From NCBI RefSeq assembly GCF_031180885.1, contig NZ_JAPSLK010000001.1, positions 599,158-663,157 on the forward strand: DNA of 64,000 nt. The letters are read 5' to 3'. The notes under the pieces are model-generated. The model searched no databases. It had not been told where the DNA came from and saw nothing but the letters and a program-made list of their open reading frames with translations. The stretch comes from Saccharothrix sp. GTDB taxonomy: Bacteria; Actinomycetota; Actinomycetes; Mycobacteriales; Pseudonocardiaceae. Both the position numbers and the translations under genes were made by a program. This document shows positions 1 to 64,000 of this stretch, one piece after another (the first letter of the stretch is position 1; every line of letters begins with the position of its first letter).

Positions 1-278
1 AGCTGGACCGGCTGATCGAGGTCGACCTGCTCACCCGCAACATCACGATCTACCACCACGTGTCCCAGGACGCGGCCACGCCCGACGGCCGCGGCTACCG
101 CCAGCAGGCGATCATCGAGATCCCCGAACTGGTCACCGCCCGCGAGCCGCTGGCGACCCAGCTCGACCGGTTCCTCGACCTGATCGACGGCCGCATCGAC
201 GCCGACGCCGAGCGCGCGTCGATCCTGCCCTCCCACCGCGCGGTGGCCGCCGTGCGCGCGCAGTCGACCGCCGGCTGA
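1..278 (+). CDS. C-terminal fragment, probable Gfo/Idh/MocA-type oxidoreductase
   Basis: The frame is open from base 3 (beginning LDRLIEVDLLTRN) to the TGA at 276-278, so this is the last ~91 residues of a gene that starts before the window. The pattern 'EPLATQLDRFLDLIDGR' followed by a helix with spaced Ala/Arg resembles the end of NAD(P)-dependent Gfo/Idh/MocA sugar oxidoreductases, where a Glu-Pro-Leu and 'FLD.I..G' precede the last helix. No nucleotide-binding motif is visible because the N-terminus is missing. The downstream gene starts 26 bp later and belongs to an envelope-polysaccharide block, which fits a sugar-modifying role. Family assignment is by resemblance of a short tail only. 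Confidence 0.5.
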   Translation, partial: LDRLIEVDLLTRNITIYHHVSQDAATPDGRGYRQQAIIEIPELVTAREPLATQLDRFLDLIDGRIDADAERASILPSHRAVAAVRAQSTAG

Positions 279-304
279 CGGTCCTTACCCGGGGGAAGAC
301 CCTC

Positions 305-2242
305 ATGAGCGCATTGGTTGTCCTGGCCTACTGGGTGCCGGGACTGGTGATCGGTCTCGCGCTGCGGCTGAGAGGCTGGACGCTGGCCGCGGCGGCGCCG
401 GTGCTGACGTTCGGGGGTGTCGCCCTCGGCACCTACGCGCTGGGGCGCACCGGCATCCCGTGGAACCTGCTCACGGTCGTGCTGTGGTTCCTGGTGCTGG
501 CGGCCGTGGTCGGCGTGCCGACCTGGCTGGTCGCCCGCCGGCGTGCGCGGACCGAGGCGGCCGAAGCCGGCGATGGGGCCGCGGCCGGGCCGGTGGTCGC
601 CAAGCGGCCCTTGCGGGACAACGTCGTCGTGCTGGTGGGCGTGGTGGCTGGCATGGCGGTCGGCGCGCTGACGTTCCTCAAGGGCATCAAGAGCCTGAAC
701 ACGGTCAACCAGGACTGGGACGCCCCGTTCCACGGCAACGCCATCCGGTGGATCGCCGAGCACGAGACGTCGCTGCCCTCGGCGCTGGGCCAGATCGCGA
801 ACCTGCCCGGCAAGGCGAACTACTTCTACCCCAACACCTACCACGCGCTGCTCGCCCCGCTGCTGGACAAGGTCGCGGCGATGCCGGAGCTGCTGAACCT
901 GGCGGCCCTGTCGATGGTGCTGGCGTGGCCGCTGGGCGTGGCGGCGATGGCGCTGGCGTGGCGGGTGCCGCCGCTGGCCGCCGCGGCCGCCGCCGCGGTG
1001 TCGACGTGGTTCAGCGCGTTCCCGTACGACTCGCTGTGGCGCGGCCCGCTGTGGCCGTACGTGGCGGGCGTGGCGCTGGTGCCGGCGACGCTGGCGTTGA
1101 CGCGCAAGATCTTCACCGAGCGCGGCCTGGGCGGGCCGATCGCGGTGGCGCTGGCCATGGCGGGCCTGGTCGGCCTGCACACCAGCCTCGCGTTCGTGAT
1201 GGCGGTGTACGCGCTGATGCTGCTGGTGGCGCTGGTGGTGCGGCTGGAGCCGGTGGACTGGAAGGTCGCCCGGATCCCGCTGCTGCTGACCGCCGTGCTC
1301 GCCGTGCTGGCGGCGCTTCCGTTGGCACTGCCCGCGTTCGCCAACGCGGCGGGCGTGACGAGCGCCGGGTGGCCGGAGTTCGCGACGCCGTCCGAGGCGT
1401 TCGGGCAGCTGCTGCTGTGGTCGCCGACCGTGCCGTTCCCGCAGTGGTTCCTGGGCTTCGCGGCCCTGGCGGGCATCGTGCTGATGGTGCTGCACAAGCG
1501 GGTGCCGTGGGTGGTGGCCGCGTGGGTCGTGCTGGGCGGGCTCTACGCGGCGTGCGCCTCGATCAACAGCAAGCTGGTCGACACGCTGACCGGCCCGTTC
1601 TACAACGACGCCTGGCGGTTCGCGGCCCTGCTGCCGCTGGCCGGCGCGCTCGCGGTGGGCGAGCTGGTGTGGACGGTGGCGACCCGGATCGGCGAGAAGT
1701 CCGAGTCCCGGCTGGGCGCGCGGGCCGCGTTCGCCGTGCCGGTCGCGCTGGCCCTGGTCGGCCTGCTGGGGCTGGCCGTGCTGACCAAGGGCGCCTACCT
1801 GGGCCGCAACACCGAGCGCCTGGGCTACTCGAACCACGACTACTCGACGGTCACCCCCGGTGAGCGCGAGGCCTACCGGTGGCTCAAGGAGCACTCCGAC
1901 GGCAAGCCGGTGCTCAACGACATCGGCGACGGCTCGGTGTGGATGTACGCGCTGGCCGGGGTCAAGCCGGTCGAGTGGACCTTCTACGGGGCCGGCGAGG
2001 AGAGCACCGCGGGCGTGCTCTCGTTCCACCTCAAGGAGATCGCGACCAATCCGAAGGTCGAGAAGGCCATCGAGGACCTCGACGTGCGGTACGTGCTCGT
2101 CGGGCGCGGGATGGTGCGGCCGGACATGCCGCGCTCGCCGGGCCTGAAGGACCTCGACGCGTTCCCGTACGTGCGGAAGGTGTACTCGAACCCGGACGCG
2201 ACGGTCTACGAGCTGGTCGAGCCGGGGGACCAGCGGCCCTGA
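305..2242 (+). CDS. DUF6541-type multi-spanning membrane protein
   Basis: A 645-residue integral membrane protein starting at ATG 305, behind a purine-rich GGGGGA. Hydrophobic segments fill residues 1-480. The last ~150 residues are soluble, with 'EREAYRWLKEHSDGKPVLNDI' and a 'VRYVLVGRG' strand. This is the layout of DUF6541 proteins: many membrane helices plus an extracytoplasmic C-terminal domain, reminiscent of GT-C glycosyltransferases. It has a diverged paralogue immediately downstream and sits next to GT2 enzymes and a flippase, so a role in building or assembling a lipid-linked envelope glycan is likely. A similarly sized membrane protein (Rv3779) lies near bpa in M. tuberculosis, but I cannot show homology. 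No catalytic residues are assigned. Confidence 0.7.
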   Translation: MSALVVLAYWVPGLVIGLALRLRGWTLAAAAPVLTFGGVALGTYALGRTGIPWNLLTVVLWFLVLAAVVGVPTWLVARRRARTEAAEAGDGAAAGPVVAKRPLRDNVVVLVGVVAGMAVGALTFLKGIKSLNTVNQDWDAPFHGNAIRWIAEHETSLPSALGQIANLPGKANYFYPNTYHALLAPLLDKVAAMPELLNLAALSMVLAWPLGVAAMALAWRVPPLAAAAAAAVSTWFSAFPYDSLWRGPLWPYVAGVALVPATLALTRKIFTERGLGGPIAVALAMAGLVGLHTSLAFVMAVYALMLLVALVVRLEPVDWKVARIPLLLTAVLAVLAALPLALPAFANAAGVTSAGWPEFATPSEAFGQLLLWSPTVPFPQWFLGFAALAGIVLMVLHKRVPWVVAAWVVLGGLYAACASINSKLVDTLTGPFYNDAWRFAALLPLAGALAVGELVWTVATRIGEKSESRLGARAAFAVPVALALVGLLGLAVLTKGAYLGRNTERLGYSNHDYSTVTPGEREAYRWLKEHSDGKPVLNDIGDGSVWMYALAGVKPVEWTFYGAGEESTAGVLSFHLKEIATNPKVEKAIEDLDVRYVLVGRGMVRPDMPRSPGLKDLDAFPYVRKVYSNPDATVYELVEPGDQRP

Positions 2243-2364
2243 ACCGACGGCACCGAGCCGGCCTGCGGGACGTTTAACGGGACGGTAACGTCGCGGCAAG
2301 CAACGCCCGACGATCCGACGACAACATCATCGCTGCCCTGCCCCCGAGATCCTTCGAGGACCCG

Positions 2365-2400
2365 ATGATGGCCGAGACGACCTCCCTGCGAGCCCGGTGA
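2365..2400 (+). other. possible 11-residue leader ORF coupled to the next gene
   Basis: ATG 2365 opens an 11-codon ORF (MMAETTSLRAR) whose TGA (2398-2400) overlaps the GTG start of the next gene as GTGA. It is preceded by a GAGG at about 7 bases. The arrangement would let ribosomes finishing the leader restart on the GTG, which has no obvious Shine-Dalgarno of its own. It may be chance. Only the overlap and the GAGG support it. Confidence 0.3.
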
Positions 2401-4472
2401 CCGCCCACGACGTCGGGGCGGTCCTCCTTGCGCTGCTAGTCGTGGGACTGCCCGGGGCTGGACTGCTGCTCGCCTGCGGCACCCGCCGCCCGCTGTGGTT
2501 CGCGGCCCTGGCCGTGCCGGGGTCGGCGGCGGTCGCCACGCTGGTGGCGATCGGGTGCGCGTTGACCGGACTCCGCTACGGCCCGCTGCCGTTGGCCGTG
2601 GTGACGGCCGTCCTGCTCGCCGTGGGTGCCTGGCGGGCGCGCGGGCTCGTGCGCTTCGGGCGGCCGGCGTGGACCGGGCGTTCGGTTCGCTTGGGGCTCG
2701 GGCGTTCGGCGGCGCGGGCCGGCGGGCCGCTGCTGGTGGTCGCGGCGGCCGGGGTGAGCGGGTTGACCTGGTGGTACGGGCTGCGTGGGCTGTCGACGGT
2801 GAGCCAGGAGCACGACATGGTCGTGCACCACGTCCTGACCGCTTACATCGAGCGCACCGGGCGGGGCGCGCCCTGGCAGGTGCTGCCCACGGACGTGCTC
2901 ACCGGCGCGGACGTCTCGTTCTACCCGGCCGGCCTGCACCTGCTGATGGCGCCGACCGCGACCCTCGTCGGCGGCACGGTGGTGGGCGTCAACGCCGTCA
3001 CAGTGGTCGTCCTCGGGTTCGCGTGGGCGGTGTCGGTGGCCGCGCTCGGGTACGTCGCCGGTCGCCGGGCCCGGCTGGGGCGGGTCATGGCCGGTCTCGC
3101 GGCGGGGTTCGCGGCCCTGGTCGCGGTGGGGCTGTACCGGCCGGTGTTCTCGCTCATCCACGAGGGCGGCATCGTGCCCAACGCGGCGGCGCTGGTCCTC
3201 GCGCCCGGCGTGCTCGCGGCACTGCTGGCCCTGCCCCGCAAGGGCTTCGGGCCGCTGGTCGCGGCGGGGGTGGCGTGCGCGGGGCTGGTGGCGGTGCACC
3301 CGAGCGCGATCGCGACGGTCGGGCTGAGCCTGGTGGCGTGGCTGGTCGGGGAGGCCTTGGCGCGGCGGCGTCGGTCTGCCGCGCCGCCTTTCAGGCGGCC
3401 GAGCCGCGCGACGGAGTCGCGCCATCAAACGCTGTGGCGCGAGCTGCCGCGGTTGCTGCTGGTCGGAGCGGTGGCGCTGGTGGTGGCGGCGCCGGTGCTG
3501 GCGCAGGCGTTGGGCGTGGCGGAGGGTCCGACGAACTTCCGGCCGGACATCCGGCCGGTCGGGCTGTGGCAGGCGGTGCGCAACGCCCTGCTCATGCCGT
3601 ACGCCGGGTTCGTGCCGGACCTCGTCGGCGAACCGCAGAAGGCGGCGGCGCTGGTGACGTTGGTCGGCGCGGCGGCGGTTCTCGTGTTCCGGCGTGGCTT
3701 CGGCGTGTTCGCGGCGTGGCTGGTGTGGGCGGTCGTGGAGGTGCTGTTCGCGACCAGTCCGGACAGCGGGCCGGACGCCCTGGTCACCGGCTTCTTCTAC
3801 CACGCCCACCTGCGCGTTTGGTCCCACCTCTCGCTGTTCGCGCCGGTCCTGGCCGGGCTCGGCGTGGCGCTGGTGGCCTCGGCGGTCGCGGTGCGGCTCG
3901 GGCGGCGCGGTCCGAGGCCGCTGTGGACGGCGGTCGGGCTCGCGGGTGTCGTCGCGGTGGGGTACCTGGTGTGGCCGGCCCTGGGCTACGCCAAGGTCGA
4001 CGCCGCGTACCTGGCCAACCGGTACGTCCGCCCGGACTTCGTGCGGGTGAGCGCCGACGACCGGGCCGCGATCGACTGGCTGGCCGGGCGCGTGCGGCCC
4101 GGCGAGCGCATCCTCAACTCCGCCAACGACGGTTCCACGTTCCTGTACGTCGAAGCCGGCCTGCCGGTCGTCAACGTCACCACGCTCGGCTCGTCCCGGG
4201 CCGACTACACCTACCGGCTGCTGCAGCGGTTCAACACCTACCCGACCGACGCCGGGGTGCGGCAGGAGCTGCGGGACCTGAACGTCCGCTGGGTGTACGT
4301 CGACGCGGTGGCCCCCGGCATCGGGGCGTCCGGCGCGCCGGAGGGGTGGGTGGGCGGACCGTCGTTCTCGACCGCCCCGGGCTTGGCGCACCTCGACGGG
4401 CTGCCCGGCCTGACCCTGGCGTTCCGGTCCGGGACGGTGTCGGTGTACGAGCTGGACCCGGCGACGCCCTGA
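2397..4472 (+). CDS. DUF6541-type multi-spanning membrane protein, second copy
   Basis: A 691-residue membrane protein, GTG start at 2397. It repeats the architecture of the 305-2242 gene: about 10-14 hydrophobic helices to roughly residue 530, then a soluble domain containing 'AAIDWLAGRVRPGERILNS', 'NDGSTFLYVEAG' and a 'VRWVYVDA' strand. The neighbour has 'NDIGDGSVWMYALAG' at the equivalent place, so the two are paralogues arranged in tandem. Residues 324-350 form a charged Arg/Ser-rich loop between membrane segments. Function is unknown. Position suggests work with the GT2 enzyme and flippase that follow, possibly as GT-C-like transferases using a lipid-linked donor. Confidence 0.68.
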   Translation: MTAHDVGAVLLALLVVGLPGAGLLLACGTRRPLWFAALAVPGSAAVATLVAIGCALTGLRYGPLPLAVVTAVLLAVGAWRARGLVRFGRPAWTGRSVRLGLGRSAARAGGPLLVVAAAGVSGLTWWYGLRGLSTVSQEHDMVVHHVLTAYIERTGRGAPWQVLPTDVLTGADVSFYPAGLHLLMAPTATLVGGTVVGVNAVTVVVLGFAWAVSVAALGYVAGRRARLGRVMAGLAAGFAALVAVGLYRPVFSLIHEGGIVPNAAALVLAPGVLAALLALPRKGFGPLVAAGVACAGLVAVHPSAIATVGLSLVAWLVGEALARRRRSAAPPFRRPSRATESRHQTLWRELPRLLLVGAVALVVAAPVLAQALGVAEGPTNFRPDIRPVGLWQAVRNALLMPYAGFVPDLVGEPQKAAALVTLVGAAAVLVFRRGFGVFAAWLVWAVVEVLFATSPDSGPDALVTGFFYHAHLRVWSHLSLFAPVLAGLGVALVASAVAVRLGRRGPRPLWTAVGLAGVVAVGYLVWPALGYAKVDAAYLANRYVRPDFVRVSADDRAAIDWLAGRVRPGERILNSANDGSTFLYVEAGLPVVNVTTLGSSRADYTYRLLQRFNTYPTDAGVRQELRDLNVRWVYVDAVAPGIGASGAPEGWVGGPSFSTAPGLAHLDGLPGLTLAFRSGTVSVYELDPATP

Positions 4473-4499
4473 GCGCCGCCCCGCTGGATACTGTGGGGC

Positions 4500-5504
4500 G
4501 TGCCGAGCCGGAGCGAAGTCCCCAGCCTCAGCGTTGTCATCCCCGTCTTCAACGAGCCCGACTGGATCGGCCGGTCCGTCGGCGCGCTGCGCACGGCGCT
4601 GGACAACGCCGGGTGGGACGCGGAGATCATCGTCGTCGACGACGGCAGCACCGACGACACCCCGGCCAAGCTGGAGCAGCTGCCGGTCACCGTGCTCAGC
4701 CAGGCCAACGGCGGCCGGTTCGCGGCGCGGCTCGCGGGCATCCACAAGGCCTCCGGCGAGCTGGTGCTGCTGCTGGACAGCCGGGTCGTGCTCGGCGCGG
4801 ACTCCCTGGTGTACCTGCGCGACCAGATCCTGGCGCACCCCGAGCGCACGGTGTGGAACGGGCACGTCGAGTCCGACGACCCGAGCAACCCCTACGGCGC
4901 GTTCATGGCGGGCCTGGTGTCCGTGGCGTGGCGGCGGTACGTGGGCAACCCGCGCCTGACCTCGTTTACCGCCGAGGACTTCGACCTCTACCCCAAGGGC
5001 ACCGGCCTGTTCCTCGCGCCGCGCCGGCTGCTGGAGCAGGCGGCGGTGTCGTTCTCCTCGCTGTACGACGACGTCCGGATGGCCAGCGACGACACCCGGA
5101 TGCTGCGGTTCGTCGCCGAGCAGGGCCCGATCCACATCTCGCCCGGCTTCCACGCGCTCTACCACAGCCGCGACGCGCTGCCGAAGTTCGTCAAGCACGC
5201 CTACTTCCGGGGCAGCACGTTCGTCGACGGCTACCTCGACTCGCCCGGCCCGGTCCGCAACGCGGCCTTCGCCGCGGCGGGCGTCGGCGTCGCGGGCCTG
5301 GTGCTGGCGGCCCGCCGCCCGAAGACCGCGGTGGCCGTGGCCGCCGCCGGTTCGGTCGCGGCCGGCGTGGTGGTGCGCAAGCTCGGCGGCAGCAAGGAGC
5401 AGGCGACGGCGGTGGCCAAGCTGCTGCCCCTGTTCGCCGCGTGCTTCGGCGCGGGCGCCGTGCGGGGCCTGCTGATGGCGCTGCGCAAGCGGCTCGGGCG
5501 GTGA
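4500..5504 (+). CDS. family 2 glycosyltransferase with C-terminal membrane anchor
   Basis: 334 residues, GTG start. The N-terminal GT-A domain shows 'VVIPVFNEPDWI', the nucleotide-sugar site 'VVDDGSTDDTP' and 'LVLLLDSRVVLG', where LDSR occupies the usual metal-binding DXD position. That is a variant and worth noting. Hydrophobic Ala/Val-rich stretches near residues 255-310 probably anchor the enzyme at the membrane. A TACTGT -10-like hexamer at 4489-4494 ends five bases before the GTG with no Shine-Dalgarno, suggesting a leaderless transcript. The stop overlaps the flippase start (GTGA). It probably adds a sugar to a lipid-linked envelope glycan. Donor and acceptor cannot be inferred. Confidence 0.82.
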   Translation: MPSRSEVPSLSVVIPVFNEPDWIGRSVGALRTALDNAGWDAEIIVVDDGSTDDTPAKLEQLPVTVLSQANGGRFAARLAGIHKASGELVLLLDSRVVLGADSLVYLRDQILAHPERTVWNGHVESDDPSNPYGAFMAGLVSVAWRRYVGNPRLTSFTAEDFDLYPKGTGLFLAPRRLLEQAAVSFSSLYDDVRMASDDTRMLRFVAEQGPIHISPGFHALYHSRDALPKFVKHAYFRGSTFVDGYLDSPGPVRNAAFAAAGVGVAGLVLAARRPKTAVAVAAAGSVAAGVVVRKLGGSKEQATAVAKLLPLFAACFGAGAVRGLLMALRKRLGR

Positions 5505-6763
5505 GTGCGGCGCCCGCGGCGGGCCGGTCCCTGGGCACCGTCGGCATCGCGACGCTGGTCGCCGCGGGCCTCGGGTACCCGCTGCTGATCGTCGCCGGCC
5601 GGGTGCTGTCCGAGGCCGACGCCGAGGTGTTCCTGGTGTTCTGGGGGCTGCTGTTCGGCGCGGGGTCGGCGTTGTCGCCGGTCGAGCAGGAGGTGTCCCG
5701 GCAGGCCGCCCTGGCGGACGTGGAGGGGCGCCGGACCGGGTTCGCGGCCGTGCAGGCGATGGCGGTGTGCGCGGTCGGCGTGGCGGTGCTGGGCCTGGTG
5801 GTGATGCTGCCGCCGGTCAGTTCCCGGCTGTTCGGGGACGCGGGGCTGGTCGCGGTCGTGACGGCGGCGGGCGCGCTGGGGTTCGCCGCCCAGTTCGGGG
5901 TGCGCGGGCTGCTCATGGGGCACCGGCGGATCACCCCCTACAGCCGGCTGGTCGTGGCCGAGGCGCTGGTCCGGGCGGTGCTGCTGGGCGGGTTCGTGGT
6001 GGCCGGGCTCAACGACCTGCTGCCGCTGACCGTCGCGGTGGCGGTCGGGTCGTTCGCGTGGCTGGTCTTCGCGCGCGGCGCGTGGACGTCGGTGGACCTG
6101 CGCGAGGGCCGCGAGCCGTGGGGCGTGGTGCTGCGGCGAATGTTCGTGCTGGTGCTGAGCGCCGGACTGACCGCGAGCGTGCTCACCGGGTACCCGGCGA
6201 TCGTCAAGCTGTTCAAGTCGCCCACCGAGGCGGACACGCTGTCCGCCCTGTTCTTCGCGCTCACCGTGGCGCGGCTGCCGCTGCTGCTGCTGTCGCCGGT
6301 GCAGGCGATGGCGGTGCCGACCGTGGTGCGGCTGTCGGTGGACGAGGATGGCCGGCGGCGGTTGCGCGGCCTGCTCGCCAAGGGCGCGGCGGTGGCCGTG
6401 GCGGTGGCGGCGGTCGGTGCGGCGCTGGGCGCGTTGGTCGGGCCGTGGGCGGTGCGGCTGCTGTTCGGGCCGGCGTACGTCGTCCAGCCGTGGGCCGTCG
6501 CCGGGCTGGTGTGGTCGTCGCTCGTGCTGGGCGCGGTGATGCTGCTCGCGGCCGTCCTGGTGGCCCGCAAGCAGGGCGGCGCGGTGCTCGCGCTGTGGGC
6601 CGTCGTGGCCGCGTTGAGCGTGCTCGTGCTGTGGCTGTCGCCGGGCGGGATCGTGGTGCGGGCGGTGCTCGGACTGGTCGTCGCGCCCACCGCCGGACTC
6701 GCGGTCGGGGCGTGGCTCGTCCTACGGGAACGCGCCGACGGGCCGGTTGGACCGGGTCGTTAG
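5501..6763 (+). CDS. MOP-superfamily polysaccharide flippase (Wzx-like)
   Basis: 420 residues from GTG 5501, which overlaps the preceding stop by GTGA. The same frame is open far upstream, but that part is antisense-type shadow of two other genes, so the overlap fixes the start. About 12-14 hydrophobic helices are spread over the whole length with short Arg-rich loops, as in Wzx/MurJ-type lipid-linked oligosaccharide flippases. There is no ATP-binding motif. It lies between two GT2 genes in one operon, consistent with moving the product of these transferases across the plasma membrane. Exact substrate unknown. Confidence 0.72.
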   Translation: MSAAPAAGRSLGTVGIATLVAAGLGYPLLIVAGRVLSEADAEVFLVFWGLLFGAGSALSPVEQEVSRQAALADVEGRRTGFAAVQAMAVCAVGVAVLGLVVMLPPVSSRLFGDAGLVAVVTAAGALGFAAQFGVRGLLMGHRRITPYSRLVVAEALVRAVLLGGFVVAGLNDLLPLTVAVAVGSFAWLVFARGAWTSVDLREGREPWGVVLRRMFVLVLSAGLTASVLTGYPAIVKLFKSPTEADTLSALFFALTVARLPLLLLSPVQAMAVPTVVRLSVDEDGRRRLRGLLAKGAAVAVAVAAVGAALGALVGPWAVRLLFGPAYVVQPWAVAGLVWSSLVLGAVMLLAAVLVARKQGGAVLALWAVVAALSVLVLWLSPGGIVVRAVLGLVVAPTAGLAVGAWLVLRERADGPVGPGR

Positions 6764-6772
6764 GCTTTGCCC

Positions 6773-7513
6773 GTGTCTGACTCGGTCGACCTGCGTCGAG
6801 TGCTGGTCGTTCTCCCGGCGCTGAACGAAGAGAACAACATCGACAAGATCGTCGCCGAGGTGATGGCCGAGCTGCCCGACGCGGGCGTGCTGGTGGTGGA
6901 CGACGGCTCCACCGACCGCACCGCCGCGCGGGCGCGGGAAGCCGGCGCGCACGTCGCCCGGCTGGCGGTGAACCTCGGCGTCGGCGGCGCCATGCGCACG
7001 GGCTTCCGCTACGCGGTGCGGCACGGCTACGACGTCGTCGTCCAGGTCGACGCCGACGGCCAGCACAACCCGGCCGAGGTCCCCGAACTGCTGCGCGCCC
7101 TGGGCGAGGCCGACCTGGTCATCGGCGCGCGCTTCGCCGGCAAGGGCGACTACAAGGCCCGCGGCCCGCGCCGCTGGGCGATGAAGGTCTTCTCCCTGGT
7201 GCTGTCCTGGATCTCCGGCCAGAAGCTCACCGACGTGACCTCCGGCTTCAAGGCCGCCGGTCCGCGCGCGGTGGCCCTGTTCGCCCGCCACTACCCGGCG
7301 GAGTACCTGGGCGACACCCTGGAGTCCCTGGTCATGGCCGTCCGGGCGGGTCTGCGGATCCGCCAGGTGCCGGTGGCGATGCGCATGCGCGCCGCAGGCA
7401 TGCCGAGCACGTCCCCCGTCAAGTCCGCGGTGTACCTGCTGCGCGCCACCCTGGCGCTGCTGCTCGCACTGATGCGCCGCAAGCCCGCCGCGGGCTCGCA
7501 CGAAGCGGCCTGA
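6773..7513 (+). CDS. family 2 glycosyltransferase, DPM1/polyprenyl-phosphate type
   Basis: About 246 residues from GTG 6773. A TTG at 6767 is also in frame but less likely. It has 'VVLPALNEENNI', 'VVDDGSTDRT', the DXD 'VQVDADGQHNP' and 'IGARFAGKGDYKARGPRRW', the pattern of DPM1-like enzymes that transfer a sugar from UDP/GDP to polyprenyl phosphate. The protein ends in a hydrophobic segment (about residues 222-236), giving membrane association. A TAGGCT hexamer at 6761-6766 is six bases before the GTG and there is no Shine-Dalgarno, so a leaderless transcript is plausible. The next gene (DUF2304) is the usual companion of this enzyme type in actinobacteria. Confidence 0.85.
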   Translation: MSDSVDLRRVLVVLPALNEENNIDKIVAEVMAELPDAGVLVVDDGSTDRTAARAREAGAHVARLAVNLGVGGAMRTGFRYAVRHGYDVVVQVDADGQHNPAEVPELLRALGEADLVIGARFAGKGDYKARGPRRWAMKVFSLVLSWISGQKLTDVTSGFKAAGPRAVALFARHYPAEYLGDTLESLVMAVRAGLRIRQVPVAMRMRAAGMPSTSPVKSAVYLLRATLALLLALMRRKPAAGSHEAA

Positions 7514-7526
7514 GGAGGTCGGTCCC

Positions 7527-7907
7527 ATGCCCGAGTGGCGGTTGCTCAGCATCGCGCTGGCGGTGTTCGTGCTGGTCGTGGTCATCGAGATGATGCGGCG
7601 CCGCAAGCTGCGCGAGAAGTACGCGGGCCTGTGGCTGGTCGTGGGCACCGGCGTGGTGGTGTTCGGCGCGGTCCCGGGCCTGCCGTCCTGGTTCGCGGAC
7701 CTCACCGGCATCCAGCTGGCGGCGAACTTCCTGTTCGCGGCGGCCTTCGTGGTGCTGCTGTTCGTGGTGTTGCAGCTGAGCAGCGAGGTCGGCCACCTGG
7801 AGGAGGAGGTGCGCACCACGGTGGAGGAGATCGCCCTGCTCCGGTGCGAGCTGGAGGACGTGAAGCGGGAGCTGGAGCAGAAGCTGGAAGACGCCCGCCG
7901 CTCCTGA
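7527..7907 (+). CDS. DUF2304 small membrane protein
   Basis: 126 residues: N-terminal hydrophobic helix (7-23), a short Arg/Lys loop, two further helices (about 35-52 and 64-84) and a charged C-terminal coiled coil (88-122, rich in Glu/Leu). This matches DUF2304 proteins, which commonly follow a GT2 polyprenyl-sugar synthase and are thought to assist it. GGAGG sits 9 bases before ATG 7527. It is the last gene of the 305-7907 block. Biochemical function is not known. Confidence 0.8.
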   Translation: MPEWRLLSIALAVFVLVVVIEMMRRRKLREKYAGLWLVVGTGVVVFGAVPGLPSWFADLTGIQLAANFLFAAAFVVLLFVVLQLSSEVGHLEEEVRTTVEEIALLRCELEDVKRELEQKLEDARRS

Positions 7908-9510
<1,603 letters not shown>

Positions 9511-9621
9511 GCGGACTCCGGTGGCGCGGTATCGTCGCAGCTGACCGCGCCACCGGGAATCCCCGGTGGTAGTCCACACCGCATCCCGAACCGTGTCGTT
9601 GGTTCGTCGGAGGAACAGCAC

Positions 9622-11511
9622 GTGACCGAGCACAGTACCCGTGGCGGCATCGACCCGAGCACGGTGCTCCAGCGGATCATCCTGCCCCGGGACGAAGACC
9701 CGCTGGACGTCCGCCCGCTCTACCTGGACGAGCCGGAGAACGTGCACTCGCACGTCTCCTCCCGCCGCGAGGTCACCGTGCCCGCGTCGGCCAAGGTGTC
9801 GTTCGCCTCGTACTTCAACGCGTTCCCGGCCAGCTACTGGAAGCGCTGGACGGTCGTCGAGGAAGTCGTGCTGCGGATGCGGCTGCGCGGCGAGGGCCGC
9901 GTGGACGTGTACCGGTCCAAGCCCAACGGCGACCCGATCCACCTCGACGGGCGGGCCGTGCGGTCGGCGAAGGGCTGGGTGGACGTCGAGTTCCGGATCG
10001 GGCTTAAGCCGTTCGAGGACGGCGGCTGGATCTGGTTCGACGTGTTCACCGACGACCACACGCTGGAGATCGGCGAGGCGGCCTGGACCACGGACGTCGA
10101 GCTGCCCGCGCAGAAGGTCGCCATCGGCATGACCACCATGCGCCCGGTGGACGCCATCATCGCGCTGCGCGCGCTGGGCGAGGACCCGGCCGTGCTGGAC
10201 GTGGTGCAGAAGGTGTTCGTCGCCGACCAGGGCGCGGTGAAGGTGCGCGACACCGAGGGCTACGCCGAGGCGGTCCGGCTGCTCGGCGACAAGCTCGAAG
10301 TGATCGAGCAGGACAACCTGGGCGGCTCCGGCGGGTTCACCCGCGGCCTCTACGAGGCGATCGAGCACACCGACGTCGACCAGATCATGCTCATGGACGA
10401 CGACATCCGGCTGGAGCCGGACGCGGTGCTGCGCTCCAACGCGTTCGCCCGCGCGGCGGCGCAGCCGGTCATCGTCGGCAGCCACATGCTCAACCTCCAG
10501 GCCCGCGCCCGGCTGCACAGCATGGGCGAGGTCGTGGACCTGGGCACGTGCTTCTGGCGCGCCGCGCCGGGCGCGGTGACCGACCACGACTTCGGCAGCC
10601 AGTCGCTGCGCGCGACCGAGGAACTGCACCTGCGCATCAACTCCACCTACAACGGCTGGTGGATGTGCCTGTTCCCGCGCGAGGTCGTGCAGCGCACGGG
10701 GTACCCGCTGCCGCTGTTCATCAAGTGGGACGACGCCGAGTACTCGCTGCGCGCCCTGGAGAACGGCTACCCGACGGTGTCGCTGCCGGGTTCGGCGGTC
10801 TGGCACATGCCGTGGACCGACAAGAACGACGCCACCGACTGGCAGGCGTACTTCCACACCCGCAACCGCCTGGTCATGGCCGCGCTGCACAGCCCGTACG
10901 ACGTGCGGTCGACGCTGGCGAAGCAGGGCATCAAGCTCACCCTGCGGCACCTGCTGTCGATGGAATACTCGACGGTGGCCGTGCAGCAGAAGGCCATCGA
11001 GGACTTCCTGGCCGGGCCGTCGCGCCTGTTCGACTCCCTGCGCACGGCGTTGCCGGAGATCCAGGCCCTGCGGAAGGGCTATGCGGACGCCCAGGTCCTG
11101 CCGTCGGCCCGGAAGTTCCCGCCGCCGACGTTCGACATGGTCCGCGCCGAGGCCATGCTGACGCCGCCGACCAACCCGGCCGTGAAGGCTCGGGAGGCGG
11201 CGAAGGCGCTGGTCCACAACCTGCGCTCGCCGGAGCCGGCCACGGCGGACCGGCCGCAGATCAACGTGCCGTCGGCGGACGCGCGGTGGTTCCTGCTGGG
11301 CAACCTCGACAGCGCCACCGTGTCGAACGCGGACGGCAGCGGGGTGGCGTTCCGCAAGCGCGACCCGAAGGAGTTCAAGAAGCTCATGGCGCGGGCCGTG
11401 CGGAACTACCGCCGGTTGAGCCAGGAATGGCCCCGGATGAAGCAGGTCTACCGGGACGCGCTGCCCGAGCTGACCTCTGTCGAGGCGTGGCGCAAGGTTT
11501 TCGAGAACTAG
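9622..11511 (+). CDS. glfT2: galactofuranosyltransferase GlfT2
   Basis: 629 residues (the M. tuberculosis enzyme has 637). GlfT2 polymerises the galactan chain with alternating beta-1,5 and beta-1,6 linkages on a lipid carrier, using UDP-galactofuranose from Glf. An N-terminal beta-sandwich (about 1-160) precedes a GT-A domain with 'GGSGGFTRGLYEA', the metal-binding triplet in 'LMDDDIRLEPD' (D259-D261), the catalytic-region 'KWDDAEYSLRA' (about 368-378) and 'WHMPWTDKND' with H395. The C-terminal third is helical. GTG 9622 has a good GGAGGAA. The gene faces glfT1 across a bidirectional terminator. In mycobacteria glf/glfT2 and glfT1 are at separate loci; here they are together. Confidence 0.95.
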   Translation: MTEHSTRGGIDPSTVLQRIILPRDEDPLDVRPLYLDEPENVHSHVSSRREVTVPASAKVSFASYFNAFPASYWKRWTVVEEVVLRMRLRGEGRVDVYRSKPNGDPIHLDGRAVRSAKGWVDVEFRIGLKPFEDGGWIWFDVFTDDHTLEIGEAAWTTDVELPAQKVAIGMTTMRPVDAIIALRALGEDPAVLDVVQKVFVADQGAVKVRDTEGYAEAVRLLGDKLEVIEQDNLGGSGGFTRGLYEAIEHTDVDQIMLMDDDIRLEPDAVLRSNAFARAAAQPVIVGSHMLNLQARARLHSMGEVVDLGTCFWRAAPGAVTDHDFGSQSLRATEELHLRINSTYNGWWMCLFPREVVQRTGYPLPLFIKWDDAEYSLRALENGYPTVSLPGSAVWHMPWTDKNDATDWQAYFHTRNRLVMAALHSPYDVRSTLAKQGIKLTLRHLLSMEYSTVAVQQKAIEDFLAGPSRLFDSLRTALPEIQALRKGYADAQVLPSARKFPPPTFDMVRAEAMLTPPTNPAVKAREAAKALVHNLRSPEPATADRPQINVPSADARWFLLGNLDSATVSNADGSGVAFRKRDPKEFKKLMARAVRNYRRLSQEWPRMKQVYRDALPELTSVEAWRKVFEN

Positions 11512-11522
11512 GTAGAAGCTCG

Positions 11523-11564
11523 ACAAAAACGCGCGGCGCCCTCCAGGTCGCCGCGCGTTTTTGT
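11523..11564. terminator. bidirectional intrinsic terminator between glfT2 and glfT1
   Basis: A 16-bp perfect stem (11523-11538 with 11549-11564) and a 10-nt loop. The arms begin ACAAAAAC and end GTTTTTGT, so a U-run follows the GC stem in either direction. It lies between the convergent stops of glfT2 and glfT1. Confidence 0.9.
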
Positions 11565-11595
11565 GCCCGAATGCGATTCCGTCGACAGCGGACGG

Positions 11596-12510
11596 TTACT
11601 TCCGGAAGAACTTCTCCTGCCGGCCCTGGCGGACCAGCTTCACCCATTCGAAGAACGCCTTCGGGTCCCTGCGCACACCGACGAAGTACAGGCCGAAGCG
11701 GAAGAACTCCAGCATCCCCAGTTTGCGCATACCCGGCTGGGAGAGCAGGTAGCCCCGGTTGCGGTAGGTGTAGTAGCGCTTGATCGGGTTCTCCGGGTCC
11801 TGCGCGTGGAACCGGCCGCCGAGCATCGGCTTGAACTCGTCGGAGCCGTCCGGGTGCAGGTAGGCGACCTTCAGGCTGGTGCCGAACGGCAGACCCGTGC
11901 GGACCAGTCGGCGGTGGATCTCCACCTCGTCGCCGCGGAAGAACAAGCGGTAATCCGGGACGCCGATGACGTCGACCGTCGACGCCCGGAAGAGCGCGCC
12001 GTTGAACAGCGACGCGATGCCGGGCAGGAAGTCGACGCCCAGGTCCGCGGTGCGGCGCTTCCACGTCAGGCCGCGGCGCAGCGGGAACGCGAGCTTGTCC
12101 GGGTGCTCGATGTTGGAGACGACCGGGGACACCGCCGCCAGCCCGCGGCGGTCGGCCTCCTCCAGCAGGACCTCCAGGACGCGGTCGTCGGCCGGGCGGC
12201 CGTCGTCGTCGGCGAGCCACAGCCAGTCGGCGCCCAGGGACAGGGCGTGCAGCATGCCCAGCGCGAAGCCGCCGGCGCCGCCCAGGTTGCGGTGCGACGC
12301 CAGGTAGGTCGTGGAGATGGGGCACTGCTCGACCAGGTCCTCGACGGGCTGGTCGGGGCCGTTGTCCACGACCACCAGGTGGTCCAGCGGTCTGGTCTGG
12401 GACGCCAGGACCTTCAGCGACTGCGCGAGCAGCTCGCGGCGGTGCCGGGTCACCACGACCCCGACCACGGAACCCTTCGGCAATGCGCTGCTCACTGGTC
12501 TACTCGCCAC
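11596..12510 (-). CDS. glfT1: galactofuranosyltransferase GlfT1
   Basis: 304 residues, the length of mycobacterial GlfT1 (Rv3782). This GT2 enzyme adds the first galactofuranose residues to the rhamnosyl-GlcNAc-lipid acceptor before GlfT2 elongates. It shows 'VVVTRHRRELL', 'VVDNGPDQ', 'HRNLGGAGGFALGM' and the metal-binding 'WLADDDGRP' (D101-D103), then 'GDEVEIHRRLV' and 'YYTYRNRGYLL'. GTG 12510 overlaps the end of the ABC ATPase gene by 11 bases and has GGGA upstream; a second GTG at 12495 is possible. It forms an operon wzm-wzt-glfT1 on the minus strand, as in mycobacteria, where the ABC transporter is tied to galactan export. Confidence 0.93.
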   Translation of the reverse strand: MASRPVSSALPKGSVVGVVVTRHRRELLAQSLKVLASQTRPLDHLVVVDNGPDQPVEDLVEQCPISTTYLASHRNLGGAGGFALGMLHALSLGADWLWLADDDGRPADDRVLEVLLEEADRRGLAAVSPVVSNIEHPDKLAFPLRRGLTWKRRTADLGVDFLPGIASLFNGALFRASTVDVIGVPDYRLFFRGDEVEIHRRLVRTGLPFGTSLKVAYLHPDGSDEFKPMLGGRFHAQDPENPIKRYYTYRNRGYLLSQPGMRKLGMLEFFRFGLYFVGVRRDPKAFFEWVKLVRQGRQEKFFRK

Positions 12511-13315
12511 CGTTCCCGCTCAGCACCGGCGACTGGCCGATCCGTTCCAGCGTCTCCGGGCTGAGGTGCTCGTAGGGGTCGCGGCCCTTGTAGGTCCGGA
12601 CGACCTCGCGCAGCGAACCCTGCATCTTGACGCGGCCCTCGTCCATCCAGATCGCGGTATTGCACAGCTCGACGAGGAAGTCGTCGGAGTGCGAAGCGAA
12701 CACCAGGATGCCGGATCGCTTCACCAGGTCGTTCAGCCGGTCCCGGGCCTTCTCCAGGAACGCCGCGTCGACCGCGCCGATGCCCTCGTCCAGCAGCAGG
12801 ATCTCCGGGTCGATCGACGTCACGACGCCGAGCGCGAGCCGGACCCGCATGCCGGTCGAGTACGTCCGCAGCGGCATCGACAGGTAGTCGCCCAGCTCGG
12901 TGAACTCGGCGATGTCGTCGACCCGCTTCTCCATCTCCTTGCGGGTCATGCCGAGGAACAGGCCCCGGATCATGATGTTCTCGTAGCCGGAGATCTCCGG
13001 GTCCATGCCGACGCCCAGGTCGAACACGGGCGCGATCTTGCCCTGGATGCGGGAGCTGCCCCGGGTCGGCTCGTAGATGCCCGCGAGCAGGCGCAGCAGG
13101 GTCGACTTGCCCGCGCCGTTGTGCCCGACCAGGCCGACCCGGTCGCCGTGCCGCAGCGAGATGTTGATGTCGTGCAGCGCCTCGATGATCGGGATGCGGC
13201 CCTCGGAGCCGATCTTGCCGCCGACCTTGCCCAGGGCGAGCTTCTTCAGCGACCTCGACTTGGCGTCGAAGATCGGGAAGTCCACCGAGGCGTTCCAGAC
13301 GTCGATGCTGACCAT
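12500..13315 (-). CDS. wzt: galactan-export ABC transporter ATP-binding protein (Wzt/RfbE-like)
   Basis: 271 residues from ATG 13315 (MVSIDVW...). A GTG at 13330, directly after the wzm stop, is an alternative; the ATG has a GAGG 9 bases upstream. It is an ATPase of the polysaccharide ABC exporter family: Walker A GHNGAGKST (64-72), Q-loop region 'FDLGVGMDPE', signature YSTGMRV (152-158), Walker B ILLLDE (172-177) and H-loop 'FASHS' (H209). It pairs with the permease encoded just upstream. By synteny with Rv3781-Rv3783 it probably flips the lipid-linked galactan across the membrane. It lacks the long C-terminal carbohydrate-binding domain of some O-antigen Wzt proteins, as mycobacterial members do. 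Confidence 0.92.
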   Translation of the reverse strand: MVSIDVWNASVDFPIFDAKSRSLKKLALGKVGGKIGSEGRIPIIEALHDINISLRHGDRVGLVGHNGAGKSTLLRLLAGIYEPTRGSSRIQGKIAPVFDLGVGMDPEISGYENIMIRGLFLGMTRKEMEKRVDDIAEFTELGDYLSMPLRTYSTGMRVRLALGVVTSIDPEILLLDEGIGAVDAAFLEKARDRLNDLVKRSGILVFASHSDDFLVELCNTAIWMDEGRVKMQGSLREVVRTYKGRDPYEHLSPETLERIGQSPVLSGNGGE

Positions 13316-13330
13316 GGTTGACGGCCTCAC

Positions 13331-14242
13331 TCAGACCCAGTAGGAGACGCGGGCACGGTAGTTGCGCAGCGCGACCAGCGCCAGTGCCCAGCCGACGACG
13401 GTGAACGCGCCCACGACCACCCAGTGGTGCCAGTCCTGCACCTGGCCGAGCAGCGGGGCGCGCACGATCTCCAGGAAGTGGTACAGGGGGTTGAACTCGG
13501 CGATCAGGATCTTCCAGTTGCCGTCGCCCTCGGTGAACTTGTTGAGCACACCCACGTGCCACACGATCGGCGTCATGAAGAAAATCAGGTTGATGAAGCT
13601 GTGGATCACCGGCGGGATGTCGCGGAAGCGGGTGCTGATGATGCCGAACAGGATCGCCACCCACACCGCGTTGACCACCAGCAGCGCGAAGGCCGGGATC
13701 GCGAGGACGATCGTCCACGAGATGCCGGGGTGGGTGACGACGTCGCCCTCCATCTTGTACTGCTCGGTCAGCGCCGGGAAGAACACCGCCAGCACCACCA
13801 CGTAGACGGCCAGGTTGTGCACGAAGAACAGCACCTGGCGCCACACCATGCGCAGCACGTGGACGGTCATCGGCGCGGGCAGGTGCTTGATCAGGCCCTC
13901 GTTGGCGATGAAGACCTCGGTGCCCTCGGTGACCACGCCCAGGATGAAGTTCCAGACGATGAAGCCGACCGTCACGTACGGGAGGAAGGTGGCCAGCTCC
14001 TGGCCGAGCAGCGTCGAGTACAGCAGACCCAGCGCCAGGGCCGTGGTGCCCATGGAGATCGTGATCCACAGGGGTCCGATCACGGACCGCCGGTAGCGCT
14101 GCTTGATGTCCTGCCAGCCGAGGTGGCCCCACAGCTCGCGCTGCCGCCACGCGTCGCGCACGTCACCGAACGCCCGCGCGAACGTGCGGGAGTCGGGCGC
14201 GGGGGGAACGACAGGTCGGTCGACCGTACTCGTGTGTTGCAC
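13331..14242 (-). CDS. wzm: galactan-export ABC transporter permease (Wzm/RfbD-like)
   Basis: 303 residues with an amphipathic N-terminal segment ('RELWGHLGWQDIKQRYRRS') and six predicted membrane helices, the ABC-2 polysaccharide exporter layout. The Arg-rich 'KQRYRRSVIGPLW' motif is a hallmark of Wzm-type permeases. It is first in the wzm-wzt-glfT1 operon and directly abuts wzt. GTG 14242 lies inside a 9-bp-stem hairpin (14226-14248) with no Shine-Dalgarno but a TAGTCT hexamer eight bases upstream, suggesting a leaderless transcript. It is likely the channel for the lipid-linked galactan intermediate. Confidence 0.9.
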   Translation of the reverse strand: MQHTSTVDRPVVPPAPDSRTFARAFGDVRDAWRQRELWGHLGWQDIKQRYRRSVIGPLWITISMGTTALALGLLYSTLLGQELATFLPYVTVGFIVWNFILGVVTEGTEVFIANEGLIKHLPAPMTVHVLRMVWRQVLFFVHNLAVYVVVLAVFFPALTEQYKMEGDVVTHPGISWTIVLAIPAFALLVVNAVWVAILFGIISTRFRDIPPVIHSFINLIFFMTPIVWHVGVLNKFTEGDGNWKILIAEFNPLYHFLEIVRAPLLGQVQDWHHWVVVGAFTVVGWALALVALRNYRARVSYWV

Positions 14243-14248
14243 GAGTAC
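14226..14248 (-). promoter_or_regulatory. hairpin enclosing the wzm start codon
   Basis: Perfect 9-bp inverted repeat (14226-14234 with 14240-14248), loop of five. The GTG start of wzm (14242-14240) is in one arm, so an RNA starting nearby could fold over its own start codon. It might equally be a DNA operator. The TAGTCT -10-like box lies just upstream on the minus strand. Confidence 0.4.
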
Positions 14249-14256
14249 TGAGACTA

Positions 14257-14286
14257 CCGGCGGCAGGTAGGCCGACCTGCCGCCGG
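14257..14286. terminator. hairpin between bpa and wzm
   Basis: A 12-bp perfect GC-rich stem (14257-14268 with 14275-14286) and 6-nt loop, downstream of the minus-strand bpa stop and upstream of wzm. No strong U-run, so termination is probable rather than certain. It overlaps the presumed wzm promoter region. Confidence 0.55.
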
Positions 14287-14349
14287 GCTGTCACGGTGCG
14301 GTCACCACCGCTCGCGAGCGCATCGCTCGTTCGAGTGGCCGGCCGGTGA

Positions 14350-14880
14350 CTACAGGTACTGGCCGCCGCGCACGTGGCCACCTTCGGACGACTCGGCCGA
14401 GGGGCCCGCGGGCAGCGCCCGGCCGCGCATCTGCTCCAACTGCACGCGGGCGGCCATCTGCTGGGCGAACAGGGCCGTCTGGATGCCGTGGAACAGGCCC
14501 TCCAACCAGCCCACGAGCTGGGCCTGGGCGATCCGCAGCTCCGCGTCGGACGGGGTGCCGTCCTCGGTGAACGGCAGCGACAGCCGCTCCAGCTCCTCGC
14601 GCAGCTCGGGGGCGAGCCCGTCCTCCAGTTCGTCGATGGACCGCTTGTGGATCTCCTTGAGCCGCTGCCGGCTGGCCTCGTCGAGGGGAGCGGCGCGCAC
14701 CTCCTCCAGGAGCTGCTTGATCATCGTGCCGATCCGCATCACCTTGGCCGGCTGTTCGACGAGGTCGGTGACGTCCTGGCCCCCGTCCTCACCCGCCGCG
14801 GGCACCCGCGCGGCCCCCACCGGGGTCCCGTCCGGCCCGACCACCACCACGTGCCGCTCGCTGTCCGCTGCCTCTGTCAT
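14350..14880 (-). CDS. bpa: bacterial proteasome activator Bpa (PafE)
   Basis: 176 residues ending in GGQYL. The C-terminal GQYL motif is the hallmark by which Bpa/PafE docks into the actinobacterial 20S proteasome and opens its gate without ATP. The middle (about 38-150) is helical: 'PAKVMRIGTMIKQLLEEVR', 'EIHKRSIDELEDGL', 'QAQLVGWLEGLFHGIQTAL', consistent with the four-helix subunit of the dodecameric ring. Both ends are low-complexity. As in M. tuberculosis (Rv3780), it neighbours the galactan ABC exporter and a class V aminotransferase-like gene. It shares a 113-bp divergent region with that gene. Confidence 0.93.
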   Translation of the reverse strand: MTEAADSERHVVVVGPDGTPVGAARVPAAGEDGGQDVTDLVEQPAKVMRIGTMIKQLLEEVRAAPLDEASRQRLKEIHKRSIDELEDGLAPELREELERLSLPFTEDGTPSDAELRIAQAQLVGWLEGLFHGIQTALFAQQMAARVQLEQMRGRALPAGPSAESSEGGHVRGGQYL

Positions 14881-14980
14881 GGGTTCAATACTGGACCGAT
14901 CGGGTGGCCGGCGGTGAACCGGGTTGTGGAACCCCGGTGCCCGCTCTCACCCGGCGGGTATCGAGCGGCCGGCAATCCAA

Positions 14981-14986
14981 TACAGT
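14981..14986 (+). promoter_or_regulatory. -10 box of a likely leaderless promoter
   Basis: TACAGT fits the actinobacterial TANNNT -10 consensus and ends seven bases before ATG 14994, which has no Shine-Dalgarno. Transcription would begin at or next to the start codon. The 113-bp gap 14881-14993 also contains the bpa promoter in the opposite direction. Confidence 0.5.
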
Positions 14987-14993
14987 CGCGGGC

Positions 14994-16193
14994 ATGGCGT
15001 TCGACGTCGCACGAGTCCGTGGGCTGTTCCCCGCGCTCGGCGACGGCTGGGTTCACTTGGACGCGCCCGCGGGGATGCAGGTCCCCGAGCAGGTGGCCAC
15101 GGCCGTCTCCACCGCGCTGCGCGCACCGGTCTCCGGGCCGGGCGGCATCTTCCCCGCCTCCCAACGCGCCGAGGCCATCGTGGACGCGGCCCGGCGGGCG
15201 GTCGCCGACCTGGTCGGGGCGGACCCCGCCGGCGTGGTGCTGGGGCCGAGTTCCGCGGTGCTGCTCCAGCGGCTGGCCGACGCGCTGTCCGAGGGCTGGT
15301 TCCTCGGCGACGAGGTCGTCGTCTCCCGCCTGGACCACCCGTCCAACATCGCGCCCTGGCAGCGGGCCGCGCAGCGCACCGGCAGCGTGGTGCGGTGGGC
15401 CGAGGTGGACATCGAGACGTGCGAGCTGCCCGCCTGGCAGTACGACGAGCTGGTCACCGACAAGTGCAAGCTGGTCGCGGTGACCGCCGCCTCCGGGTCC
15501 GTCGGCTCCCGCCCTGACCTGGCCAAGATCGCCCAGGCCGCCCGCCGCACCGACGCACTGGTCGTGGTGGACGCCTCCGCCGCCGCCCCGTTCGTGCCGC
15601 TGGACATCACCTCGATGGACGCCGACGTGGTCGCGGTGTCCGCCAACGCCTGGGGCGGCCCGCCGGTGGGCGCGCTGGTGTTCCGGGACCCGTCGCGGCT
15701 GGACCTGCTGCCGTCGGTCGCGGTCGAGCCCGGCGCGCGGGGTCCCGAACGGTTGGAGCTGGGCCCGCACGCCTACCCGCTGCTGGCCGGTCTGGTGGCG
15801 TCGGTCGAGTACCTGGCCGGTCTGGACGACGCCGCCGTGGGCCCCCGCCGTGAGCGCTTGCTCACATCGCTGTCCTCGGTGAAGGCGTACCAGGCGGGTC
15901 TTCTGGCTAATCTCATCAACGAACTGCGATCGCTCCGTCACGTCATGGTGATCGGCGACGCCATGCGGCGGGTCCCGGCGCTGGCGTTCACGGTGGCCGG
16001 CGTGAAGTCGACCGAGGGCGTCGAGCACCTGGCCGAACGCGGTGTCTGCGCGTTCGCGGACTCCGGGCAGCACGGCGTGTTCTCGGTCCTGGGGGTGGGC
16101 GAGGTCGGCGGCGCGATCCGCGTGGGCCTCGCGCACTACACGAACGCGGTCGAGGTGGACGAACTCGTGCGGGCGGTCGCCGAGCTGGGGTAG
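14994..16193 (+). CDS. class V aminotransferase-fold protein lacking the PLP lysine
   Basis: 399 residues, ATG 14994, related to cysteine-desulfurase-like proteins and positioned like Rv3778c. The fold is recognisable: 'HLDAPAGMQVPEQV', 'SRLDHPSNIAPWQ', 'VVVDASAAAPFVPLDI' with the PLP-nitrogen Asp (D193), and a C-terminal domain. Where class V enzymes have S-x-H-K with the Schiff-base lysine, this protein reads SANAW (216-220), so the lysine position is A219. The Gln normally following 'VVD.A' is also Ala. It therefore probably cannot form the usual PLP aldimine and may be a non-enzymatic or altered homologue. The downstream methyltransferase gene is 8 bp away, so they are likely co-transcribed. 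Confidence 0.75.
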   Translation: MAFDVARVRGLFPALGDGWVHLDAPAGMQVPEQVATAVSTALRAPVSGPGGIFPASQRAEAIVDAARRAVADLVGADPAGVVLGPSSAVLLQRLADALSEGWFLGDEVVVSRLDHPSNIAPWQRAAQRTGSVVRWAEVDIETCELPAWQYDELVTDKCKLVAVTAASGSVGSRPDLAKIAQAARRTDALVVVDASAAAPFVPLDITSMDADVVAVSANAWGGPPVGALVFRDPSRLDLLPSVAVEPGARGPERLELGPHAYPLLAGLVASVEYLAGLDDAAVGPRRERLLTSLSSVKAYQAGLLANLINELRSLRHVMVIGDAMRRVPALAFTVAGVKSTEGVEHLAERGVCAFADSGQHGVFSVLGVGEVGGAIRVGLAHYTNAVEVDELVRAVAELG

Positions 16194-16201
16194 CCGGAGG
16201 T

Positions 16202-16846
16202 GTGGTGGACGACGCTCTGTCCCGGGAACTCGCCGACCTCGCCGCACTGCACCGCCTCAGCCCATTGATGAGCGAGTACCTGCCCACCACCCCGCACGAG
16301 CTGCGCCCGGCCGCGCTGGCCGCGGTGCTGGACGAGGTCCTCCTGGGGTCGCGCACGGTGCTCGTGGAGTGCGGCTGCGGCGCGTCGTCCGTGCTCCTGG
16401 CCCGCATGCTGGCCCGGCGGGGTTTCGGGCACCTGCTGTCCATCGAGCACGACGAGCGCACGGCGGCCTTCGTGGCGAGCCAGCTGCGCCGCGAGGGTCT
16501 GGGTCATGTGGCACGGGTCGTCCAGGCGCCCCTGACCCCGCACCCGGCCGCGTTGGGCAGCGCCCAGTGGTACCACCCGCAACTGGTCCACGACGAGGTG
16601 TCGGCCTTCGTGGAGCGCTACGGCCTGGTGGACCTGCTCCTCGTGGACGGCCCACTGCTGGGTGACGCCCGCTACCCGGCGCTACCGGTGTTCCGGGGCG
16701 TGCTGGCGCCGGGCGCGGCGGTGCTGGTGGACGACGCTGAGCGCCCCGGCGAGCAGACCGTGCTCGTGCGCTGGGCGGAGGAGTTCGCCCTCCGCTTCCG
16801 GACCACCCCGCGCACCTTCCTGGCCACCGGCGTGGCCCTGGAGTGA
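16202..16846 (+). CDS. class I SAM-dependent methyltransferase (O-methyltransferase-like)
   Basis: 214 residues, GTG 16202 (a second GTG at 16205). The SAM site is 'TVLVECGCGASSVLLARML' (motif I, E/DxGxGxS), followed by acidic 'LLSIEHDE' (motif II) and 'VDLLLVDGPLLG' and 'AAVLVDDAERP' (later strands). This is the class I Rossmann methyltransferase arrangement seen in small O-methyltransferases that act on catechol-like or sugar hydroxyls. Substrate unknown. It is probably co-transcribed with the preceding aminotransferase-fold gene. The 3' end faces a convergent oxidoreductase gene 32 bp away. Confidence 0.75.
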   Translation: MVDDALSRELADLAALHRLSPLMSEYLPTTPHELRPAALAAVLDEVLLGSRTVLVECGCGASSVLLARMLARRGFGHLLSIEHDERTAAFVASQLRREGLGHVARVVQAPLTPHPAALGSAQWYHPQLVHDEVSAFVERYGLVDLLLVDGPLLGDARYPALPVFRGVLAPGAAVLVDDAERPGEQTVLVRWAEEFALRFRTTPRTFLATGVALE

Positions 16847-16878
16847 CACCCCGGAACCGGCGTGTCGGAACTGGCGTG

Positions 16879-17844
16879 TCAGAACTTCAGGACCACCTTC
16901 CCGAACACGCTGCCGGACTCCAGCGCCCGGTGCGCCTCGGCGGCGTCCCGGACCGGCAGCACCCGGTCCACCACCGGCTTGACCTCGCCGGACGCGATCA
17001 GCGGCCACAGCCGGTCGCGGACCTCGGCGACGATGCGGCCCTTGCCGTGCGGGCCGTCCACCGGGCGGAAGCGGAGGCCGGTGCCGGTGATGGACGCGCG
17101 CTTGGACAGCAGCTTGCCCAGGTTCAGCTCGCCCTTCACCCCGCCCTGCATGCCGATGACGACGATCCGGCCGTCGGGGTTGAGGGCGTCGACGTTGCGG
17201 CCCAGGTAGGCGGCGCCCATGTTGTCCAGGATGACGTCCGCCTCGACCTCGGCGACGAAGTCCTGGGTCTTGTAGTTCACGGTGATGTCCGCGCCCAGCT
17301 CGCGGCAGCGTTGCAGGCGCTCGTCGGAGCCGGCGGTCACCGCGACCTTCGCGCCCAGGGCCTTGGCGACCTGGATGGCATGGGTGCCGATGCCGCCCGC
17401 ACCGCCGTGCACCAGGAACGTCTCGCCCTCGGCCAGCCGCGCGACCATCACGACGTTCGACCACACCGTGCACGCGACCTCGGGCAGCGAGGCGGCCGTC
17501 ACCAGGTCCACGCCGTCGGGCAGCGGCAGCAGTTGCGCGGCCGGCACGGCGACCTTGGCCCCGTAGCCGCCGCCGGAGAGCAGCGCGCACACCTGGTCGC
17601 CGACGTTCCAGCCGGTCACGCCCTCGCCGAGCGCGACGACCGTGCCCGAGCACTCCAGGCCCAGGACCTCCGACGCCCCGCGCGGCGGCGGGTAGTGCCC
17701 CTGGCGCTGCAGCAGGTCCGCCCGGTTGACCGCGGTGGCGGCGACGTCCAGCAGCACCTCGCCCGGTCCGGCGACGGGGTCCGGGACCTCGGCCCACTCC
17801 AGCACGTCCGGCCCGCCTGGTTCACGAATGGTGATCGCGCGCAT
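16879..17844 (-). CDS. NAD(P)H-quinone oxidoreductase, zeta-crystallin/PIG3 type MDR
   Basis: 321 residues from ATG 17844; the frame runs further upstream but 'MRAITIREPGGPDVL' is the standard family start. It is a zinc-free medium-chain reductase with 'VNRADLLQRQGHYP', 'LGLECSGTVVALG' and nucleotide-binding 'VHGGAGGIGTHAIQVAKALGA' (AGGIG). It lacks the catalytic-zinc Cys/His set. Members reduce quinones or enones with NADPH. The position matches Rv3777, next to the class V aminotransferase homologue. It is convergent with the methyltransferase gene and divergent from the GNAT gene (56-bp gap). Confidence 0.85.
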   Translation of the reverse strand: MRAITIREPGGPDVLEWAEVPDPVAGPGEVLLDVAATAVNRADLLQRQGHYPPPRGASEVLGLECSGTVVALGEGVTGWNVGDQVCALLSGGGYGAKVAVPAAQLLPLPDGVDLVTAASLPEVACTVWSNVVMVARLAEGETFLVHGGAGGIGTHAIQVAKALGAKVAVTAGSDERLQRCRELGADITVNYKTQDFVAEVEADVILDNMGAAYLGRNVDALNPDGRIVVIGMQGGVKGELNLGKLLSKRASITGTGLRFRPVDGPHGKGRIVAEVRDRLWPLIASGEVKPVVDRVLPVRDAAEAHRALESGSVFGKVVLKF

Positions 17845-17900
17845 GCCTGCAAGGTAATCGGGTGGCACCCGGGCCGCCGCGCCCGCCACCATCGACCCGC

Positions 17901-18533
17901 ATGGAGCCCTGGCCCTACCGCCACCTGGCGTTGCGCACACCCCGCCTCGAACTGCGCCCCGACGACGACGAAGGCCTGCTCGAACTGGTCGACGTGGTCC
18001 TCGACGGCATCCACCCGCCCGACGAGATGCCGTTCGGCGTGGAGTGGACCGACGCACCGCGCGACCGCCTCGGGTTCAACGTCGTGCAGTACCACTGGAT
18101 GGTGCGGTCCGAGCAGTGCCCGGGCCGCTGGGCGGTCAACTTCCTGGCGCGGCTCGACGGTCGGGTGATCGGCGAGCAGACCCTGGTCGGGCACGACTTC
18201 GCGATCACCGGCGAGGTGTCCACCGGCTCGTACCTGGGCCGCCGCCACCAGGGACAAGGGCTCGGGACGGAGATGCGGGCCGCCGTACTCATGTTCGCGT
18301 TCGACCACCTGAACGCCCGCACGGCCAGGTCCAGCGCTTTCGTGGACAACCCGGCGTCACTGGGCGTCAGCCGCAAGCTCGGCTACCGCCCCGACGGGAC
18401 CCTCGTGCAGGTCCGCCGAGGTGCCCGCGCCGAGCAGACCCGGCTCCTCCTGGACCGCGCGGACTTCCGCCGCCCCGACTGGGACCTGGCGGTGACCGGG
18501 GTCACAGACGCCCTGTGGTTGCTCACGGGCTGA
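17901..18533 (+). CDS. GNAT-family N-acetyltransferase
   Basis: 210 residues, ATG 17901. The acetyl-CoA-binding motif A is visible as 'TGSYLGRRHQGQGLGTEMRAA', the classic R-x-x-G-x-G/A loop, with 'HLNARTARSSAFVDNPASLG' (motif B: N-x-x-S) and 'LGYRPDGT' typical of the RimJ/RimL-like branch that acetylates protein N-termini or small amines. 'LRTPRLELRPDDDEGLLEL' is the usual beginning of such proteins. Monocistronic, divergent from the quinone reductase. Substrate not predictable. Confidence 0.85.
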   Translation: MEPWPYRHLALRTPRLELRPDDDEGLLELVDVVLDGIHPPDEMPFGVEWTDAPRDRLGFNVVQYHWMVRSEQCPGRWAVNFLARLDGRVIGEQTLVGHDFAITGEVSTGSYLGRRHQGQGLGTEMRAAVLMFAFDHLNARTARSSAFVDNPASLGVSRKLGYRPDGTLVQVRRGARAEQTRLLLDRADFRRPDWDLAVTGVTDALWLLTG

Positions 18534-18613
18534 GAACCCGCCGAGTGAGGGATTGATTTCGGCACGTCACCGGGCGAGGGTTCGCCCAATCCGAGTGAAG
18601 GGGAAACTCGCTC

Positions 18614-20155
18614 ATGCCAGGTAGAACCCGGATGCGCCGCGCGGCTATCGCCGCGGCGTCCGCGTCCCTCGTCTTCGTGGCCGCCCCGGCCGTCGACGCG
18701 GCACCCTCGACGTCGGCCCTGGACGGTCCCGCCCTCGCCCAGAAGCTCACCAAGAACGTGACGCTGGAAGGGGTCAACCGCCACCTGATCGCCTTCCAGC
18801 GCATCGCCGACCGCAACGGCGGCAACCGCGCGGCGGGCACCACCGGCTACGACGCCAGCGTCGAGTACGTCGCGGGCAAGCTGCGCGGCGCGGGCTTCGA
18901 CGTCACCACGCCGGAGTTCACCTACCAGGTGCAGGTGACGGACGCGGCGATCGCCAAGGCGGGCGCCAACACCTACGAGAACATCCCGCTGACGTTCTCC
19001 CCGCAGACCCCGGTCGGCGGGCTCACCGGTCCGCTGCGGGTCGTCCCCGAGGACGGCTCGACGGGCTGCGAGGCGACGGACTTCGCGGGCCAGGACTTCA
19101 CCGGCGGCATCGCGCTGATCCGCCGCGGCGGCTGCACGTTCGACATCAAGCACCGCAACGCCGCCGCCGCGGGTGCGGTCGCGGTGATCATCTCCAACAA
19201 CGTCGACGGCAGGCTGTCCGGCGTGACCCTGGGCTCGCCGGGCGTCGTCCCGACCGGCGGCGTGTCGAAGGCCGACGGCACCGCGCTGGTCGCGTTCGCC
19301 GGGCAGCCGGTGACGGTGGACCTGCGCTACCACTCCGAGGACCGCGTCTCCCGCAACGTGATCGCGCAGACCAAGACGGGTCGCACCGACAACGTCGTGT
19401 TCGCCGGCGCCCACCTGGACAGCGTCGCGGCGGGTCCGGGCATCAACGACAACGGCACCGGCTCGGCGGGCCTGCTGGAGACCGCGCTGAAGCTGGGCGG
19501 TTCCCCGAAGGTGAAGAACGCGGTGCGCTTCGGCTGGTGGGGTGCCGAGGAGCTGGGCCTGCTCGGCTCGACCGCGTACGTGAAGTCGCTGACGTTCGAG
19601 CAGCAGCTGGACATCGCGCTGTACCTGAACTTCGACATGATCGGTTCCCCGAACGCGGGCTACTTCGTCTACGACGGCGACAACTCCGACGGCGTCGGTG
19701 CCGGCCCCGGCCCGTACGGCTCGGCGCAGATCGAGAAGGCGTTCGTGGACTACCTGACCGTGGAGAAGCAGATCCAGGTCGAGGGCACGGACTTCACGGG
19801 CCGTTCGGACTACGGCGAGTTCATCCGCCAGGGCATCCCCGCGGGCGGCCTGTTCACCGGTGCCGAGGTCCTGAAGACCGAGGCCCAGGTGGCGAAGTGG
19901 GGCGGCAAGGCGGGCGTCGCGTACGACCCGAACTACCACCAGGTCGGCGACACCCTCGGCAACGTCGACCGAGTCGCCCTGGACCGCAACTCCGACGCGT
20001 TGGCCTGGGTGACCGCGGTGTACGCGATCAGCACGGAAGACGTGAACGGCGTGCCGTCCCGCGCCACCCGCGCCACCGTCCGAGCCGAAGCGGCCCGCAC
20101 CCCGTCCCTCGACGAACACCACGAGGAACACCACACGCACGACGCGACCGAGTGA
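18614..20155 (+). CDS. secreted M28 zinc aminopeptidase with PA domain
   Basis: 513 residues. Signal peptide: basic MPGRTRMRR, hydrophobic core to residue ~27, and Ala-x-Ala-type cleavage near 'VDAAPS'. A protease-associated domain (about 135-235, including 'GGIALIRRGGCTFDIKHRNAAAAG') precedes the M28 catalytic domain. Zinc ligands are recognisable: H267 ('FAGAHLDSV'), bridging D279 ('GINDNGTGS'), catalytic EE at 312-313 ('GAEELGLLG'), D341 ('NFDMIGS') and His in 'NYHQVGDT'. This matches the Streptomyces griseus aminopeptidase type, which removes N-terminal residues outside the cell. GGGGAAA lies before the ATG. The His/Glu-rich C-terminal tail (EHHEEHHTHD) may bind metal. Confidence 0.92.
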   Translation: MPGRTRMRRAAIAAASASLVFVAAPAVDAAPSTSALDGPALAQKLTKNVTLEGVNRHLIAFQRIADRNGGNRAAGTTGYDASVEYVAGKLRGAGFDVTTPEFTYQVQVTDAAIAKAGANTYENIPLTFSPQTPVGGLTGPLRVVPEDGSTGCEATDFAGQDFTGGIALIRRGGCTFDIKHRNAAAAGAVAVIISNNVDGRLSGVTLGSPGVVPTGGVSKADGTALVAFAGQPVTVDLRYHSEDRVSRNVIAQTKTGRTDNVVFAGAHLDSVAAGPGINDNGTGSAGLLETALKLGGSPKVKNAVRFGWWGAEELGLLGSTAYVKSLTFEQQLDIALYLNFDMIGSPNAGYFVYDGDNSDGVGAGPGPYGSAQIEKAFVDYLTVEKQIQVEGTDFTGRSDYGEFIRQGIPAGGLFTGAEVLKTEAQVAKWGGKAGVAYDPNYHQVGDTLGNVDRVALDRNSDALAWVTAVYAISTEDVNGVPSRATRATVRAEAARTPSLDEHHEEHHTHDATE

Positions 20156-20166
20156 CCGACTAGCTG

Positions 20167-20838
20167 TTACCGGACGGGCCGAACCCTCAAGGGAGCGTTC
20201 GGCCCGTCCCACATCATCCACGTCAACTCCCGGGCCTCCGGGGACCACATGGAGTCGATGTACCCCCAGTACCCTTCAAGCCCTCTGAGCACGGCATCGG
20301 GATGCGGCGCACCATCCACCGGCTCCCCGTCCCAATCAACCCACGACAGAACGTCGAGCAACACCCTGATTCCGACGTTCCGCGCCTGTTCGACCTGGGT
20401 GGTCACCGCCATCAGGTAAGGCAGGGCCGGCGCCAACACCGCGTACACGACCCGAGACCGCTGATCCGCCACGGCGCCCACCACCCGGTCGTAGGCCCCT
20501 TCCTCTCCTCCAGCCAACGCCCGCAACGCCCCCGGCACGTCATGCCCCCGCCAGTTGACGGCATCCACAGCGGCCCAGAAGACGCCGGTCATCTCCCCAT
20601 CCCGCACCCACCGCCGCCGAATGGCCTCCCGCGCAAGCGCCTTCTCCAGCCACTCGAGAAACGCGGGCAACCGCGCGTCAACGCTGAAGCAGTCCCGCTC
20701 GGTGCCGGCCACATCGGCTTGGAGGTGCGGCCAAAGGATGCGGAACGCGTTGTAGTGCGCCTGCCCTTCACGCTGATCGGGGTGGTCGCGCAGGTACCCG
20801 TCGAGGAAGTCGAGGTATCGGCCCATCAACTCGTCCAC
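20167..20838 (-). CDS. hypothetical protein next to the AICE left end
   Basis: About 223 residues if started at GTG 20838 (VDELMGRYL); ATG 20826 is equally possible. The frame continues through the attachment repeat, but that part is not credible coding. A mostly helical soluble protein: 'YLDFLDGYLRDHPDQREGQ', 'FRILWPHLQADVAGTERDCF', 'LPAFLEWLEKALAREAIRRR', 'GVFWAAVDAVNW', 'LTWMMWDGPNAPLRVRPVR'. I do not recognise a family. Its start lies only ~136 bp from attL, so in the uninterrupted chromosome it sat just beyond the 3' end of tRNA-Ser. Integration may have replaced or separated its promoter. Confidence 0.6.
   Translation of the reverse strand: MDELMGRYLDFLDGYLRDHPDQREGQAHYNAFRILWPHLQADVAGTERDCFSVDARLPAFLEWLEKALAREAIRRRWVRDGEMTGVFWAAVDAVNWRGHDVPGALRALAGGEEGAYDRVVGAVADQRSRVVYAVLAPALPYLMAVTTQVEQARNVGIRVLLDVLSWVDWDGEPVDGAPHPDAVLRGLEGYWGYIDSMWSPEARELTWMMWDGPNAPLRVRPVR
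20172..20209. terminator. hairpin between convergent genes, inside a coding 3' end
   Basis: Perfect 13-bp arms (20172-20184 with 20197-20209) and a 12-nt loop. It lies 17 bp past the aminopeptidase stop and encodes the last residues of the minus-strand gene ending at 20167. Strong GC stem, no clear U-run. Confidence 0.6.
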
Positions 20839-20973
20839 GAGCCCCCCGACAACTCCGCGGCGAACCGCCCCAACCCCTCCTCCGACGCCCGCGGGTGTCA
20901 CGTCCACCGCCAGACGCGGACAGGGGCGGCGCGCCGTGGTGGCGCGCCGCCCCTGTCCGTGCTGGTGGAACCA

Positions 20974-21029
20974 GCGGAAGCGGAGGGATTTGAACCCCCG
21001 GACGGTTGCCCGTCTCCCGCTTTCAAGGC
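20974..21029 (+). repeat. attL: remnant copy of the tRNA-Ser 3' end
   Basis: 56 bases identical to 31830-31885, starting GCGGAAGCGG and ending TTTCAAGGC. It covers the T arm, variable arm and anticodon-arm 3' side of the tRNA but not its 5' half, so it cannot encode a tRNA. Similarity stops abruptly on both sides, marking the distal end of the element. Confidence 0.93.
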
Positions 21030-21121
21030 CGGCTTCCATCGTCCCGGGTCGTCCGTAGCCGACCGTTTCCGCAGCTTACGTGCCCACGGTCGTTCGCCGT
21101 AGTTCATGTCCGTCCGGGCTC

Positions 21122-21142
21122 GTTGCTACACGAGTAGCTACA
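21122..21142 (+). repeat. paired GTTGCTACA-like repeat, left end (candidate integrase arm sites)
   Basis: GTTGCTACA at 21122-21130 and GTAGCTACA at 21134-21142, start-to-start 12 bp. The same pair with the same 12-bp spacing occurs at the right end (31760-31780). Paired sites inside both element ends fit arm-type binding sites for the integrase. Confidence 0.5.
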
Positions 21143-21398
21143 CCCCGTCTGGGCGTGCAGTGCAGCACTGGCACGGCATGTACCCACCGCGATTGATCAA
21201 CATGCGGTCTCTCGCCTGTGCGTAGGCTGTTCGCGTAGCGATGCGATCGGCGAGCTTCCGGCCTGCTTCAGGATGATGGACCCTGCTCTTCCCATGTTGG
21301 AGCGGTGCCGCGTTCGCCACCTCGGCGTAAGCCCGCTGCGCTGAATCTCTCGCCACGGCCGCCTCGACCAACGCTGCCAAGTCCTCTGCTTCAGACAT
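21138..21398 (-). CDS. small hypothetical AICE protein
   Basis: 86 residues from ATG 21398. The N-terminal half is helical and Ala-rich (SEAEDLAALVEAAVARDSAQ), the middle is basic with 'HGKSRVHHPEAGRKLADRIATR', and the end has a cysteine cluster 'GGYMPCQCCTARP' (C-x-C-C) that could bind metal. The stop codon lies within the left arm-site repeats. I do not recognise a family. It is the element's outermost gene at this end and transcribed toward attL. Confidence 0.5.
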   Translation of the reverse strand: MSEAEDLAALVEAAVARDSAQRAYAEVANAAPLQHGKSRVHHPEAGRKLADRIATRTAYAQARDRMLINRGGYMPCQCCTARPDGV

Positions 21399-21548
21399 CT
21401 GCCTTCCTCTACCTCAGTCCGGCCAGCTCCAGCGGCTGGGCACTGAGATCAAGTGGAACAAATGGCAAACAGGCCGCCCCCTGAGGCGAGTGTCGGAGCC
21501 GCTGGCCGCTGGCGCGAAGCGTCGGCGGGCGTCGATCGCCGTGCCCAG

Positions 21549-21645
21549 CGCTGTCAGGCCGTGTGACCGCGCGATCGTGCCGGGCGTGGACGCTGGAAGT
21601 GTTGAAGAGGCCGGCACGATCGCGCGGTCACACGGCCTGACAGCG
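21549..21645. repeat. 35-bp perfect inverted repeat, 27-nt loop
   Basis: Arms 21549-21583 and 21611-21645 are exact reverse complements (outer ends CGCTGTCAGG / CCTGACAGCG). The 27-nt loop is 21584-21610. A perfect 35-bp arm in non-coding DNA is much longer than a usual terminator and has no U-run. In a rolling-circle element it may be a single-strand initiation site or a transfer signal. Confidence 0.85.
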
Positions 21646-21668
21646 TGGCGGCGCGCCGCCGGCTCGGC

Positions 21669-21761
21669 CACGTGCACCGACTCCGCGCGCGGCCGACGGG
21701 CAGAGCGAAGCGGGAGCCCGGCGTGCCGCGATGCGGGGAGTCGGTGCAACGTGCGTTGCAC
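21669..21761. repeat. secondary inverted repeats beside the 35-bp palindrome
   Basis: 21669-21684 (CACGTGCACCGACTCC) pairs with 21737-21753 except for one extra A. The right arm also contains a nested 7-bp palindrome, GTGCAAC (21744-21750) with GTTGCAC (21755-21761). Together with the 35-bp repeat this makes a compact multi-hairpin region of about 210 bp. Confidence 0.65.
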
Positions 21762-21925
21762 CCGGCCGCGCCGCCGCAGGCGGCGCGCCTTGATCCCATA
21801 GAGCGAAGTTCGGCAAGACCGAGAAACATGTACGTGGCAGAAGACGATGCGTTGACTAGCGTGGTGATCGGGCTGGTCGGTGGTCGACACACGAGCTTGC
21901 GCGGTAGCCCAGGGAGGGAGGGGTC

Positions 21926-23035
21926 ATGCAAGATCTGCCAGATGATCTAAGTCGGTTTGATCATGACCTGGTGCTCGTGCTTTCGAAAGACCGACGAAAG
22001 CTGTCACTTAAAGAAGCAGTAGACATAATCCGACTTGAATCCGGCGAACAGGTCAACCTGGAGACAGTGATAGCGGAAGGGCGGAATCCGCTGGAATGGA
22101 TCCAGCCGAAAGCCCTGTGGAAGTTTGACCACGCGACCCGTCGTGGCGTCCACTATGCGGTTATCCCCGACGAGCATGGCAGCTTTGTATTGTCGGCTTG
22201 GAGTACTGAGCACCGTGGCGTCTTTCACTTGGCAGCTACTGTCCCTGTTACTGATCCGCGATGGAAGAAAGTTGAGCGGTGGATTGGGCGGGCCACGCCA
22301 AACCTTGTTCCCTGCTTCCTGAATCACGCAGATTTCGCCGACATCGGAGCTGCGCTTGCCAACCTGGGTGAGGCTGAGGTGAGTCGGCTAACTGCGCGCA
22401 GTCTGCTAGACCAATCATCTACAACTCGTGGCTGGAAGAGTCGTTCGGATAGCTTGCGGCCAACGCCGATAGACGCCATCGGCGAGGCGGAGGCCAACCA
22501 TACTTCCGTTAGAACCATGACTATCAGGGTAGGTGACATTCTTAACGTTCACCTCCGCAGGTTGGCTGGTGCAACCTTCTACTCGGGGCGCTTCGAAGTA
22601 TTCGAAGCAGAGGTCTTGACACGCCTCGCTGCCGCAGTGGCGTCTCGTCGTAACCTAATGGGCAACCGGCAGCGAAGGATTGGCGCGCCAATGGGTGCCC
22701 CGATCTCGATCAAGCTTCCGGGTCCGTTCCTCGGCGCAGAAATCGACACCGGTGAAGTCCTCTCCACGTTGGAGGAATTTAGTCAGACCAGCATTGCTGT
22801 CCTTCATCGCAATCCGTACCTCCATGTCGTAGTGACTGATTACTCCGATGGATCGAATTTCGATGTGTTTGTCACAGACCCTGAAACTATCGAGATCTAT
22901 CCCGGATATCGCGCTAGCTTGGGGTCCCTTACGAGATTGAGTCAGCGCTTGGGGGAGAGGTTCCTCGCGACAGACATTCGTGAGGCAGCGGACGAGCCCG
23001 TGGTCAACCTCAGCGATCTTGTGGCGAGCAGGTAG
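21926..23035 (+). CDS. unknown AICE cargo protein A (low G+C)
   Basis: 369 residues from ATG 21926, preceded by a very strong GGGAGGGAGGGG. Many A/T third positions set it apart from the chromosome, indicating recent acquisition. No known motif is recognised. Visible parts: an acidic N-terminal region with 'VLSKDRRKLSLKEAVDII'; a central beta-rich region; 'DILNVHLRRLAGATFYSGRFEVFEAEVL' near 210-240; a basic 'RRNLMGNRQRRIG' loop; and a C-terminal beta/alpha segment 'NPYLHVVVTDYSDGSNFDV'. It ends three bases before the next ORF, so A and B form an operon. No signal peptide or membrane segment. Possibly the sensor or effector partner of the putative nuclease B; this is inference from context. 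Confidence 0.7.
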   Translation: MQDLPDDLSRFDHDLVLVLSKDRRKLSLKEAVDIIRLESGEQVNLETVIAEGRNPLEWIQPKALWKFDHATRRGVHYAVIPDEHGSFVLSAWSTEHRGVFHLAATVPVTDPRWKKVERWIGRATPNLVPCFLNHADFADIGAALANLGEAEVSRLTARSLLDQSSTTRGWKSRSDSLRPTPIDAIGEAEANHTSVRTMTIRVGDILNVHLRRLAGATFYSGRFEVFEAEVLTRLAAAVASRRNLMGNRQRRIGAPMGAPISIKLPGPFLGAEIDTGEVLSTLEEFSQTSIAVLHRNPYLHVVVTDYSDGSNFDVFVTDPETIEIYPGYRASLGSLTRLSQRLGERFLATDIREAADEPVVNLSDLVASR

Positions 23036-23038
23036 AAC

Positions 23039-24049
23039 ATGGCTGACGAGATGGCACCATCTTCCCGAGAGCGAAGACTTCTCGAGACCTACTCCACATA
23101 TGATGAGCACGTCGATGTGATATCGGCCTTCGAGTGGATGTTCACCCAAGTGAAAGATCTTGCCGCTACCGTGCGCCATTTTGAACGGTTCCCGAAGATC
23201 GCCATAGGACGCAAGGTTGAATTGACGCCAGACTTCACCGTTCTCTTTTCTGATGGTAGTGCGATTGTTGGAGAAATTGCAAAAATTGCCGTCCACGAAA
23301 ATAGCGTCGATAAATTATGTAGACAGCTTGGCAATTACGACGCGCTCACCTCTGTTCCTGTGGCCCGAGGCGAGTTGGCGAAGGTTGAACAGGTCGACGT
23401 ACTTCAGCTTGTGAACGTTCGTGTCGGATACGCCGCAGTGCAGCGGATTATTGTAGACCGGTATACAAATGCGGCGCATCCATATAAGCCGTCCCGTGCG
23501 CCGACCATCGTTCAGTACGCACGAGATAGGGAGGTCTACACCTTCCAGCGCATCCTGCATCCGGATAACGGTGACGTGGTCCGGGGCGAGCGGACGCCGA
23601 ACATAGGTGACTACCTTGATCAAGGCTTGAACATTAAGGCCGCCCACTTCGTGAAAATCAAAGCGGAAAGAGCCTTGATAAACGATCAGGTCGATCCGCT
23701 TTATATGGCAACGCACCTGTGGGCGAAGACTTGGCCCAGTATGTATGGAGTTGGGTCAACAGACATCGTGATAAAGCCGGCAGAGACCGCTGATGTGCTG
23801 CGTAGGCAGCACGGTGTCGGACGTGCGCTCGATGTCAAAAACGCATTGGAGTTACTGGAAGCTGCGGGGCTTGCGGCCAAAGAGGACGCTGGCTCCTGGC
23901 GTATTTCGAGGAAATTGCTTGGGCGAAGTGGTGATCGGGAAGTGCATTCGATCATCGCCCGAAGGGCGTGTGCGCCGAAAGCCCCAAAGAGTGTTGTTTC
24001 GCAGAAGAGGCTAACTGTCTCCGAGGTTGAGCAGGGAACTCTTTTTTGA
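23039..24049 (+). CDS. unknown AICE cargo protein B, possible PD-(D/E)XK nuclease
   Basis: 336 residues, ATG 23039, low G+C like its partner. Residues 55-100 read 'GRKVELTPDFTVLFSDG' then 'AIVGEIAKI' then 'DKLCRQLGNYDAL'. The acidic D65, beta-hairpin, E79/K82 and a following Gln-Leu-x-x-Tyr helix resemble a PD-(D/E)XK core, although E-x-x-K differs from canonical E-x-K. Residues ~255-310 ('VKNALELLEAAGLAAKEDAGSWRIS') look like a winged helix. The protein ends EQGTLF, similar to the QxxLF sliding-clamp-binding peptide. A DNA-targeting defence or element-maintenance role is an inference. I could not match it to a named family. Confidence 0.65.
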   Translation: MADEMAPSSRERRLLETYSTYDEHVDVISAFEWMFTQVKDLAATVRHFERFPKIAIGRKVELTPDFTVLFSDGSAIVGEIAKIAVHENSVDKLCRQLGNYDALTSVPVARGELAKVEQVDVLQLVNVRVGYAAVQRIIVDRYTNAAHPYKPSRAPTIVQYARDREVYTFQRILHPDNGDVVRGERTPNIGDYLDQGLNIKAAHFVKIKAERALINDQVDPLYMATHLWAKTWPSMYGVGSTDIVIKPAETADVLRRQHGVGRALDVKNALELLEAAGLAAKEDAGSWRISRKLLGRSGDREVHSIIARRACAPKAPKSVVSQKRLTVSEVEQGTLF

Positions 24050-24064
24050 GCGGCTAACACGCCT

Positions 24065-24769
24065 CTATATGGCGCGAAGGACATTCGCCATGTTCGTCAC
24101 GACTACATCAGAGCCTGCCGTTGTAAGCGACGATACCTTGCTTGTCTTGTTGGCATAACCGATTGTGTGTGTCTGGGCAGCTTGGGCGGCTTCGATGTCG
24201 GTGACCGAGTCGCCGATAAGCGTGCACTTCCAGGGTGGAGACTTAAGTATCGTTGCGGCCTGCCGGACGAGGTACGGGTTCGGCTTCAACAGTTCGAAGT
24301 CGGATTGCGTGCGAGCCGATACCGTAAGTACGAGCGGCATGAGGTCGTGGCGGTGGAGGTAGGTGTTCACGGCTGCGCGTGAGTTGTTGCTGACTATCGC
24401 TAGCCTGCGGCCGGTCGCGTGCCAGGCTTTGATCAAGTCGTGTGCGCCTGGGGTGGGTGGCGCGGTGGCGGCTGCTTCCACCTCATGGGCTTGTAGGGCG
24501 GACTCGATGTAGCGAGCGTCCTTGCTGCTGAGGGTGGCGGCGTAGGTGAGGATTTCGAACGGGTCTTCGGTCTTCTCGACCTCGGCGGGCAGCTCTCGGT
24601 GGCCACCCCCAGCGAGTACTTCGCGCAGTTGGTCGGCGACATGCTGGGCGGGAAGGTTGGCGAAGATCGCGCAGACCGGGCCGTCAAAGTCAAGCAATAG
24701 CGCGTCTGTGGTCGCCAGGATGTGGTGCAGAACCTCGGGGTCGTCCAGAGGCACATGGTCGGTGGTCAC
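24065..24769 (-). CDS. HAD-superfamily hydrolase (phosphatase-like)
   Basis: 234 residues from GTG 24769, which overlaps the GntR stop as GTGA; an ATG at 24799 is possible but would overlap by 34 bases. Motifs: I 'LLLDFDGPVCA' (DxDG, nucleophile Asp), II 'AIVSNNS', III 'LLKPNPYL' (Lys), IV 'IGDSVTDIEAAQAAQ'. A helical cap lies between I and II. This is the Gph/phosphoglycolate-phosphatase-like subclass, acting on small phosphorylated metabolites. Coupling to a GntR regulator is a recurring pair in actinobacterial integrative elements as far as I recall. Its stop is 15 bp from the convergent cargo operon. Confidence 0.85.
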   Translation of the reverse strand: MTTDHVPLDDPEVLHHILATTDALLLDFDGPVCAIFANLPAQHVADQLREVLAGGGHRELPAEVEKTEDPFEILTYAATLSSKDARYIESALQAHEVEAAATAPPTPGAHDLIKAWHATGRRLAIVSNNSRAAVNTYLHRHDLMPLVLTVSARTQSDFELLKPNPYLVRQAATILKSPPWKCTLIGDSVTDIEAAQAAQTHTIGYANKTSKVSSLTTAGSDVVVTNMANVLRAI

Positions 24770-25608
24770 CGCTTGTACTCCGTTGCGATGGTGTTCCACA
24801 GGCTGTCGAACCAGGTTCGGGCCTGCTCGACGTACTGACTGCCGGTGCTGGTGTCATCGTCGTTGGCGCTGTGGTGGAAGAGGATCGCGTCCTTGCCCAT
24901 GAGGTCGTAGATCGCCTGGGTCTGTCCTCCGAGAGAGAGGACGTGTTCGCGGACGGGGTAGAAGCCGAAGAAGGCTTCGTCGTTGTTGATCAGGTAGAGC
25001 TTGAACAGCGGTGCGGCGGGGTGCACGCGGACCTCTGCGGTGGCTTCCTTGACCAGGCCCAGTGCGCCTAGCTCGGTGACGTTGTCGACGATTGCCAGGG
25101 TGTGGCGGCGCATGATCTCGGCGGCGCGTTCGCGGAAGGCGGGGCTGTCGGCCTGGTCCTCGACGGTGCAAGGGACGGACCACGGGACAGTGGGGTCGGG
25201 CACGAGGATGCGGACGTGGACGGACTCCGGGGTGAGTCGGCCGATGCGGATCTTGTCCAGGGGTTCCTGGATGACGCCGTGCAGGGTCTCGCCGGAGAAG
25301 CCGGCGAAGTCGATCGTGACGTGGTCCTGCTCGAAGGCTCGTTCGATGTGGGGGCGCAGGCCGACCGGGCGCTCTGTGCGCTCTCGGACGAAGACGCCGC
25401 TGCCCTGTCTGGAGACGATCAACCCTTCGTCGCGCAGTTCGCGTAGGGCGTTCTGCACGGTCATCGGGGCTACGTCGTACTTCTTCGCCAGCTCGGCGCG
25501 GGAGGGCAGCTTGTCGCCGGCCTTGAAGACCTTGGTCAGGATGGCGGCCCTCAGCGCGTTCGCCACCTGCACGTATGGCGGTCGCGGGTCGTTGGGGTCG
25601 AGTGCCAT
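24766..25608 (-). CDS. GntR-family transcriptional regulator
   Basis: 280 residues, ATG 25608. The N-terminal winged helix (about 10-76) has the full GntR signature: 'YVQVANALRAAILTKVFKAG', 'LPSRAELAKKYDVAPMTVQ', 'ALRELRDEGLIVSRQGSGVFV'. The C-terminal region (~90-270) is a long effector domain with mixed beta/alpha segments and 'NNDEAFFGFYPVREH'. In pSAM2 the GntR protein KorSA represses pra and thus element excision and transfer; this gene lies divergent to the pra-like gene with palindromic operators between, supporting the same role. Co-transcribed with the HAD hydrolase. Confidence 0.88.
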   Translation of the reverse strand: MALDPNDPRPPYVQVANALRAAILTKVFKAGDKLPSRAELAKKYDVAPMTVQNALRELRDEGLIVSRQGSGVFVRERTERPVGLRPHIERAFEQDHVTIDFAGFSGETLHGVIQEPLDKIRIGRLTPESVHVRILVPDPTVPWSVPCTVEDQADSPAFRERAAEIMRRHTLAIVDNVTELGALGLVKEATAEVRVHPAAPLFKLYLINNDEAFFGFYPVREHVLSLGGQTQAIYDLMGKDAILFHHSANDDDTSTGSQYVEQARTWFDSLWNTIATEYKR

Positions 25609-25642
25609 GCCGTGTCCTCACGTCGGTAGTAACTGCCTAGCT

Positions 25643-25691
25643 GCGTACAGCTCTGTACGCATCTGTTCGCAGTATGTTCGCGCGCGAACAT
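25643..25691. promoter_or_regulatory. two 18-bp palindromic operators in the GntR-pra intergenic region
   Basis: 25643-25660 is GCGTACAG-CT-CTGTACGC and 25674-25691 is ATGTTCGCGCGCGAACAT; both are perfect palindromes, 13 bp apart. They sit in the divergent control region between the GntR gene and the pra-like operon. The first lies 35 bp upstream of the GntR start codon. The likely ligands are the GntR protein and perhaps a second regulator. Confidence 0.6.
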
Positions 25692-25734
25692 GCAGCCTGT
25701 CTAGCCAGCCTAGGGAGCTAGCTGGCTGTACCGC

Positions 25735-25764
25735 TTGACTTGTCTAGCCAGGCTGGCTTACCTT
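25735..25764 (+). promoter_or_regulatory. promoter of the pra-tra-rep operon
   Basis: TTGACT (25735-25740), 18-bp spacer, TACCTT (25759-25764), about 50 bp before the pra-like ATG. The surrounding sequence carries many CTAGC/GCTAG words (25700-25815) that could bind a regulator. Confidence 0.5.
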
Positions 25765-25816
25765 GTAGTTGTCTAGCTCGGATAGGCGGGCTAGCTGACG
25801 ACGGAGGTAGCTAGTC

Positions 25817-26281
25817 ATGGCGGTTCCGTACGGCACGCGGTTCTCGGCGTCGTTCGACCAGGTCTTCCCGCAGGGCGCGCTGATGGTTGGTGAGGTCGCG
25901 CCGGACATGGAGTACCTGAGCGCGGAGGACCGTGGGCGCGGCAAGCAGGCGAAGCAGCGGGTGGACGAGCGCACGGGTAAGCGGCAGTGGAAGGTGGTCG
26001 TCACGGACCCGTCCGCCGAGAAGGAGCGGGACGCGTCGGTGACGGTGACGATCCTGGCGGACGTTCAGCCGGTGCCGCCGCAGTCCGTGCAGGTCATGCC
26101 CGGTGTCGAGGTGCGGCCGGTCTCGTTCGAAGGGCTGACGGTCGAGCCGCGCGTCATGGGCGACAAGTTCAAGTACCAGGGGTTCACGATCCGGGCCACG
26201 GGCATTGCTTCGCCGCAGGTGGGCGGGGCTCCGAAGCGGTCCGGCGAGAAGCCGGCCCAGGGCGAGCAGAAGGCGGCCTGA
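25817..26281 (+). CDS. pra: Pra-like replication/integration/excision activator
   Basis: 154 residues, ATG 25817 with GGAGGT 8 bases before. The N-terminal pattern 'FPQGALMVGEVAPDMEYL' and 'WKVVVTDPSAEKERDASVTVTILADVQPVPP' is what I recognise from AICE and Streptomyces plasmid proteins annotated as replication, integration and excision activator (Pra in pSAM2). It is followed by 'VSFEGLTVEPRVMGDKFKYQGFTIRATGI' and a disordered Lys/Gln tail. First gene of the operon controlled by the divergent GntR region, fitting activation of rep-xis-int. Biochemical activity is not established for the family, so the name rests on resemblance. Confidence 0.72.
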   Translation: MAVPYGTRFSASFDQVFPQGALMVGEVAPDMEYLSAEDRGRGKQAKQRVDERTGKRQWKVVVTDPSAEKERDASVTVTILADVQPVPPQSVQVMPGVEVRPVSFEGLTVEPRVMGDKFKYQGFTIRATGIASPQVGGAPKRSGEKPAQGEQKAA

Positions 26282-26282
26282 C

Positions 26283-26588
26283 GTGTCGCGGCCGTCTCGT
26301 GAGGCGGTCGCCCGGTGGAACACCGCGTACGCGGAGCAGACCGAAGCGTTGTTCGCCGCTGCTGCCTCGGACGAGCCGGCGGCGGCGCTTCGGCTGGCGG
26401 TTGGTTACTCGGCGGTGGCGCAGGCGTGGCGGATCTTGGCCGCTGATCTCGCCGTGGCCCTGTGGGCTCGTCATGCCTGTTCCATCGCCGCTGAGGAGTT
26501 CGAACGGCGGGCGCGTGTCGAGCAAGCCCGCGTCAACCTGATCGACCCGAACAAGGGGGCCGGTGGTGGCGCAGCCGAAGAAGCGTGA
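26283..26588 (+). CDS. small hypothetical AICE protein
   Basis: 101 residues from GTG 26283, two bases after the pra-like stop. Predicted all-helical and Ala-rich: 'REAVARWNTAYAEQTEALFAAA' and 'AVGYSAVAQAWRILAADLAVALWARHA', then 'RRARVEQARVNLIDPNK'. No signal peptide; the central Ala/Leu helix is amphipathic rather than membrane-spanning. No family recognised. It overlaps the next ORF by 26 bases, so it belongs to the operon. Confidence 0.55.
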   Translation: MSRPSREAVARWNTAYAEQTEALFAAAASDEPAAALRLAVGYSAVAQAWRILAADLAVALWARHACSIAAEEFERRARVEQARVNLIDPNKGAGGGAAEEA

Positions 26589-26835
26589 CCTGTGGAAGCT
26601 TGCGATGGAGTGCGAAACGTTGGCGCAGGTGCATGAGGCGCTGGGCAAGGTGATGCCCGCGCCTGACGCTGGTCCTGCGAGCTGGCGGACGTTCTACCGG
26701 CACAGCGCCAAGGCGTACGCGCGGATCGCGGAAGTGGATCGGGGGCACCACCACGAAGCCCTGTACTGGGCGTCCCGTGAGCGGGCGAACGGAGAGGCGA
26801 TCAAGGGCGAGTCGTCCACATCGGACGCTGATTGA
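26563..26835 (+). CDS. small hypothetical AICE protein
   Basis: 90 residues, GTG 26563 (a second GTG at 26566). Mostly helical with 'DLWKLAMECETLAQVHEALGKVM', 'SWRTFYRHSAKAYARIAEVD' and 'HHEALYWASRERANGEA'. I recognise the type as a short conserved ORF upstream of traB in Pseudonocardiales elements but cannot name a function. Overlapping starts and stops indicate translational coupling with the gene before. The gap to the next ORF (26836-27020) carries no gene. Confidence 0.5.
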   Translation: MVAQPKKRDLWKLAMECETLAQVHEALGKVMPAPDAGPASWRTFYRHSAKAYARIAEVDRGHHHEALYWASRERANGEAIKGESSTSDAD

Positions 26836-27020
26836 CGGCGGTCGGGCGGGTGCTCTGGGTGTAGTGCCCGCCCCTTGCCGACACAACTGAAGACGATCAC
26901 TGACCTGTTGGTGGTCGTCGGTGAACAGCCCTAAGTCTTGGCGGGCCTGGAACTGTTCAGCCGACGACATGCCGACCGGGTTTCTCGCGCGCTTTTGTTG
27001 TCACACAAGGGGTTCCGGTC

Positions 27021-27212
27021 ATGTCAAGGGTAAGGGCTACGGGGGGCCGTGCGTCAAGTCGGCGTCCCTCGACTGCGTGGAAGTTGCCCAACGGGCGGCG
27101 GTGTGGCGGGTGCAAGCGGTTCGGTGTCTTCGCCCCGAATCAGTTCACGTGCTGCCGGTGCCTGGGGTGGTTGCCGCTGATCTTCATCGTGCGTACGGGT
27201 GGTGCGCGATGA
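27021..27212 (+). CDS. small zinc-ribbon-like protein coupled to the translocase
   Basis: 63 residues, ATG 27021, basic N-terminus (SRVRATGGRASSRR). A paired-cysteine module follows: 'CGGCKRFGVF...FTCCRCLGW', that is C-x2-C, 11 residues, C-x-x-C, likely one zinc ribbon. Its TGA overlaps the ATG of the TraB-like gene (ATGA), supporting that it is real and translated with it. It may act as an accessory DNA- or membrane-interaction factor in transfer; the sequence does not show which. Confidence 0.5.
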   Translation: MSRVRATGGRASSRRPSTAWKLPNGRRCGGCKRFGVFAPNQFTCCRCLGWLPLIFIVRTGGAR

Positions 27213-28681
27213 ACGGCGGGAAGTGGGTTGATCCGGCTCCGTTCGAGGGTGCTCGGCCTCGGGTGCCGTGGTGGATGTTGTTGCCGGGCAAGGTGAAGTG
27301 GCTGGCGGGCCTACTGGCCTTGGTGTGGCTGCTGCTCGTTCTCGTCGTGCGCTTGGTGCTCCTGGTCGTCCGGTACCCGGTGGCCACATTGGTGCCGGCG
27401 TTGGCGGCCTGGTGCTGGTGGCGGTTCGGGCTCTCGCCGCTGGTCCTGGCGGTGTTGTCGCTGGTCTGCGCCTTGACGGTCTGGTACGGGCTGGCGCGGG
27501 AGTCGTTCCTTCGGCACTGCTGGTACCGGGTCGTGACGGAGTGGCGGCGGGTGACCGTGTACGTGCCTCGCTGGCGGACGGTCGTGCGGCTGGCTGAGCT
27601 GTCCAAGGACGCTCGGGGTCGTGAGCACCGCCCCAGGTTGCGGCGGGTGCGGTCGGAAGGCTGGCGGGACCGCGTCCGGGTGCGGATGATCCCGGCCCAG
27701 TCGCCGGAAGCCTGGGAGCTGCGGCGGGACGGCTTGGCGCACTCCTTCGGAGCTCGGTCGTGCCGGGTGCGGGTGCTACGTCCCCGGTTGTTGGAGCTGG
27801 ACTTCGTGCACCGTGATCCGCTGCTGCGGCCTCTGCCGGTCCCGGCCCTGGTGGACTCGGCGGAGGTGGATCTGCGGCGGGTGACAGTCGGCCGGACGGA
27901 GAACGGCAAGCCGTGGCGGCTGCGGCTGCTGGGCTCTCAGGTGCTCGTGGTCGGTGTGCCGGGTGCGGGTAAGGGCTCGGTGTTGTGGTCGCTGGTGTGG
28001 CAGCTCGCCCCGGCGGTCCGGGCGGGCCTGGTGCGGCTGGTGGGGATCGACCCCAAGGGCGGGATGGAGCTGGGCCAGTGCCCGGACGCCTTCGACCGCG
28101 TCGTGTACGACAACGGCCCGGACGCCGTCGCGCTGCTGGAAGAGATCGCCGCTGAGGTCAAGGAGCGGGCCAACCGGTATCGGGGCATACGCCGGCTGTG
28201 GGCGCGCTCGACGGGTGAGCCGTTCACGGTGCTGGTGGTGGACGAGCTGGCGGACCTGATCGCCTACCAGCCGGATAAGCAGCTCCGCGAGCGGGCGGCG
28301 CGCGCTATCCAGACGATCACCTCTCAGGGGCGGGCTCCTGGCTACGCGGTGGTGGGGCTGGTGCAGGACCCGCGCAAGGAGGTCGTGAGCTTCCGGCACC
28401 TGTTCACCACGCGGGTGGCGCTGCGGCTGGATGAACCGCAACAGGTGGACATGGTGTTGGGGGACGGTGTCCGGCAGCGCGGGGCGGCGGCGCACGAGAT
28501 CAGCGAGAACACGCCTGGCGTGGCCTGGGTGAAGACGGACGGGCAGCGCGAACCGGACCGGGCTCGGGCCTTCCACGTCACGGACGCGGACCTGGTCGAG
28601 CTGGGCTTGTTCCTCGCCCCGGCGATCGTGCACGAGTTTCCCGGCCAGCCTGGCGGTAGCGAGGGTGGTGCTGCGGCATGA
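27209..28681 (+). CDS. traSA: TraB/TraSA-type FtsK-like DNA translocase
   Basis: 490 residues from ATG 27209. The frame is open from 26921 but the earlier part overlaps the zinc-ribbon ORF, and the ATGA coupling selects this start. Two to four membrane helices lie at 31-105. A basic linker is followed by an FtsK/SpoIIIE ATPase domain: Walker A GVPGAGKGS (249-257), 'LVGIDPKGGMELG', Walker B VLVVDELADL (341-350) and 'TSQGRAPGYAVVGLVQDPRKEV'. One such hexameric pump moves double-stranded element DNA between mycelial cells in AICEs and Streptomyces plasmids, without a type IV apparatus. It overlaps the rep gene (ATGA). Confidence 0.92.
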   Translation: MNGGKWVDPAPFEGARPRVPWWMLLPGKVKWLAGLLALVWLLLVLVVRLVLLVVRYPVATLVPALAAWCWWRFGLSPLVLAVLSLVCALTVWYGLARESFLRHCWYRVVTEWRRVTVYVPRWRTVVRLAELSKDARGREHRPRLRRVRSEGWRDRVRVRMIPAQSPEAWELRRDGLAHSFGARSCRVRVLRPRLLELDFVHRDPLLRPLPVPALVDSAEVDLRRVTVGRTENGKPWRLRLLGSQVLVVGVPGAGKGSVLWSLVWQLAPAVRAGLVRLVGIDPKGGMELGQCPDAFDRVVYDNGPDAVALLEEIAAEVKERANRYRGIRRLWARSTGEPFTVLVVDELADLIAYQPDKQLRERAARAIQTITSQGRAPGYAVVGLVQDPRKEVVSFRHLFTTRVALRLDEPQQVDMVLGDGVRQRGAAAHEISENTPGVAWVKTDGQREPDRARAFHVTDADLVELGLFLAPAIVHEFPGQPGGSEGGAAA

Positions 28682-30285
28682 GCGGCGGGACTCGCGCGGA
28701 GCGGATGCGTCAGCCGATGGCGCTTGACGTGGTCAAGGCTGCGGCTGAGCAGCACGGGGTGTGCGTGCGGCCGTTCACGATGGAAGTCGAGGACCGGGAG
28801 AGCTTTGAAGTCCGGTACGTCGCGGTGCCCTGCGGCTCGACCATCGAGAGCGTGTGCGGGCCGTGTGCCAAGAAGGCGAAGGCGTTGCGGATGGCGCAGT
28901 GCCGGGAGGGCTGGCACCTGGCGGAGGAGCCCGACTTCACGCCGGACCCGCCCAGCCAGGATCAGAAGGAGCTGCTGACCTTCCGGGCGGACCTGGTCAA
29001 GGCGTACCGGGACGCGGTCGAGGACGGCCAGGCGGGCGACGCGGACGAGCTGCGGGACGAGATCCACTCGGTGGACGCGGAACTTCGGCAACTCGGTGTG
29101 CGGGGTCGGCTGCCCTCACCGGACCTGCCTGCCAAGCGGCCGGTCAAGCGGTCCACGAAGCGGCGGCAGGACGCGCCTGAGCTGCCTCGGCGGCGGGTCG
29201 AGAAGCGCACCGTGGGGCGGGAGTACGCGGGGCGGTTCCGGCCGTCCATGTTCGTCACGCTCACGCTCGACACCTACGGGCGGGTGCGTGATGACGGGAC
29301 GCCGGTGGATCCGGACGCTTACGACTACCGGCGGGCGGCTCGGGACGCGGTGCACTTCGCCTCGCTCGTTGACCGGTGGTGGCAGAACCTCCGGCGGGTC
29401 GCCGGGTGGGACGTGCAGTACTTCGCCACCGTCGAACCCCAGCGTCGGGCCGCTCCGCACCTTCATGCGGCATTCCGCGGTTCAGTCCCGCACGACGTGA
29501 TCCGGCTCGTTACTGCGGCTACCTACCACCAGGTGTGGTGGCCCAGCCACGACGAACGGGTCTACGGCGGGGAGCGCCTGCCGGTCTGGGACGGCAACGC
29601 CAAGACGTTCGTGGACCCGGACACCCGCCAGCCGCTGACCACATGGGAAGACGCGGTTGAGGCGGTGGACGAGCCGGCGCACGTGGTGCGGTTCGGACGC
29701 CAGGTGCACTCCAAGGGCATCCTCGGCGGCACCGAAGAAGCCGGACGCCACATCGGGTACCTGACCAAGTACCTCACCAAGTCGATCGGTGAGGTGGTCG
29801 AGCAGAAGACGGACAGGCAACGGCGGCACGCGGACCGCCTGGCGGACGAGCTGGCCGTCACGCCCTGCTCGGACCGGTGCGCGGTGTGGCTGCTCTACGG
29901 GGTCCAGCCGCGCAACGCGGGCTCGCGCATGGTGCCGGGGCACTGCAAGGGGCGGGCGCACCGCCGGACCACCCTCGGCCTGCCCGGCCGGCGGGTGCTG
30001 GTCTCGCGCAAGTGGTCCGGCAAGACGCTCGCGGACCACCGCGCGGACCGGAAGCGGTTCGTCCTGGAAGCGCTCAAGGCTGTCGGCATCGAGAAGCCGG
30101 AACGGGACACCTCGCACCTGTCCTGGCACCTGGTCCGGCCCGGCGACCCGAACGTGCCACCACGGGCGCACCTGCTCATGCACGCCATCGCCCAACGGGT
30201 CACGTGGAAAGCGGAGTACGACCGCGCCTTGCTCGCGGCTGGCAGTGCACCGCCGGATGTTTCGGCAATTCCGGATGCTGCTTGA
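28678..30285 (+). CDS. repSA: RepSA-type rolling-circle replication initiator (HUH endonuclease)
   Basis: 535 residues, ATG 28678. A cysteine cluster (C52, C60, C63, C75) suggests an N-terminal zinc finger. Initiator motifs: motif 1 'MFVTLTLDTYG' (191-201), the metal-binding HUH 'PHLHAAFRG' (H261, H263), and the nicking Tyr motif 'HIGYLTKYLTKS' (Y361/Y365, with Lys). A second zinc-like pair 'PCSDRC' lies at about 400. RepSA-family proteins nick the double-strand origin and start rolling-circle replication of the excised circle. The C-terminal 130 residues are basic. Sixteen bases separate it from xis. Confidence 0.9.
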   Translation: MSGGTRAERMRQPMALDVVKAAAEQHGVCVRPFTMEVEDRESFEVRYVAVPCGSTIESVCGPCAKKAKALRMAQCREGWHLAEEPDFTPDPPSQDQKELLTFRADLVKAYRDAVEDGQAGDADELRDEIHSVDAELRQLGVRGRLPSPDLPAKRPVKRSTKRRQDAPELPRRRVEKRTVGREYAGRFRPSMFVTLTLDTYGRVRDDGTPVDPDAYDYRRAARDAVHFASLVDRWWQNLRRVAGWDVQYFATVEPQRRAAPHLHAAFRGSVPHDVIRLVTAATYHQVWWPSHDERVYGGERLPVWDGNAKTFVDPDTRQPLTTWEDAVEAVDEPAHVVRFGRQVHSKGILGGTEEAGRHIGYLTKYLTKSIGEVVEQKTDRQRRHADRLADELAVTPCSDRCAVWLLYGVQPRNAGSRMVPGHCKGRAHRRTTLGLPGRRVLVSRKWSGKTLADHRADRKRFVLEALKAVGIEKPERDTSHLSWHLVRPGDPNVPPRAHLLMHAIAQRVTWKAEYDRALLAAGSAPPDVSAIPDAA

Positions 30286-30300
30286 TCAACGGGGGATGAG

Positions 30301-30480
30301 ATGAACGACGAGCTTTACCGCGTGGAAGAGGTCGCCCGTGCGCTGAGGATCGGGCGGACCAAGGTGTTCGACCTGATCAGGGCCGGTGAGCTGACCTCGG
30401 TGAAGATCGGCGGTAGTCGCCGCATTCCGGTCAGCTCGGTCCGGGAGTACCTCTCCCGGCTGATCGGGGAGGCCGCGTAA
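30301..30480 (+). CDS. xis: excisionase Xis (MerR-like helix-turn-helix)
   Basis: 59 residues, ATG 30301. The sequence 'YRVEEVARALRIGRTKVFDL' then 'IRAGELTSVKIGGSRRIPVS' is the standard HTH_17/excisionase fold: a helix-turn-helix followed by a wing with Gly-x-x-Arg-Arg-Ile. It bends DNA at the attachment sites to steer the integrase toward excision. The TAA stop shares one base with the integrase ATG (TAATG), as in AICE xis-int pairs. Confidence 0.9.
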   Translation: MNDELYRVEEVARALRIGRTKVFDLIRAGELTSVKIGGSRRIPVSSVREYLSRLIGEAA

Positions 30481-31754
30481 TGCCCAGGGGAAAGCGTTCG
30501 AACGGTGAGGGGTCCGTCTACCAGCGCAAAGACGGGCTGTGGGTCGGTGCTGCCTATGTGCTCACCACCACCGGTCACCGGAAGCGGGTTACTGTTTCGG
30601 CAACTCAGGAAGAGGAGGCGTGGCGGAAGCTCCGGAAGAAGATCGCCGATTCGGACGCGGGCATTCCGGTGTCGGCGGAGAGCTGGAAGGTGGAGAACTA
30701 CCTCCGGTACTGGATGGACAACGTCGTGGCGACCAAGCGCCCTCGGACGGTCGAGGGTTATGCGGCCGTCGTCCGCCGGCACCTGATCCCAGGTCTCGGC
30801 GCAAAACCCCTTAAGCGGCTCTCTGCGCAGGACGTGCGGACGTTCCTTACCCGGCTCCGCCACGACTGCCGGTGCTGTGCGGACAAGATCGACGCCAAAC
30901 GGCCGAAGGAGGCTCGGCGGTGCTGTGCGGTGGGGAAGTGCTGCCGCCTGGTGCTGTCCGACCGGACCATCCAACAGGTGCACGCCGTGCTCCGGAATGC
31001 CCTCCAGCACGCGATGCGGGAGGAGATCATCCCGCGCAACGTCGCCAAGCTCGTGCAGGTCAAGTCACCTCGGTACGACGTCCACCGGGGTCTCGACGCG
31101 GACCAGGCGCGCAAGCTGCTCAAGGAGGCGGAAGGGGATCGGCTGGAGGCGCTGTACGTCCTGGCGCTCTACCTCGGGATGCGGCGTGGCGAGCTGCTGG
31201 GCCTGCGGTGGACTGACATCGACTGGGACGGGTGGGATGAACGCTGCCGGGAACACGCTGACGAATTTTGCGAGGACTGCGCTGACCTGCACTTCCCGAG
31301 TCTGGAGGTCCGGCAGACACTCCAGCGCGTGGGTAAGCAGCTCGTGTTCGTCCCGCCGAAGACGGACCGGTCGGAACGGGCTACGCCGCTGCCCCGACTG
31401 GTCGCCGAAGCGCTGATCGAGCACTGGGACCGCCAGGACGATGAGGCGGAAGCGGCCGATGCCTGGGAGGACTCCGGGCTGGTCTTCACGACACCGCAGG
31501 GCGGGCCGATCGACCCGACCTACCTCCGCGCCTCCTGGTACCCGCTGCGCAAGCGTGCGGGCCTGGACGGCGTGCGCTTTCACGACCTGCGGCACTCGTG
31601 TGTAACCCTGCTCCTCCGCCTGGGCGTCCCGCCGCACATCGTCCGGGACATCGTCGGCCACTCGGCCATCGACGTGACCATGACGATCTACGCAAGCGTC
31701 TCGCTGGAGGACAAGCGGGAGGCGCTGAAGAAGCTCACCGAAGAACTCGGCTGA
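30480..31754 (+). CDS. int: tyrosine recombinase integrase with Cys-rich insertions
   Basis: 424 residues. N-terminal arm-binding domain ('GEGSVYQRKDGLWVG', 1-60), core-binding domain (~65-190) and catalytic domain with R235 ('LGMRRGELLGL'), K294 ('VPPKTDRSER'), H368 and R371 ('FHDLRHSCVTLLL'), H394 ('VGHSAIDVT') and nucleophile Y404 ('MTIYASVS'): a full R-K-H-R-H-Y set. Unusually, the core-binding domain holds seven cysteines (130-155) and the catalytic domain three more (C256, C264, C267), suggesting zinc-binding inserts. It reads toward the tRNA-Ser attachment site 76 bp downstream. Confidence 0.95.
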   Translation: MPRGKRSNGEGSVYQRKDGLWVGAAYVLTTTGHRKRVTVSATQEEEAWRKLRKKIADSDAGIPVSAESWKVENYLRYWMDNVVATKRPRTVEGYAAVVRRHLIPGLGAKPLKRLSAQDVRTFLTRLRHDCRCCADKIDAKRPKEARRCCAVGKCCRLVLSDRTIQQVHAVLRNALQHAMREEIIPRNVAKLVQVKSPRYDVHRGLDADQARKLLKEAEGDRLEALYVLALYLGMRRGELLGLRWTDIDWDGWDERCREHADEFCEDCADLHFPSLEVRQTLQRVGKQLVFVPPKTDRSERATPLPRLVAEALIEHWDRQDDEAEAADAWEDSGLVFTTPQGGPIDPTYLRASWYPLRKRAGLDGVRFHDLRHSCVTLLLRLGVPPHIVRDIVGHSAIDVTMTIYASVSLEDKREALKKLTEELG

Positions 31755-31759
31755 GCCCG

Positions 31760-31780
31760 TTGCTACACCCGTTGCTACAT
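31760..31780 (+). repeat. paired GTTGCTACA repeat, right end (candidate integrase arm sites)
   Basis: GTTGCTACA at 31760-31768 and 31772-31780, 12 bp apart, the same words and spacing as at 21122-21142. They lie between the int stop and attR. Confidence 0.5.
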
Positions 31781-31829
31781 GGAGGGGGTGCGGAAGTCCT
31801 CAATGGACGTACCGCACCCCCTCCTACCT

Positions 31830-31885
31830 GCGGAAGCGGAGGGATTTGAACCCCCGGACGGTTGCCCGTCTCCCGCTTTCAAGGC
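31830..31885 (+). repeat. attR: 56-bp repeat inside the intact tRNA-Ser
   Basis: Identical to 20974-21029. It spans the 3' end of tRNA-Ser(UGA) up to the anticodon stem, so integration at this site regenerates a complete tRNA gene on this side. Confidence 0.93.
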
Positions 31886-31915
31886 GGGTGCATTCGGCCG
31901 CTCTGCCACGCTTCC
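31831..31915 (-). tRNA. tRNA-Ser (anticodon UGA)
   Basis: 85 nt on the minus strand. The acceptor stem GGAAGCG (5', at 31915) pairs with CGCTTCC, discriminator G. The anticodon loop CTTGAAA (31883-31877) gives UGA. The long variable arm is typical of serine tRNAs; T loop TTCAAAT. CCA is not encoded. It is the AICE insertion target. Confidence 0.95.
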
Positions 31916-31939
31916 CCGAAGGTGTCGCGGGCTGAGAGG

Positions 31940-32410
31940 TTACCCGTCCAGGGTGCGCAGGTGCGTGATGACCCGGTCGAAGACCTTCGCCAGCACCTCC
32001 TGCTCCTCCCGCGACAGCAAGTCGATCATGTGTTCCCGGACACCCTCGACGTGCGTCGGCGCCGCGCCCTCCAGGGTCTTCATGCCCTTCTCCGTCAGCT
32101 CCGCGAAGACGCCCCGCCCGTCCTCCGGGCACTCCCGGCGCACCAGCAGCCCCTCGCGCTCCATCCGGGCCACCTGGTGCGAGACGCGGCTCTTCGAGGA
32201 CGCCACCTCGTCCGCCAGCTGCGACATCCGCATCCGGTGGCCGCGCTGCTCGGACAGGCGGACCAGCACCTCGTAGTCGGCCAGCGACACCCCGTGCCGG
32301 TCCTGGAGTTCGCGGTGCAGTCGGTCGGCCAGCATGGAGGCGCCCACCACGTAGTTCCGCCAGGCGCGCATCTCACCGTCGTCGAGCCAGCGCGGCTCCT
32401 GCTCAGTCAC
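31940..32410 (-). CDS. MarR-family transcriptional regulator
   Basis: 156 residues, GTG 32410. Winged-helix MarR pattern: 'LQDRHGVSLADYEVLVRLSEQ' (helix 2), 'RMRMSQLADEVASSKSRVSHQ' (recognition helix), 'ARMEREGLLVRRECPEDGRGV' (wing with the conserved D-x-R) and 'LTEKGMKTLEGA', then dimerisation helices. A perfect palindrome (32436-32447) 26 bp upstream is a likely autoregulatory operator. Divergent from the secreted nucleotidase gene, which it may control. The ligand cannot be deduced. Confidence 0.88.
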   Translation of the reverse strand: MTEQEPRWLDDGEMRAWRNYVVGASMLADRLHRELQDRHGVSLADYEVLVRLSEQRGHRMRMSQLADEVASSKSRVSHQVARMEREGLLVRRECPEDGRGVFAELTEKGMKTLEGAAPTHVEGVREHMIDLLSREEQEVLAKVFDRVITHLRTLDG

Positions 32411-32435
32411 CCCACCAGGCTATGCCCGCGCAAGT

Positions 32436-32447
32436 TCCGTTAACGGA
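32436..32447. promoter_or_regulatory. palindromic operator TCCGTTAACGGA
   Basis: 12-bp perfect palindrome, 26 bp upstream of the MarR start codon in the divergent intergenic region. The size and place fit a MarR dimer site overlapping the promoter. Confidence 0.5.
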
Positions 32448-32548
32448 CGATCCACGCAAGTGTCTGGTGCACGTCAGGTTGGAAAGGCAAACTCCCTGAC
32501 CTTGGTGCGCCCTTCCTACCGAGGGCGCCGTCAGGGAGGAACCCCCTT

Positions 32549-34270
32549 ATGACCTCGTTCAGACGGACCACGGCCGCGCTCGCGCTCGCCGCCGTGTCCG
32601 GGCTGGCCGTCACCCTCGCGCAGGCCCCCGCCCAGGCCGAAGACAAGGCCTCGCGCACGGTGGACGTCCGCCTGATCGGCATCAACGACCTGCACGGCAA
32701 CATCGAGCCGCCGTCCGGCTCGTCCGGTCGGGTCACGCTGTCCGACGGCTCCCAGGTCACCGCGGGCGGCGCCGCGTACAACGCCACGCACATCAAGAAC
32801 CTCCAAGCGCAGGTGCGCAACTCGGTCATCGTCGGCCAGGGCGACCTGATCGGCGCGTCGCCGATCGTGTCCGCGCTGTTCCACGACGAGCCGACCATCG
32901 AGATCCTCAACACGGTCGGCATGCACGCCACCGCCGCGGGCAACCACGAGTTCGACGAGGGCTACCAGGAGTTGCTGCGCATGCAGCGCGGCGGCTGCCA
33001 CCCGGTCGACGGCTGCGACTTCCGCGAGTCGTACGAGGGCGCCGACTTCCCGATCATGGGCGCCAACGTCACGCTCGCCAAGAACGGCCGGCCCGCGCTG
33101 CCCCCGTTCTGGGTGGAGTTCCGCGACGGCATGCCCATCGGCTTCATCGGCATGCCGCTCAAGGACGTCCCGATCCTGGTCGACCCGAACGGCATCAAGG
33201 AGCTGAAGTTCGGCGACGAGATCGCCGCCGCCAACCGGTACGCCGACCTGCTCAACTGGCTCGGCGTGAAGTCGATCGTGCTGCTCATCCACCAGGGCGA
33301 CAACACGCAGGGCGGCGGCCCGGACGACTGCCGCCTCAACGCCACCAAGGGCCCGGGCCAGATCATCGCGGAGAGCGTGTCCCCGAAGATCGACGCGGTC
33401 TTCTCCGGCCACAGCCACCAGCACTACAACTGCACGGTCAACGACCCGGACGGCAACCCGCGCCCGTTCATCGAGGGCCTGGCGTTCGGCCGCGAGCTGT
33501 CCGTGGTGGACCTGAAGATCGACAAGCGCAGCCGGGACGTCATCCGCTCCGAGACCAGGGCGCGCAACCACATCGTCACCCGCGACGTGCCGGCGGACCC
33601 GGAGGTCCAGGCGATCATCGACCTGGCCAAGGAGAAGTCGGGCCCGATCGCGAACCAGCCGGTCGCCAGGATCGGCGGGGACATCGTGCGCGCCGCGACC
33701 CCGTCCGGCGAGCAGCCGCTGGGCCTGCTGATCGCCGACTCGCAGCTGGAGGCGACCAAGGGCAACGGCGCGGTCCTCGCGCTGATGAACCCGGGCGGTG
33801 TCCGCGCGGACCTCACCTACGCCTCCTCGCCCGCCGGTGAGGGCGCGGGCGTGGTGACCTACGGCGAGGCGTTCACCGTGCAGCCGTTCGGCAACATCCT
33901 CCAGACGGTCACGCTGACCGGCGCGCAGATCAAGGCGGCGCTGGAGCAGCAGTGGCAGGTCGTCAACGGCGCGACCCGGCAGATCGTGCTCCAGCCGTCG
34001 GCGGGCCTGACCTACACCTGGTCGGCGTCCGCGCCGATCGGCTCGAAGGTGTCCAACGTCGTCCTCAACGGCGCCCCGCTCGACCCGGCCGCGAACTACC
34101 GGGTCACGATCAACTCGTTCCTCCAGGGCGGCGGCGACGGCTTCTCCGCCTTCACCGGCGGCACGGAGATCACCGGCGGCGGCATCGACCTCGACGGGTT
34201 CATCGCCTACCTGAAGGCGCACGACGGCATCACCGCCCCGGCGACCGGTCGCATCACGAACGTGGCGTGA
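32549..34270 (+). CDS. secreted bifunctional metallophosphatase/5'-nucleotidase
   Basis: 573 residues, ATG 32549 with GGGAGG upstream. Sec signal peptide (1-30, ending APAQA-ED). N-terminal metallophosphoesterase domain: 'LIGINDLHGNIEP' (D47, H49), 'VGQGDLIGASP', 'AAGNHEFDEG' (N-H) and 'FSGHSHQHYNC' (GHSH). The C-terminal 5'-nucleotidase domain (about 345-560) includes 'ALMNPGGVRADL', 'EAFTVQPFGNILQTVTLTG' and 'LQGGGDGFSAF', the adenine-stacking region. These proteins dephosphorylate extracellular nucleotides for scavenging. A GC-rich hairpin terminator follows the stop. Confidence 0.93.
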   Translation: MTSFRRTTAALALAAVSGLAVTLAQAPAQAEDKASRTVDVRLIGINDLHGNIEPPSGSSGRVTLSDGSQVTAGGAAYNATHIKNLQAQVRNSVIVGQGDLIGASPIVSALFHDEPTIEILNTVGMHATAAGNHEFDEGYQELLRMQRGGCHPVDGCDFRESYEGADFPIMGANVTLAKNGRPALPPFWVEFRDGMPIGFIGMPLKDVPILVDPNGIKELKFGDEIAAANRYADLLNWLGVKSIVLLIHQGDNTQGGGPDDCRLNATKGPGQIIAESVSPKIDAVFSGHSHQHYNCTVNDPDGNPRPFIEGLAFGRELSVVDLKIDKRSRDVIRSETRARNHIVTRDVPADPEVQAIIDLAKEKSGPIANQPVARIGGDIVRAATPSGEQPLGLLIADSQLEATKGNGAVLALMNPGGVRADLTYASSPAGEGAGVVTYGEAFTVQPFGNILQTVTLTGAQIKAALEQQWQVVNGATRQIVLQPSAGLTYTWSASAPIGSKVSNVVLNGAPLDPAANYRVTINSFLQGGGDGFSAFTGGTEITGGGIDLDGFIAYLKAHDGITAPATGRITNVA

Positions 34271-34278
34271 CGACACGC

Positions 34279-34312
34279 GCGGTGAGCGGGCCCGCAACGG
34301 TCCGCTCACCGT
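34279..34312 (+). terminator. terminator hairpin after the 5'-nucleotidase gene
   Basis: Stem GGTGAGCGG (34281-34289) with CCGCTCACC (34302-34310), flanked by further GC pairs, 12-nt loop, starting about 10 bp past the stop. Confidence 0.65.
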
Positions 34313-34737
34313 GCGCGACAACCGTCCCACTGAGACGGATGAGGATCGTTTCACCAGTTCAGGGCCACGGTGAACGGTTGAATAACGCGCCGATCAAGCG
34401 CATCCTTGGGGGTGGACCTGCCGCGAGGTGTTCCAACAGCAAGAACCTCCGCGGGCACGCCCGGAAGGGGTAGGTGGTGCGGTGCAGAGAAGTCCTCGCT
34501 GTGGCGATCCGCGTTCGGCCGCAACCCCGCGGGTGGGATGATGGTGCAGAGCGTCCCGGTCGCGATCGTGAGCGGTTCCCACGAGGTTTCGAGCGCGCGG
34601 CGCTCCGGGCGTGATGGGCGCGTACGACGCTGTTGACCCCGGTGCGAATCCTGGTGTCGTCTCGCACGTCGGCACCGGCCGAGGTCCACGCCACCTCGTC
34701 ACGACCGCGGAGAACGTCACTCCACATAAGGAAGAAA

Positions 34738-34777
34738 CCCGGGTGCGGTGCCGGCGACGTCGGGCTCCGCACCCGGG
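34738..34777 (+). promoter_or_regulatory. hairpin upstream of the zinc peptidase gene
   Basis: An 11-bp perfect stem CCCGGGTGCGG (34738-34748) with CCGCACCCGGG (34767-34777), 18-nt loop. It is 113 bp before the GTG 34891. It may be a terminator of an unseen transcript or a leader structure. Confidence 0.4.
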
Positions 34778-34890
34778 CGTGTCCACGCGTCCGCCAACCG
34801 TTCACCGACACGGTGTCCGCGACGGTGATCGCGGTACCCGAGTGCGGCTATCGTGATCGGCGCCGTAAGGGTGCGCGGTTGGAGGACAGC

Positions 34891-35793
34891 GTGCAGTTCA
34901 ACGAAGATGCCGAGCTGGACACGTCACAGGTCACCGACCAGCGGGGCGTGGGCGGACGCGTCGCCCTGGGCGGCGGTGGGCTCGGGATCGTCGGCCTGAT
35001 CATCTACTTCGTGCTGTCCCAGCTCGGCGGCGGCGTCGAACTCCCAGCCGGCTCGGGCTTCTCCGACGTGGGCCGTGACCAGCAGGTCGGCTCGGAGTCC
35101 ATCAAGCAGAAATGCCGGACCGGCGCGGACGCGAACCGCGAGGCCGACTGCCGCGCGGTGGCCTTCATCAACTCGATCCAGAGCTTCTGGACCGACCAGT
35201 TCGCCCGCTCGGGCAACACCTACCAGCCCGCCCAGACGAACTTCTTCTCCGGCGGCGTCCAGACCCGCTGCGGCAACGCGTCCTCGGCGGTCGGCCCGTT
35301 CTACTGCCCGGCCGACGCCCAGGTGTACATCGACCTGAACTTCTTCCAGGAGTTGCAGCAGAAGTTCGGCGCGACCGGCGGCCCGTTCGTGGAGGCCTAC
35401 GTCCTGGCCCACGAGTACGGCCACCACGTGCAGAACCTGCTCGGCACGTCCGACCGGGTCCGCACCCGCAGCGGCCCGAAGTCGGACGCGGTACGCCTGG
35501 AGTTGCAGGCCGACTGCTACGCCGGCGCGTGGGCCAACCACGCCACCACGATCCCCACGGCCTCCGGCAAGCCGCTCATCACCGGCGTGACGCAGGAGGA
35601 CATCGAGGCGGCGCTGGACGCGGCGGCCCGCATCGGCGACGACTTCATCCAGCGCGAACTCGGCGGCGGCCGGATCGACACCACCCAGTTCACGCACGGC
35701 ACGTCGGCCCAGCGCCAGAAGTGGTACACCCTCGGCTACGAGACCGGCGACCCCGCCCGCTGCGGCACCTTCGACACCGACAACCTGGGCTGA
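34891..35793 (+). CDS. membrane-anchored neutral zinc metallopeptidase (YpfJ type)
   Basis: 300 residues from GTG 34891 (GGAGG 8 bases before); the longer open frame upstream is not credible. A single transmembrane helix at 29-45 follows a short cytoplasmic tail, then the extracellular peptidase domain of the YpfJ/KPN_02809 family: 'ADAQVYIDLNFFQEL', 'YVLAHEYGHHVQNLLG' with HEXXH at H174-H178, and 'LELQADCYAGAWANH' with the third zinc ligand Glu region (E-x-x-x-D). Physiological substrates of the family are unknown. The 3' end of the coding sequence forms the first unit of a 19-bp tandem array. Confidence 0.88.
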   Translation: MQFNEDAELDTSQVTDQRGVGGRVALGGGGLGIVGLIIYFVLSQLGGGVELPAGSGFSDVGRDQQVGSESIKQKCRTGADANREADCRAVAFINSIQSFWTDQFARSGNTYQPAQTNFFSGGVQTRCGNASSAVGPFYCPADAQVYIDLNFFQELQQKFGATGGPFVEAYVLAHEYGHHVQNLLGTSDRVRTRSGPKSDAVRLELQADCYAGAWANHATTIPTASGKPLITGVTQEDIEAALDAAARIGDDFIQRELGGGRIDTTQFTHGTSAQRQKWYTLGYETGDPARCGTFDTDNLG

Positions 35794-35904
35794 CACCGAC
35801 AACCTGGGCTGACACCGACAACCTGGGCTGACACCGACAAACCGGGCTGACACCGACAAACCGGGCTGACACCGACAAACCGGGCCGACACCGACAAACC
35901 GGGC
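35772..35904. repeat. seven-copy 19-bp tandem repeat
   Basis: Units at 35772, 35791, 35810, 35829, 35848, 35867 and 35886 of consensus TGACACCGACAA(C/A)C(T/C)GGGC. The first three end AACCTGGGC, the last four AAACCGGGC, showing two rounds of expansion. The first unit encodes the end of the zinc peptidase (TDNLG) and the second starts with its TGA stop. The array lies between convergent genes. It is probably a slippage-generated minisatellite. Confidence 0.93.
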
Positions 35905-35915
35905 TGACCGGCCGC

Positions 35916-36356
35916 CTACTCCCCGCCGAGGGCGGTCACCGCCCGGGCCAGCAACGCCCGCAGCGTGACCCGCTCCTCCTCCGAGAACTCGTCGGCCAAC
36001 CGCCGCTCCACCGCCGACGCCCGCACGTCGGCCGTCTCGAACGTGCTCCGACCCGCCTCGGTCAGCCGCGTCTCCAAAACATTCCGGTGGACCTCGTGCG
36101 GAACCCGGGCGATCAAGCCGCCCGCTTCCAGGTTCCGCAGGATCGTCGTCATCGTCTGCGGCGTCACCCGGCACTTGCGGGCCAGTTCGGCCGCTGACAC
36201 GCCGGGGTTCTCGCTGAGCACCAGCAAGGTCGCGTACTGCGCCACGGTCAGCCCCGCCGGCCGCACGGCCTGCTGCTTGGCCTGCATCAGCGCGTGTTCC
36301 GCGTGCTTGATGTCGCCGCCCAGGCGCTCCTCGAACGGCATGCCCATGGTCGCCAT
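35916..36356 (-). CDS. MarR-family transcriptional regulator
   Basis: 146 residues from ATG 36356 (MATMGMPFEERL); a GTG-side extension to 36413 would run through its own operator. MarR winged helix: 'GLTVAQYATLLVLSENPGVS', 'AAELARKCRVTPQTMTTILR', 'NLEAGGLIARVPHEVHRNVL', 'LTEAGRSTFETA', then a dimerisation helix with 'FSEEERVTLRALLARAV'. Divergent from a secreted beta-propeller gene with a palindromic site between (36378-36391), so it probably represses that gene and itself. Inducer unknown. Confidence 0.85.
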   Translation of the reverse strand: MATMGMPFEERLGGDIKHAEHALMQAKQQAVRPAGLTVAQYATLLVLSENPGVSAAELARKCRVTPQTMTTILRNLEAGGLIARVPHEVHRNVLETRLTEAGRSTFETADVRASAVERRLADEFSEEERVTLRALLARAVTALGGE

Positions 36357-36368
36357 CGTAGTAACCCG

Positions 36369-36398
36369 TTGACGACTATCAGAGTTCTGATCTAACTT
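36369..36398 (+). promoter_or_regulatory. promoter with embedded MarR operator
   Basis: TTGACG (36369-36374), 18-bp spacer, TAACTT (36393-36398). The spacer contains ATCAGA-GT-TCTGAT (36378-36391), a perfect 14-bp palindrome. A repressor bound there would block this promoter, which serves the gene at 36432. Confidence 0.55.
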
Positions 36399-36431
36399 CG
36401 TCCACGTACTCACCTACGAGGACGGAGCATC

Positions 36432-37376
36432 ATGCGTCTCCTGATTGCCCTGGTCGCGGCTCTGCTACTGGTCGCCGCGCCGGCACAGGCCACCCCGAAG
36501 ACCCACGTCATCACCGGGCACTCGGCCGAACTCCACCCGGAAGGGATCACGTGGGACCCGGTCCGCCGGACGTTCCTGGTCGGCTCGATCCGCCACGGCA
36601 CCGTCGAGGTCGTCCGCCGCGACGGCACCACGAAGACCCTGGTCCGCGACCCGCGCATGGTCTCGACGTTCGGCATCCACGCCGTCGGCACGAAGCTCTA
36701 CGTCACCTTCGCCGACATCGGCCTGGGCGCCCGGTCCACGGCCGACACCACTTACAAGTCCTCCGGCCTGGCGGTCTACGACCTGGTCACCGGCCGCCTC
36801 CTGCACTTCGTGGACCTGGCGATCGGCGAAGGCCGGCACGGCGCCAACGACGTCGCAGTAGACCGGCGCGGCAACGCCTACGTCACCGACCCGGCCTCCG
36901 ACGCGATCTACCGCGTCGACCCGTACGGCCGCGCCACCGTCCTGCACCGCGACCCGCGTTTCGGCAGCACCACCATCGGCCTCAACGGCATCGCCTGGCA
37001 CCCGTCCGGCTACCTGATCGCGGGCCGCTACGACACCGGCACGCTCTTCAAGATCCCCGTCGACAACCCGGCGGCGTTCACCGAAATCACCACCGACACC
37101 AACCTCACCGGCGCCGACGGATTGGCCCTACGCCCCGACGGCAGCCTCGCGGTCGTCACCAACAGCCTCGGCGCACCCGGCACCAACGCCGTCACCGTCC
37201 TCCACTCCACCGACAACTGGCACACCGCCCACACCACCCACCGCACCGCCCCGTGGGGCGACGACGAACCAACCACGATCGCCCATTCGCCGCACGGCAG
37301 CTACGCAGTGGACGGAAACGTCGGCGCACTCCTCACCGGCACCACGTCCGACACCTTCACCCTGCGCGAACTGTGA
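36432..37376 (+). CDS. secreted SMP-30/NHL-type beta-propeller protein
   Basis: 314 residues, ATG 36432 with GGAC/GGAG before. Signal peptide 1-20 (LLIALVAALLLVAAPAQA). The rest shows repeating beta-propeller blades: 'PEGITWDPVRRTFLVGSI', 'RHGANDVAVDRRGNAYVTDP', 'GLNGIAWHPSGYLIAGRYD' and 'GADGLALRPDGSLAVVTNS', the spacing of SMP-30/gluconolactonase-like or NHL proteins. These often hydrolyse lactones or bind extracellular ligands. Metal-binding residues cannot be assigned securely. A MarR operator overlaps its promoter, suggesting induction by a small molecule. Confidence 0.72.
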   Translation: MRLLIALVAALLLVAAPAQATPKTHVITGHSAELHPEGITWDPVRRTFLVGSIRHGTVEVVRRDGTTKTLVRDPRMVSTFGIHAVGTKLYVTFADIGLGARSTADTTYKSSGLAVYDLVTGRLLHFVDLAIGEGRHGANDVAVDRRGNAYVTDPASDAIYRVDPYGRATVLHRDPRFGSTTIGLNGIAWHPSGYLIAGRYDTGTLFKIPVDNPAAFTEITTDTNLTGADGLALRPDGSLAVVTNSLGAPGTNAVTVLHSTDNWHTAHTTHRTAPWGDDEPTTIAHSPHGSYAVDGNVGALLTGTTSDTFTLREL

Positions 37377-37397
37377 TCGGGAAACCCTTTCCTGATC
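37375..37397 (+). terminator. hairpin at the end of the beta-propeller gene
   Basis: GATCGGGAAA (37375-37384) pairs with TTTCCTGATC (37388-37397), one G-T pair, 3-nt loop, overlapping the stop codon region. The gap 37398-37647 has no gene. Confidence 0.5.
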
Positions 37398-37647
37398 TTG
37401 CCGGTCAAGTAGCTCCCGCCGGGAAGAACGTGAGCACCTGCTCGGCGGCGGCATCGGGGGACGTCGGCAACCCGCAGCGGGCAAGGGTCTCGACCGCACT
37501 TGGGTTCGCCGCCGTCGTGAGCGGCAGGCGCCGGACGGCGTGAGTTCGGTGGCGGGGGCGCGGTCCGGGTGGGCCGCGCCCCTTTGTCGTGCGGGCCACA
37601 CCGCGTTCGTCCGCCCGGAGTGTTAGCGTCGCTAACCAACTGGCCGA

Positions 37648-38412
37648 GTGGGGGTGGACGTGACGACGTTGGAGGCGATCCTCGTCGTCCTCGCCGGGGT
37701 CTTCGCGGGTGGCATCAACACCGTGGTCGGGTCCGGCACGCTGGTGACCTTCCCGGTGCTGCTGGCCGTCGGGTACCCGCCGGTCACCGCGAACGTGTCC
37801 AACAGCCTCGGCCTGGTGCCCGGGTCGTTGAGCGGCGCGTTCGGCTACCGCAGGGAACTCACCGGGCAAGCCGGCCGCGTGAAAAGGCTGCTGCCCGCGT
37901 CGGTCCTCGGCGCGATCGTCGGCGCGGTCCTGCTGGTGACCCTGCCGGAGGACGCGTTCTCGGCGATCGTGCCCGTGCTCATCGCGATCGCGCTCGTCCT
38001 CGTCGTGCTCCAGCCCTGGCTCAACCGCAAGCTCGCCGAACGGGAACGGCACGAGCACGGCGGGCTGTCGCTGTGGGTCGGCGTGTTCCTCGCGGGCATC
38101 TACGGCGGCTACTTCGGCGCCGCGCAGGGCGTGCTGGTGATGGGGCTGATGGGCGTGCTCATGGACGAGCACCTCCAGCGGATGAACGCCCTCAAGAACG
38201 TGCTCACGGCCTTCGTGAACCTGGTCGCGGGCATCCTGTTCATCTTCATCGCCGACGTGGCGTGGCTCGCCGTCGCGCTGCTCGCGGTCGGGTCGGTCAT
38301 CGGCGGCCAGATCGGCGCGAAGGTCGGCCGCCGACTCCCACCGACCGCCTTGCGGGCGGTCATCGTGCTGGTGGGAGTGGCGGCCATCGTCCAGCTCCTC
38401 GTCAAGGACTAG
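37648..38412 (+). CDS. TauE/SafE-family sulfite/anion exporter-like permease
   Basis: 254 residues, GTG 37648. Seven to eight predicted helices and the duplicated TauE/SafE signature: 'VFAGGINTVVGSGTLVTFPVLLAVG' near the start (G-x-x-x-G-x-G-G-x-x-x) and 'FLAGIYGGYFGAAQGVLVMGLM' in the second half. Family members export sulfite, sulfonates or other organic anions. Its TAG stop overlaps the stop of the convergent aminotransferase gene in a CTAG palindrome, so no terminator separates them. Confidence 0.88.
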   Translation: MGVDVTTLEAILVVLAGVFAGGINTVVGSGTLVTFPVLLAVGYPPVTANVSNSLGLVPGSLSGAFGYRRELTGQAGRVKRLLPASVLGAIVGAVLLVTLPEDAFSAIVPVLIAIALVLVVLQPWLNRKLAERERHEHGGLSLWVGVFLAGIYGGYFGAAQGVLVMGLMGVLMDEHLQRMNALKNVLTAFVNLVAGILFIFIADVAWLAVALLAVGSVIGGQIGAKVGRRLPPTALRAVIVLVGVAAIVQLLVKD

Positions 38413-39470
38413 AACGACTTCGCGGCGGCCAGGAAAGCGTCGTTCTCCTCCGGCTCGCCGATCGTCACCCGCGCCCCGTCACCGACGAACGCGCGCACGA
38501 TCACCTTGTGCGCCAAGCAGTGCTCGTTGAACGCGGCGGTGCGCTCGCCCAGCGGCAGCCACACGAAGTTCGCCTGGCTCACCGGCACCTCGAACCCGGC
38601 GGCGATCAGCTCCGACCGCACCCGCGCCCGCTCGCCGACGATCGCCCGGCACCGCGCCATCAGCTCGTCCTCGGCGTCCAGCGACGCGATCGCGGCCACC
38701 TGTGCCAGCGCGTTCACGCTGAACGGCACGTAGACCTTGCGCAGCGCCTCGGCCACCTGCGGCGAGGCCACCGCGTAGCCCACGCGCAGCCCGGCCAGGC
38801 CGTACGCCTTGGAGAACGTCCGCAGCACCGCCACGTTGTCCCGGCCCGCCGCCCACTGCCGCTTCGCCAGCTCCACGCCGTCCGGGATCGCGTCGTCGTC
38901 CACGAACTCCCGGTAGGCCTCGTCGATCACGACCAGCGCGTCGGCGGGCGCCCGCTCGATGAACCGCTCGATCTCCTCGGTGCGCAGCGCCGTGCCCGTG
39001 GGGTTGTTGGGGTTGCACACGAACACCAGCCGGGTCTTCGGCGTGATCGCGGCGGCCATGGCGTCCATGTCCAGGCCGTGGCCCGCGGTCAGCGGCACCC
39101 GCACCTGCTGCGCGCCCACGACCTGGGTGATGATCGGGTAGGCCTCGAAGGACCGCCACGGGAACACCACCTCGTCGGCCTCCGTGCAGGTGGCCTGCAC
39201 CACCTGCTGGCACAGCGTCACGGAGCCGCAGCCGACGGCCACGTGCTCCGGAGCCACACCGAGTTTCTGACCCAGGCGCGCCACGAGGTCGGTGGCGGCG
39301 GTGTCGGGGTAGCGGTTCACGGCGGTGGCCGCGTCCGCGATCGCCCGCACCACGCTGGGCAGCGGTCCGGCCGACACCTCGTTGCTGGCCAGCTTGATCG
39401 CGCCGGGGATGGTTTTGCCGGGCACGTAACTGGGTAGCGCGGAGAGGTCTGCGCGGGTTCGCACGGTCAT
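38409..39470 (-). CDS. pat: aromatic/histidinol-phosphate aminotransferase (Pat/HisC2-like)
   Basis: 353 residues, the length of M. tuberculosis Rv3772 (HisC2/Pat), ATG 39470 with AAGGAG. Class I/II PLP aminotransferase: 'KLASNEVSAGPLPSV', 'RYPDTAATDL', 'CNPNNPTGTALR' (Asn contact), 'VVIDEAYREF' (Asp and Tyr contacts) and the Schiff-base Lys in 'TFSKAYGLAGLRVGYA' (S-K). It makes phenylalanine/tyrosine from their 2-oxo acids in relatives, and may also serve histidine synthesis. Its position near the Rv3777-Rv3783-like block, now separated by the AICE, supports shared ancestry of the region. Confidence 0.9.
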   Translation of the reverse strand: MTVRTRADLSALPSYVPGKTIPGAIKLASNEVSAGPLPSVVRAIADAATAVNRYPDTAATDLVARLGQKLGVAPEHVAVGCGSVTLCQQVVQATCTEADEVVFPWRSFEAYPIITQVVGAQQVRVPLTAGHGLDMDAMAAAITPKTRLVFVCNPNNPTGTALRTEEIERFIERAPADALVVIDEAYREFVDDDAIPDGVELAKRQWAAGRDNVAVLRTFSKAYGLAGLRVGYAVASPQVAEALRKVYVPFSVNALAQVAAIASLDAEDELMARCRAIVGERARVRSELIAAGFEVPVSQANFVWLPLGERTAAFNEHCLAHKVIVRAFVGDGARVTIGEPEENDAFLAAAKSF

Positions 39471-39588
39471 CCGAGGACTCCTTCCGGTTCTGACCAGGAC
39501 GTTAGCCGCTCAAGACCCGGATGGGGCATAGCCGCCGTCTGGTTGCTCACGTTGACTGCCGTTCACCCCCACGTGGAAGGGTTGCCGC

Positions 39589-40272
39589 ATGACACCTACC
39601 CGCACCGAGACGCTCTCGCTCACCGACGGCCGCACGCTGCGGCTGACCGTCGCCGAGCCGGAGAACGTCGTCCGCGGCGGCATCGTCGTGCTGCACGAGG
39701 CGCGCGGCGTGACCGACACCGTCCGGGGACTGGTGAGCAGCCTGGCGGCCGAGGGGTGGCTCGCGGTCGCCCCGCACCTCTACCACGGGGCCGAGGACGA
39801 GCCGGCGGACGCGGACGAGCGGGCAGGCGCGCTGTCCGGCGAGTCGGTGCTGGCCGACACGGACGTGGCGTTCGTGTGGCTCGGGCAGCGCGGGGTGAGC
39901 CCGGACCGGCTCGGCGTCATGGGCTTCGACCTGGGCGGATCGGTCGCGATGGTGGTTGCGGGAAGCCGAAGCATCGGTGCCGCGGTGACCGTCGGCGGCG
40001 GCGGCATCCTGGAACCGCTGGCCGAGGGACTGCCGTCCCTGGTGGAGGTCGCCGAGGAACTGGCGTGCCCGTGGCTGGGGCTCTACGGGGACGACGACGA
40101 GGAGATCCCCTTCACGGACGTGGAGAAGCTCCGGGACGCCGCCGCGGCGGCTCCGGTCGCGACCGACGTGGTCCGGTTCCGGCACACCAGCCACCGGTTC
40201 GACACCACCCCGGCGGCCAGCGCCGAAGCCTGGCAGCGCGCGCTCAACTGGTTCGACTCCCACCTGCGATGA
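39589..40272 (+). CDS. dienelactone-hydrolase-family protein with Asp at the nucleophile position
   Basis: 227 residues, ATG 39589 with GGAAGGG. An alpha/beta hydrolase with 'GGIVVLHEARGVTDTVRG' and 'LAVAPHLYHGAEDEP', as in dienelactone hydrolases. The nucleophile elbow reads 'VMGFDLGGSVAM': Asp stands where the family has Cys (G-F-C-x-G-G). 'YGDDDEEIPFTDVEKL' gives the acid and 'HTSHRFD' the His. Asp nucleophiles occur in other alpha/beta hydrolases such as epoxide hydrolases and haloalkane dehalogenases, so the chemistry may differ from lactone hydrolysis. Monocistronic. Confidence 0.78.
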   Translation: MTPTRTETLSLTDGRTLRLTVAEPENVVRGGIVVLHEARGVTDTVRGLVSSLAAEGWLAVAPHLYHGAEDEPADADERAGALSGESVLADTDVAFVWLGQRGVSPDRLGVMGFDLGGSVAMVVAGSRSIGAAVTVGGGGILEPLAEGLPSLVEVAEELACPWLGLYGDDDEEIPFTDVEKLRDAAAAAPVATDVVRFRHTSHRFDTTPAASAEAWQRALNWFDSHLR

Positions 40273-40421
40273 CGGGTTCTTATAAGAGTCTTTACAGCGG
40301 CTTGGAACCGGACGTGCTTCCCGGTACATCTAAGGAGTGCGTCCGGAACGCAGACACGGACGCGGTGGCTGGGTAACGCGCGGCGCGGCTACGGCGAAGT
40401 GCGCAGTGCAGGGGGTAACTG

Positions 40422-41312
40422 ATGAGCGACGGGAACACCGTTCCACTGACACATCCCGCACCACCGGTGAGCGCGCCGTACCCGGTGCCGGACACGTCGA
40501 CGACGCAGGTGATCACGCCGGCGGACCTGCCGCAGACCGCGGTGGGTCCCTTCGCGGCGCCCGCCGACGGGGCGACCGTGACGCTGAGCGCGCCCGCGCT
40601 GTCCGACGCGCCCACCTTCGCCACGACCGTGCCACCGGTCCCGCCGACCGACGCACCGACCTTCGCGACCGGCGCACAACCGATCACGCCGCCGCCCGCC
40701 GCGCCGGCGCCCGCTGACGCGCCGACCTTCAGCACCGGCGCGCAACCGGTCACGCCGCCGGCACCGGCCGCGCCCGCTGACGGCCCGACGTTCGCGACTG
40801 GAGCCCAGCCGAGCGCGACCGCTCCGGCCGCGACCGCTCCGGCCGTGGCCGACCAGTCCGCCACCCAGGTGATCAAGCCGGAGACGCTCGCCGCTGACGG
40901 CCCGACCTTCTCCACCGCCGCCCAGGCCGACCTCCAGAAGGCCACCACGGCCCTCGACGCGGTCGACGAGGGCGAGGTCAAGCTCGACCTGGACAAGCAG
41001 GCCGTGCAGGACCTGATCAAGCTGATCACCCAGGCCCGCGACGTGGTCGACAACGTCCACCGCACCGCCGTCGACAACCTCGACGTGGAACTGAAGTTCG
41101 GCAACAACTGGGTCGGCGAGGCGATCAGCCGCCGGCTGCGCGAGGTGGCCGTGGGCGACGACGCGTCCGCCGTGTCCGTCATCGGCGACTTCCTGAACGT
41201 GCTGTTCGAGGTCGAGAAGACCATCCGCGACGCCGCACGCAACCTGGAGGACGCGGACGACGAGGCCGCGGACGCGTTCGGCAAGGCGGCGGGGGAGGTC
41301 AAGGGCTCGTGA
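40422..41312 (+). CDS. type VII secretion-associated protein with Pro/Ala/Thr repeats
   Basis: 296 residues, ATG 40422 after AGGGGG. Residues 1-165 are disordered, built from imperfect repeats of 'DAPTFATGAQPITPP' (about five copies). Residues 170-296 are helical and acidic: 'ADLQKATTALDAVDEGEVKLD', 'AVQDLIKLITQARDVVDNVH', 'VISRRLREV'-like and 'EKTIRDAARNLEDADDEAAD'. There is no signal peptide. It overlaps the following WXG/PPE-like gene (GTGA) and lies in an operon with EspG, so it is probably an ESX-system substrate or scaffold. Low-complexity content prevents firmer assignment. Confidence 0.65.
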   Translation: MSDGNTVPLTHPAPPVSAPYPVPDTSTTQVITPADLPQTAVGPFAAPADGATVTLSAPALSDAPTFATTVPPVPPTDAPTFATGAQPITPPPAAPAPADAPTFSTGAQPVTPPAPAAPADGPTFATGAQPSATAPAATAPAVADQSATQVIKPETLAADGPTFSTAAQADLQKATTALDAVDEGEVKLDLDKQAVQDLIKLITQARDVVDNVHRTAVDNLDVELKFGNNWVGEAISRRLREVAVGDDASAVSVIGDFLNVLFEVEKTIRDAARNLEDADDEAADAFGKAAGEVKGS

Positions 41313-42568
41313 GCGGGAACAACAACGGCCAGGGCAAGGCCAACAACGGCAACCACCACGGCCACGACAAGCCCAGCGACCTCGGCCAGAAGGTCGACTG
41401 GATGACCTACTCGCACGAAGCCCTCTACAAGATGATCCACGAGGGCGTCGACCTGAAGGCCGCCGGTTCCGCGCAGGCCGACTGGACCGCCGTCGGCAAG
41501 CAGCTCGCCGACGTGCACGAACTGCTCGCGCGCGCCATCGCCCAGTCCCAGCAGGCGTGGTCCGGCGAGTCGGCCGACCGCGCGCGGGAGGCGCTGGAGT
41601 CGGTGGAGAAGTGGGCGCTGAACACCAGCGACCACGCGGAGAACGTGGCCAAGTGCATCGGCGACGAGATCCAGCACGTGCAGACCGCCCGCGAGATGAT
41701 GCCCGCGCCGGTCCCCCCGCCGCCGCTGCCCGACCCGGCCGTCACGCCGGACACCGGCACCGCGACCCCGGTCGCCCCGGCGCCGATCCGCTCGCCGCTG
41801 GTCTCGGCCCGCCGCCCGCTGGTGGACTCGGTGTACGAGGACCGCCTGCCGGTCGACAGCCTGCGCGACCCGGCCGAGCCGGTGGTCACGCCGACCACGC
41901 CGACCAGCCCGTTCACCGGCATCGACCGGGTCGGCGCGCCCGCCGTGGACTCCGTGCTGACCGCGGACGCCTCGCACCGCCAGGCCGCCGAGGTCATGGC
42001 GATGTTCCAGCAGAACTCGTACCTGGTGGACCGGACCGTGCCGTCGTTCGCGCCGCCGCCCAACCCGGTCGCGCCGCCGCCCCCGCCGCCCGTGGTGCCG
42101 CCGACGGGTCCCAGCGCGCCGCCGGTGGACACGTCCGGTGGTGGCCACGTCGTCGCCGGTCAGCCCCAGCAGCAGCAGCCCGGTCGCGAGCACACCACCC
42201 CGCAGCAGGGCCGCGGTGGCGGCGGTCGCGGCGGCTACGCGCCCGGTCGGATGCCCATGCCCGTGATGGGCGGCGCGTCCGGCGGCGGTGGTGGCGGTGG
42301 CCCGCTGGGCAGCCCCGCGGCGACCCCCGGCTTCGTCGGCGACCGGACCGGTGGCGCCCACCCGGGCAGCGTGACCAGCCAGTTCTCGTCGTCGAAGGCG
42401 GTCACCCCGCAGTCCGGCATGATCGGCGCGGCGCCCATGGCCGCCCCGCCGCCCGTGGCCGGCAACTCGGCCGGCAACAGCGAGCGCAACCGGCCCGGGT
42501 ACCTGGAGGAAGAGGACAACGTGTTCGGCGTCGACCGCAAGGCCGCACCCCCGGTGATCGGCCTGTGA
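41309..42568 (+). CDS. WXG100/PPE-like ESX substrate
   Basis: 419 residues, GTG 41309. The N-terminal helical domain (28-130) has 'VDWMTYSHEALYKMIHEGVD', 'ADWTAVGKQLADVHELLARA' and the helix-turn-helix WxG 'QQAWSGESADRAREALES', the signature of WXG100/PPE proteins secreted by ESX systems. After residue 135 it is Pro-rich ('PAPVPPPPLPDP'), then Gly-rich with 'GGGGRGGYAPGRMPMPVMGG'. It overlaps both neighbours by GTGA. The pairing with EspG, the chaperone for PPE proteins, supports its being the exported partner. Confidence 0.8.
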   Translation: MSGNNNGQGKANNGNHHGHDKPSDLGQKVDWMTYSHEALYKMIHEGVDLKAAGSAQADWTAVGKQLADVHELLARAIAQSQQAWSGESADRAREALESVEKWALNTSDHAENVAKCIGDEIQHVQTAREMMPAPVPPPPLPDPAVTPDTGTATPVAPAPIRSPLVSARRPLVDSVYEDRLPVDSLRDPAEPVVTPTTPTSPFTGIDRVGAPAVDSVLTADASHRQAAEVMAMFQQNSYLVDRTVPSFAPPPNPVAPPPPPPVVPPTGPSAPPVDTSGGGHVVAGQPQQQQPGREHTTPQQGRGGGGRGGYAPGRMPMPVMGGASGGGGGGGPLGSPAATPGFVGDRTGGAHPGSVTSQFSSSKAVTPQSGMIGAAPMAAPPPVAGNSAGNSERNRPGYLEEEDNVFGVDRKAAPPVIGL

Positions 42569-43329
42569 CCGACAGAGTCTTCCGGTTGAGCGCGCTGGAG
42601 TTCTTCCTGCTGTGGCAGGCGGTCCACCGCGAGGCTCATCCGGTCCCCCTCGGCACCCGGCACTACGGACACACCCAGCAGGAGCGGGCGCGGCTCGTCG
42701 AGACCACGTCCCGCGACCTGTTCGCGCGCGGCCTGGGCACCGTGCAGCGGCCCGACGAGGAGTTGTACGGGGTCCTGCGCGGCCTGGCGGAGTTCGAGAT
42801 CGGCCTGGAGGTCGTGTTCACCCGCGGCGGCGAGCAGGCCCGCGGCCTGGCCACCGCCGCGTGGCACGGCGCGTTCGCGGGCCGGGTCGGCGAACAGGTC
42901 CAGGTGACCGGGTTCCGGCCCACCGCGCTGGCCGCCACCACCGTCGGCACCCTGCCGCCCGCACCGCCCGGCGCGGGCCGCTCGGTCAACGTCCGCTGGG
43001 ACGACTACCTGGAGGCGGGCCGCGCCGGCGAGCAGGACGGCACCGAGGGCTTCCTGGACGTGCTGCGCCGCGCCGGCCTGCGCGAACCCGAGGCGAACAC
43101 GCTCATGCGCGCCGTCACCACCCGCCGCGGCGGCGGTCAGGTCGGCGTGATCGCCCGCAACCGCAACGGCTACCTGCACCCGACCGGTGACACCGTGTCG
43201 TGGCTGGACACCGCCGACGGCCGGTACCTGGTCCGGCGGGACGGGACGTGGCTCGTCGTCGCGCCCGTGGACGGCCAGAGGCTGGCCTCGGCGGTCGAGC
43301 AACTGGTGGCGGGCGCCGGCCGGAACTAG
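42565..43329 (+). CDS. EspG-family ESX chaperone
   Basis: 254 residues from GTG 42565, overlapping the preceding stop (GTGA). It shows the EspG pattern: 'RLSALEFFLLWQAVHREAHPV', 'VLRGLAEFEIGLEVVFTRGG', 'FRPTALAATTVGTLPP', 'RRGGGQVGVIARNRNGYLHPTG' and a final 'VVAPVDGQRLASAVEQLV' helix. EspG binds the PPE partner's tip and keeps it soluble until export by the ESX ATPase. No EccC/EccB/MycP gene is in this window, so this is an orphan effector/chaperone cassette. It is the end of the three-gene operon. Confidence 0.88.
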   Translation: MTDRVFRLSALEFFLLWQAVHREAHPVPLGTRHYGHTQQERARLVETTSRDLFARGLGTVQRPDEELYGVLRGLAEFEIGLEVVFTRGGEQARGLATAAWHGAFAGRVGEQVQVTGFRPTALAATTVGTLPPAPPGAGRSVNVRWDDYLEAGRAGEQDGTEGFLDVLRRAGLREPEANTLMRAVTTRRGGGQVGVIARNRNGYLHPTGDTVSWLDTADGRYLVRRDGTWLVVAPVDGQRLASAVEQLVAGAGRN

Positions 43330-43388
43330 CCCGTTGTGTGGTTGGCGACTGTGGTTCCGGGCGCTCCGATGAGCTAGGAACTTCAGGT

Positions 43389-45362
43389 ATGACCGACATG
43401 CGTGCCGGCACCGCCGCCGGCGAGGCAGAGCTGCTGTGGCGTCCCGACCCAGACCGGGTCGCGGACAGCCGCATGGCCGCGTTCCGCACCTGGCTCGCCG
43501 ACGAGAAGGGCCTCTCGTTCGAGGACTACGCGGCGTTGTACGAGTGGTCCGTGACCGACCTGGAGGCGTTCTGGGGCGCTCTCGCCGAGTTCTTCGAGGT
43601 GGCGTTCCACAGCGCGCCCACGGCCGTGCTGGGCGCCCGGACGATGCCCGGCGCGGAGTGGTTCCCGGGCGCGTCCCTGAACTACGCCGAGCACGCGTTG
43701 CGGCACGACACCGACGACCTGGCGGTGATCTTCCACCGGGAGGACGGGCTGGCGTCCCAGCTGACCTACCGCGAGCTGCGCCGCCGGGTGGCAGCCGTGC
43801 GGGCCGGGTTCGTGGAACTCGGGGTGTCGAAGGGCGACCGGGTGGTCGCGCTGGTGCCGAACTCGCCGGAGGCCCTGATCGCGTTCCTGGCGGCGGCGTC
43901 GCTGGGCGCGGTGTGGTCGTCGTGCTCGCCGGACTTCGGCGCGCGGGCGATCGCCGACCGGTTCACCCAGATCGAGCCGACCGTGCTGGTCGCCGTGGAC
44001 GGGTACCGGTACAACGGGCGCGGGTTCGACGTGCGGCCGACGGTGGAGAAGCTGCGGGCGGAGATCCCGTCCCTGCGCGCCACCGTCCTGGTCGACTACC
44101 TGGGCGGCACCCTGCCCGGCACGGTCGCGTGGGACTCCCTGCTTCACTCGCACGCGGACGCCGAACTGGCCTTCGAGCCGGTCCCGTTCGACCACCCGCT
44201 GTGGGTCCTGTACTCGTCCGGCACGACCGGCCTGCCCAAGGGCATCGTCCAGGGGCACGGCGGGATCGTGCTGGAGCACCTGAAGATGCTGGCGCTGCAC
44301 AGCGACCTCGGCCCGGGCGACCGGTTCTTCTGGTTCACCACGACCGGCTGGATGATGTGGAACTTCCTGGTGTCCGGCCTGCTGGTGGGCACCACGATCG
44401 TGCTGTTCGACGGCAGTCCCGCGCACCCGGACCTGTCGGTCCTGTGGCACCTGGCCGAACAGCACCGCGTGACGTACTTCGGGACGTCCGCCCCGTACAT
44501 CCAGTCGTGCCTCAAGGAAGACCTGAAGCCCGCGACCCGCTACGACCTCACGGGTTTGAAGGTGGTCGGCTCCACCGGCGCGCCGCTGACCCCCGAGGGC
44601 TTCCGGTGGATCGCGGACGCGGTCGGCCGCGACATCCAGATCGCCTCGGTGTCCGGCGGCACCGACCTGTGCACCGCGTTCGTCGCGGCGGCCCCGGACC
44701 TGCCGGTGTGGCTGGGCGAGCTGTCGTGCCGGGCGCTGGGCGCGGCCGTGCAGGCGTACGACGAGTCGGGAGTTGCGGTGGTCGACCAGGTCGGCGAACT
44801 GGTGATCACCGAACCGATGCCGTCCATGCCGGTGTTCTTCTGGGGCGACGACGACGGGTCGAGGCTGCGCGAGGCGTACTTCGACACCTATCCCGGCGTG
44901 TGGCGGCACGGCGATTGGATCCGCATCACGCCTCGCGGTTCGGCGGTCATCTACGGCCGCAGCGACTCGACGCTGAACCGCGGCGGGGTGCGGATGGGGA
45001 CGAGCGAGTTCTACCGGGTCGTGGAGGGCATCGACGGTGTCGTGGACTCCCTGGTGATCGACACGTCCGGTGCCGGCCAGACCGATGGCGAGCTGCTGTG
45101 CTTCCTGGTTCTGGCGCCGGGCGTGGACTTGTCGTCGGTGGAGCCGGTGCTGAAGACGGAACTGCGCACCAACCTGTCCCCGCGCCACGTCCCCAACCGC
45201 TTCATCGCCGTCGCCGAGATCCCGAGGACGTTGAACGGCAAGAAGTGCGAGGTCCCGGTCAAGAAGATACTGGCCGGCACCCCTCCGGAGCAGGCGGTGA
45301 GCCGAGACGCCCTGCGCAACCCGGACGCCCTGACCCCGTTCCTGGCCCTGGCTTCACGATGA
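43389..45362 (+). CDS. acetoacetyl-CoA synthetase (acetoacetate-CoA ligase)
   Basis: 657 residues, ATG 43389 with AGGAAC; length and sequence match AACS rather than acetyl-CoA synthetase. ANL-superfamily ATP motif 'VLYSSGTTGLPKGIVQGHGG', 'FFWFTTTGWMMWNFLVSGLL', A5 'ASVSGGTDLCTAF', A8 'WRHGDWIRITPRGSAVIYGRSD' and the catalytic Lys near the end in 'RTLNGKKCEVPVKKIL'. 'MPGAEWFPGASLNYAEH' is typical of AACS. It activates acetoacetate for polymer, lipid or ketone-body use. A strong terminator follows. Confidence 0.93.
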   Translation: MTDMRAGTAAGEAELLWRPDPDRVADSRMAAFRTWLADEKGLSFEDYAALYEWSVTDLEAFWGALAEFFEVAFHSAPTAVLGARTMPGAEWFPGASLNYAEHALRHDTDDLAVIFHREDGLASQLTYRELRRRVAAVRAGFVELGVSKGDRVVALVPNSPEALIAFLAAASLGAVWSSCSPDFGARAIADRFTQIEPTVLVAVDGYRYNGRGFDVRPTVEKLRAEIPSLRATVLVDYLGGTLPGTVAWDSLLHSHADAELAFEPVPFDHPLWVLYSSGTTGLPKGIVQGHGGIVLEHLKMLALHSDLGPGDRFFWFTTTGWMMWNFLVSGLLVGTTIVLFDGSPAHPDLSVLWHLAEQHRVTYFGTSAPYIQSCLKEDLKPATRYDLTGLKVVGSTGAPLTPEGFRWIADAVGRDIQIASVSGGTDLCTAFVAAAPDLPVWLGELSCRALGAAVQAYDESGVAVVDQVGELVITEPMPSMPVFFWGDDDGSRLREAYFDTYPGVWRHGDWIRITPRGSAVIYGRSDSTLNRGGVRMGTSEFYRVVEGIDGVVDSLVIDTSGAGQTDGELLCFLVLAPGVDLSSVEPVLKTELRTNLSPRHVPNRFIAVAEIPRTLNGKKCEVPVKKILAGTPPEQAVSRDALRNPDALTPFLALASR

Positions 45363-45420
45363 TCTCGGGAGACGTACGCCACACGCACGCCTCCTGAACC
45401 CCCGGTGAACGCCCCCTTCA

Positions 45421-45463
45421 CGCCCTCTGACCAGTGGTTATGGGGTCAGGAGGGGGGCGTTTT
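45421..45463 (+). terminator. rho-independent terminator after the ligase gene
   Basis: CGCCCTCTGACC (45421-45432) pairs with GGTCAGGAGGGGGGCG (44-59 of the same block) with one bulge, followed by TTTT (45460-45463). Confidence 0.85.
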
Positions 45464-45514
45464 GCCAGTAGGCGGCAGGCATGTGTAACCTATGCGTCGT
45501 ACCGCAGGGCTCCG

Positions 45515-45604
45515 GGAGGCTTCGCCTAGTCTGGTCTATGGCGCCGCACTGCTAATGCGGTTTGGGTTTACCGCCCATCCCGGGTTCAAATCCCGGAGCC
45601 TCCG
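45515..45604 (+). tRNA. tRNA-Ser (anticodon GCU)
   Basis: 90 nt. Acceptor GGAGGCT (45515-45521) pairs with AGCCTCC (45597-45603), discriminator G. The anticodon loop CTGCTAA (45549-45555) gives GCU. Long variable arm and T arm CCGGG-TTCAAAT-CCCGG. CCA is not encoded (followed by CAACAC). Confidence 0.97.
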
Positions 45605-45643
45605 CAACACCCGACCCCGGTCGGGTGACAACTGAAGAACGAT

Positions 45644-45716
45644 GCGCTCGTAGCTCAACGGATAGAGCATCTGACTACGGATCAGAAGGTTACAGGTTCG
45701 AATCCTGTCGAGCGCG
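45644..45716 (+). tRNA. tRNA-Arg (anticodon ACG)
   Basis: 73 nt. Acceptor GCGCTCG (45644-45650) pairs with CGAGCGC (45709-45715), discriminator G. The anticodon loop CTACGGA (45675-45681) gives ACG, read as ICG after A34 deamination. T loop TTCGAAT. It is 39 bp after the tRNA-Ser and probably co-transcribed. Confidence 0.97.
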
Positions 45717-45722
45717 CTCCAC

Positions 45723-45754
45723 AAGAACCGCCGTGATGTCTCGCGGCGGTTCTT
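45723..45754 (+). terminator. terminator of the tRNA pair
   Basis: AAGAACCGCCG (45723-45733) pairs exactly with CGGCGGTTCTT (45744-45754), 10-nt loop, followed by GCTTTAT. Confidence 0.75.
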
Positions 45755-46273
45755 GCTTTATCACGTAGACGTACGAACCGGCCAGCAGCGGCAGCGTGCC
45801 GTCACACAGGTGCGCCGTGCGCTTGTGGAACGCCACGAGCACCGCGTGCGCCTGCGCGTCGAGCAGCACGCTCCCAACGGCCGCGAGAACCACCACGCCG
45901 ACCCGAGTGCCACCCGACTCTCCGCCTGACCCCGGTGGTCATTCCGCCTCCCGGCCGCCTCGGCAGTCCGCTCGATGACGCCGACCAGGTGGTCGGGGTC
46001 GAAGCCCGTGATCATCCACAGAGGACAGTGGGACCGTGGTGCCGTTCCGGTCCCCAAGCCTGGCGGCACTCGGTGAGAGCCCCGGACGAAAGCCATCCCG
46101 GATTGGCCGACGCGGCGGTCCTGCTGGGTCCGAGCGGGTTGGCGACGTTCTCACGCGCGCTCGCGACCGCATCGTCCACATGGTCGCCGACGCACGAAAG
46201 GCCTGCGGCCACGACCTCTGCGACAAGCGAGAACCGCCGCGAGACGAGGTCTCGCGGCGGTCCCCCGCAAAGG
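45755..46273 (-). other. 519-bp region with possible degraded gene remnant
   Basis: No intact gene. On the minus strand a frame with 'MITGFDPDHLVGVIERTAEAA' (starting near 46018) breaks off near 45890, where another frame continues with 'VGSVLLDAQAHAVLVAFHKR' and 'CDGTLPLLAGSYVYVI'. The two pieces could be one frameshifted small gene, but codon signal is weak. The left end abuts the tRNA terminator; the right end holds the hairpin at 46233-46261. Confidence 0.25.
46233..46261 (-). terminator. hairpin downstream of the secreted basic protein gene
   Basis: ACCGCCGCGAGA (46233-46244) pairs exactly with TCTCGCGGCGGT (46250-46261), 5-nt loop. Located 13 bp beyond the minus-strand stop at 46274. 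No U-run, so a GC hairpin-type terminator. Confidence 0.5.
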
Positions 46274-46936
46274 TCAGGGGCGCTGCCAGATCTGGTACGG
46301 CAAGCCCTTGTTGCCGTTGACCACGATCCGGATGTAAGGGTTGTTCATCCTGATGCACCCGTACTTCACGATGCAGTTCTCCACCTTCCCCTGCATCGTC
46401 GACGCGTAGTGCGGCGTGTTCTTGCCGCTCTGCGTGTTGCTCACCAGCCCGCGGTCGTAGTTGAAGCCGTCGTTGTTCTTGATGTAGTGCCGGCGCTCCT
46501 TGATGGTGACCTTGCCGTTCGCCGACCAGCAGTAGTGCAGGACCTTGTGCCATTCGAACGCCTTGGCGCCCAGCACGGTCTTGTAGGAGATGTAGCGGTC
46601 CGCGCGGTGGCAGCCCTTCTTGCCCGCCTTGCCCGCCGCGGCGGTGGAGACGTCATGGACCTTGGTCTTGGCCGGGTCGACGACCTGCGCGGCCACCTTG
46701 CGGTTCTTCGCCAGGGCCTTGCGGTCGGCGGCGGAGAGCTTGCCGGTCCTGGCCAGGTTGTCCAGCGCGCGCACGGTCTCCGCGCCCAGGCTCGCCCGGT
46801 CGGCCTCCGTCGCGGCGGCGACCGGGACGATCTCGGGCTCGCGGTCGGACGCGGTCAGGGCGACCGTTCCCAGCACACCGGCGACGGCCAGTGCCAGGGC
46901 CGCGCGGGTGGCGGTTCGCTTGAGCAGGGTGATCAC
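46274..46936 (-). CDS. secreted basic protein of unknown function
   Basis: 220 residues from GTG 46936, chosen because GGAGGAGAAGG lies just upstream; an ATG at 46951 is in frame. Signal peptide: 'LLKRTATRAALALAVAGVLG' then 'TVALTASD'. Residues 35-90 are Lys/Ala-rich. The mature C-terminal half (about 100-220) contains 'GCHRADRYISYKTVLGAKAFEWHKV', 'HYCWSANGKVTIKERRHYIKN' and two cysteines in 'ENCIVKYGCIRMNN', four cysteines in all, suggesting two disulfides. It resembles small extracellular proteins of actinomycetes with no assigned role. I do not recognise a catalytic motif. Confidence 0.75.
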   Translation of the reverse strand: MITLLKRTATRAALALAVAGVLGTVALTASDREPEIVPVAAATEADRASLGAETVRALDNLARTGKLSAADRKALAKNRKVAAQVVDPAKTKVHDVSTAAAGKAGKKGCHRADRYISYKTVLGAKAFEWHKVLHYCWSANGKVTIKERRHYIKNNDGFNYDRGLVSNTQSGKNTPHYASTMQGKVENCIVKYGCIRMNNPYIRIVVNGNKGLPYQIWQRP

Positions 46937-47055
46937 TGCCTTCTCCTCCATCAGGGGTGTCGAGCGCCAAGTCGCTCGAAACGGAGACAAGCCGTGCGAA
47001 CCGGTGTCCGACAAGCGCCTGAGCTGCACCGGGACTGTCCCGGACGGCCGACCGG

Positions 47056-47107
47056 TGTCAAAGACTCTTGACATCATGTCCCCCGAGCTTGACACTGGCT
47101 CGTGTCA
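47056..47107. promoter_or_regulatory. two TGTCAA/TTGACA-type inverted repeats before the HTH operon
   Basis: TGTCAA-N6-TTGACA (47056-47073) and TGACAC-N6-GTGTCA (47090-47107). Each contains a TTGACA (47068 and 47089, 21 bp apart) that may also be a -35 box for the plus-strand operon. A small HTH protein encoded downstream is a candidate ligand. Confidence 0.45.
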
Positions 47108-47134
47108 GGTTTTCTTTACACCGAAGGGGTCGGG

Positions 47135-47545
47135 GTGTCGTACGAAGAGCGCGGGACGTGGGTGTACCTGGTGGTCACCCTCGGCACGTACGTGGCGTAC
47201 GCGGTCATCCTGCTCAGACGGAGCGGGCCGCTGGTCGACGTCGCGTACAAGAGCACCCTGTTGTGGGCCATCGGGATCGCCGTCGCGGCGTCCGTCGTCG
47301 GGCGCATCCTGGTCGAGGTCTTCGCGCGCGGCGACCAGAAGACCGACGTCCGGGACCGGGACATCAACCGGATCGGCGAGTACGTCGGTGGCGCGGTGCT
47401 CGGGGTCGGGATGGTCCTGCCGCTCGCGTTGACCCTGCTCGAAGCGCGGCACTTCTGGATCGCCAACGCGATGTACGCGGTGTTCGTGCTCGCGGCGGTG
47501 GTCGGCAGCGTCGTCAAGCTCGTCGCCTACCGGCGGGGGTTCTGA
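47135..47545 (+). CDS. four-helix membrane protein of an HTH-linked operon
   Basis: 136 residues from GTG 47135 (GAAGGGG 7 bases before); GTG 47102 is less likely because it lies in the operator. Four hydrophobic helices (about 9-27, 37-56, 83-101, 108-127) with charged loops, e.g. 'FARGDQKTDVRDRDINRIGEY'. Proteins of this shape commonly precede a short XRE regulator in bacteria and are thought to be co-regulated with it. No transport motif is visible. Its stop directly abuts the regulator's GTG. Confidence 0.7.
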   Translation: MSYEERGTWVYLVVTLGTYVAYAVILLRRSGPLVDVAYKSTLLWAIGIAVAASVVGRILVEVFARGDQKTDVRDRDINRIGEYVGGAVLGVGMVLPLALTLLEARHFWIANAMYAVFVLAAVVGSVVKLVAYRRGF

Positions 47546-47764
47546 GTGGGCAAGCCGACGAAGGTGACCAATTCGATCCGGGCGCTGCGGTTCGCGCACG
47601 GCGAGATGACGCAGGCGGAACTGGCGAAGGCCGTGGACGTGACCCGCCAGACCATCATCGCCATCGAGCAGGGCAAGTACTCGCCCTCGCTGGAGATGGC
47701 CTTCCAGATCGCGCGCGTGTTCGGCGTGCCGCTGACCGACGTCTTCCAGTACCCCGAGGAGTGA
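47546..47764 (+). CDS. short XRE-type HTH regulator (YozG-like)
   Basis: 72 residues, essentially one Cro/C1 helix-turn-helix: 'IRALRFAHGEMTQAELAKAV', 'DVTRQTIIAIEQGKYSPSLE', 'MAFQIARVFGVPLTDVFQYPE'. Such compact proteins usually bind an operator near their own operon; the two inverted repeats at 47056-47107 are candidates. It is between the membrane protein and the oxidoreductase with no gaps, forming one operon. Confidence 0.85.
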   Translation: MGKPTKVTNSIRALRFAHGEMTQAELAKAVDVTRQTIIAIEQGKYSPSLEMAFQIARVFGVPLTDVFQYPEE

Positions 47765-47769
47765 GCCAC

Positions 47770-48747
47770 GTGAAAGCCCTTGTGCACCAACGCTATGGCG
47801 ACCCGGCGGAGGTGTTGACCGTCGAAGCGGTCGACCGGCCCGAACCGCGTGCGGGGGAGGTGCTGGTGCGGGTCGCGGCGGTGCCGCTCTCGGGCACGGA
47901 CTGGCACCTCGTCCGCGGCCTGCCCTACGTGGCCCGGTTCGCCACCGGGCTGACAAGACCGCGCAACCGGTTCTTCGGGCTCGAACTCGCGGGCACCGTC
48001 GAAGCCGTCGGCCCCGGGGTGACCACGCTCCACCCGGGCGACGAGGTGTTCGGCTGGCACGCCGGGACCTGCGCCGAGTACGTGGCGGTGCCGGAACAGC
48101 AGCTCGTGCCGAAACCCGCGAACCTGACGCTCGCGGAGGCCGCCGCCGTCCCGATCTCCGCCTTCACCGCGATCCAGGCGCTCCGCGCGGCGACCGGCCG
48201 GCGGCTGTTGATCTCCGGCGCGTCCGGCGGGGTCGGCACGTACGCGGTCCAGCTCGCCAAGGCGCAGGGCGCGGAGGTGACCGGGATCTGTTCGCCCGCC
48301 AAAGCGGACCTGGTGCGCGGCCTCGGGGCGGACCACGTCCTCGACCACACCCGCGACGAGTTCGGCGGCGGCCGGACGTTCGACAGCCTCATCGACGTCT
48401 TCGGCAACCCGTCGCTGAAGGACTGCGGCCGGGTCATCGAACCCGGCGGCACGCTGGTCCTGGTCGGCGGCAGCGGCGGCAAGTGGTTCATGGGCGTCGA
48501 CCGGTGGCTGCGGGCCGTGCTCACCGCCCCGTTCCGCCGGTTCAAACCCAAGGTCCTGGTCCACCGGGACAGCCGGGACGACCTGCTGGCCCTCAAGGAC
48601 CTGATCGAGGACGGCAAGGTCCGCCCGGTGCTCGACCGGGTCTACCCCCTCGACCAGGTCCCCACGGCCATCGAGGACGTGCGCCGGGGTGACGTGCGCG
48701 GGCAGGCCGTGATCAGCCTCGCAGTTCCGCCAGCACCCCGTCCGTGA
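47770..48747 (+). CDS. NAD(P)-dependent zinc-free alcohol dehydrogenase (MDR)
   Basis: 325 residues from GTG 47770, with GGAG at about 10 bases; a GTG at 47761 overlaps the HTH stop but lacks spacing for a ribosome site. MDR features: 'VKALVHQRYGDPAEVLTVEAV', 'FFGLELAGTVEAVGPGVTTLH', 'GDEVFGWHAGTCAEY', the nucleotide fold 'LLISGASGGVGTYAVQLAKAQGAE' and 'GGTLVLVGGSGGKW'. It lacks zinc-ligand cysteines, so it resembles reductases of activated double bonds. The 3' end overlaps the convergent serine hydrolase by 35 bp. Confidence 0.83.
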   Translation: MKALVHQRYGDPAEVLTVEAVDRPEPRAGEVLVRVAAVPLSGTDWHLVRGLPYVARFATGLTRPRNRFFGLELAGTVEAVGPGVTTLHPGDEVFGWHAGTCAEYVAVPEQQLVPKPANLTLAEAAAVPISAFTAIQALRAATGRRLLISGASGGVGTYAVQLAKAQGAEVTGICSPAKADLVRGLGADHVLDHTRDEFGGGRTFDSLIDVFGNPSLKDCGRVIEPGGTLVLVGGSGGKWFMGVDRWLRAVLTAPFRRFKPKVLVHRDSRDDLLALKDLIEDGKVRPVLDRVYPLDQVPTAIEDVRRGDVRGQAVISLAVPPAPRP

Positions 48748-49528
48748 ACGGCGTCCACGCCTCCACGGCCCACTCGCCGAACCGCCGGTCGGTCAGCGCC
48801 ACGCACCCCGCGCCCGCGTCCGGGTCGATCCACAGGAACGTGCCGCTCTGCCCGAAGTGCCCGCACGTCCGGGGCGAGCTGGTGGTGCCCGTCCAGTGCG
48901 GCGACTTGGTCGACCGGATCTCGAAGCCCAGGCCCCAGTCGTTCTCCTTCTGCATCCCGTAGCCGGGCAGCACCCCGCGCAGCCCCGGGAAGGCCACCGA
49001 CACGGCCTCGGCCACCAGCCCGGCGGACACCAGCTTCGGGGCCTGCACCTCGGCTGCGAACCGGACCAGGTCGTCCACGGTGGACGTGGCGCCGGCGGCG
49101 GGTGAAGCGTCCAAAGTGGACGATGTCATGCCCAGCGGCGTGAACACGGCCTCGGTCAGGTAGTCCGCGAACGGGATGTCGGTGGCCGCCGCCACCGTGT
49201 CCGCCATCAGCTCGAAGCCGGTGTTGGAGTAGATCCGCTTCGTCCCCGGCGCGGCCTGGACCGCGGACGAGTCGAACGCCAGCCCGGACGTGTGCGCGAT
49301 CAGGTGGCGCAGCGTCGACCCCTCCGGCCCGGCCGGCTGGTCCCACTCCACCGCTCCCTCCTCCACGGCCACCAGCACCGCGTACGCCGTGAGCAGCTTG
49401 GTCACCGAGGCCAGGGGGAAGCGGTGGTCGGTCGGGCCGGTCGCGCCGAGCACCCGCCCGGAGGCGTCGACCACCGCGACCGCCGCCGTCTCGACCGGCC
49501 ACCGGGACACCACGTGCAGACTCTCCAT
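48713..49528 (-). CDS. beta-lactamase-fold serine hydrolase
   Basis: 271 residues from ATG 49528. Penicillin-binding/class C-like motifs: S-x-x-K '[13 protein letters not shown]', Y-x-N '[13 protein letters not shown]' and the third motif H-x-G in '[11 protein letters not shown]'. '[14 protein letters not shown]' is typical of EstB/LACTB-type esterases. No signal peptide, so a cytoplasmic esterase or peptidase is more likely than antibiotic resistance. It is divergent from the RNase Z-like gene with an 18-bp gap. Confidence 0.88.
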
Positions 49529-49545
49529 GCCGCAGACTCTGCCAT

Positions 49546-50430
49546 GTGTCACCCCGTGAGCTGGTCGTGCTCGGCACCGCGAGCCAGGTACCCACCCGCA
49601 CCCGCGCCCACAACGGCTACCTGCTGCGGTGGGACGACGAGGGTTTCCTGTTCGACCCCGGCGAAGGCGCCCAGCGGCAGATGCTGCTCGCCGGCGTGCC
49701 CGCGCGGGACGTCACCCGGCTGTGCGTCACGCACTTCCACGGCGACCACTGCCTGGGCGTGCCCGGCGTGGTGCAGCGGCTGTCCCTGGACCGCGCGCCG
49801 CACCCCGTGCACGCCTACTACCCGGCGTCCGGCGAGGAGTACTTCGGGCGGCTGCGGCACGCCAGTTCGTTCTTCGACGCGCTGGACCTGCGCCAGGTGC
49901 CGGTGGACGGGCCGGGCGTGGTCGCCGACGGCCCGTTCGGCGTGCTGGAGGCGCGGAGGCTGGACCACGTGATCGAGACCTACGGGTACCGCGTGGTGGA
50001 GCCGGACGGCCGGCGCATGGTCCCCGAACTCCTGGCGGAGCACGGCATCAGCGGACCGGCGGTGCGCGCGCTGACCCCGCCGCTGCTGGACGAGGTCAGC
50101 GTGCCGCGGCCGGGTCAGCGGTTCGCGTTCGTCATGGACACCCGGCTGTGCGACGGGGTGTACGAGCTGGCGGACGGCGCGGACCTGCTGGTGATCGAGT
50201 CGACGTTCCTGCACGCGGACGAGCGGCTGGCGGTCGAGTACGGCCACCTGACCGCGCGGCAGGCGGCGCGGGTGGCGGCCGAGAGCGGGGTGCGCAAGCT
50301 GGTGCTGACCCACTTCTCCCAGCGCTACACCGATCCCGAGCTGTTCCGGGCGGAGGCGGCGGAGGTGTTCGACGGCGAGTTGGTGGTCGCCGCCGACCTC
50401 GACCGGGTCCCGGTGCCACGCCGCCGCTGA
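49546..50430 (+). CDS. RNase Z-type metallo-beta-lactamase-fold nuclease
   Basis: 294 residues, GTG 49546. The tRNase Z signature is present: '[20 protein letters not shown]', '[14 protein letters not shown]', zinc motif '[15 protein letters not shown]' (HxHxDH), 'DTRLCDG' (Asp) and '[20 protein letters not shown]' with the AxDHxH-like 'LTHFSQRY' region. Length is that of bacterial short-form RNase Z, which trims tRNA 3' ends; most chromosomal tRNAs here lack encoded CCA, so the activity would be needed. The 3' end overlaps a minus-strand ORF. Confidence 0.85.
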
Positions 50431-50753
50431 CCGCGGTCCGCGCCCGGCCCCTGCCCGGGCTGGTCGACACCCGGCTGGCCGCTGCCCGGCTGCCCACCGC
50501 CCGGCTGGCCGCTGCCCGGCACCACGACGAGCGGCTGCACCTCGGCCGGCTTGACCTCGGCGGGCTCCACCACCCGGTGCTCGACCCCGAACGGCCCGAC
50601 GTGGATCACGACGTCGCCCGCCGCGTGCAGCGCGCCGACCACCACGGCGGCGGCCAGCAGGAGCCCCACCAGCAGGCGCAGCAGGGCGGCCCAGCTGGTG
50701 GCGAGCCGGTGCAGCAGGGCGGGCCAGGTGCTCGGGTCGCGCGGGGCGGGCAT
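50325..50753 (-). CDS. small membrane protein with GQPG repeats
   Basis: 142 residues from ATG 50753. One membrane helix (about 22-45, '[19 protein letters not shown]'), then '[20 protein letters not shown]', '[15 protein letters not shown]' and a low-complexity '[14 protein letters not shown]' stretch encoded by imperfect GC-rich repeats. The last ~35 codons overlap the RNase Z gene on the other strand and look like its shadow, so the true C-terminus may be shorter. Plausible but unproven; no family recognised. Confidence 0.5.
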
Positions 50754-51099
50754 GGTCGGCTCCAGGTGTCGCGGGTCGAGTTGTCGATCTCCAGTGAAGC
50801 CGGCCGGCGCGCAATTCGGCAACGATGGTTTTCGCAATATGCCGGAAAGTCGCCGATGATCTTCGCGAGTCCGTCCCGGGGAGGGGAAAGTTTCCGGAAA
50901 GTGGGCGACAAGTCCATGCCGCGTGGAGCGGAAAGTCCACGGAATTTCCCCAGTTCGCGCATCGCGATTCCCGTACTTGTGCGGAAACGCTTCCGGTGTG
51001 CCGCGGTGCCGAGTTGAACGAACGTTTCCGGTGTCGGAAGATCTGCGCACGAGCCGGCGGCGCACGCCGGCCGTCCGCTGCTTCGGCGAGAGGGTTCCC
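50754..51099. other. intergenic, 346 bp, no gene seen
   Basis: It contains short repeats of TTCCGG/CCGGAA type (50870-51030: GGAAAGT and CGTTTCCGG words recur) and lower G+C than its surroundings. It probably holds promoters for the divergent small membrane protein and the gene at 51112. No tRNA or terminator is evident. Confidence 0.45.
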
Positions 51100-51111
51100 T
51101 TGTCCGTGCCG

Positions 51112-51774
51112 ATGGGTTCGCTGCACAAGAAGTTCGGCGTGCGCGGGCTCGACCTGATGGAGGTTCGGCGCTCCGATCTGGGTCGACACCTGCACGTCCA
51201 CCCGCACGACGACGAATGGCACGTCCTCGCGAAGATCGTGTGGCAGGTCGACCGCGCCATTCGACGGGCCACCCGCGACGAGAAGAACCGCGACATCCTC
51301 AGGTACGCGTACAACACACCGCGCGACAGCGCGTTGAACGCCTTGTGGCTGCTCGGCCGGCTCGACCTGCTGGCCGCCCGACGCGGTAAGGGGTGGGCCA
51401 GGTCCACCACCAACAAAGTCGCGCCCAAGCTCGCGGAGTCGGTCGTGCGCGAACTCCAACGCGCACTACCCGCGCCCGACGGGGTGGAACTGGCCGAACT
51501 CGTCGAAGCCGAACGCGATTACGGCCGAGCCGGCACGGGCAGGGCGCGGATCGAGGTCGACGAAAGCCACCTGTCGAACCTGATCGACGAGTGGAACACG
51601 TCCCGTCGGGACGAGATCGAGTACTGGCGCAGCGAGGGCGTCCACCTGCTCGGGCGGCTCGCCGGGACGCCCGGGGTGGGACTGGCGGTGGACCCGGTGG
51701 TGGGCGGCACCGGCAGCACGTACTGGACCGCCGGGGAAGTGGCGCGACGCTGGGCCGCGGCGGGGGAGGGGTGA
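51112..51774 (+). CDS. hypothetical protein preceding an ESX-like gene
   Basis: 220 residues from ATG 51112. In-frame TTG 51100 is better spaced from GAGAGGG (51088-51094) and may be the real start. It begins 'MGSLHKKFGVRGLDLMEVRR', then helical 'HVLAKIVWQVDRAIRRATRD', 'DSALNALWLLGRLDLLAARR' and a C-terminal 'VGGTGSTYWTAGEVARRWAA'. No signal peptide, membrane helix or known motif. Its TGA overlaps the next GTG (GTGA), linking it to the frameshifted ESX-like gene. An accessory role in that system is possible. Confidence 0.6.
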   Translation: MGSLHKKFGVRGLDLMEVRRSDLGRHLHVHPHDDEWHVLAKIVWQVDRAIRRATRDEKNRDILRYAYNTPRDSALNALWLLGRLDLLAARRGKGWARSTTNKVAPKLAESVVRELQRALPAPDGVELAELVEAERDYGRAGTGRARIEVDESHLSNLIDEWNTSRRDEIEYWRSEGVHLLGRLAGTPGVGLAVDPVVGGTGSTYWTAGEVARRWAAAGEG

Positions 51775-52581
51775 AGGTGGAGGGCGGTTTCTCGGTCGAC
51801 CCGCGCGAGTTGGAGGAGCTGGCCGGCCGGTTCCTCGCGGTCGCGGACGGCGGACCAGGCTCCCGGTGACCCGGGCTGGACCCGTGCCTTCGCCGACACG
51901 ACCGCCGCCCAGCGGGAACCGCTCGCCGACGGCGCGGACCAGCTGCCCGGCATCCGGCCCGAGTTCTGGCACGGTCCGACGAGCGAGCGGTTCGCCGACG
52001 TGCGCGACCGGCTCGCCGAAGCGTGGCGGGCCGTGCACGACACCCACGACGGCGTCGCGCGGCGGATCCAGCGGTACAACCTGTTCGTGCACGACCTCCA
52101 GCACCTGTGGGAGGCCGATCGCGGCAACCCCGTGGCCCTGCGGCACACGGCCGAGCTGCACCGGCGCATCACCGAGGAACTGGCGGCCGAACTGCTGGCG
52201 GGCGCGGCCGAACTGGACGCCGTCGCCGTCCCGACCACCCCAGCCGAACCGGTCGACGCCAACCACCCGCCGACCGCCCCGGACGACCCCCGGCCGGCCG
52301 AGTCGCGCGACCAAGGGCCGCCGGCCGATCGCCACCCGGACCCGTCAGTCGCTCCGCGCGACCCGATGCCGGCCGACGCGCGCCAGGTCCCGGTCGACCC
52401 GCCGGTGGTGCCCGCCGAGCCACCGCACGAGCAGCACCTCCAGCCCGTCACCGACCCGCCCGACCAAGCGGAGACACCCACCTCCCCCGCCCAGCGCTAC
52501 CAGCTCACCGAAAAGCTCGGCGTCCAACTCCTCGCCGGCAGCCGGGTCCTGCGCATCCCGTGGGAAGCCGTCCGCCGCTAG
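51771..52581 (+). pseudogene. frameshifted WXG/EspC-like ESX substrate gene
   Basis: GTG 51771 starts 'MKVEGGFSVDPRELEELAGR', an EspC/WXG100-like beginning, but the frame stops at 51869. The adjacent +1 frame continues without interruption through 'PGDPGWTRAFADTTAAQ', 'EFWHGPTSERFADVRDRLA' (W-x-G), then helical 'THDGVARRIQRYNLFVHDLQHL' pieces and a Pro-rich tail to the TAG at 52581. Removing one base near 51845-51862 would restore a single ORF of about 270 residues. This is either a real frameshift mutation, a sequencing error or a programmed event. The second half might alternatively start at GTG 52000. The stop shares CTAG with the convergent epimerase. Confidence 0.6.
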
Positions 52582-53402
52582 ACCTCACCCGCCCACTGGT
52601 CGCGGACGATCTCCGCCAGCGAGGACTCGCGCGGCACCCAGCCCAGCGCGCGCAGCTTCCCGGTGTCCGCCCGCTGCTCACGCGTCTCGCCGGGGTGCGC
52701 CGGGTGGTGGACGACCGGGATCTCGCGCCCGGTGACGCGTTCGGCAGCCGCGAGCACGTCGGTCACGCTCGCCGGGGTCGCGCCGACGTTGTAGGCCTCG
52801 CACCGGCCGGGCTCGGCGGTCTCCAGGGCCAGGACGAAGGCGGCGGCCGCGTCGCGGACGTGGACGAAGTCGCGCACCGCCGTGCCATCGCCGTAGACGT
52901 CCAGAGCGGGCACCCGACCGGCCGCCACCGCGCAGGCCCGGGTGATCAGCCGCGTCTCGTCGTGGTCGCCGGCGCCCGCGATGTTGAACAACCTCAGCAC
53001 GGCCCCCGCCACACCGGTCCCCGCGGTCCAGGCGACGGCGTCCTCGGCGGCGGCTTTCGTGGCCGCGTAAGGGTTCGCGGGCACCCGCGGGTGATCTTCG
53101 GCGAGCACCGGGCCGCACGGCGTCCCGTACACCCCGGCCGTGGACGCCAGGACGAACCGCGGCGCGCCGGCGCGCAGCAGCCGCAACGTGCCGGTCACGT
53201 TGACGTCGTAGTAGTCGAGGGGATTGTTGAACGATTCCCTGATCCGCACGAGTGCCGCGAGGTGCACGATCCCGTCGCACAAAGGGACCTCGGCGGTGCG
53301 GACATCGCCCGCGAAGGGGATGACCTCGTGCCCGGCGGCGGCGAGCCCCGCCACGACGTGACGACCCAGGTAGCCGCGGCTGCCGGTGACCAGAACACGC
53401 AT
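52578..53402 (-). CDS. NAD-dependent sugar epimerase/dehydratase
   Basis: 274 residues from ATG 53402. Extended short-chain dehydrogenase: 'VLVTGSRGYLGRHVVAGLAA' (GxxGxxG), 'GIVHLAALVRI', 'VLASTAGVYG', catalytic 'NPYAATKAAAEDAV' (Y-x-x-x-K), 'RLFNIAGAGD' and 'DFVHVRDAAAAFVLAL'. This is the UDP-glucose 4-epimerase-like branch, slightly shorter than GalE (~330 aa). Specific substrate unknown; it may feed nucleotide sugars to envelope synthesis. It is divergent from a 70-residue ORF. Confidence 0.87.
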   Translation of the reverse strand: MRVLVTGSRGYLGRHVVAGLAAAGHEVIPFAGDVRTAEVPLCDGIVHLAALVRIRESFNNPLDYYDVNVTGTLRLLRAGAPRFVLASTAGVYGTPCGPVLAEDHPRVPANPYAATKAAAEDAVAWTAGTGVAGAVLRLFNIAGAGDHDETRLITRACAVAAGRVPALDVYGDGTAVRDFVHVRDAAAAFVLALETAEPGRCEAYNVGATPASVTDVLAAAERVTGREIPVVHHPAHPGETREQRADTGKLRALGWVPRESSLAEIVRDQWAGEV

Positions 53403-53547
53403 GCCGCACATCCCAGCACGATCACCCGGCCGGCGGGGTGGAGGCCCGGAACCACCCGGACGGGTGGCGGCGAAGTGGTGGAAATTGACCCTAAAGGTGT
53501 TGCCGGTGGCGACCGATACAACCCAAGTGAGTTACCCGCACCCAGCC

Positions 53548-53760
53548 ATGCACACGAGCATCGAGGGCGTTCTCGCGGAGCACGCCGTGCACGAGGCCAA
53601 GCGGCAGCGCTTCCTGGAGACCGCCGCGGCGATCGTCGCCGCCGCACCGCCGTCGCTCGACGACACGCTGCTCGGCCTCCTCCTCCAGGTGCCCCAGGCC
53701 AACCGCCGGACGGCCTTCCTCAACCAGGTTGACCAGGTACTTCGCACCGCCGCTCGATGA
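53548..53760 (+). CDS. small hypothetical protein, helical
   Basis: 70 residues from ATG 53548; the frame is open further upstream but overlaps the epimerase promoter. Two helices are predicted: 'GVLAEHAVHEAKRQRFLETAAAI' and 'SLDDTLLGLLLQVPQANRRTA', then 'LNQVDQVLRTAAR'. No known family. It lies between divergent transcription units with its own upstream gap, so it may be monocistronic. The gap to the ATP-grasp gene is 150 bp. Confidence 0.45.
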   Translation: MHTSIEGVLAEHAVHEAKRQRFLETAAAIVAAAPPSLDDTLLGLLLQVPQANRRTAFLNQVDQVLRTAAR

Positions 53761-53910
53761 TCTCGCGCGGCGGGTTCCACCGCCATCGGCAAGTTTCATC
53801 CGGTCGTTGCCGGACCGTGCTAGGCCGATCCACTCGCGGACCTCTACAGTGCGTGACACCCGGCGCTCGCCGGTTGTCTCGTCTGCTTCTCATAAAGCGA
53901 GTTCTCGGCG

Positions 53911-55344
53911 ATGGATCATGTCCTTTCCGCGCTCCACGCGCGCCTCGGCACGTTGTTCGGCGACCGGCTGGTCGTGCTCGCGGGTGGTACCCGGCTGAGT
54001 ACGCGCGCCGGTGAGCTGCACCAGCTCGGTGCCCGCCATACGCTCGTGCTCTCGACGGACGACCACGCGCCGCTGCACGACTCCGAGGTGGCCCGCTGGG
54101 TGCCGCTGGGCATCGCGGGCGGGTTCGTCGCCGTCGAGCAGAACCGCCTGACCCGGCTGCTCACCTCGCCCAACCGCCGCGTCCGCGAGGTCCTGGAGGA
54201 CTTCGACCCGACCGGCGACGCGCTGGTGATCAGCACCCCCTACGTGCACACGCCCGAGTTCGCGGGCCGGCCCGTGCTCAACGCGCGCCGCCCCGAATGG
54301 GTGGACCTGGAGAACAAGACCACGATCGACGCGCTGTGGGACGAGCTGTCCGCGCCCCGCGCCCCGGCCGTCGTGCTGGACCTCGACTTCGAGGGCCTGT
54401 GGGAGGCCACGCTCAAGCTCGACCGGGGCGCGGGCGTCGTCTGGTCCGGCGACGGCCCGGCGATCAACGGCGGCGCGAACTTCGTGCGCCGCGTGCGCAA
54501 CCGCGAAGAGGCCCTGGACGCGTTCCAGGTGCTCGCGCCCAAGTGCGAGTTCGTCCGCGTGATGCCGTTCCTGGAGGGCATCCCGGTCAGCGTGCACGGC
54601 ATCGTCTTCCCGGACGGCACCGCCGTGCTGCGGCCGATCGAGATGGTCGTCCCGCGCCGCGCGGGCCAGGCCCGGTTCCTGTACGCGGGCTGCGCGTCCT
54701 ACTACGACCCGCCGGCGCGCATCCGCGAGGAGATGCGCAACCTGGCCCGCCGGGTCGGCGAACGCCTGCGCGAGACGGTCGACTACCGCGGCACGTTCAC
54801 CCTCGACGGCATCGCCACCGCGGACGGCTTCCTGCCCACCGAGATCAACACCCGCTACGGCGGCGCGATGGTGTGCTTCGAGGACGCCCTCCCCCAGTTG
54901 CCGCTGGCGCTGGTGCAGGTCGCCCTGGTGGCCGGGCACGACCTGGGCATCTCGTCCATCGAGTTCGAGGAGCTGCTGGTCGGGGCGGCGGACGCGTTCC
55001 GGCACGGTTCGGTCGGCGCCAACGTCCGCGCGCTCAACCCGACCGAGACGGTGGAACGCCCGATCGTGTTCACCGAGTGGTCGTGCCGGTTCGCCCACCC
55101 CGACGAGACCCCGCACGGGTTCCTGCGGCTGCGCCCGTCGCCGCTGGGCGCCCGGCTGGAGCTGGACTTCGTCGCCGACCAGCTCAACCTGGGCCGGCCG
55201 GTGGTGGCGCTGACCGTCGCCGCCTTCGCCCTGGCCGACCAGGAGTGGGGCACCGCGCTCGGCCCGCTGGAACCCGCCGTCCCGGTCGCCGCGGACGACG
55301 AGGTCCTGGCGCCCGTGGTCGAACTGGGCGCCGTCACGGCCTGA
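53911..55344 (+). CDS. ATP-grasp enzyme with N-terminal preATP-grasp domain
   Basis: 477 residues, ATG 53911. The N-terminal 'LVVLAGGTRLSTRAGELHQLGA' region (1-120) looks like a preATP-grasp domain. The ATP-grasp core follows: 'DLENKTTIDALWDELSAPRAP', 'INGGANFVRRVRNREEALDAF', 'VRVMPFLEGIPVSVHGIVFPDG', and the metal/ATP motif 'FLPTEINTRYGGAMVCFEDAL' with Glu and Asn ligands. Such enzymes join a carboxylate to an amine or thiol via an acyl phosphate, and occur in peptide-natural-product and small-metabolite pathways. No biosynthetic partner is nearby, so the substrate cannot be guessed. Confidence 0.8.
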   Translation: MDHVLSALHARLGTLFGDRLVVLAGGTRLSTRAGELHQLGARHTLVLSTDDHAPLHDSEVARWVPLGIAGGFVAVEQNRLTRLLTSPNRRVREVLEDFDPTGDALVISTPYVHTPEFAGRPVLNARRPEWVDLENKTTIDALWDELSAPRAPAVVLDLDFEGLWEATLKLDRGAGVVWSGDGPAINGGANFVRRVRNREEALDAFQVLAPKCEFVRVMPFLEGIPVSVHGIVFPDGTAVLRPIEMVVPRRAGQARFLYAGCASYYDPPARIREEMRNLARRVGERLRETVDYRGTFTLDGIATADGFLPTEINTRYGGAMVCFEDALPQLPLALVQVALVAGHDLGISSIEFEELLVGAADAFRHGSVGANVRALNPTETVERPIVFTEWSCRFAHPDETPHGFLRLRPSPLGARLELDFVADQLNLGRPVVALTVAAFALADQEWGTALGPLEPAVPVAADDEVLAPVVELGAVTA

Positions 55345-55411
55345 CCCACCGGCTTTACCGCTGCGCCACCGGCTTCGCGGCCTGACCCGCCGGCTCGCGG
55401 CCGGCGCGGGT

Positions 55412-56164
55412 TCAGCCGTAGGCCGCGCGGAACGCGTACCGGAAGCCCATCAGCTGCGCCGTCACGGCGGGCGGCTGGTGGGCCGGGTACGCGCCGCCCT
55501 CGTAGCGGGCCAGTTCCTCGGCGTCGCCCTGCGCGATGGCGTACGCCCACGTGTCGTCCGTGCCCTCGTCCAGCAGCAGGTGCAGGGCGACGCACGCGGC
55601 CTCCACCAGCAGCTGCGGGTGGGTGCCCGCGAACGCGATGCCCTGCGCCACGTCCACCACGTGCTTGGGCACCACCTCCGGCACGGCGACGGCCAGGGCG
55701 AGCGCGCAGGCCACCTCCGCACCCGCCAGCGCGTCGAACACCTTCGGCGCGCCCTTGGCGACGGCGTAGCGGGTCTGGGTGATCCAGTCCGGCGGCTGGC
55801 GGGGCAGCTCGCGGCGCAACGGGTTCCAGTGCCGGCGGGTCCGCTTGCCGTCGTCGGTGAACCCCGCGCCCGCCAGGGCCATCGCGGCCAGCAGGAACAC
55901 CACCCGGTCCCGGGCCGCGCCGGGCACCTTGTAGTTCGCCCCCAGCTCGACGAGGAACGGCACGGCGTGGAAGCTCGCCTCCGACACCGTGTCGTCGTCC
56001 AGCAGCCGCGCTTCGAGGTCAGTGCAAGCGTCAAGATCACCTTGCGCCGTCGCACGCAGCAGCACATCGACCCGGTGACCGTGGTCCAATTCGGACCACG
56101 GGACTTTCTCCAAGCCGCGCAACGGGTCTGGTCGTTGCCAGGCGGGTGGCAGCGCTGTGTCCAA
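55412..56164 (-). CDS. unknown helical-repeat-like protein divergent from the DNA methyltransferase
   Basis: 250 residues from TTG 56164, supported by AAGGAG six bases upstream; the longer frame runs through a palindrome and is rejected. Helical throughout, with pairs such as 'HGHRVDVLLRATAQGDLDAC', 'FHAVPFLVELGANYKVPGAA', 'DRVVFLLAAMALAGAGF', 'VACALALAVAVPEVVPKHVV' and 'AACVALHLLLDEGTDDTWAY', reminiscent of HEAT-like repeats. No catalytic motif. It shares a 205-bp region with dcm; whether they act together is unknown. Confidence 0.62.
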   Translation of the reverse strand: MDTALPPAWQRPDPLRGLEKVPWSELDHGHRVDVLLRATAQGDLDACTDLEARLLDDDTVSEASFHAVPFLVELGANYKVPGAARDRVVFLLAAMALAGAGFTDDGKRTRRHWNPLRRELPRQPPDWITQTRYAVAKGAPKVFDALAGAEVACALALAVAVPEVVPKHVVDVAQGIAFAGTHPQLLVEAACVALHLLLDEGTDDTWAYAIAQGDAEELARYEGGAYPAHQPPAVTAQLMGFRYAFRAAYG

Positions 56165-56186
56165 TTGCCGCTCCTTCGTCGCGGCG

Positions 56187-56290
56187 GCTCGGCCGCCGGG
56201 CGGGTCGGTGTGTCGCGGGGTGTTCGGGTCGGATCGAAAAGCATGATCCGTCCCGAACACCCCGCGACACACCGACGCGGCCTCGCGTCG
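56187..56290. repeat. palindromic repeat family, copy 1
   Basis: Core arms 56204-56235 and 56245-56276 are 32 bp with one mismatch around a 9-nt loop (GAAAAGCAT). The right flank (56262-56286) matches copy 2 (59284-59308) in 23 of 25 positions, and the loop surroundings also agree. It lies between divergent genes here and convergent genes in copy 2, so it behaves as a dispersed element rather than a gene-specific operator. Confidence 0.75.
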
Positions 56291-56369
56291 GGCAAGCTAC
56301 GTGATCCACACCGTCGACACCCGGCAACCGCGCGCCGGGGGATTTGGTGTCGCGCCGTAGGATCGGCGG

Positions 56370-57581
56370 GTGCGCGGACCCAGCTACAAGGTCGTCGACC
56401 TGTTCTCCGGCGCGGGCGGGATGAGCCTCGGGTTCCAAGCGCACCGCGACTTCACCGTGGTCGGCGCGGCGGACGCGCAGATCGGCAAGCCGTCGTCGCG
56501 GCTCGGGTCGTTGCGCTGCAACGGGACCTACCGCGACAACATCGGCGTCGACCCCCTCCAGGTGGACCTCGGGCGGCTCGACCCGGCCGTGCTGCGGCAG
56601 GTGTGGAACCTGCGCCGCGGCGAGCTGGACGTGCTGGTCGCCTGCCCGCCGTGCTCCGGCTTCACCCGCATCTCGCCCGCCAACCACCTGCGCGACGACC
56701 CGCGCAACTCGCTGGTCGGCCGGGTCGCGGCGTACGTGGCGGAGTTCCGGCCCCGGGTCATGCTGCTGGAGAACGCCCGCGAGCTGGTGAAGGGCAAGCA
56801 GCGCCACCACCTCGACGGCCTGGTCGACCAGCTCGTCGAACTCGGGTACGAAGTGGACGCGAGCTGCCACATGCTGTCCAGGTTCGGGCTGCCGCAGTTG
56901 CGGGAGCGCGCGATGGTGGTCGCCGTGGACGCCGGCGTGCCGCTGCGGACCATGGAGGACCTCTGGTCGGGCTGGGAAGTCAGGCCCGGCGCGGTGACCG
57001 TCCGGCGGGCGATCGGCAAGCTGCCGCCGGTCGAGGCCGGGGTGGCGGACCCCGAGGACGCGATGCACGTGTCGCCGTCGTTCCGCAGTGCGAAGTCCCT
57101 CGAACGCATGATGGCGATCCCGGCGGACGGCGGGTCGTGGGGCGACCTGGTCGGGTCGCCGGCGGAGGAGCTGCTGAACCCGGCGCAGCGCAAGATCATC
57201 GACGACGGCAAGTGGGGGTCCCACCCGGACGTGTACGGGCGCATGTGGTGGGACGAGCCGGCGCGGACGATCAAGCGCGAGTGCGGGCACGTCGGCAACG
57301 GCCGGTACGCGCACCCCGTCCAGCACCGGCTGTGCACGGTCCGGGAAATGGCGCTGTTGCAAGGGTTCCCGCGCAAGTTCCGGTTCGACGTGTCCATCAT
57401 CGGCAACGCTTACCGCCACTTGGGGGATGCCGTTCCGCCGTTGGTTTCATACCAGCTGGCGGCGTTGTGCAAGTGGATCCTCAGTGGACAGCCGCCGACG
57501 GCGAAGGACCTGTGCCTGCCCGGGACCTCGTTGCGGGTGGGGGACATCCGGCCGGTCGGCGCGGCGGAACTGGTCGCCTAG
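56370..57581 (+). CDS. dcm: C5-cytosine DNA methyltransferase (solitary)
   Basis: 403 residues, GTG 56370. Motifs in order: I 'KVVDLFSGAGGMSLG' (7-21), IV with catalytic Cys 'ACPPCSGFTRIS' (C95), VI 'MLLENARELV' (E134-N135), VIII 'LPQLRERAMVVAV', a target-recognition region (about 190-310), IX 'REMALLQGFP' and X 'IGNAYRHLGDAVPP'. Length matches monofunctional m5C methyltransferases. No restriction endonuclease or Vsr gene adjoins, so it is an orphan or a lone defence/epigenetic enzyme. It may be linked to the divergent unknown gene. A palindromic repeat precedes it. Confidence 0.94.
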   Translation: MRGPSYKVVDLFSGAGGMSLGFQAHRDFTVVGAADAQIGKPSSRLGSLRCNGTYRDNIGVDPLQVDLGRLDPAVLRQVWNLRRGELDVLVACPPCSGFTRISPANHLRDDPRNSLVGRVAAYVAEFRPRVMLLENARELVKGKQRHHLDGLVDQLVELGYEVDASCHMLSRFGLPQLRERAMVVAVDAGVPLRTMEDLWSGWEVRPGAVTVRRAIGKLPPVEAGVADPEDAMHVSPSFRSAKSLERMMAIPADGGSWGDLVGSPAEELLNPAQRKIIDDGKWGSHPDVYGRMWWDEPARTIKRECGHVGNGRYAHPVQHRLCTVREMALLQGFPRKFRFDVSIIGNAYRHLGDAVPPLVSYQLAALCKWILSGQPPTAKDLCLPGTSLRVGDIRPVGAAELVA

Positions 57582-57967
57582 ATCACTTTTCGGCAACGGA
57601 CCGGCGTCGGTTTGTGCCGCGAGGTTTCCGCGTCGGTGGTCCACGCCCTTGCTGACCTGCGGTGATGCGTCTCGCGTGGACTGACCTGAGACCTTTCGCC
57701 GGCGGCCGAAACGGCCGTCCAGCCGACTCCGACACCCCTGTGGATCGTCCATTGTGGACTATCCACTCGCGTTTTGGCTGCTCGTAGCCAGTGCTACACA
57801 GAGTGTCACCCACACCTGTTCGGGGGTAACTCGATCGGATAGTGTTCGGCCGATTCCTGTCGATTCGGTGTCGGAGCCCCCTGCCAGGCGGTCCCCCGAA
57901 GACGACTCGAAGCCCGCCGCCTTTTTGAAACACACCAACGGGCTACTCGCGAGCCTCAAGGAGACAC
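57582..57967. other. 386-bp leader of the surface-protein gene
   Basis: No gene. Less GC-rich than neighbours, with inverted words around 57768-57812 (GTAGCCAGTGCTACACAGAGTGTCAC) that may fold. GGATAGTGT near 57836 could be a -10. The large leader before a well-placed AAGGAG/ATG suggests regulated expression. I see no riboswitch consensus. Confidence 0.4.
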
Positions 57968-59185
57968 ATGGCACCCCGGTTGACCCTGAAGCGCGTAGGG
58001 GCTGCGGTCCTTGGCGCCTCTCTTCTCTTCCTGAACGCCGCGCTTCCCGCGTCCGCCGACGCCGTCGAGGTCAAGCCGTTCCCCGGCGCCGACGAGCCCG
58101 GCATGGGCGTGCACCTGAAGAAGGGCGACAAGGACTACAACGACGGCAAGCCCGTCAACGCCGAGCTGATCGGCCTCAAGATCACCGAGGGTGGCGAGAA
58201 GGACACGGCGACCGCGTACTGCGTCGAGCTGCCCACGCGGCTCGAGGACAACACGCCGCTCGAAGAGGTCCCGTGGGGTGAGCACCCGAACTCCGAGAGC
58301 AAGTTCCCGGAGAACGCCGCCAAGGTCAACTGGATCCTCCACAACAGCTACCCGAAGAAGGACGCGAAGGAAGCGGCCAAGGAGCTGGGTGCCGAGGGTG
58401 CCAAGAAGAGCTCGGTGATCGCGGCCACCCAGGCCGCCATCTGGCACTACACCGACGGCGTCGACCTGAACACCTCGGACGCGACCGCCGAGGACCCGAG
58501 CGTCGACGCCGACGTCGTCGCGATGTACAACAAGCTGACGGGCGCGAACAACCCGGGCCTCGACCAGGAGCCCGCCCCGACGCTGAAGATCGAGCCGAAG
58601 GAGCTGGAGGGCAAGGCGGGCACGGTCATCGGCCCGTTCGTCATCAGCAGCACGGCCAAGACCGGCACCGTCGAGGCGAACCTGCCCCAGGGCGTCCGGT
58701 TCAGCGACAAGGACGGCGGCGAGGTGGCCGTCCAGAAGAAGGGCGAGCTGACCGCGGCCTCCGAGGTGAACATCGCCGAGATCTACTTCAAGGTCGACGA
58801 GGGCGTCGAGCCGGGCGAGGCCACCTTCACCGTGCGCGCCACCGCGGAACTCCAGCACGGCCGCCTGTTCGTCGCGAAGGACCGCAAGCAGAAGACCCAG
58901 TCGCTGGTCATCGCGAAGCCGACCCCGGCGTCGGTGAAGGACTCCGGCAAGCTCAAGTGGGTCGAGAACGTCAAGCCCACCACGCCGACGTCCGAGACCA
59001 CGACGACGACCACGACCACCACGACCACGACGACCACCACCACCCCGGCCCCGGCCGCCGGTGGCGGTGACGACGACCTGGCCCAGACCGGTGCGTCCAT
59101 CTTCGTGCCGCTGCTGATCGGCCTCGGCCTGCTCGGTGCCGGTGCGGCCGCACTGATCATCGTGCGCCGCAAGAAGGCCGCGTAG
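57968..59185 (+). CDS. sortase-anchored thioester-domain surface protein
   Basis: 405 residues, ATG 57968 with AAGGAGA. Signal peptide to about residue 30 (ALPASA-DA). A TQxA/thioester domain (~35-165) has C85 in 'TATAYCVELPT' and Q155 in 'IAATQAAIWHY', the pair that forms a Cys-Gln thioester for covalent attachment to host or surface amines. A beta-rich domain (~195-325) is followed by a stalk of ~17 consecutive threonines, then LAQTG (371-375, class E sortase signal LAxTG), a membrane helix and RRKKAA. It is a wall-linked adhesin. Terminated by a strong hairpin. Confidence 0.92.
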   Translation: MAPRLTLKRVGAAVLGASLLFLNAALPASADAVEVKPFPGADEPGMGVHLKKGDKDYNDGKPVNAELIGLKITEGGEKDTATAYCVELPTRLEDNTPLEEVPWGEHPNSESKFPENAAKVNWILHNSYPKKDAKEAAKELGAEGAKKSSVIAATQAAIWHYTDGVDLNTSDATAEDPSVDADVVAMYNKLTGANNPGLDQEPAPTLKIEPKELEGKAGTVIGPFVISSTAKTGTVEANLPQGVRFSDKDGGEVAVQKKGELTAASEVNIAEIYFKVDEGVEPGEATFTVRATAELQHGRLFVAKDRKQKTQSLVIAKPTPASVKDSGKLKWVENVKPTTPTSETTTTTTTTTTTTTTTTPAPAAGGGDDDLAQTGASIFVPLLIGLGLLGAGAAALIIVRRKKAA

Positions 59186-59207
59186 GATTTGCCGCGACTC
59201 CGTCGCG

Positions 59208-59311
59208 GCGGGCCAGGCCGCCTTTAGTCGGCCCATCGCGGCGCGTTCCCTCCGGTCGAAGAACGTGATCGGAGGGAACGGCACCGCGACAGGCCGACGC
59301 GGCCTCGCCGG
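59208..59311. repeat. palindromic repeat family, copy 2
   Basis: Imperfect inverted repeat: GGCCAGGCCGC...GTTCCCTCCGGTC pairs with GATCGGAGGGAAC...GCGGCCTCGCC around GAAGAACGT. Bases 59284-59308 match copy 1 (56262-56286) at 23 of 25 positions. Confidence 0.7.
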
Positions 59312-59320
59312 ACCGGCTGG

Positions 59321-59354
59321 AACGGCCCCCTCGGGATCTTCCGAGGGGGCCGTT
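59321..59354. terminator. bidirectional terminator between convergent genes
   Basis: A 14-bp perfect stem, AACGGCCCCCTCGG (59321-59334) with CCGAGGGGGCCGTT (59341-59354), loop GATCTT. It separates the surface-protein gene from the convergent BNR gene. Confidence 0.85.
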
Positions 59355-59385
59355 CGCTTTGGTCGGTTCTGTCCGATTTGGTGGG

Positions 59386-60696
59386 TCAGCGCTTCAGGCC
59401 GGCCACGTAGATGTCGCCATCGGCGATCGCGACGTCCCTCGCACTCGACGCGCCGGACATGAGCACGCGGGCCGGGTCGCGGAAGCCCGTGATCAGCTCG
59501 ATCCGCTGCACCGGCTTGGGCGTCGGGATCACCGCGTCGGCCGTCCACCGCCCGTCGCGCACCAGGAACGTCCGCACGCCCGGCGCACCGTCCTGCGTGG
59601 TCGCGTAGACGCGCCACGTCGTGCCGCCGTGCAGCGGCTCCATCTCGCGGGTGCGCAGGCCGCGTGCCACCTCACGGGTCTCCCACCGGGTGCCGGTCCA
59701 GCGGGACAGGAAGTTGTGCAGCGGGCCGCCGTCCGGGTCACCCGTGAACCACAGCACGAACGGCCGGCCCGCCGTCACGCCGACCAGCTGGATGTAGTCC
59801 GGCGACTTCACCCCGCCCGGCACGGTCAGAGGTGTCTCGGCGACCTTCAGGTGCTGCTCCTGGTCGGCGTCGTCGACCTGGGTGCCGAGGTCGTGGCCGG
59901 CCGCCGAGTAGAAGTGCCGGTTCCGCGGGTCGAACCACGTGTAGTAGACGTTGCGGTGGTACCGGTCGTGCCGGTGGCCCTCCGGTCCGCCGCCGGCGAG
60001 CGTGTAGACGATCCGCACCCGCCCGTCGCGCTCCGGGCGGAGCTGGCCGATGTAGATCTCGTTCATGTTGTCCGCGCGGCTGGTCGAGCCGATCACGAAC
60101 GGGTGGCCGGTCAGCTCCCGCGACGTGCGCCAGGTCTTGCCGCTGTCGTGGGAGACGACGTACCGCATCGGCCGGGTGTCGGTCGGGACGCTCGGGTCGA
60201 GGTCCCCCGACGTCTCGCGGAAGAACACGTACACCGCGCCGTCCGGGGCGACGAACGGCATCGGGTAGGTCGCCGCGTCCCGCGAGATCACCCGCTCGGT
60301 CCAGGCGCCCTCGATCGACCGCGGCCGCGGCGAGCGGGACATGACCAGCTCGACGTTGTGCATGCCGCGGAACACCAGCAGGTGCCCGTCCGGCGCCTGG
60401 ACCATCGTCGGGTAGTTGTGCGCGTCCGAACCCCCCTCGCCGACCTTCACCGGCGCGGACCACGTGCCGGTGCGGTGGTCGTAGGACTGGACGTGGTTGT
60501 CCTCGTACCGCCCCGACCACGAGATGAACGTCTTGCGGGCGACCGGGTCGTGCACCCCGCCCGCCACCGGGCGGCGGTCGCTGCGGGCGGCGACCGACGT
60601 GGCGGGGGTCTGGACGGTGAAGCCCTCCGCGCGGGCGTGCGCGGGGGCCACCGGGATCAGCATGAGCAGTGCCAACAGGCTCGACAGCCGTGACAT
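59386..60696 (-). CDS. secreted BNR-repeat protein
   Basis: 436 residues, ATG 60696 with AGGAGGT. Signal peptide 1-22 (LLALLMLIPVAPAHA-RA). It has a six-bladed beta-propeller of the BNR_4 type: repeats such as 'ISWSGRYEDNHVQSYDHRTG', 'DAHNYPTMVQAPDGHLLVFRG', 'PMPFVAPDGAVYVFFRE' and 'SHDSGKTWRTS' (an Asp-box S-x-D-x-G-x-T-W). 'DNHVQSYDH' plus 'HNYPT' are typical of this family, which includes polysaccharide lyases and lectin-like proteins. Substrate unknown; no sialidase Arg triad is assigned. Confidence 0.85.
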   Translation of the reverse strand: MSRLSSLLALLMLIPVAPAHARAEGFTVQTPATSVAARSDRRPVAGGVHDPVARKTFISWSGRYEDNHVQSYDHRTGTWSAPVKVGEGGSDAHNYPTMVQAPDGHLLVFRGMHNVELVMSRSPRPRSIEGAWTERVISRDAATYPMPFVAPDGAVYVFFRETSGDLDPSVPTDTRPMRYVVSHDSGKTWRTSRELTGHPFVIGSTSRADNMNEIYIGQLRPERDGRVRIVYTLAGGGPEGHRHDRYHRNVYYTWFDPRNRHFYSAAGHDLGTQVDDADQEQHLKVAETPLTVPGGVKSPDYIQLVGVTAGRPFVLWFTGDPDGGPLHNFLSRWTGTRWETREVARGLRTREMEPLHGGTTWRVYATTQDGAPGVRTFLVRDGRWTADAVIPTPKPVQRIELITGFRDPARVLMSGASSARDVAIADGDIYVAGLKR

Positions 60697-60840
60697 GTGG
60701 CGGTTACCTCCTGGTTCGCGACCACGCGGGCGTGGCCGACCAGGCGGCGGCGAGCCATCCTCGCACGCCGGAGGTAGCGTTTGCCGCTGGGGACGCCGGG
60801 GCGATTCGGGTAGCCTGCGTCAGGAGTGCGAAGGAGCACG

Positions 60841-61014
60841 ATGAACTTCGACGAGATCAAGAACAAGGCGTCCGAGCTGCTCGAGGAGAACCACGAGAAG
60901 GTGGACCAGGGCATCGACGCCGCGGCCGACTTCATCGCGGGCAAGTTCGGTCACGAGGAGCAGGTCAAGCAGGTGGCCGAGAAGGCCAAGGACATCCTTC
61001 CGGGTGGAGAGTGA
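60841..61014 (+). CDS. MT0933-type antitoxin-like small protein
   Basis: 57 residues, ATG 60841 with AAGGAG. A single amphipathic helical protein: 'DEIKNKASELLEENHEKVDQG', 'IDAAADFIAGKFGHEEQVKQ', 'VAEKAKDILPGGE'. This resembles the Rv0909/MT0933 antitoxin family, which in M. tuberculosis precedes a polyketide-cyclase-like toxin (Rv0910). Here the partner that overlaps its stop (GTGA) is instead a glycolipid-binding-domain protein. Function as an antitoxin is therefore uncertain. Confidence 0.75.
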   Translation: MNFDEIKNKASELLEENHEKVDQGIDAAADFIAGKFGHEEQVKQVAEKAKDILPGGE

Positions 61015-61634
61015 ACTCGTTCAACACGGCTGAGCGGGTCACCCAGACCGGGGAGGCCCGCTCTCCTTCCGCGCAGATCGTGACGTGGCAGGGGTACGAC
61101 GTGCCCCGGCTCGAACAGGTCCGCTTCCTGCTGTCGGAGCGCAAGCTGCGGGCGTCCGGCCGGATCGTGACGGCCGGGCCGGAGGAGCAGTTCAGCGGCT
61201 CGTTCGAGGTGAGCGTCGGCGAGACCGGCAACGTCACCCGGCTGCTGCTGCGCACCGCCACGGTGTCCGAGGAGCGCCAGATCTCGGTGTCCCGGTCCTC
61301 GGAGGGCGCCTGGCTGGTCGACTACGGCCAGGGCGCCGAGCGGGCCGACTTCGACGGGGCGGTGGACGTGGACGTGCAGTCCGCGGTGCTGTTCAACGCC
61401 ATCCCGGTGCGGCGGCTGAACCTCCAGCTGGAGCCCGGCGAGCACGAGCTGCCCGTGGTGTACGTGACGCTGCCCGACCTGTCCGTGCGGCTGGTGCGGC
61501 AGAAGTACCGGACCGTGTCGGTGGGCGAGGAGCACTCCGTGGTGTCGTTCGAGAGCGGCGACTTCCAGCAGGACATCACCGTGGACCGCACCGGCCTGGT
61601 CGTCGACTACCCCGGCATCGCCTACCGCATCTGA
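61011..61634 (+). CDS. putative glycolipid-binding-domain protein (DUF1089/PA1994 type)
   Basis: 207 residues from GTG 61011, overlapping the antitoxin-like stop. Mostly beta: 'IVTWQGYDVPRLEQVRFLLSER', 'KLRASGRIVTAGPE', 'VDYGQGAERADFDGAVDVDVQ', 'LFNAIPVRRLNL', 'VYVTLPDLSVRLVRQKYRTV' and 'DRTGLVVDYPGIAYRI'. The conserved 'G..VDVD....FN.LP' and final 'Y..Dx.G' pattern are those of the Glycolipid_bind family (PA1994). Biological role of the family is poorly known. Translational coupling suggests a functional pair with the preceding small protein. Confidence 0.75.
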   Translation: MNSFNTAERVTQTGEARSPSAQIVTWQGYDVPRLEQVRFLLSERKLRASGRIVTAGPEEQFSGSFEVSVGETGNVTRLLLRTATVSEERQISVSRSSEGAWLVDYGQGAERADFDGAVDVDVQSAVLFNAIPVRRLNLQLEPGEHELPVVYVTLPDLSVRLVRQKYRTVSVGEEHSVVSFESGDFQQDITVDRTGLVVDYPGIAYRI

Positions 61635-61656
61635 CGGCGGCGCTGGTCGTGGTGGG

Positions 61657-62838
61657 TCAGGCGCGTACCGCGATGGCCATGCCCTGGCCCACGCCGACGC
61701 ACGCCGCCGCGATGCCGGTGCCGCCGCCGCGGGCCCGCAGGTGCCGGCACAGGTCGACCACCACGCGGGGCAGCGACGCGCCGAGCGGGTGGCCGTAGGC
61801 GATCGCGCCGCCGTGCACGTTGACCTTCTCGCGCGCCACCTCCGGCAGGTGGTGCAGCACGGACAGCGCCATCGCCGCGAACGCCTCGTTGATCTCCCAC
61901 AGGTCGACGTCCTCGGCGTCCAGCTTCAGCCGCGCCAGCAGCTTCCGGATCGCGGTCACCGGGGTCAGCGTGAACCGGTGCGGCTCGTCGGCGGTCACCG
62001 CGCTGCCCAGGAACTCCGCGAGCGGCGCGACGCCCAGGTCGGCCGCCACCTGCTCGGTGCCCATCAGCACCGCCACCGCGCCGTCGCTCAACGGCGACGA
62101 GTTGCCCGCCGTGACCGGCCCGCCCTCGGAGAACGCCGACGCCAGCTTGCCCAGCTTCTCCAGCGACGTCTCCGGCCGCACCGACTCGTCCCGCCGCACC
62201 GCCGCACCGTCCCGCAGCTGTACGGCGAACGCGAACCCGTCGTGCACGCCCGCGTCCCACGCCGCCGACGCCCGCCGGTGCGACCGCAGCGCGTACGTGT
62301 CCATCTGCTCGCGCGTGATGCCCAGCGACACGGCCACGTCCTCCGCCGCCCGCCCGAGCGGCACCGTCCACTCCGACCGCATCCGCGGGTTCACCAGCCG
62401 CCAGCCCAGCGCGGTGGACACCGACTCCAACCGGTCGGCGAACGGCTTGTCCGGCCGCACCACCACGAACGGGGCCCGCGTCATGCCCTCCACCCCGCCC
62501 GCGACGAGCAGGTCCGCGTCACCCAGCGCCAGCGCCCGCGCCGCCTGCACGACCGCCTCGCCGCCGGACGCGCACAGCCGGTTCACCGCCACCCCCGGCA
62601 CGGTCGCGGGCAGCCCGGCCAGCAGCGCCGCCATCCGGCCGATGTTCCGGTTCTCCTCGCCCGCCCCGTTCGTGTTGCCGTAGACGACGTCGTCCACCCG
62701 CGCCGGGTCCACCTGGTGCCGGCGCAGCAGCTCGGTGATCGGCAGGGCGGCCAGGTCGTCGACGCGCACCCCGGCCAGCCCGCCGCGGTAGCGGCCGAAC
62801 GGCGTGCGCGCGGCGTCGAGGATCAGCGGGCGCTGCAT
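61657..62838 (-). CDS. thiolase (acetyl-CoA acyltransferase family)
   Basis: 393 residues from ATG 62838. Catalytic residues are visible: nucleophile Cys in 'NRLCASGGEAVVQAARA', His in 'NVHGGAIAYGHPLGASLPR' and second Cys in 'AAACVGVGQGMAIAV' (C-x-G-x-G). 'DAARTPFGRYRGGL' and 'NEAFAAMALSVL' are family standards. Length fits a degradative or biosynthetic thiolase. It may supply acetoacetyl-CoA or complete fatty-acid oxidation; a separate acetoacetyl-CoA synthetase lies at 43.4 kb but there is no direct link. The promoter lies beyond 62838. Confidence 0.92.
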   Translation of the reverse strand: MQRPLILDAARTPFGRYRGGLAGVRVDDLAALPITELLRRHQVDPARVDDVVYGNTNGAGEENRNIGRMAALLAGLPATVPGVAVNRLCASGGEAVVQAARALALGDADLLVAGGVEGMTRAPFVVVRPDKPFADRLESVSTALGWRLVNPRMRSEWTVPLGRAAEDVAVSLGITREQMDTYALRSHRRASAAWDAGVHDGFAFAVQLRDGAAVRRDESVRPETSLEKLGKLASAFSEGGPVTAGNSSPLSDGAVAVLMGTEQVAADLGVAPLAEFLGSAVTADEPHRFTLTPVTAIRKLLARLKLDAEDVDLWEINEAFAAMALSVLHHLPEVAREKVNVHGGAIAYGHPLGASLPRVVVDLCRHLRARGGGTGIAAACVGVGQGMAIAVRA

Positions 62839-62886
62839 GGCCCCATAGTGACACCGGACCCCCGGGTCCGGCAGATCACGCACAGG

Positions 62887-64000
62887 TCACGCGGTCACCA
62901 GGAACGGCACGAAAGCCGAGGTCGGCCGGGTGCCGGCGGACGTGCCGAACACCCGGACCTCGATCATGTGCGGACCCGGCGACAGCCCGCTCGCGTCCAG
63001 GGCCAGCCGGTACGTGCCGACCACCCCCGGTCCGCCCAGGTTCGTCGGCACCGCCGCCACCCGGTCGTCGTCCAGCCGCACGGTGAACCCGGCCAGCCCC
63101 GCCAGACCCGTGCCGCGCTGACCCGGCCGCCCCGCCAGGGTCAGGTCGAACACCAGCCGCCCCCGGTGCACCGTCGCACCCTCCGGCACCGGCTTGCCGC
63201 TCGCGTCGAGGATCGTCCCGTCGATCCGCGCCAGTTCCAGTTCGACCTCGGGCAGCGCGGACGACCCCCCGGAGGGCGCCGTGGTCGGCATCCCCGGTGC
63301 GGGCGCCAGGTCCAGGTCGACGTGGGTCGCCTGGACGCGCAGCGGCGTGAGCACGTTCGCCTTCACCCGGCCGTCGTCGACCACCAACGCGCTCGCCGGC
63401 ACGTCCGCCACCAGCGGGTACCCGACGCCCGCCCGCCACGGCGCGCCCGGCACGGCGGGCCGCAGCGGGACCCGCGCGTCGCCGATGGCCAGGGTGAACT
63501 CCGGCGCGGTCGGCGAGGCGTCGGTGTGCAGGAGGGTCATCCGCAACTGCCCGCCGGCCACCCCGATGATCGGCGACCCGGTCAGCGGCGGCGAGTCCGG
63601 CTCCACGGCCACCTGGACCGGCGGCCCCGGCAGCGACGGCGGCGCGCTGGTCGGGGCGCCGTCGAACGCCACCAGCCCCACGTGCACCCGCTGCCCGGTC
63701 GGCCCGGCCACCGACACCAGCGCGGTCGCCTCCCGCCACCGCGGCACGGCCGGGCTGGTCGCCACCACCTCGCCGTCCAGCAGCACCCGCGTCCCGTCGC
63801 GGCGCAGCGCCAGCTCCCACCGGTGGGTCAGGGCGTGCTGGAGCGCCGGCACCTCCCGCACCGCCGTGCTCGGCGTGCCCTCGGCCGTGACCACCTCCGC
63901 GGTGGTCTTGCCGTTGCCGGACGCCACCCGCAGCCGGATCGTGTCGGGCGGCAGGCCGTCGCCCATCAGCGTGCTGACCGGCCCCGGGACCAGGTCGAGG
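62887..64000 (-). CDS. large beta-rich protein, C-terminal part (runs off the window)
   Basis: The minus-strand frame is open to the right edge (LDLVPGPVSTLMGDGLPP read inward), so the N-terminus lies outside. At least ~370 residues are visible, ending with TGA at 62887-62889. Repeated beta-strand blocks appear: 'TIRLRVASGNGKTTAEVVT', 'LALRRDGTRVLLDGEVVAT', 'PLRPAVPGAPWRAGVGYPLV', a linker 'PTTAPSGGSSALPEV', then an Ig-like 'GTYRLALDASGLSPGPHMIE'. No catalytic motif seen. It could be a surface or sugar-binding protein. Confidence 0.6.
   Translation of the reverse strand, partial: LDLVPGPVSTLMGDGLPPDTIRLRVASGNGKTTAEVVTAEGTPSTAVREVPALQHALTHRWELALRRDGTRVLLDGEVVATSPAVPRWREATALVSVAGPTGQRVHVGLVAFDGAPTSAPPSLPGPPVQVAVEPDSPPLTGSPIIGVAGGQLRMTLLHTDASPTAPEFTLAIGDARVPLRPAVPGAPWRAGVGYPLVADVPASALVVDDGRVKANVLTPLRVQATHVDLDLAPAPGMPTTAPSGGSSALPEVELELARIDGTILDASGKPVPEGATVHRGRLVFDLTLAGRPGQRGTGLAGLAGFTVRLDDDRVAAVPTNLGGPGVVGTYRLALDASGLSPGPHMIEVRVFGTSAGTRPTSAFVPFLVTA

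Follow-up and report, generated by a model that had tools for sequence, protein, structure and literature searches.

Introduction

RexAB of phage lambda consists of a cytosolic DNA-binding component and a small membrane protein with multiple transmembrane (TM) segments. The same layout occurs in one archaeal variant of the gene pair described here, in which a gene for a four-TM protein accompanies the two genes A and B, although no family match of A, B or the third genes (the last searched in Pfam alone) names Rex. Among proteins of the PD-(D/E)XK type, COG4636 and DUF506/DUF790/DUF1626 have a lysine or arginine that has moved to the helix after motif III (PMC551604; PMC1913061). COG4636/Uma2 and DUF506/790/1626 share with B an acidic residue in an early helix, a P-D strand, a further acidic residue, lacking a lysine at +2, in the next strand, and a lysine in the following helix together with a Q...Y pattern. 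However, sequence similarity between B and these families is undetectable, and B differs from them in having an additional conserved C-terminal part and in having been found always with A as its partner.

Prokaryotic Argonautes provide a parallel in principle only. Active members cut, and inactive members use auxiliary effectors (PMC11442185). With the Argonautes, the present pair has in common that an intact nuclease motif is found without either of two third-gene families and a lost motif is found with an added gene; family scans revealed no sequence relation to Argonautes, however, and the partner here is A.

The gene pair and its mobile element

The window, that is, the whole stretch of 64,000 nucleotides that was analyzed, contains a 10.9-kb AICE flanked by a perfect 56-bp direct repeat at a tRNA-Ser gene. 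Genes A and B and the main features around them are as follows.

20974..21029, no strand: left att copy, a 56-bp direct repeat identical to 31830-31885
21549..21645, no strand: perfect 35-bp inverted repeat with a 27-nt loop, 5' of the pair
21911..21923, + strand: strong, purine-rich ribosome-binding sequence of A, AGGGAGGGAGGGG, read directly
21926..23035, + strand: gene A, 369 aa, of no known family; may encode a sensor/activator or a second catalytic component
23039..24049, + strand: gene B, 336 aa, no known family; putative PD-(D/E)XK-like core and possible C-terminal winged helix
24065..24799, - strand: HAD-family hydrolase in the AICE; a relative is also near the pair in L020
24766..25608, - strand: GntR-family regulator of the AICE (Pfam-confirmed); relatives are near the pair in L019 and L020
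30480..31754, + strand: integrase-like ORF beside the tRNA gene, named from reading without a profile scan; a relative is in the L020 element
31830..31915, - strand: tRNA-Ser(TGA), target of the AICE; the right att copy (31830-31885) is one end of the tRNA

The first-pass annotation had described the pair as AICE cargo, and this is borne out by the perfect 56-bp repeat at tRNA-Ser(TGA), which bounds the element and constitutes the direct-repeat att derived from part of a tRNA gene that is expected of an AICE. A putative FtsK-type translocase and a putative replication initiator of the element were named from reading alone. At locus L020, from Dactylosporangium, two tRNA-Ser(TGA) genes with a common 60-bp repeat flank the pair, and we therefore consider that it belongs to a second AICE-like element, located at a tRNA of the same kind.

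Both genes are on the + strand and the gap between them is exactly 3 bases. Direct reading found only a weak ribosome site ahead of B, in agreement with the original description of a single strong ribosome site for two ORFs separated by three bases. The DNA 5' of the pair is hairpin-rich, as had been noted: the 120-nt stretch around the inverted repeat has a folding energy of -103.5 kcal/mol. No copy of the 35-bp repeat was found at the other pair loci compared.

The third codon positions of A and B had been said to be richer in A/T than those of all other genes. Their GC3 values are indeed low (0.59 for A and 0.57 for B, versus medians of 0.92 for the window's 52 ORFs from mechanical calling and 0.88 for 10 neighbors of the pair), but "all other genes" was slightly too strong since lower values occur in two of these 52, at 42612-43190 and at 18044-18556, where the ORF overlaps a longer one that is in a different frame. 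The next gene, at 24065-24799, is intermediate (GC3 0.73).

Distribution and linkage of the pair

We found the intact pair at 30 distinct loci, in both Actinobacteria and Haloarchaea, always with A before B; short search loci and copies of the window (L001 and L026) were excluded from this count. Because both proteins are conserved, in order, at these 30 loci in two domains of life, a chance pair of ORFs is ruled out. A and B occur together in 62 of 62 sequences (overlapping entries counted), which clearly goes against the idea, raised at the outset, that their homologs might always be found apart. Our alignments comprise 29 rows, 13 actinobacterial and 16 archaeal, and omit L013 (a near copy of L014), L024 (a copy of L010), L049 (a copy of L011) and L051 (a copy of L012). 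In all 29 rows the spacing between A and B falls between -4 and +15 bases, and separate trees of A and B have 20 of 26 splits in common, with a patristic correlation (r) of 0.95.

Few genomes carry the pair. It was found in five of 298 genomes of the order and two of 396 of the phylum (both counts take in the window's own genome), in 14 of 391 haloarchaeal genomes, including the genome that named the class, and in one of 150 genomes of the family of the Dactylosporangium genome, namely that genome itself. Other carriers include Blastococcus, Klenkia, Nocardioides, Actinomadura, Nonomuraea and further haloarchaea. Searches of 72,556 plasmid records by tblastn matched A in seven and B in five; on a Haloarcula plasmid tblastn gave A only, and B was afterwards located adjoining it. 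Overall there are six distinct plasmids with the pair, two from Arthrobacter and the others haloarchaeal, so that six of the pair loci are on plasmids and two (the window and L020) are in AICEs.

At 13 of 29 loci the GC3 of A and B is at least 0.1 under the median of their neighbors, and at several others it is equal or higher; L061 had no pair value in this comparison, as the gene caller took an ORF on the other strand. The earlier suggestion that the module moved independently is supported by its low GC3 in the window, its patchy spread and its presence on plasmids and in two AICE-type elements. A and B are thus a conserved, tightly spaced and patchily spread pair of no known family. Their carriage by AICEs and plasmids suggests a role in conflict between mobile elements.

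We also considered whether the pair is a phage gene set, which was unsupported: protein A of the window and of L055 had no match in a phage collection, and searches of viral contigs with the A and B alignments confirmed no relatives.

A and B match no recognized family

For both window proteins, matches in Pfam, PADLOC, NCBIfam and PHROGs were no stronger than E 0.02, and neither protein matched anything in PADLOC-DB 2.0.0 at E<=10. The first-pass annotation's statement that A belongs to no recognizable family therefore held across all four collections, and the same is true of B. Searching with homologs changed little. The 29 homologs of A gave a best E of 0.072 in Pfam, and the 29 of B gave a best E of 0.0033, to GntR, in five of the 29 rows. 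Fourteen homologs each of A and B produced two single-member matches in PADLOC, to JetB (E 0.0025) and NsnC (E 0.0042), and none in NCBIfam. Sequence comparison of A and B with the PDB was at chance level, the best match being to an engineered meganuclease (E 0.028), and A and B gave E 0.16 against each other by hhalign. A and B could nevertheless be distant members of known folds. In the literature that we searched by title and opening of the abstract, which did not extend to subscription journals and preprints, the pair is not named.

The weak matches of window B all fall in one short region.

23831..23935, + strand: residues 265-299 of B, with weak likeness to helix-turn-helix or AAA-lid profiles, best E 0.023

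Most of the profiles matched there are of the helix-turn-helix or AAA-lid kinds. A C-terminal winged helix had been predicted for B, and these weak matches, along with the GntR match among the homologs, lend that prediction weak support.

Protein B has a candidate nuclease site that varies between lineages

In the 29 rows the conserved motifs of B follow the order Y21...D26...E32, HFxRFP, TPDFTV, GxxGEI, KLxxQxxxY and VDVxLLV, which may be read as the helix-strand order of a PD-(D/E)XK fold; E32 is conserved in 28 rows and P64 in all 29. Three residues make up the putative active site.

23231..23233, + strand: D65 of motif II (P-D), an aspartate in 21 of the 29 rows, among them all 13 actinobacterial ones
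23273..23275, + strand: E79, the acidic residue of motif III; 15 of the 29 rows have E here, i.e., the 13 actinobacterial rows plus L009 and L053
23312..23314, + strand: K92, which lies in the next helix (motif IV) and is proposed to be a catalytic lysine that has migrated

The first-pass annotation had pointed to this part of B as a nuclease region and the motif order agrees with a PD-(D/E)XK-like core, but its choice of E79-x-x-K82 as the catalytic pair is rejected, since position 82 is a lysine in only five of the 29 rows; the lysine that the actinobacterial clade conserves is K92. Residue K92 is present in all 13 actinobacterial rows, each of which keeps D65 and E79 and has A or S at position 81. 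In sequence, B of these rows thus corresponds to the migrated-lysine variant of PD-(D/E)XK proteins, with K92 in every row and K81 in none. The canonical E-x-K (K81) occurs in L009 and L053 only (2/29, both haloarchaeal) and not in window B. Three of the 16 archaeal rows also have K92, and these three have otherwise lost the site. Five archaeal rows have K at position 79 and keep D65, and nine have D, V or I at position 79; in eight of these nine, T, S or N stands in place of D65.

We infer that B is a nuclease of the PD-(D/E)XK type that binds DNA through a C-terminal winged helix. The active site of window B would be formed by D65 and E79 together with K92 of the following helix, a migrated-lysine arrangement of the form PD-EXX-K. 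A comparison of the B profile with Uma2 and with Mrr gave P 0.11 each, in a test where a decoy (part of A) gave P 0.056 and the positive control, Uma2 against Mrr, failed (P 0.25). The most invariant residues of B are Y21, D26, K208, N215 and Y222, and none of these is a nuclease residue, so the core function of B may be other than cleavage.

Protein A has an invariant C-terminal motif

Sixteen positions of A, counting the start Met, are invariant in the 29 rows, and ten of these (V292, H294, N296-P297-Y298, H300, D305, D308-G309 and D313) are clustered in its C-terminal part.

22805..22864, + strand: invariant C-terminal motif of A, H294xN296P297Y298xH300...D305xxD308G309...D313, in 29 of 29 rows

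This cluster looks like a ligand- or metal-binding site. Such a site raises an alternative to a nuclease role for B, namely that in every lineage B binds DNA as a PD-(D/E)XK-like protein without catalytic activity and that A is the enzyme, with an H/H/D/D/D metal site, and the pair signals or cuts through A. In line with this alternative, the polar cluster of A is unchanged in all 29 rows, whereas 14 of them lack E79 in B. However, a dead site in B would not be expected to keep D65, E79 and K92 together in all 13 actinobacterial rows, and we consider the alternative unlikely.

Membrane proteins encoded beside the pair in haloarchaea

Two families of third genes accompany the pair in those haloarchaea in which E79 is lost. 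All five archaeal rows with K79 have a CorA-like gene of ~450 aa located about 70-105 bases upstream of the pair, whose product has C-terminal membrane segments by hydropathy. All nine rows of the other archaeal clade have a gene of ~220 aa directly downstream, whose product, the four-TM protein, has 3-4 hydrophobic segments. A membrane gene is therefore present in 14 of the 14 rows without E79, and the stretches examined around L009, L053 and the actinobacterial loci contained neither family. A simple hydropathy scan detected a borderline hydrophobic segment in only two of 29 A rows and three of 29 B rows, so A and B themselves are probably soluble.

In a concatenated tree from which the site columns were excluded, each membrane group forms one side of a branch and the trait requires two changes. 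Only two events thus connect site loss with a membrane gene, and D65 is still present in one of the two clades.

Relatives of the CorA-like protein at E < 1e-200 were found in only two (G679 and G899) of 341 haloarchaeal genomes, both of which have the pair, and weaker relatives were found in eight others. The four-TM family is present in 124 of the 341 genomes, mostly without the pair; a family this common, compared with the rarity of the pair, implies a general module that was recruited here. The four-TM gene resembles Pycsar/SLATT (PycTM) in its D-x-KA type start, its paired membrane segments and a collinear hhalign alignment. We tried PycTM/SLATT as its identity, and significance was not reached: the hhalign comparison with PycTM (PF18967) gave P 0.03, and PycTM was matched in Pfam by one of four scanned four-TM proteins (E 0.83) and by none of the other three.

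Neighboring genes and the function of the pair

Defence was the leading guess of the first-pass annotation, and we also infer a defence role for the pair, in keeping with the presence of restriction-modification, HMA or type IIG genes near it at several loci. We scanned the neighbors at 23 of the 30 loci, where 133 ORFs were accepted (one ORF at the end of L009 was cut off and excluded); 122 of these were scanned and the 11 omitted were third-component genes. The scanned set matched 308 PADLOC and 126 Pfam families, of which the 25 commonest in each collection were covered. Restriction or defence genes lie within about 8 kb of the pair at a minimum of seven of the 23 loci, as a raw count uncorrected for background. 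HmaB, HmaC and HEC-05 are upstream of the pair on the same strand in L021, and in L050 a type IIG restriction-methyltransferase is just ahead of the CorA-like gene. Type I HsdM and HsdR are encoded in L061, where the end of HsdR is ~200 bases upstream of the pair. The genes near the pair also include IetA (L023), a partial match to a type IV restriction enzyme (REase; L053), a DNA methyltransferase and a DEAD helicase (L007), and DUF1156 proteins with an HNH protein (L009). Among ten neighbors scanned singly, three had no PADLOC match and one had TPR/oxidoreductase matches only. Counting against a defence reading, the pair lies beside partition genes (ParB or ParA) at the plasmid loci L008 and L011.

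We judge the chances to be evenly balanced that the pair is an operon-like, two-protein defence module on an AICE, of nuclease type in the window, with membrane effectors replacing the nuclease in some lineages. In such a module A, via the domain with the HxNPYxH...DxxDG...D motif, would recognize foreign DNA or an infection signal and would then license B, which would cut the DNA of the invader or of the infected cell. In the two haloarchaeal lineages the nuclease site would have decayed and the adjacent CorA-like or four-TM membrane protein would serve as the effector, producing an abortive response through membrane damage. The DNA-targeting and defence interpretation with which the analysis began is thus retained in part, with K92 in place of K82 and with the site lost in two archaeal clades.

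Tentatively, and with something short of even confidence, we extend this proposal to A and B as the core of an undescribed immune system common to Actinobacteria and Haloarchaea. It would be made up of two new protein families with a modular output, that is, a migrated-lysine nuclease, a nuclease with the canonical D-ExK site (L009/L053), or one of two unrelated membrane effectors beside a decayed nuclease. If this is true, one sensor core went from an invader-cutting to a membrane-killing output at least twice, an immune core of two unassigned protein families joins the systems common to archaea and bacteria, and the pair offers a natural test of when a membrane effector replaces an immune nuclease. 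The prediction of K92 rather than K82, together with the archaeal three-gene variants, makes the module directly testable.

A module of this architecture may instead act in addiction, as a toxin-antitoxin system in which one protein (B as a nuclease, or the archaeal membrane protein) is toxic, the other restrains it, and loss of the element kills the cell. The tight spacing and co-inheritance of the two genes fit such a module, as do their carriage on plasmids and AICEs and the partition genes near them in L008 and L011. Antitoxins, however, are usually small and fast-evolving, whereas A (~370 aa) and B (~340 aa) are both large and both conserved. In addition, defence-type genes are neighbors at several loci, and five of 12 archaeal contigs sampled exceed 1 Mb (by size only), and overall we regard addiction as improbable.

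Least probable is a function in the transfer, replication or partition of mobile elements (e.g., DNA processing or exclusion of a second copy) with no antiviral role, for although an AICE, haloarchaeal plasmids and Arthrobacter plasmids of conjugative or mobilizable type all carry the pair, and ParB or ParA adjoins it in two records, A is in only seven of 72,556 plasmid records and, apart from A, B and the two third-gene families, no neighbor family is common to more than three loci outside the Blastococcus group, which indicates that no common replication or transfer gene accompanies the pair.

Genomic surroundings of the A/B pair

The pair found in the window is also present in a second AICE-like element, from Dactylosporangium roseum (locus L020). 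This element lies between two tRNA-Ser(TGA) genes that have a 60-bp repeat in common, and its cargo besides the pair includes relatives of the window's GntR, HAD and integrase-like genes.

L020 2474-13355: AICE-like element carrying the A/B pair, Dactylosporangium roseum
Window 21549-21645: perfect 35-bp inverted repeat with a 27-nt loop, in the stretch separating gene A from the att site

The 35-bp repeat, the longest perfect inverted repeat found within 20900-24200 of the window, is a candidate origin, transfer locus or regulatory element; no copy was found in the other loci compared.

In three Blastococcus genomes (L013, L014, and L022) the pair is near-identical and belongs to an island. 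Within this island copper-ATPase-like genes flank the pair on one side, and on the opposite side come three long recombinase-like ORFs in a row, all these genes being named by reading only. Upstream of the pair in the haloarchaeal locus L009, the reading frames of 5264-6823, viewed in translation only, are rich in short repeated stretches which, judged from that translation, look like a CRISPR-type repeat array.

Relatives of the third genes

The CorA-like third gene has distant relatives (L084-L091) in genomes where our search found no A/B pair, and these relatives may be members of other modules. The four-TM family (L062-L081, L051-L060) is widespread in haloarchaea, being present in 124 of 341 genomes with as many as eight matches in one genome, and some matches contain internal stops. 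This family is no more than weakly similar to the Pycsar-type PycTM membrane effectors.
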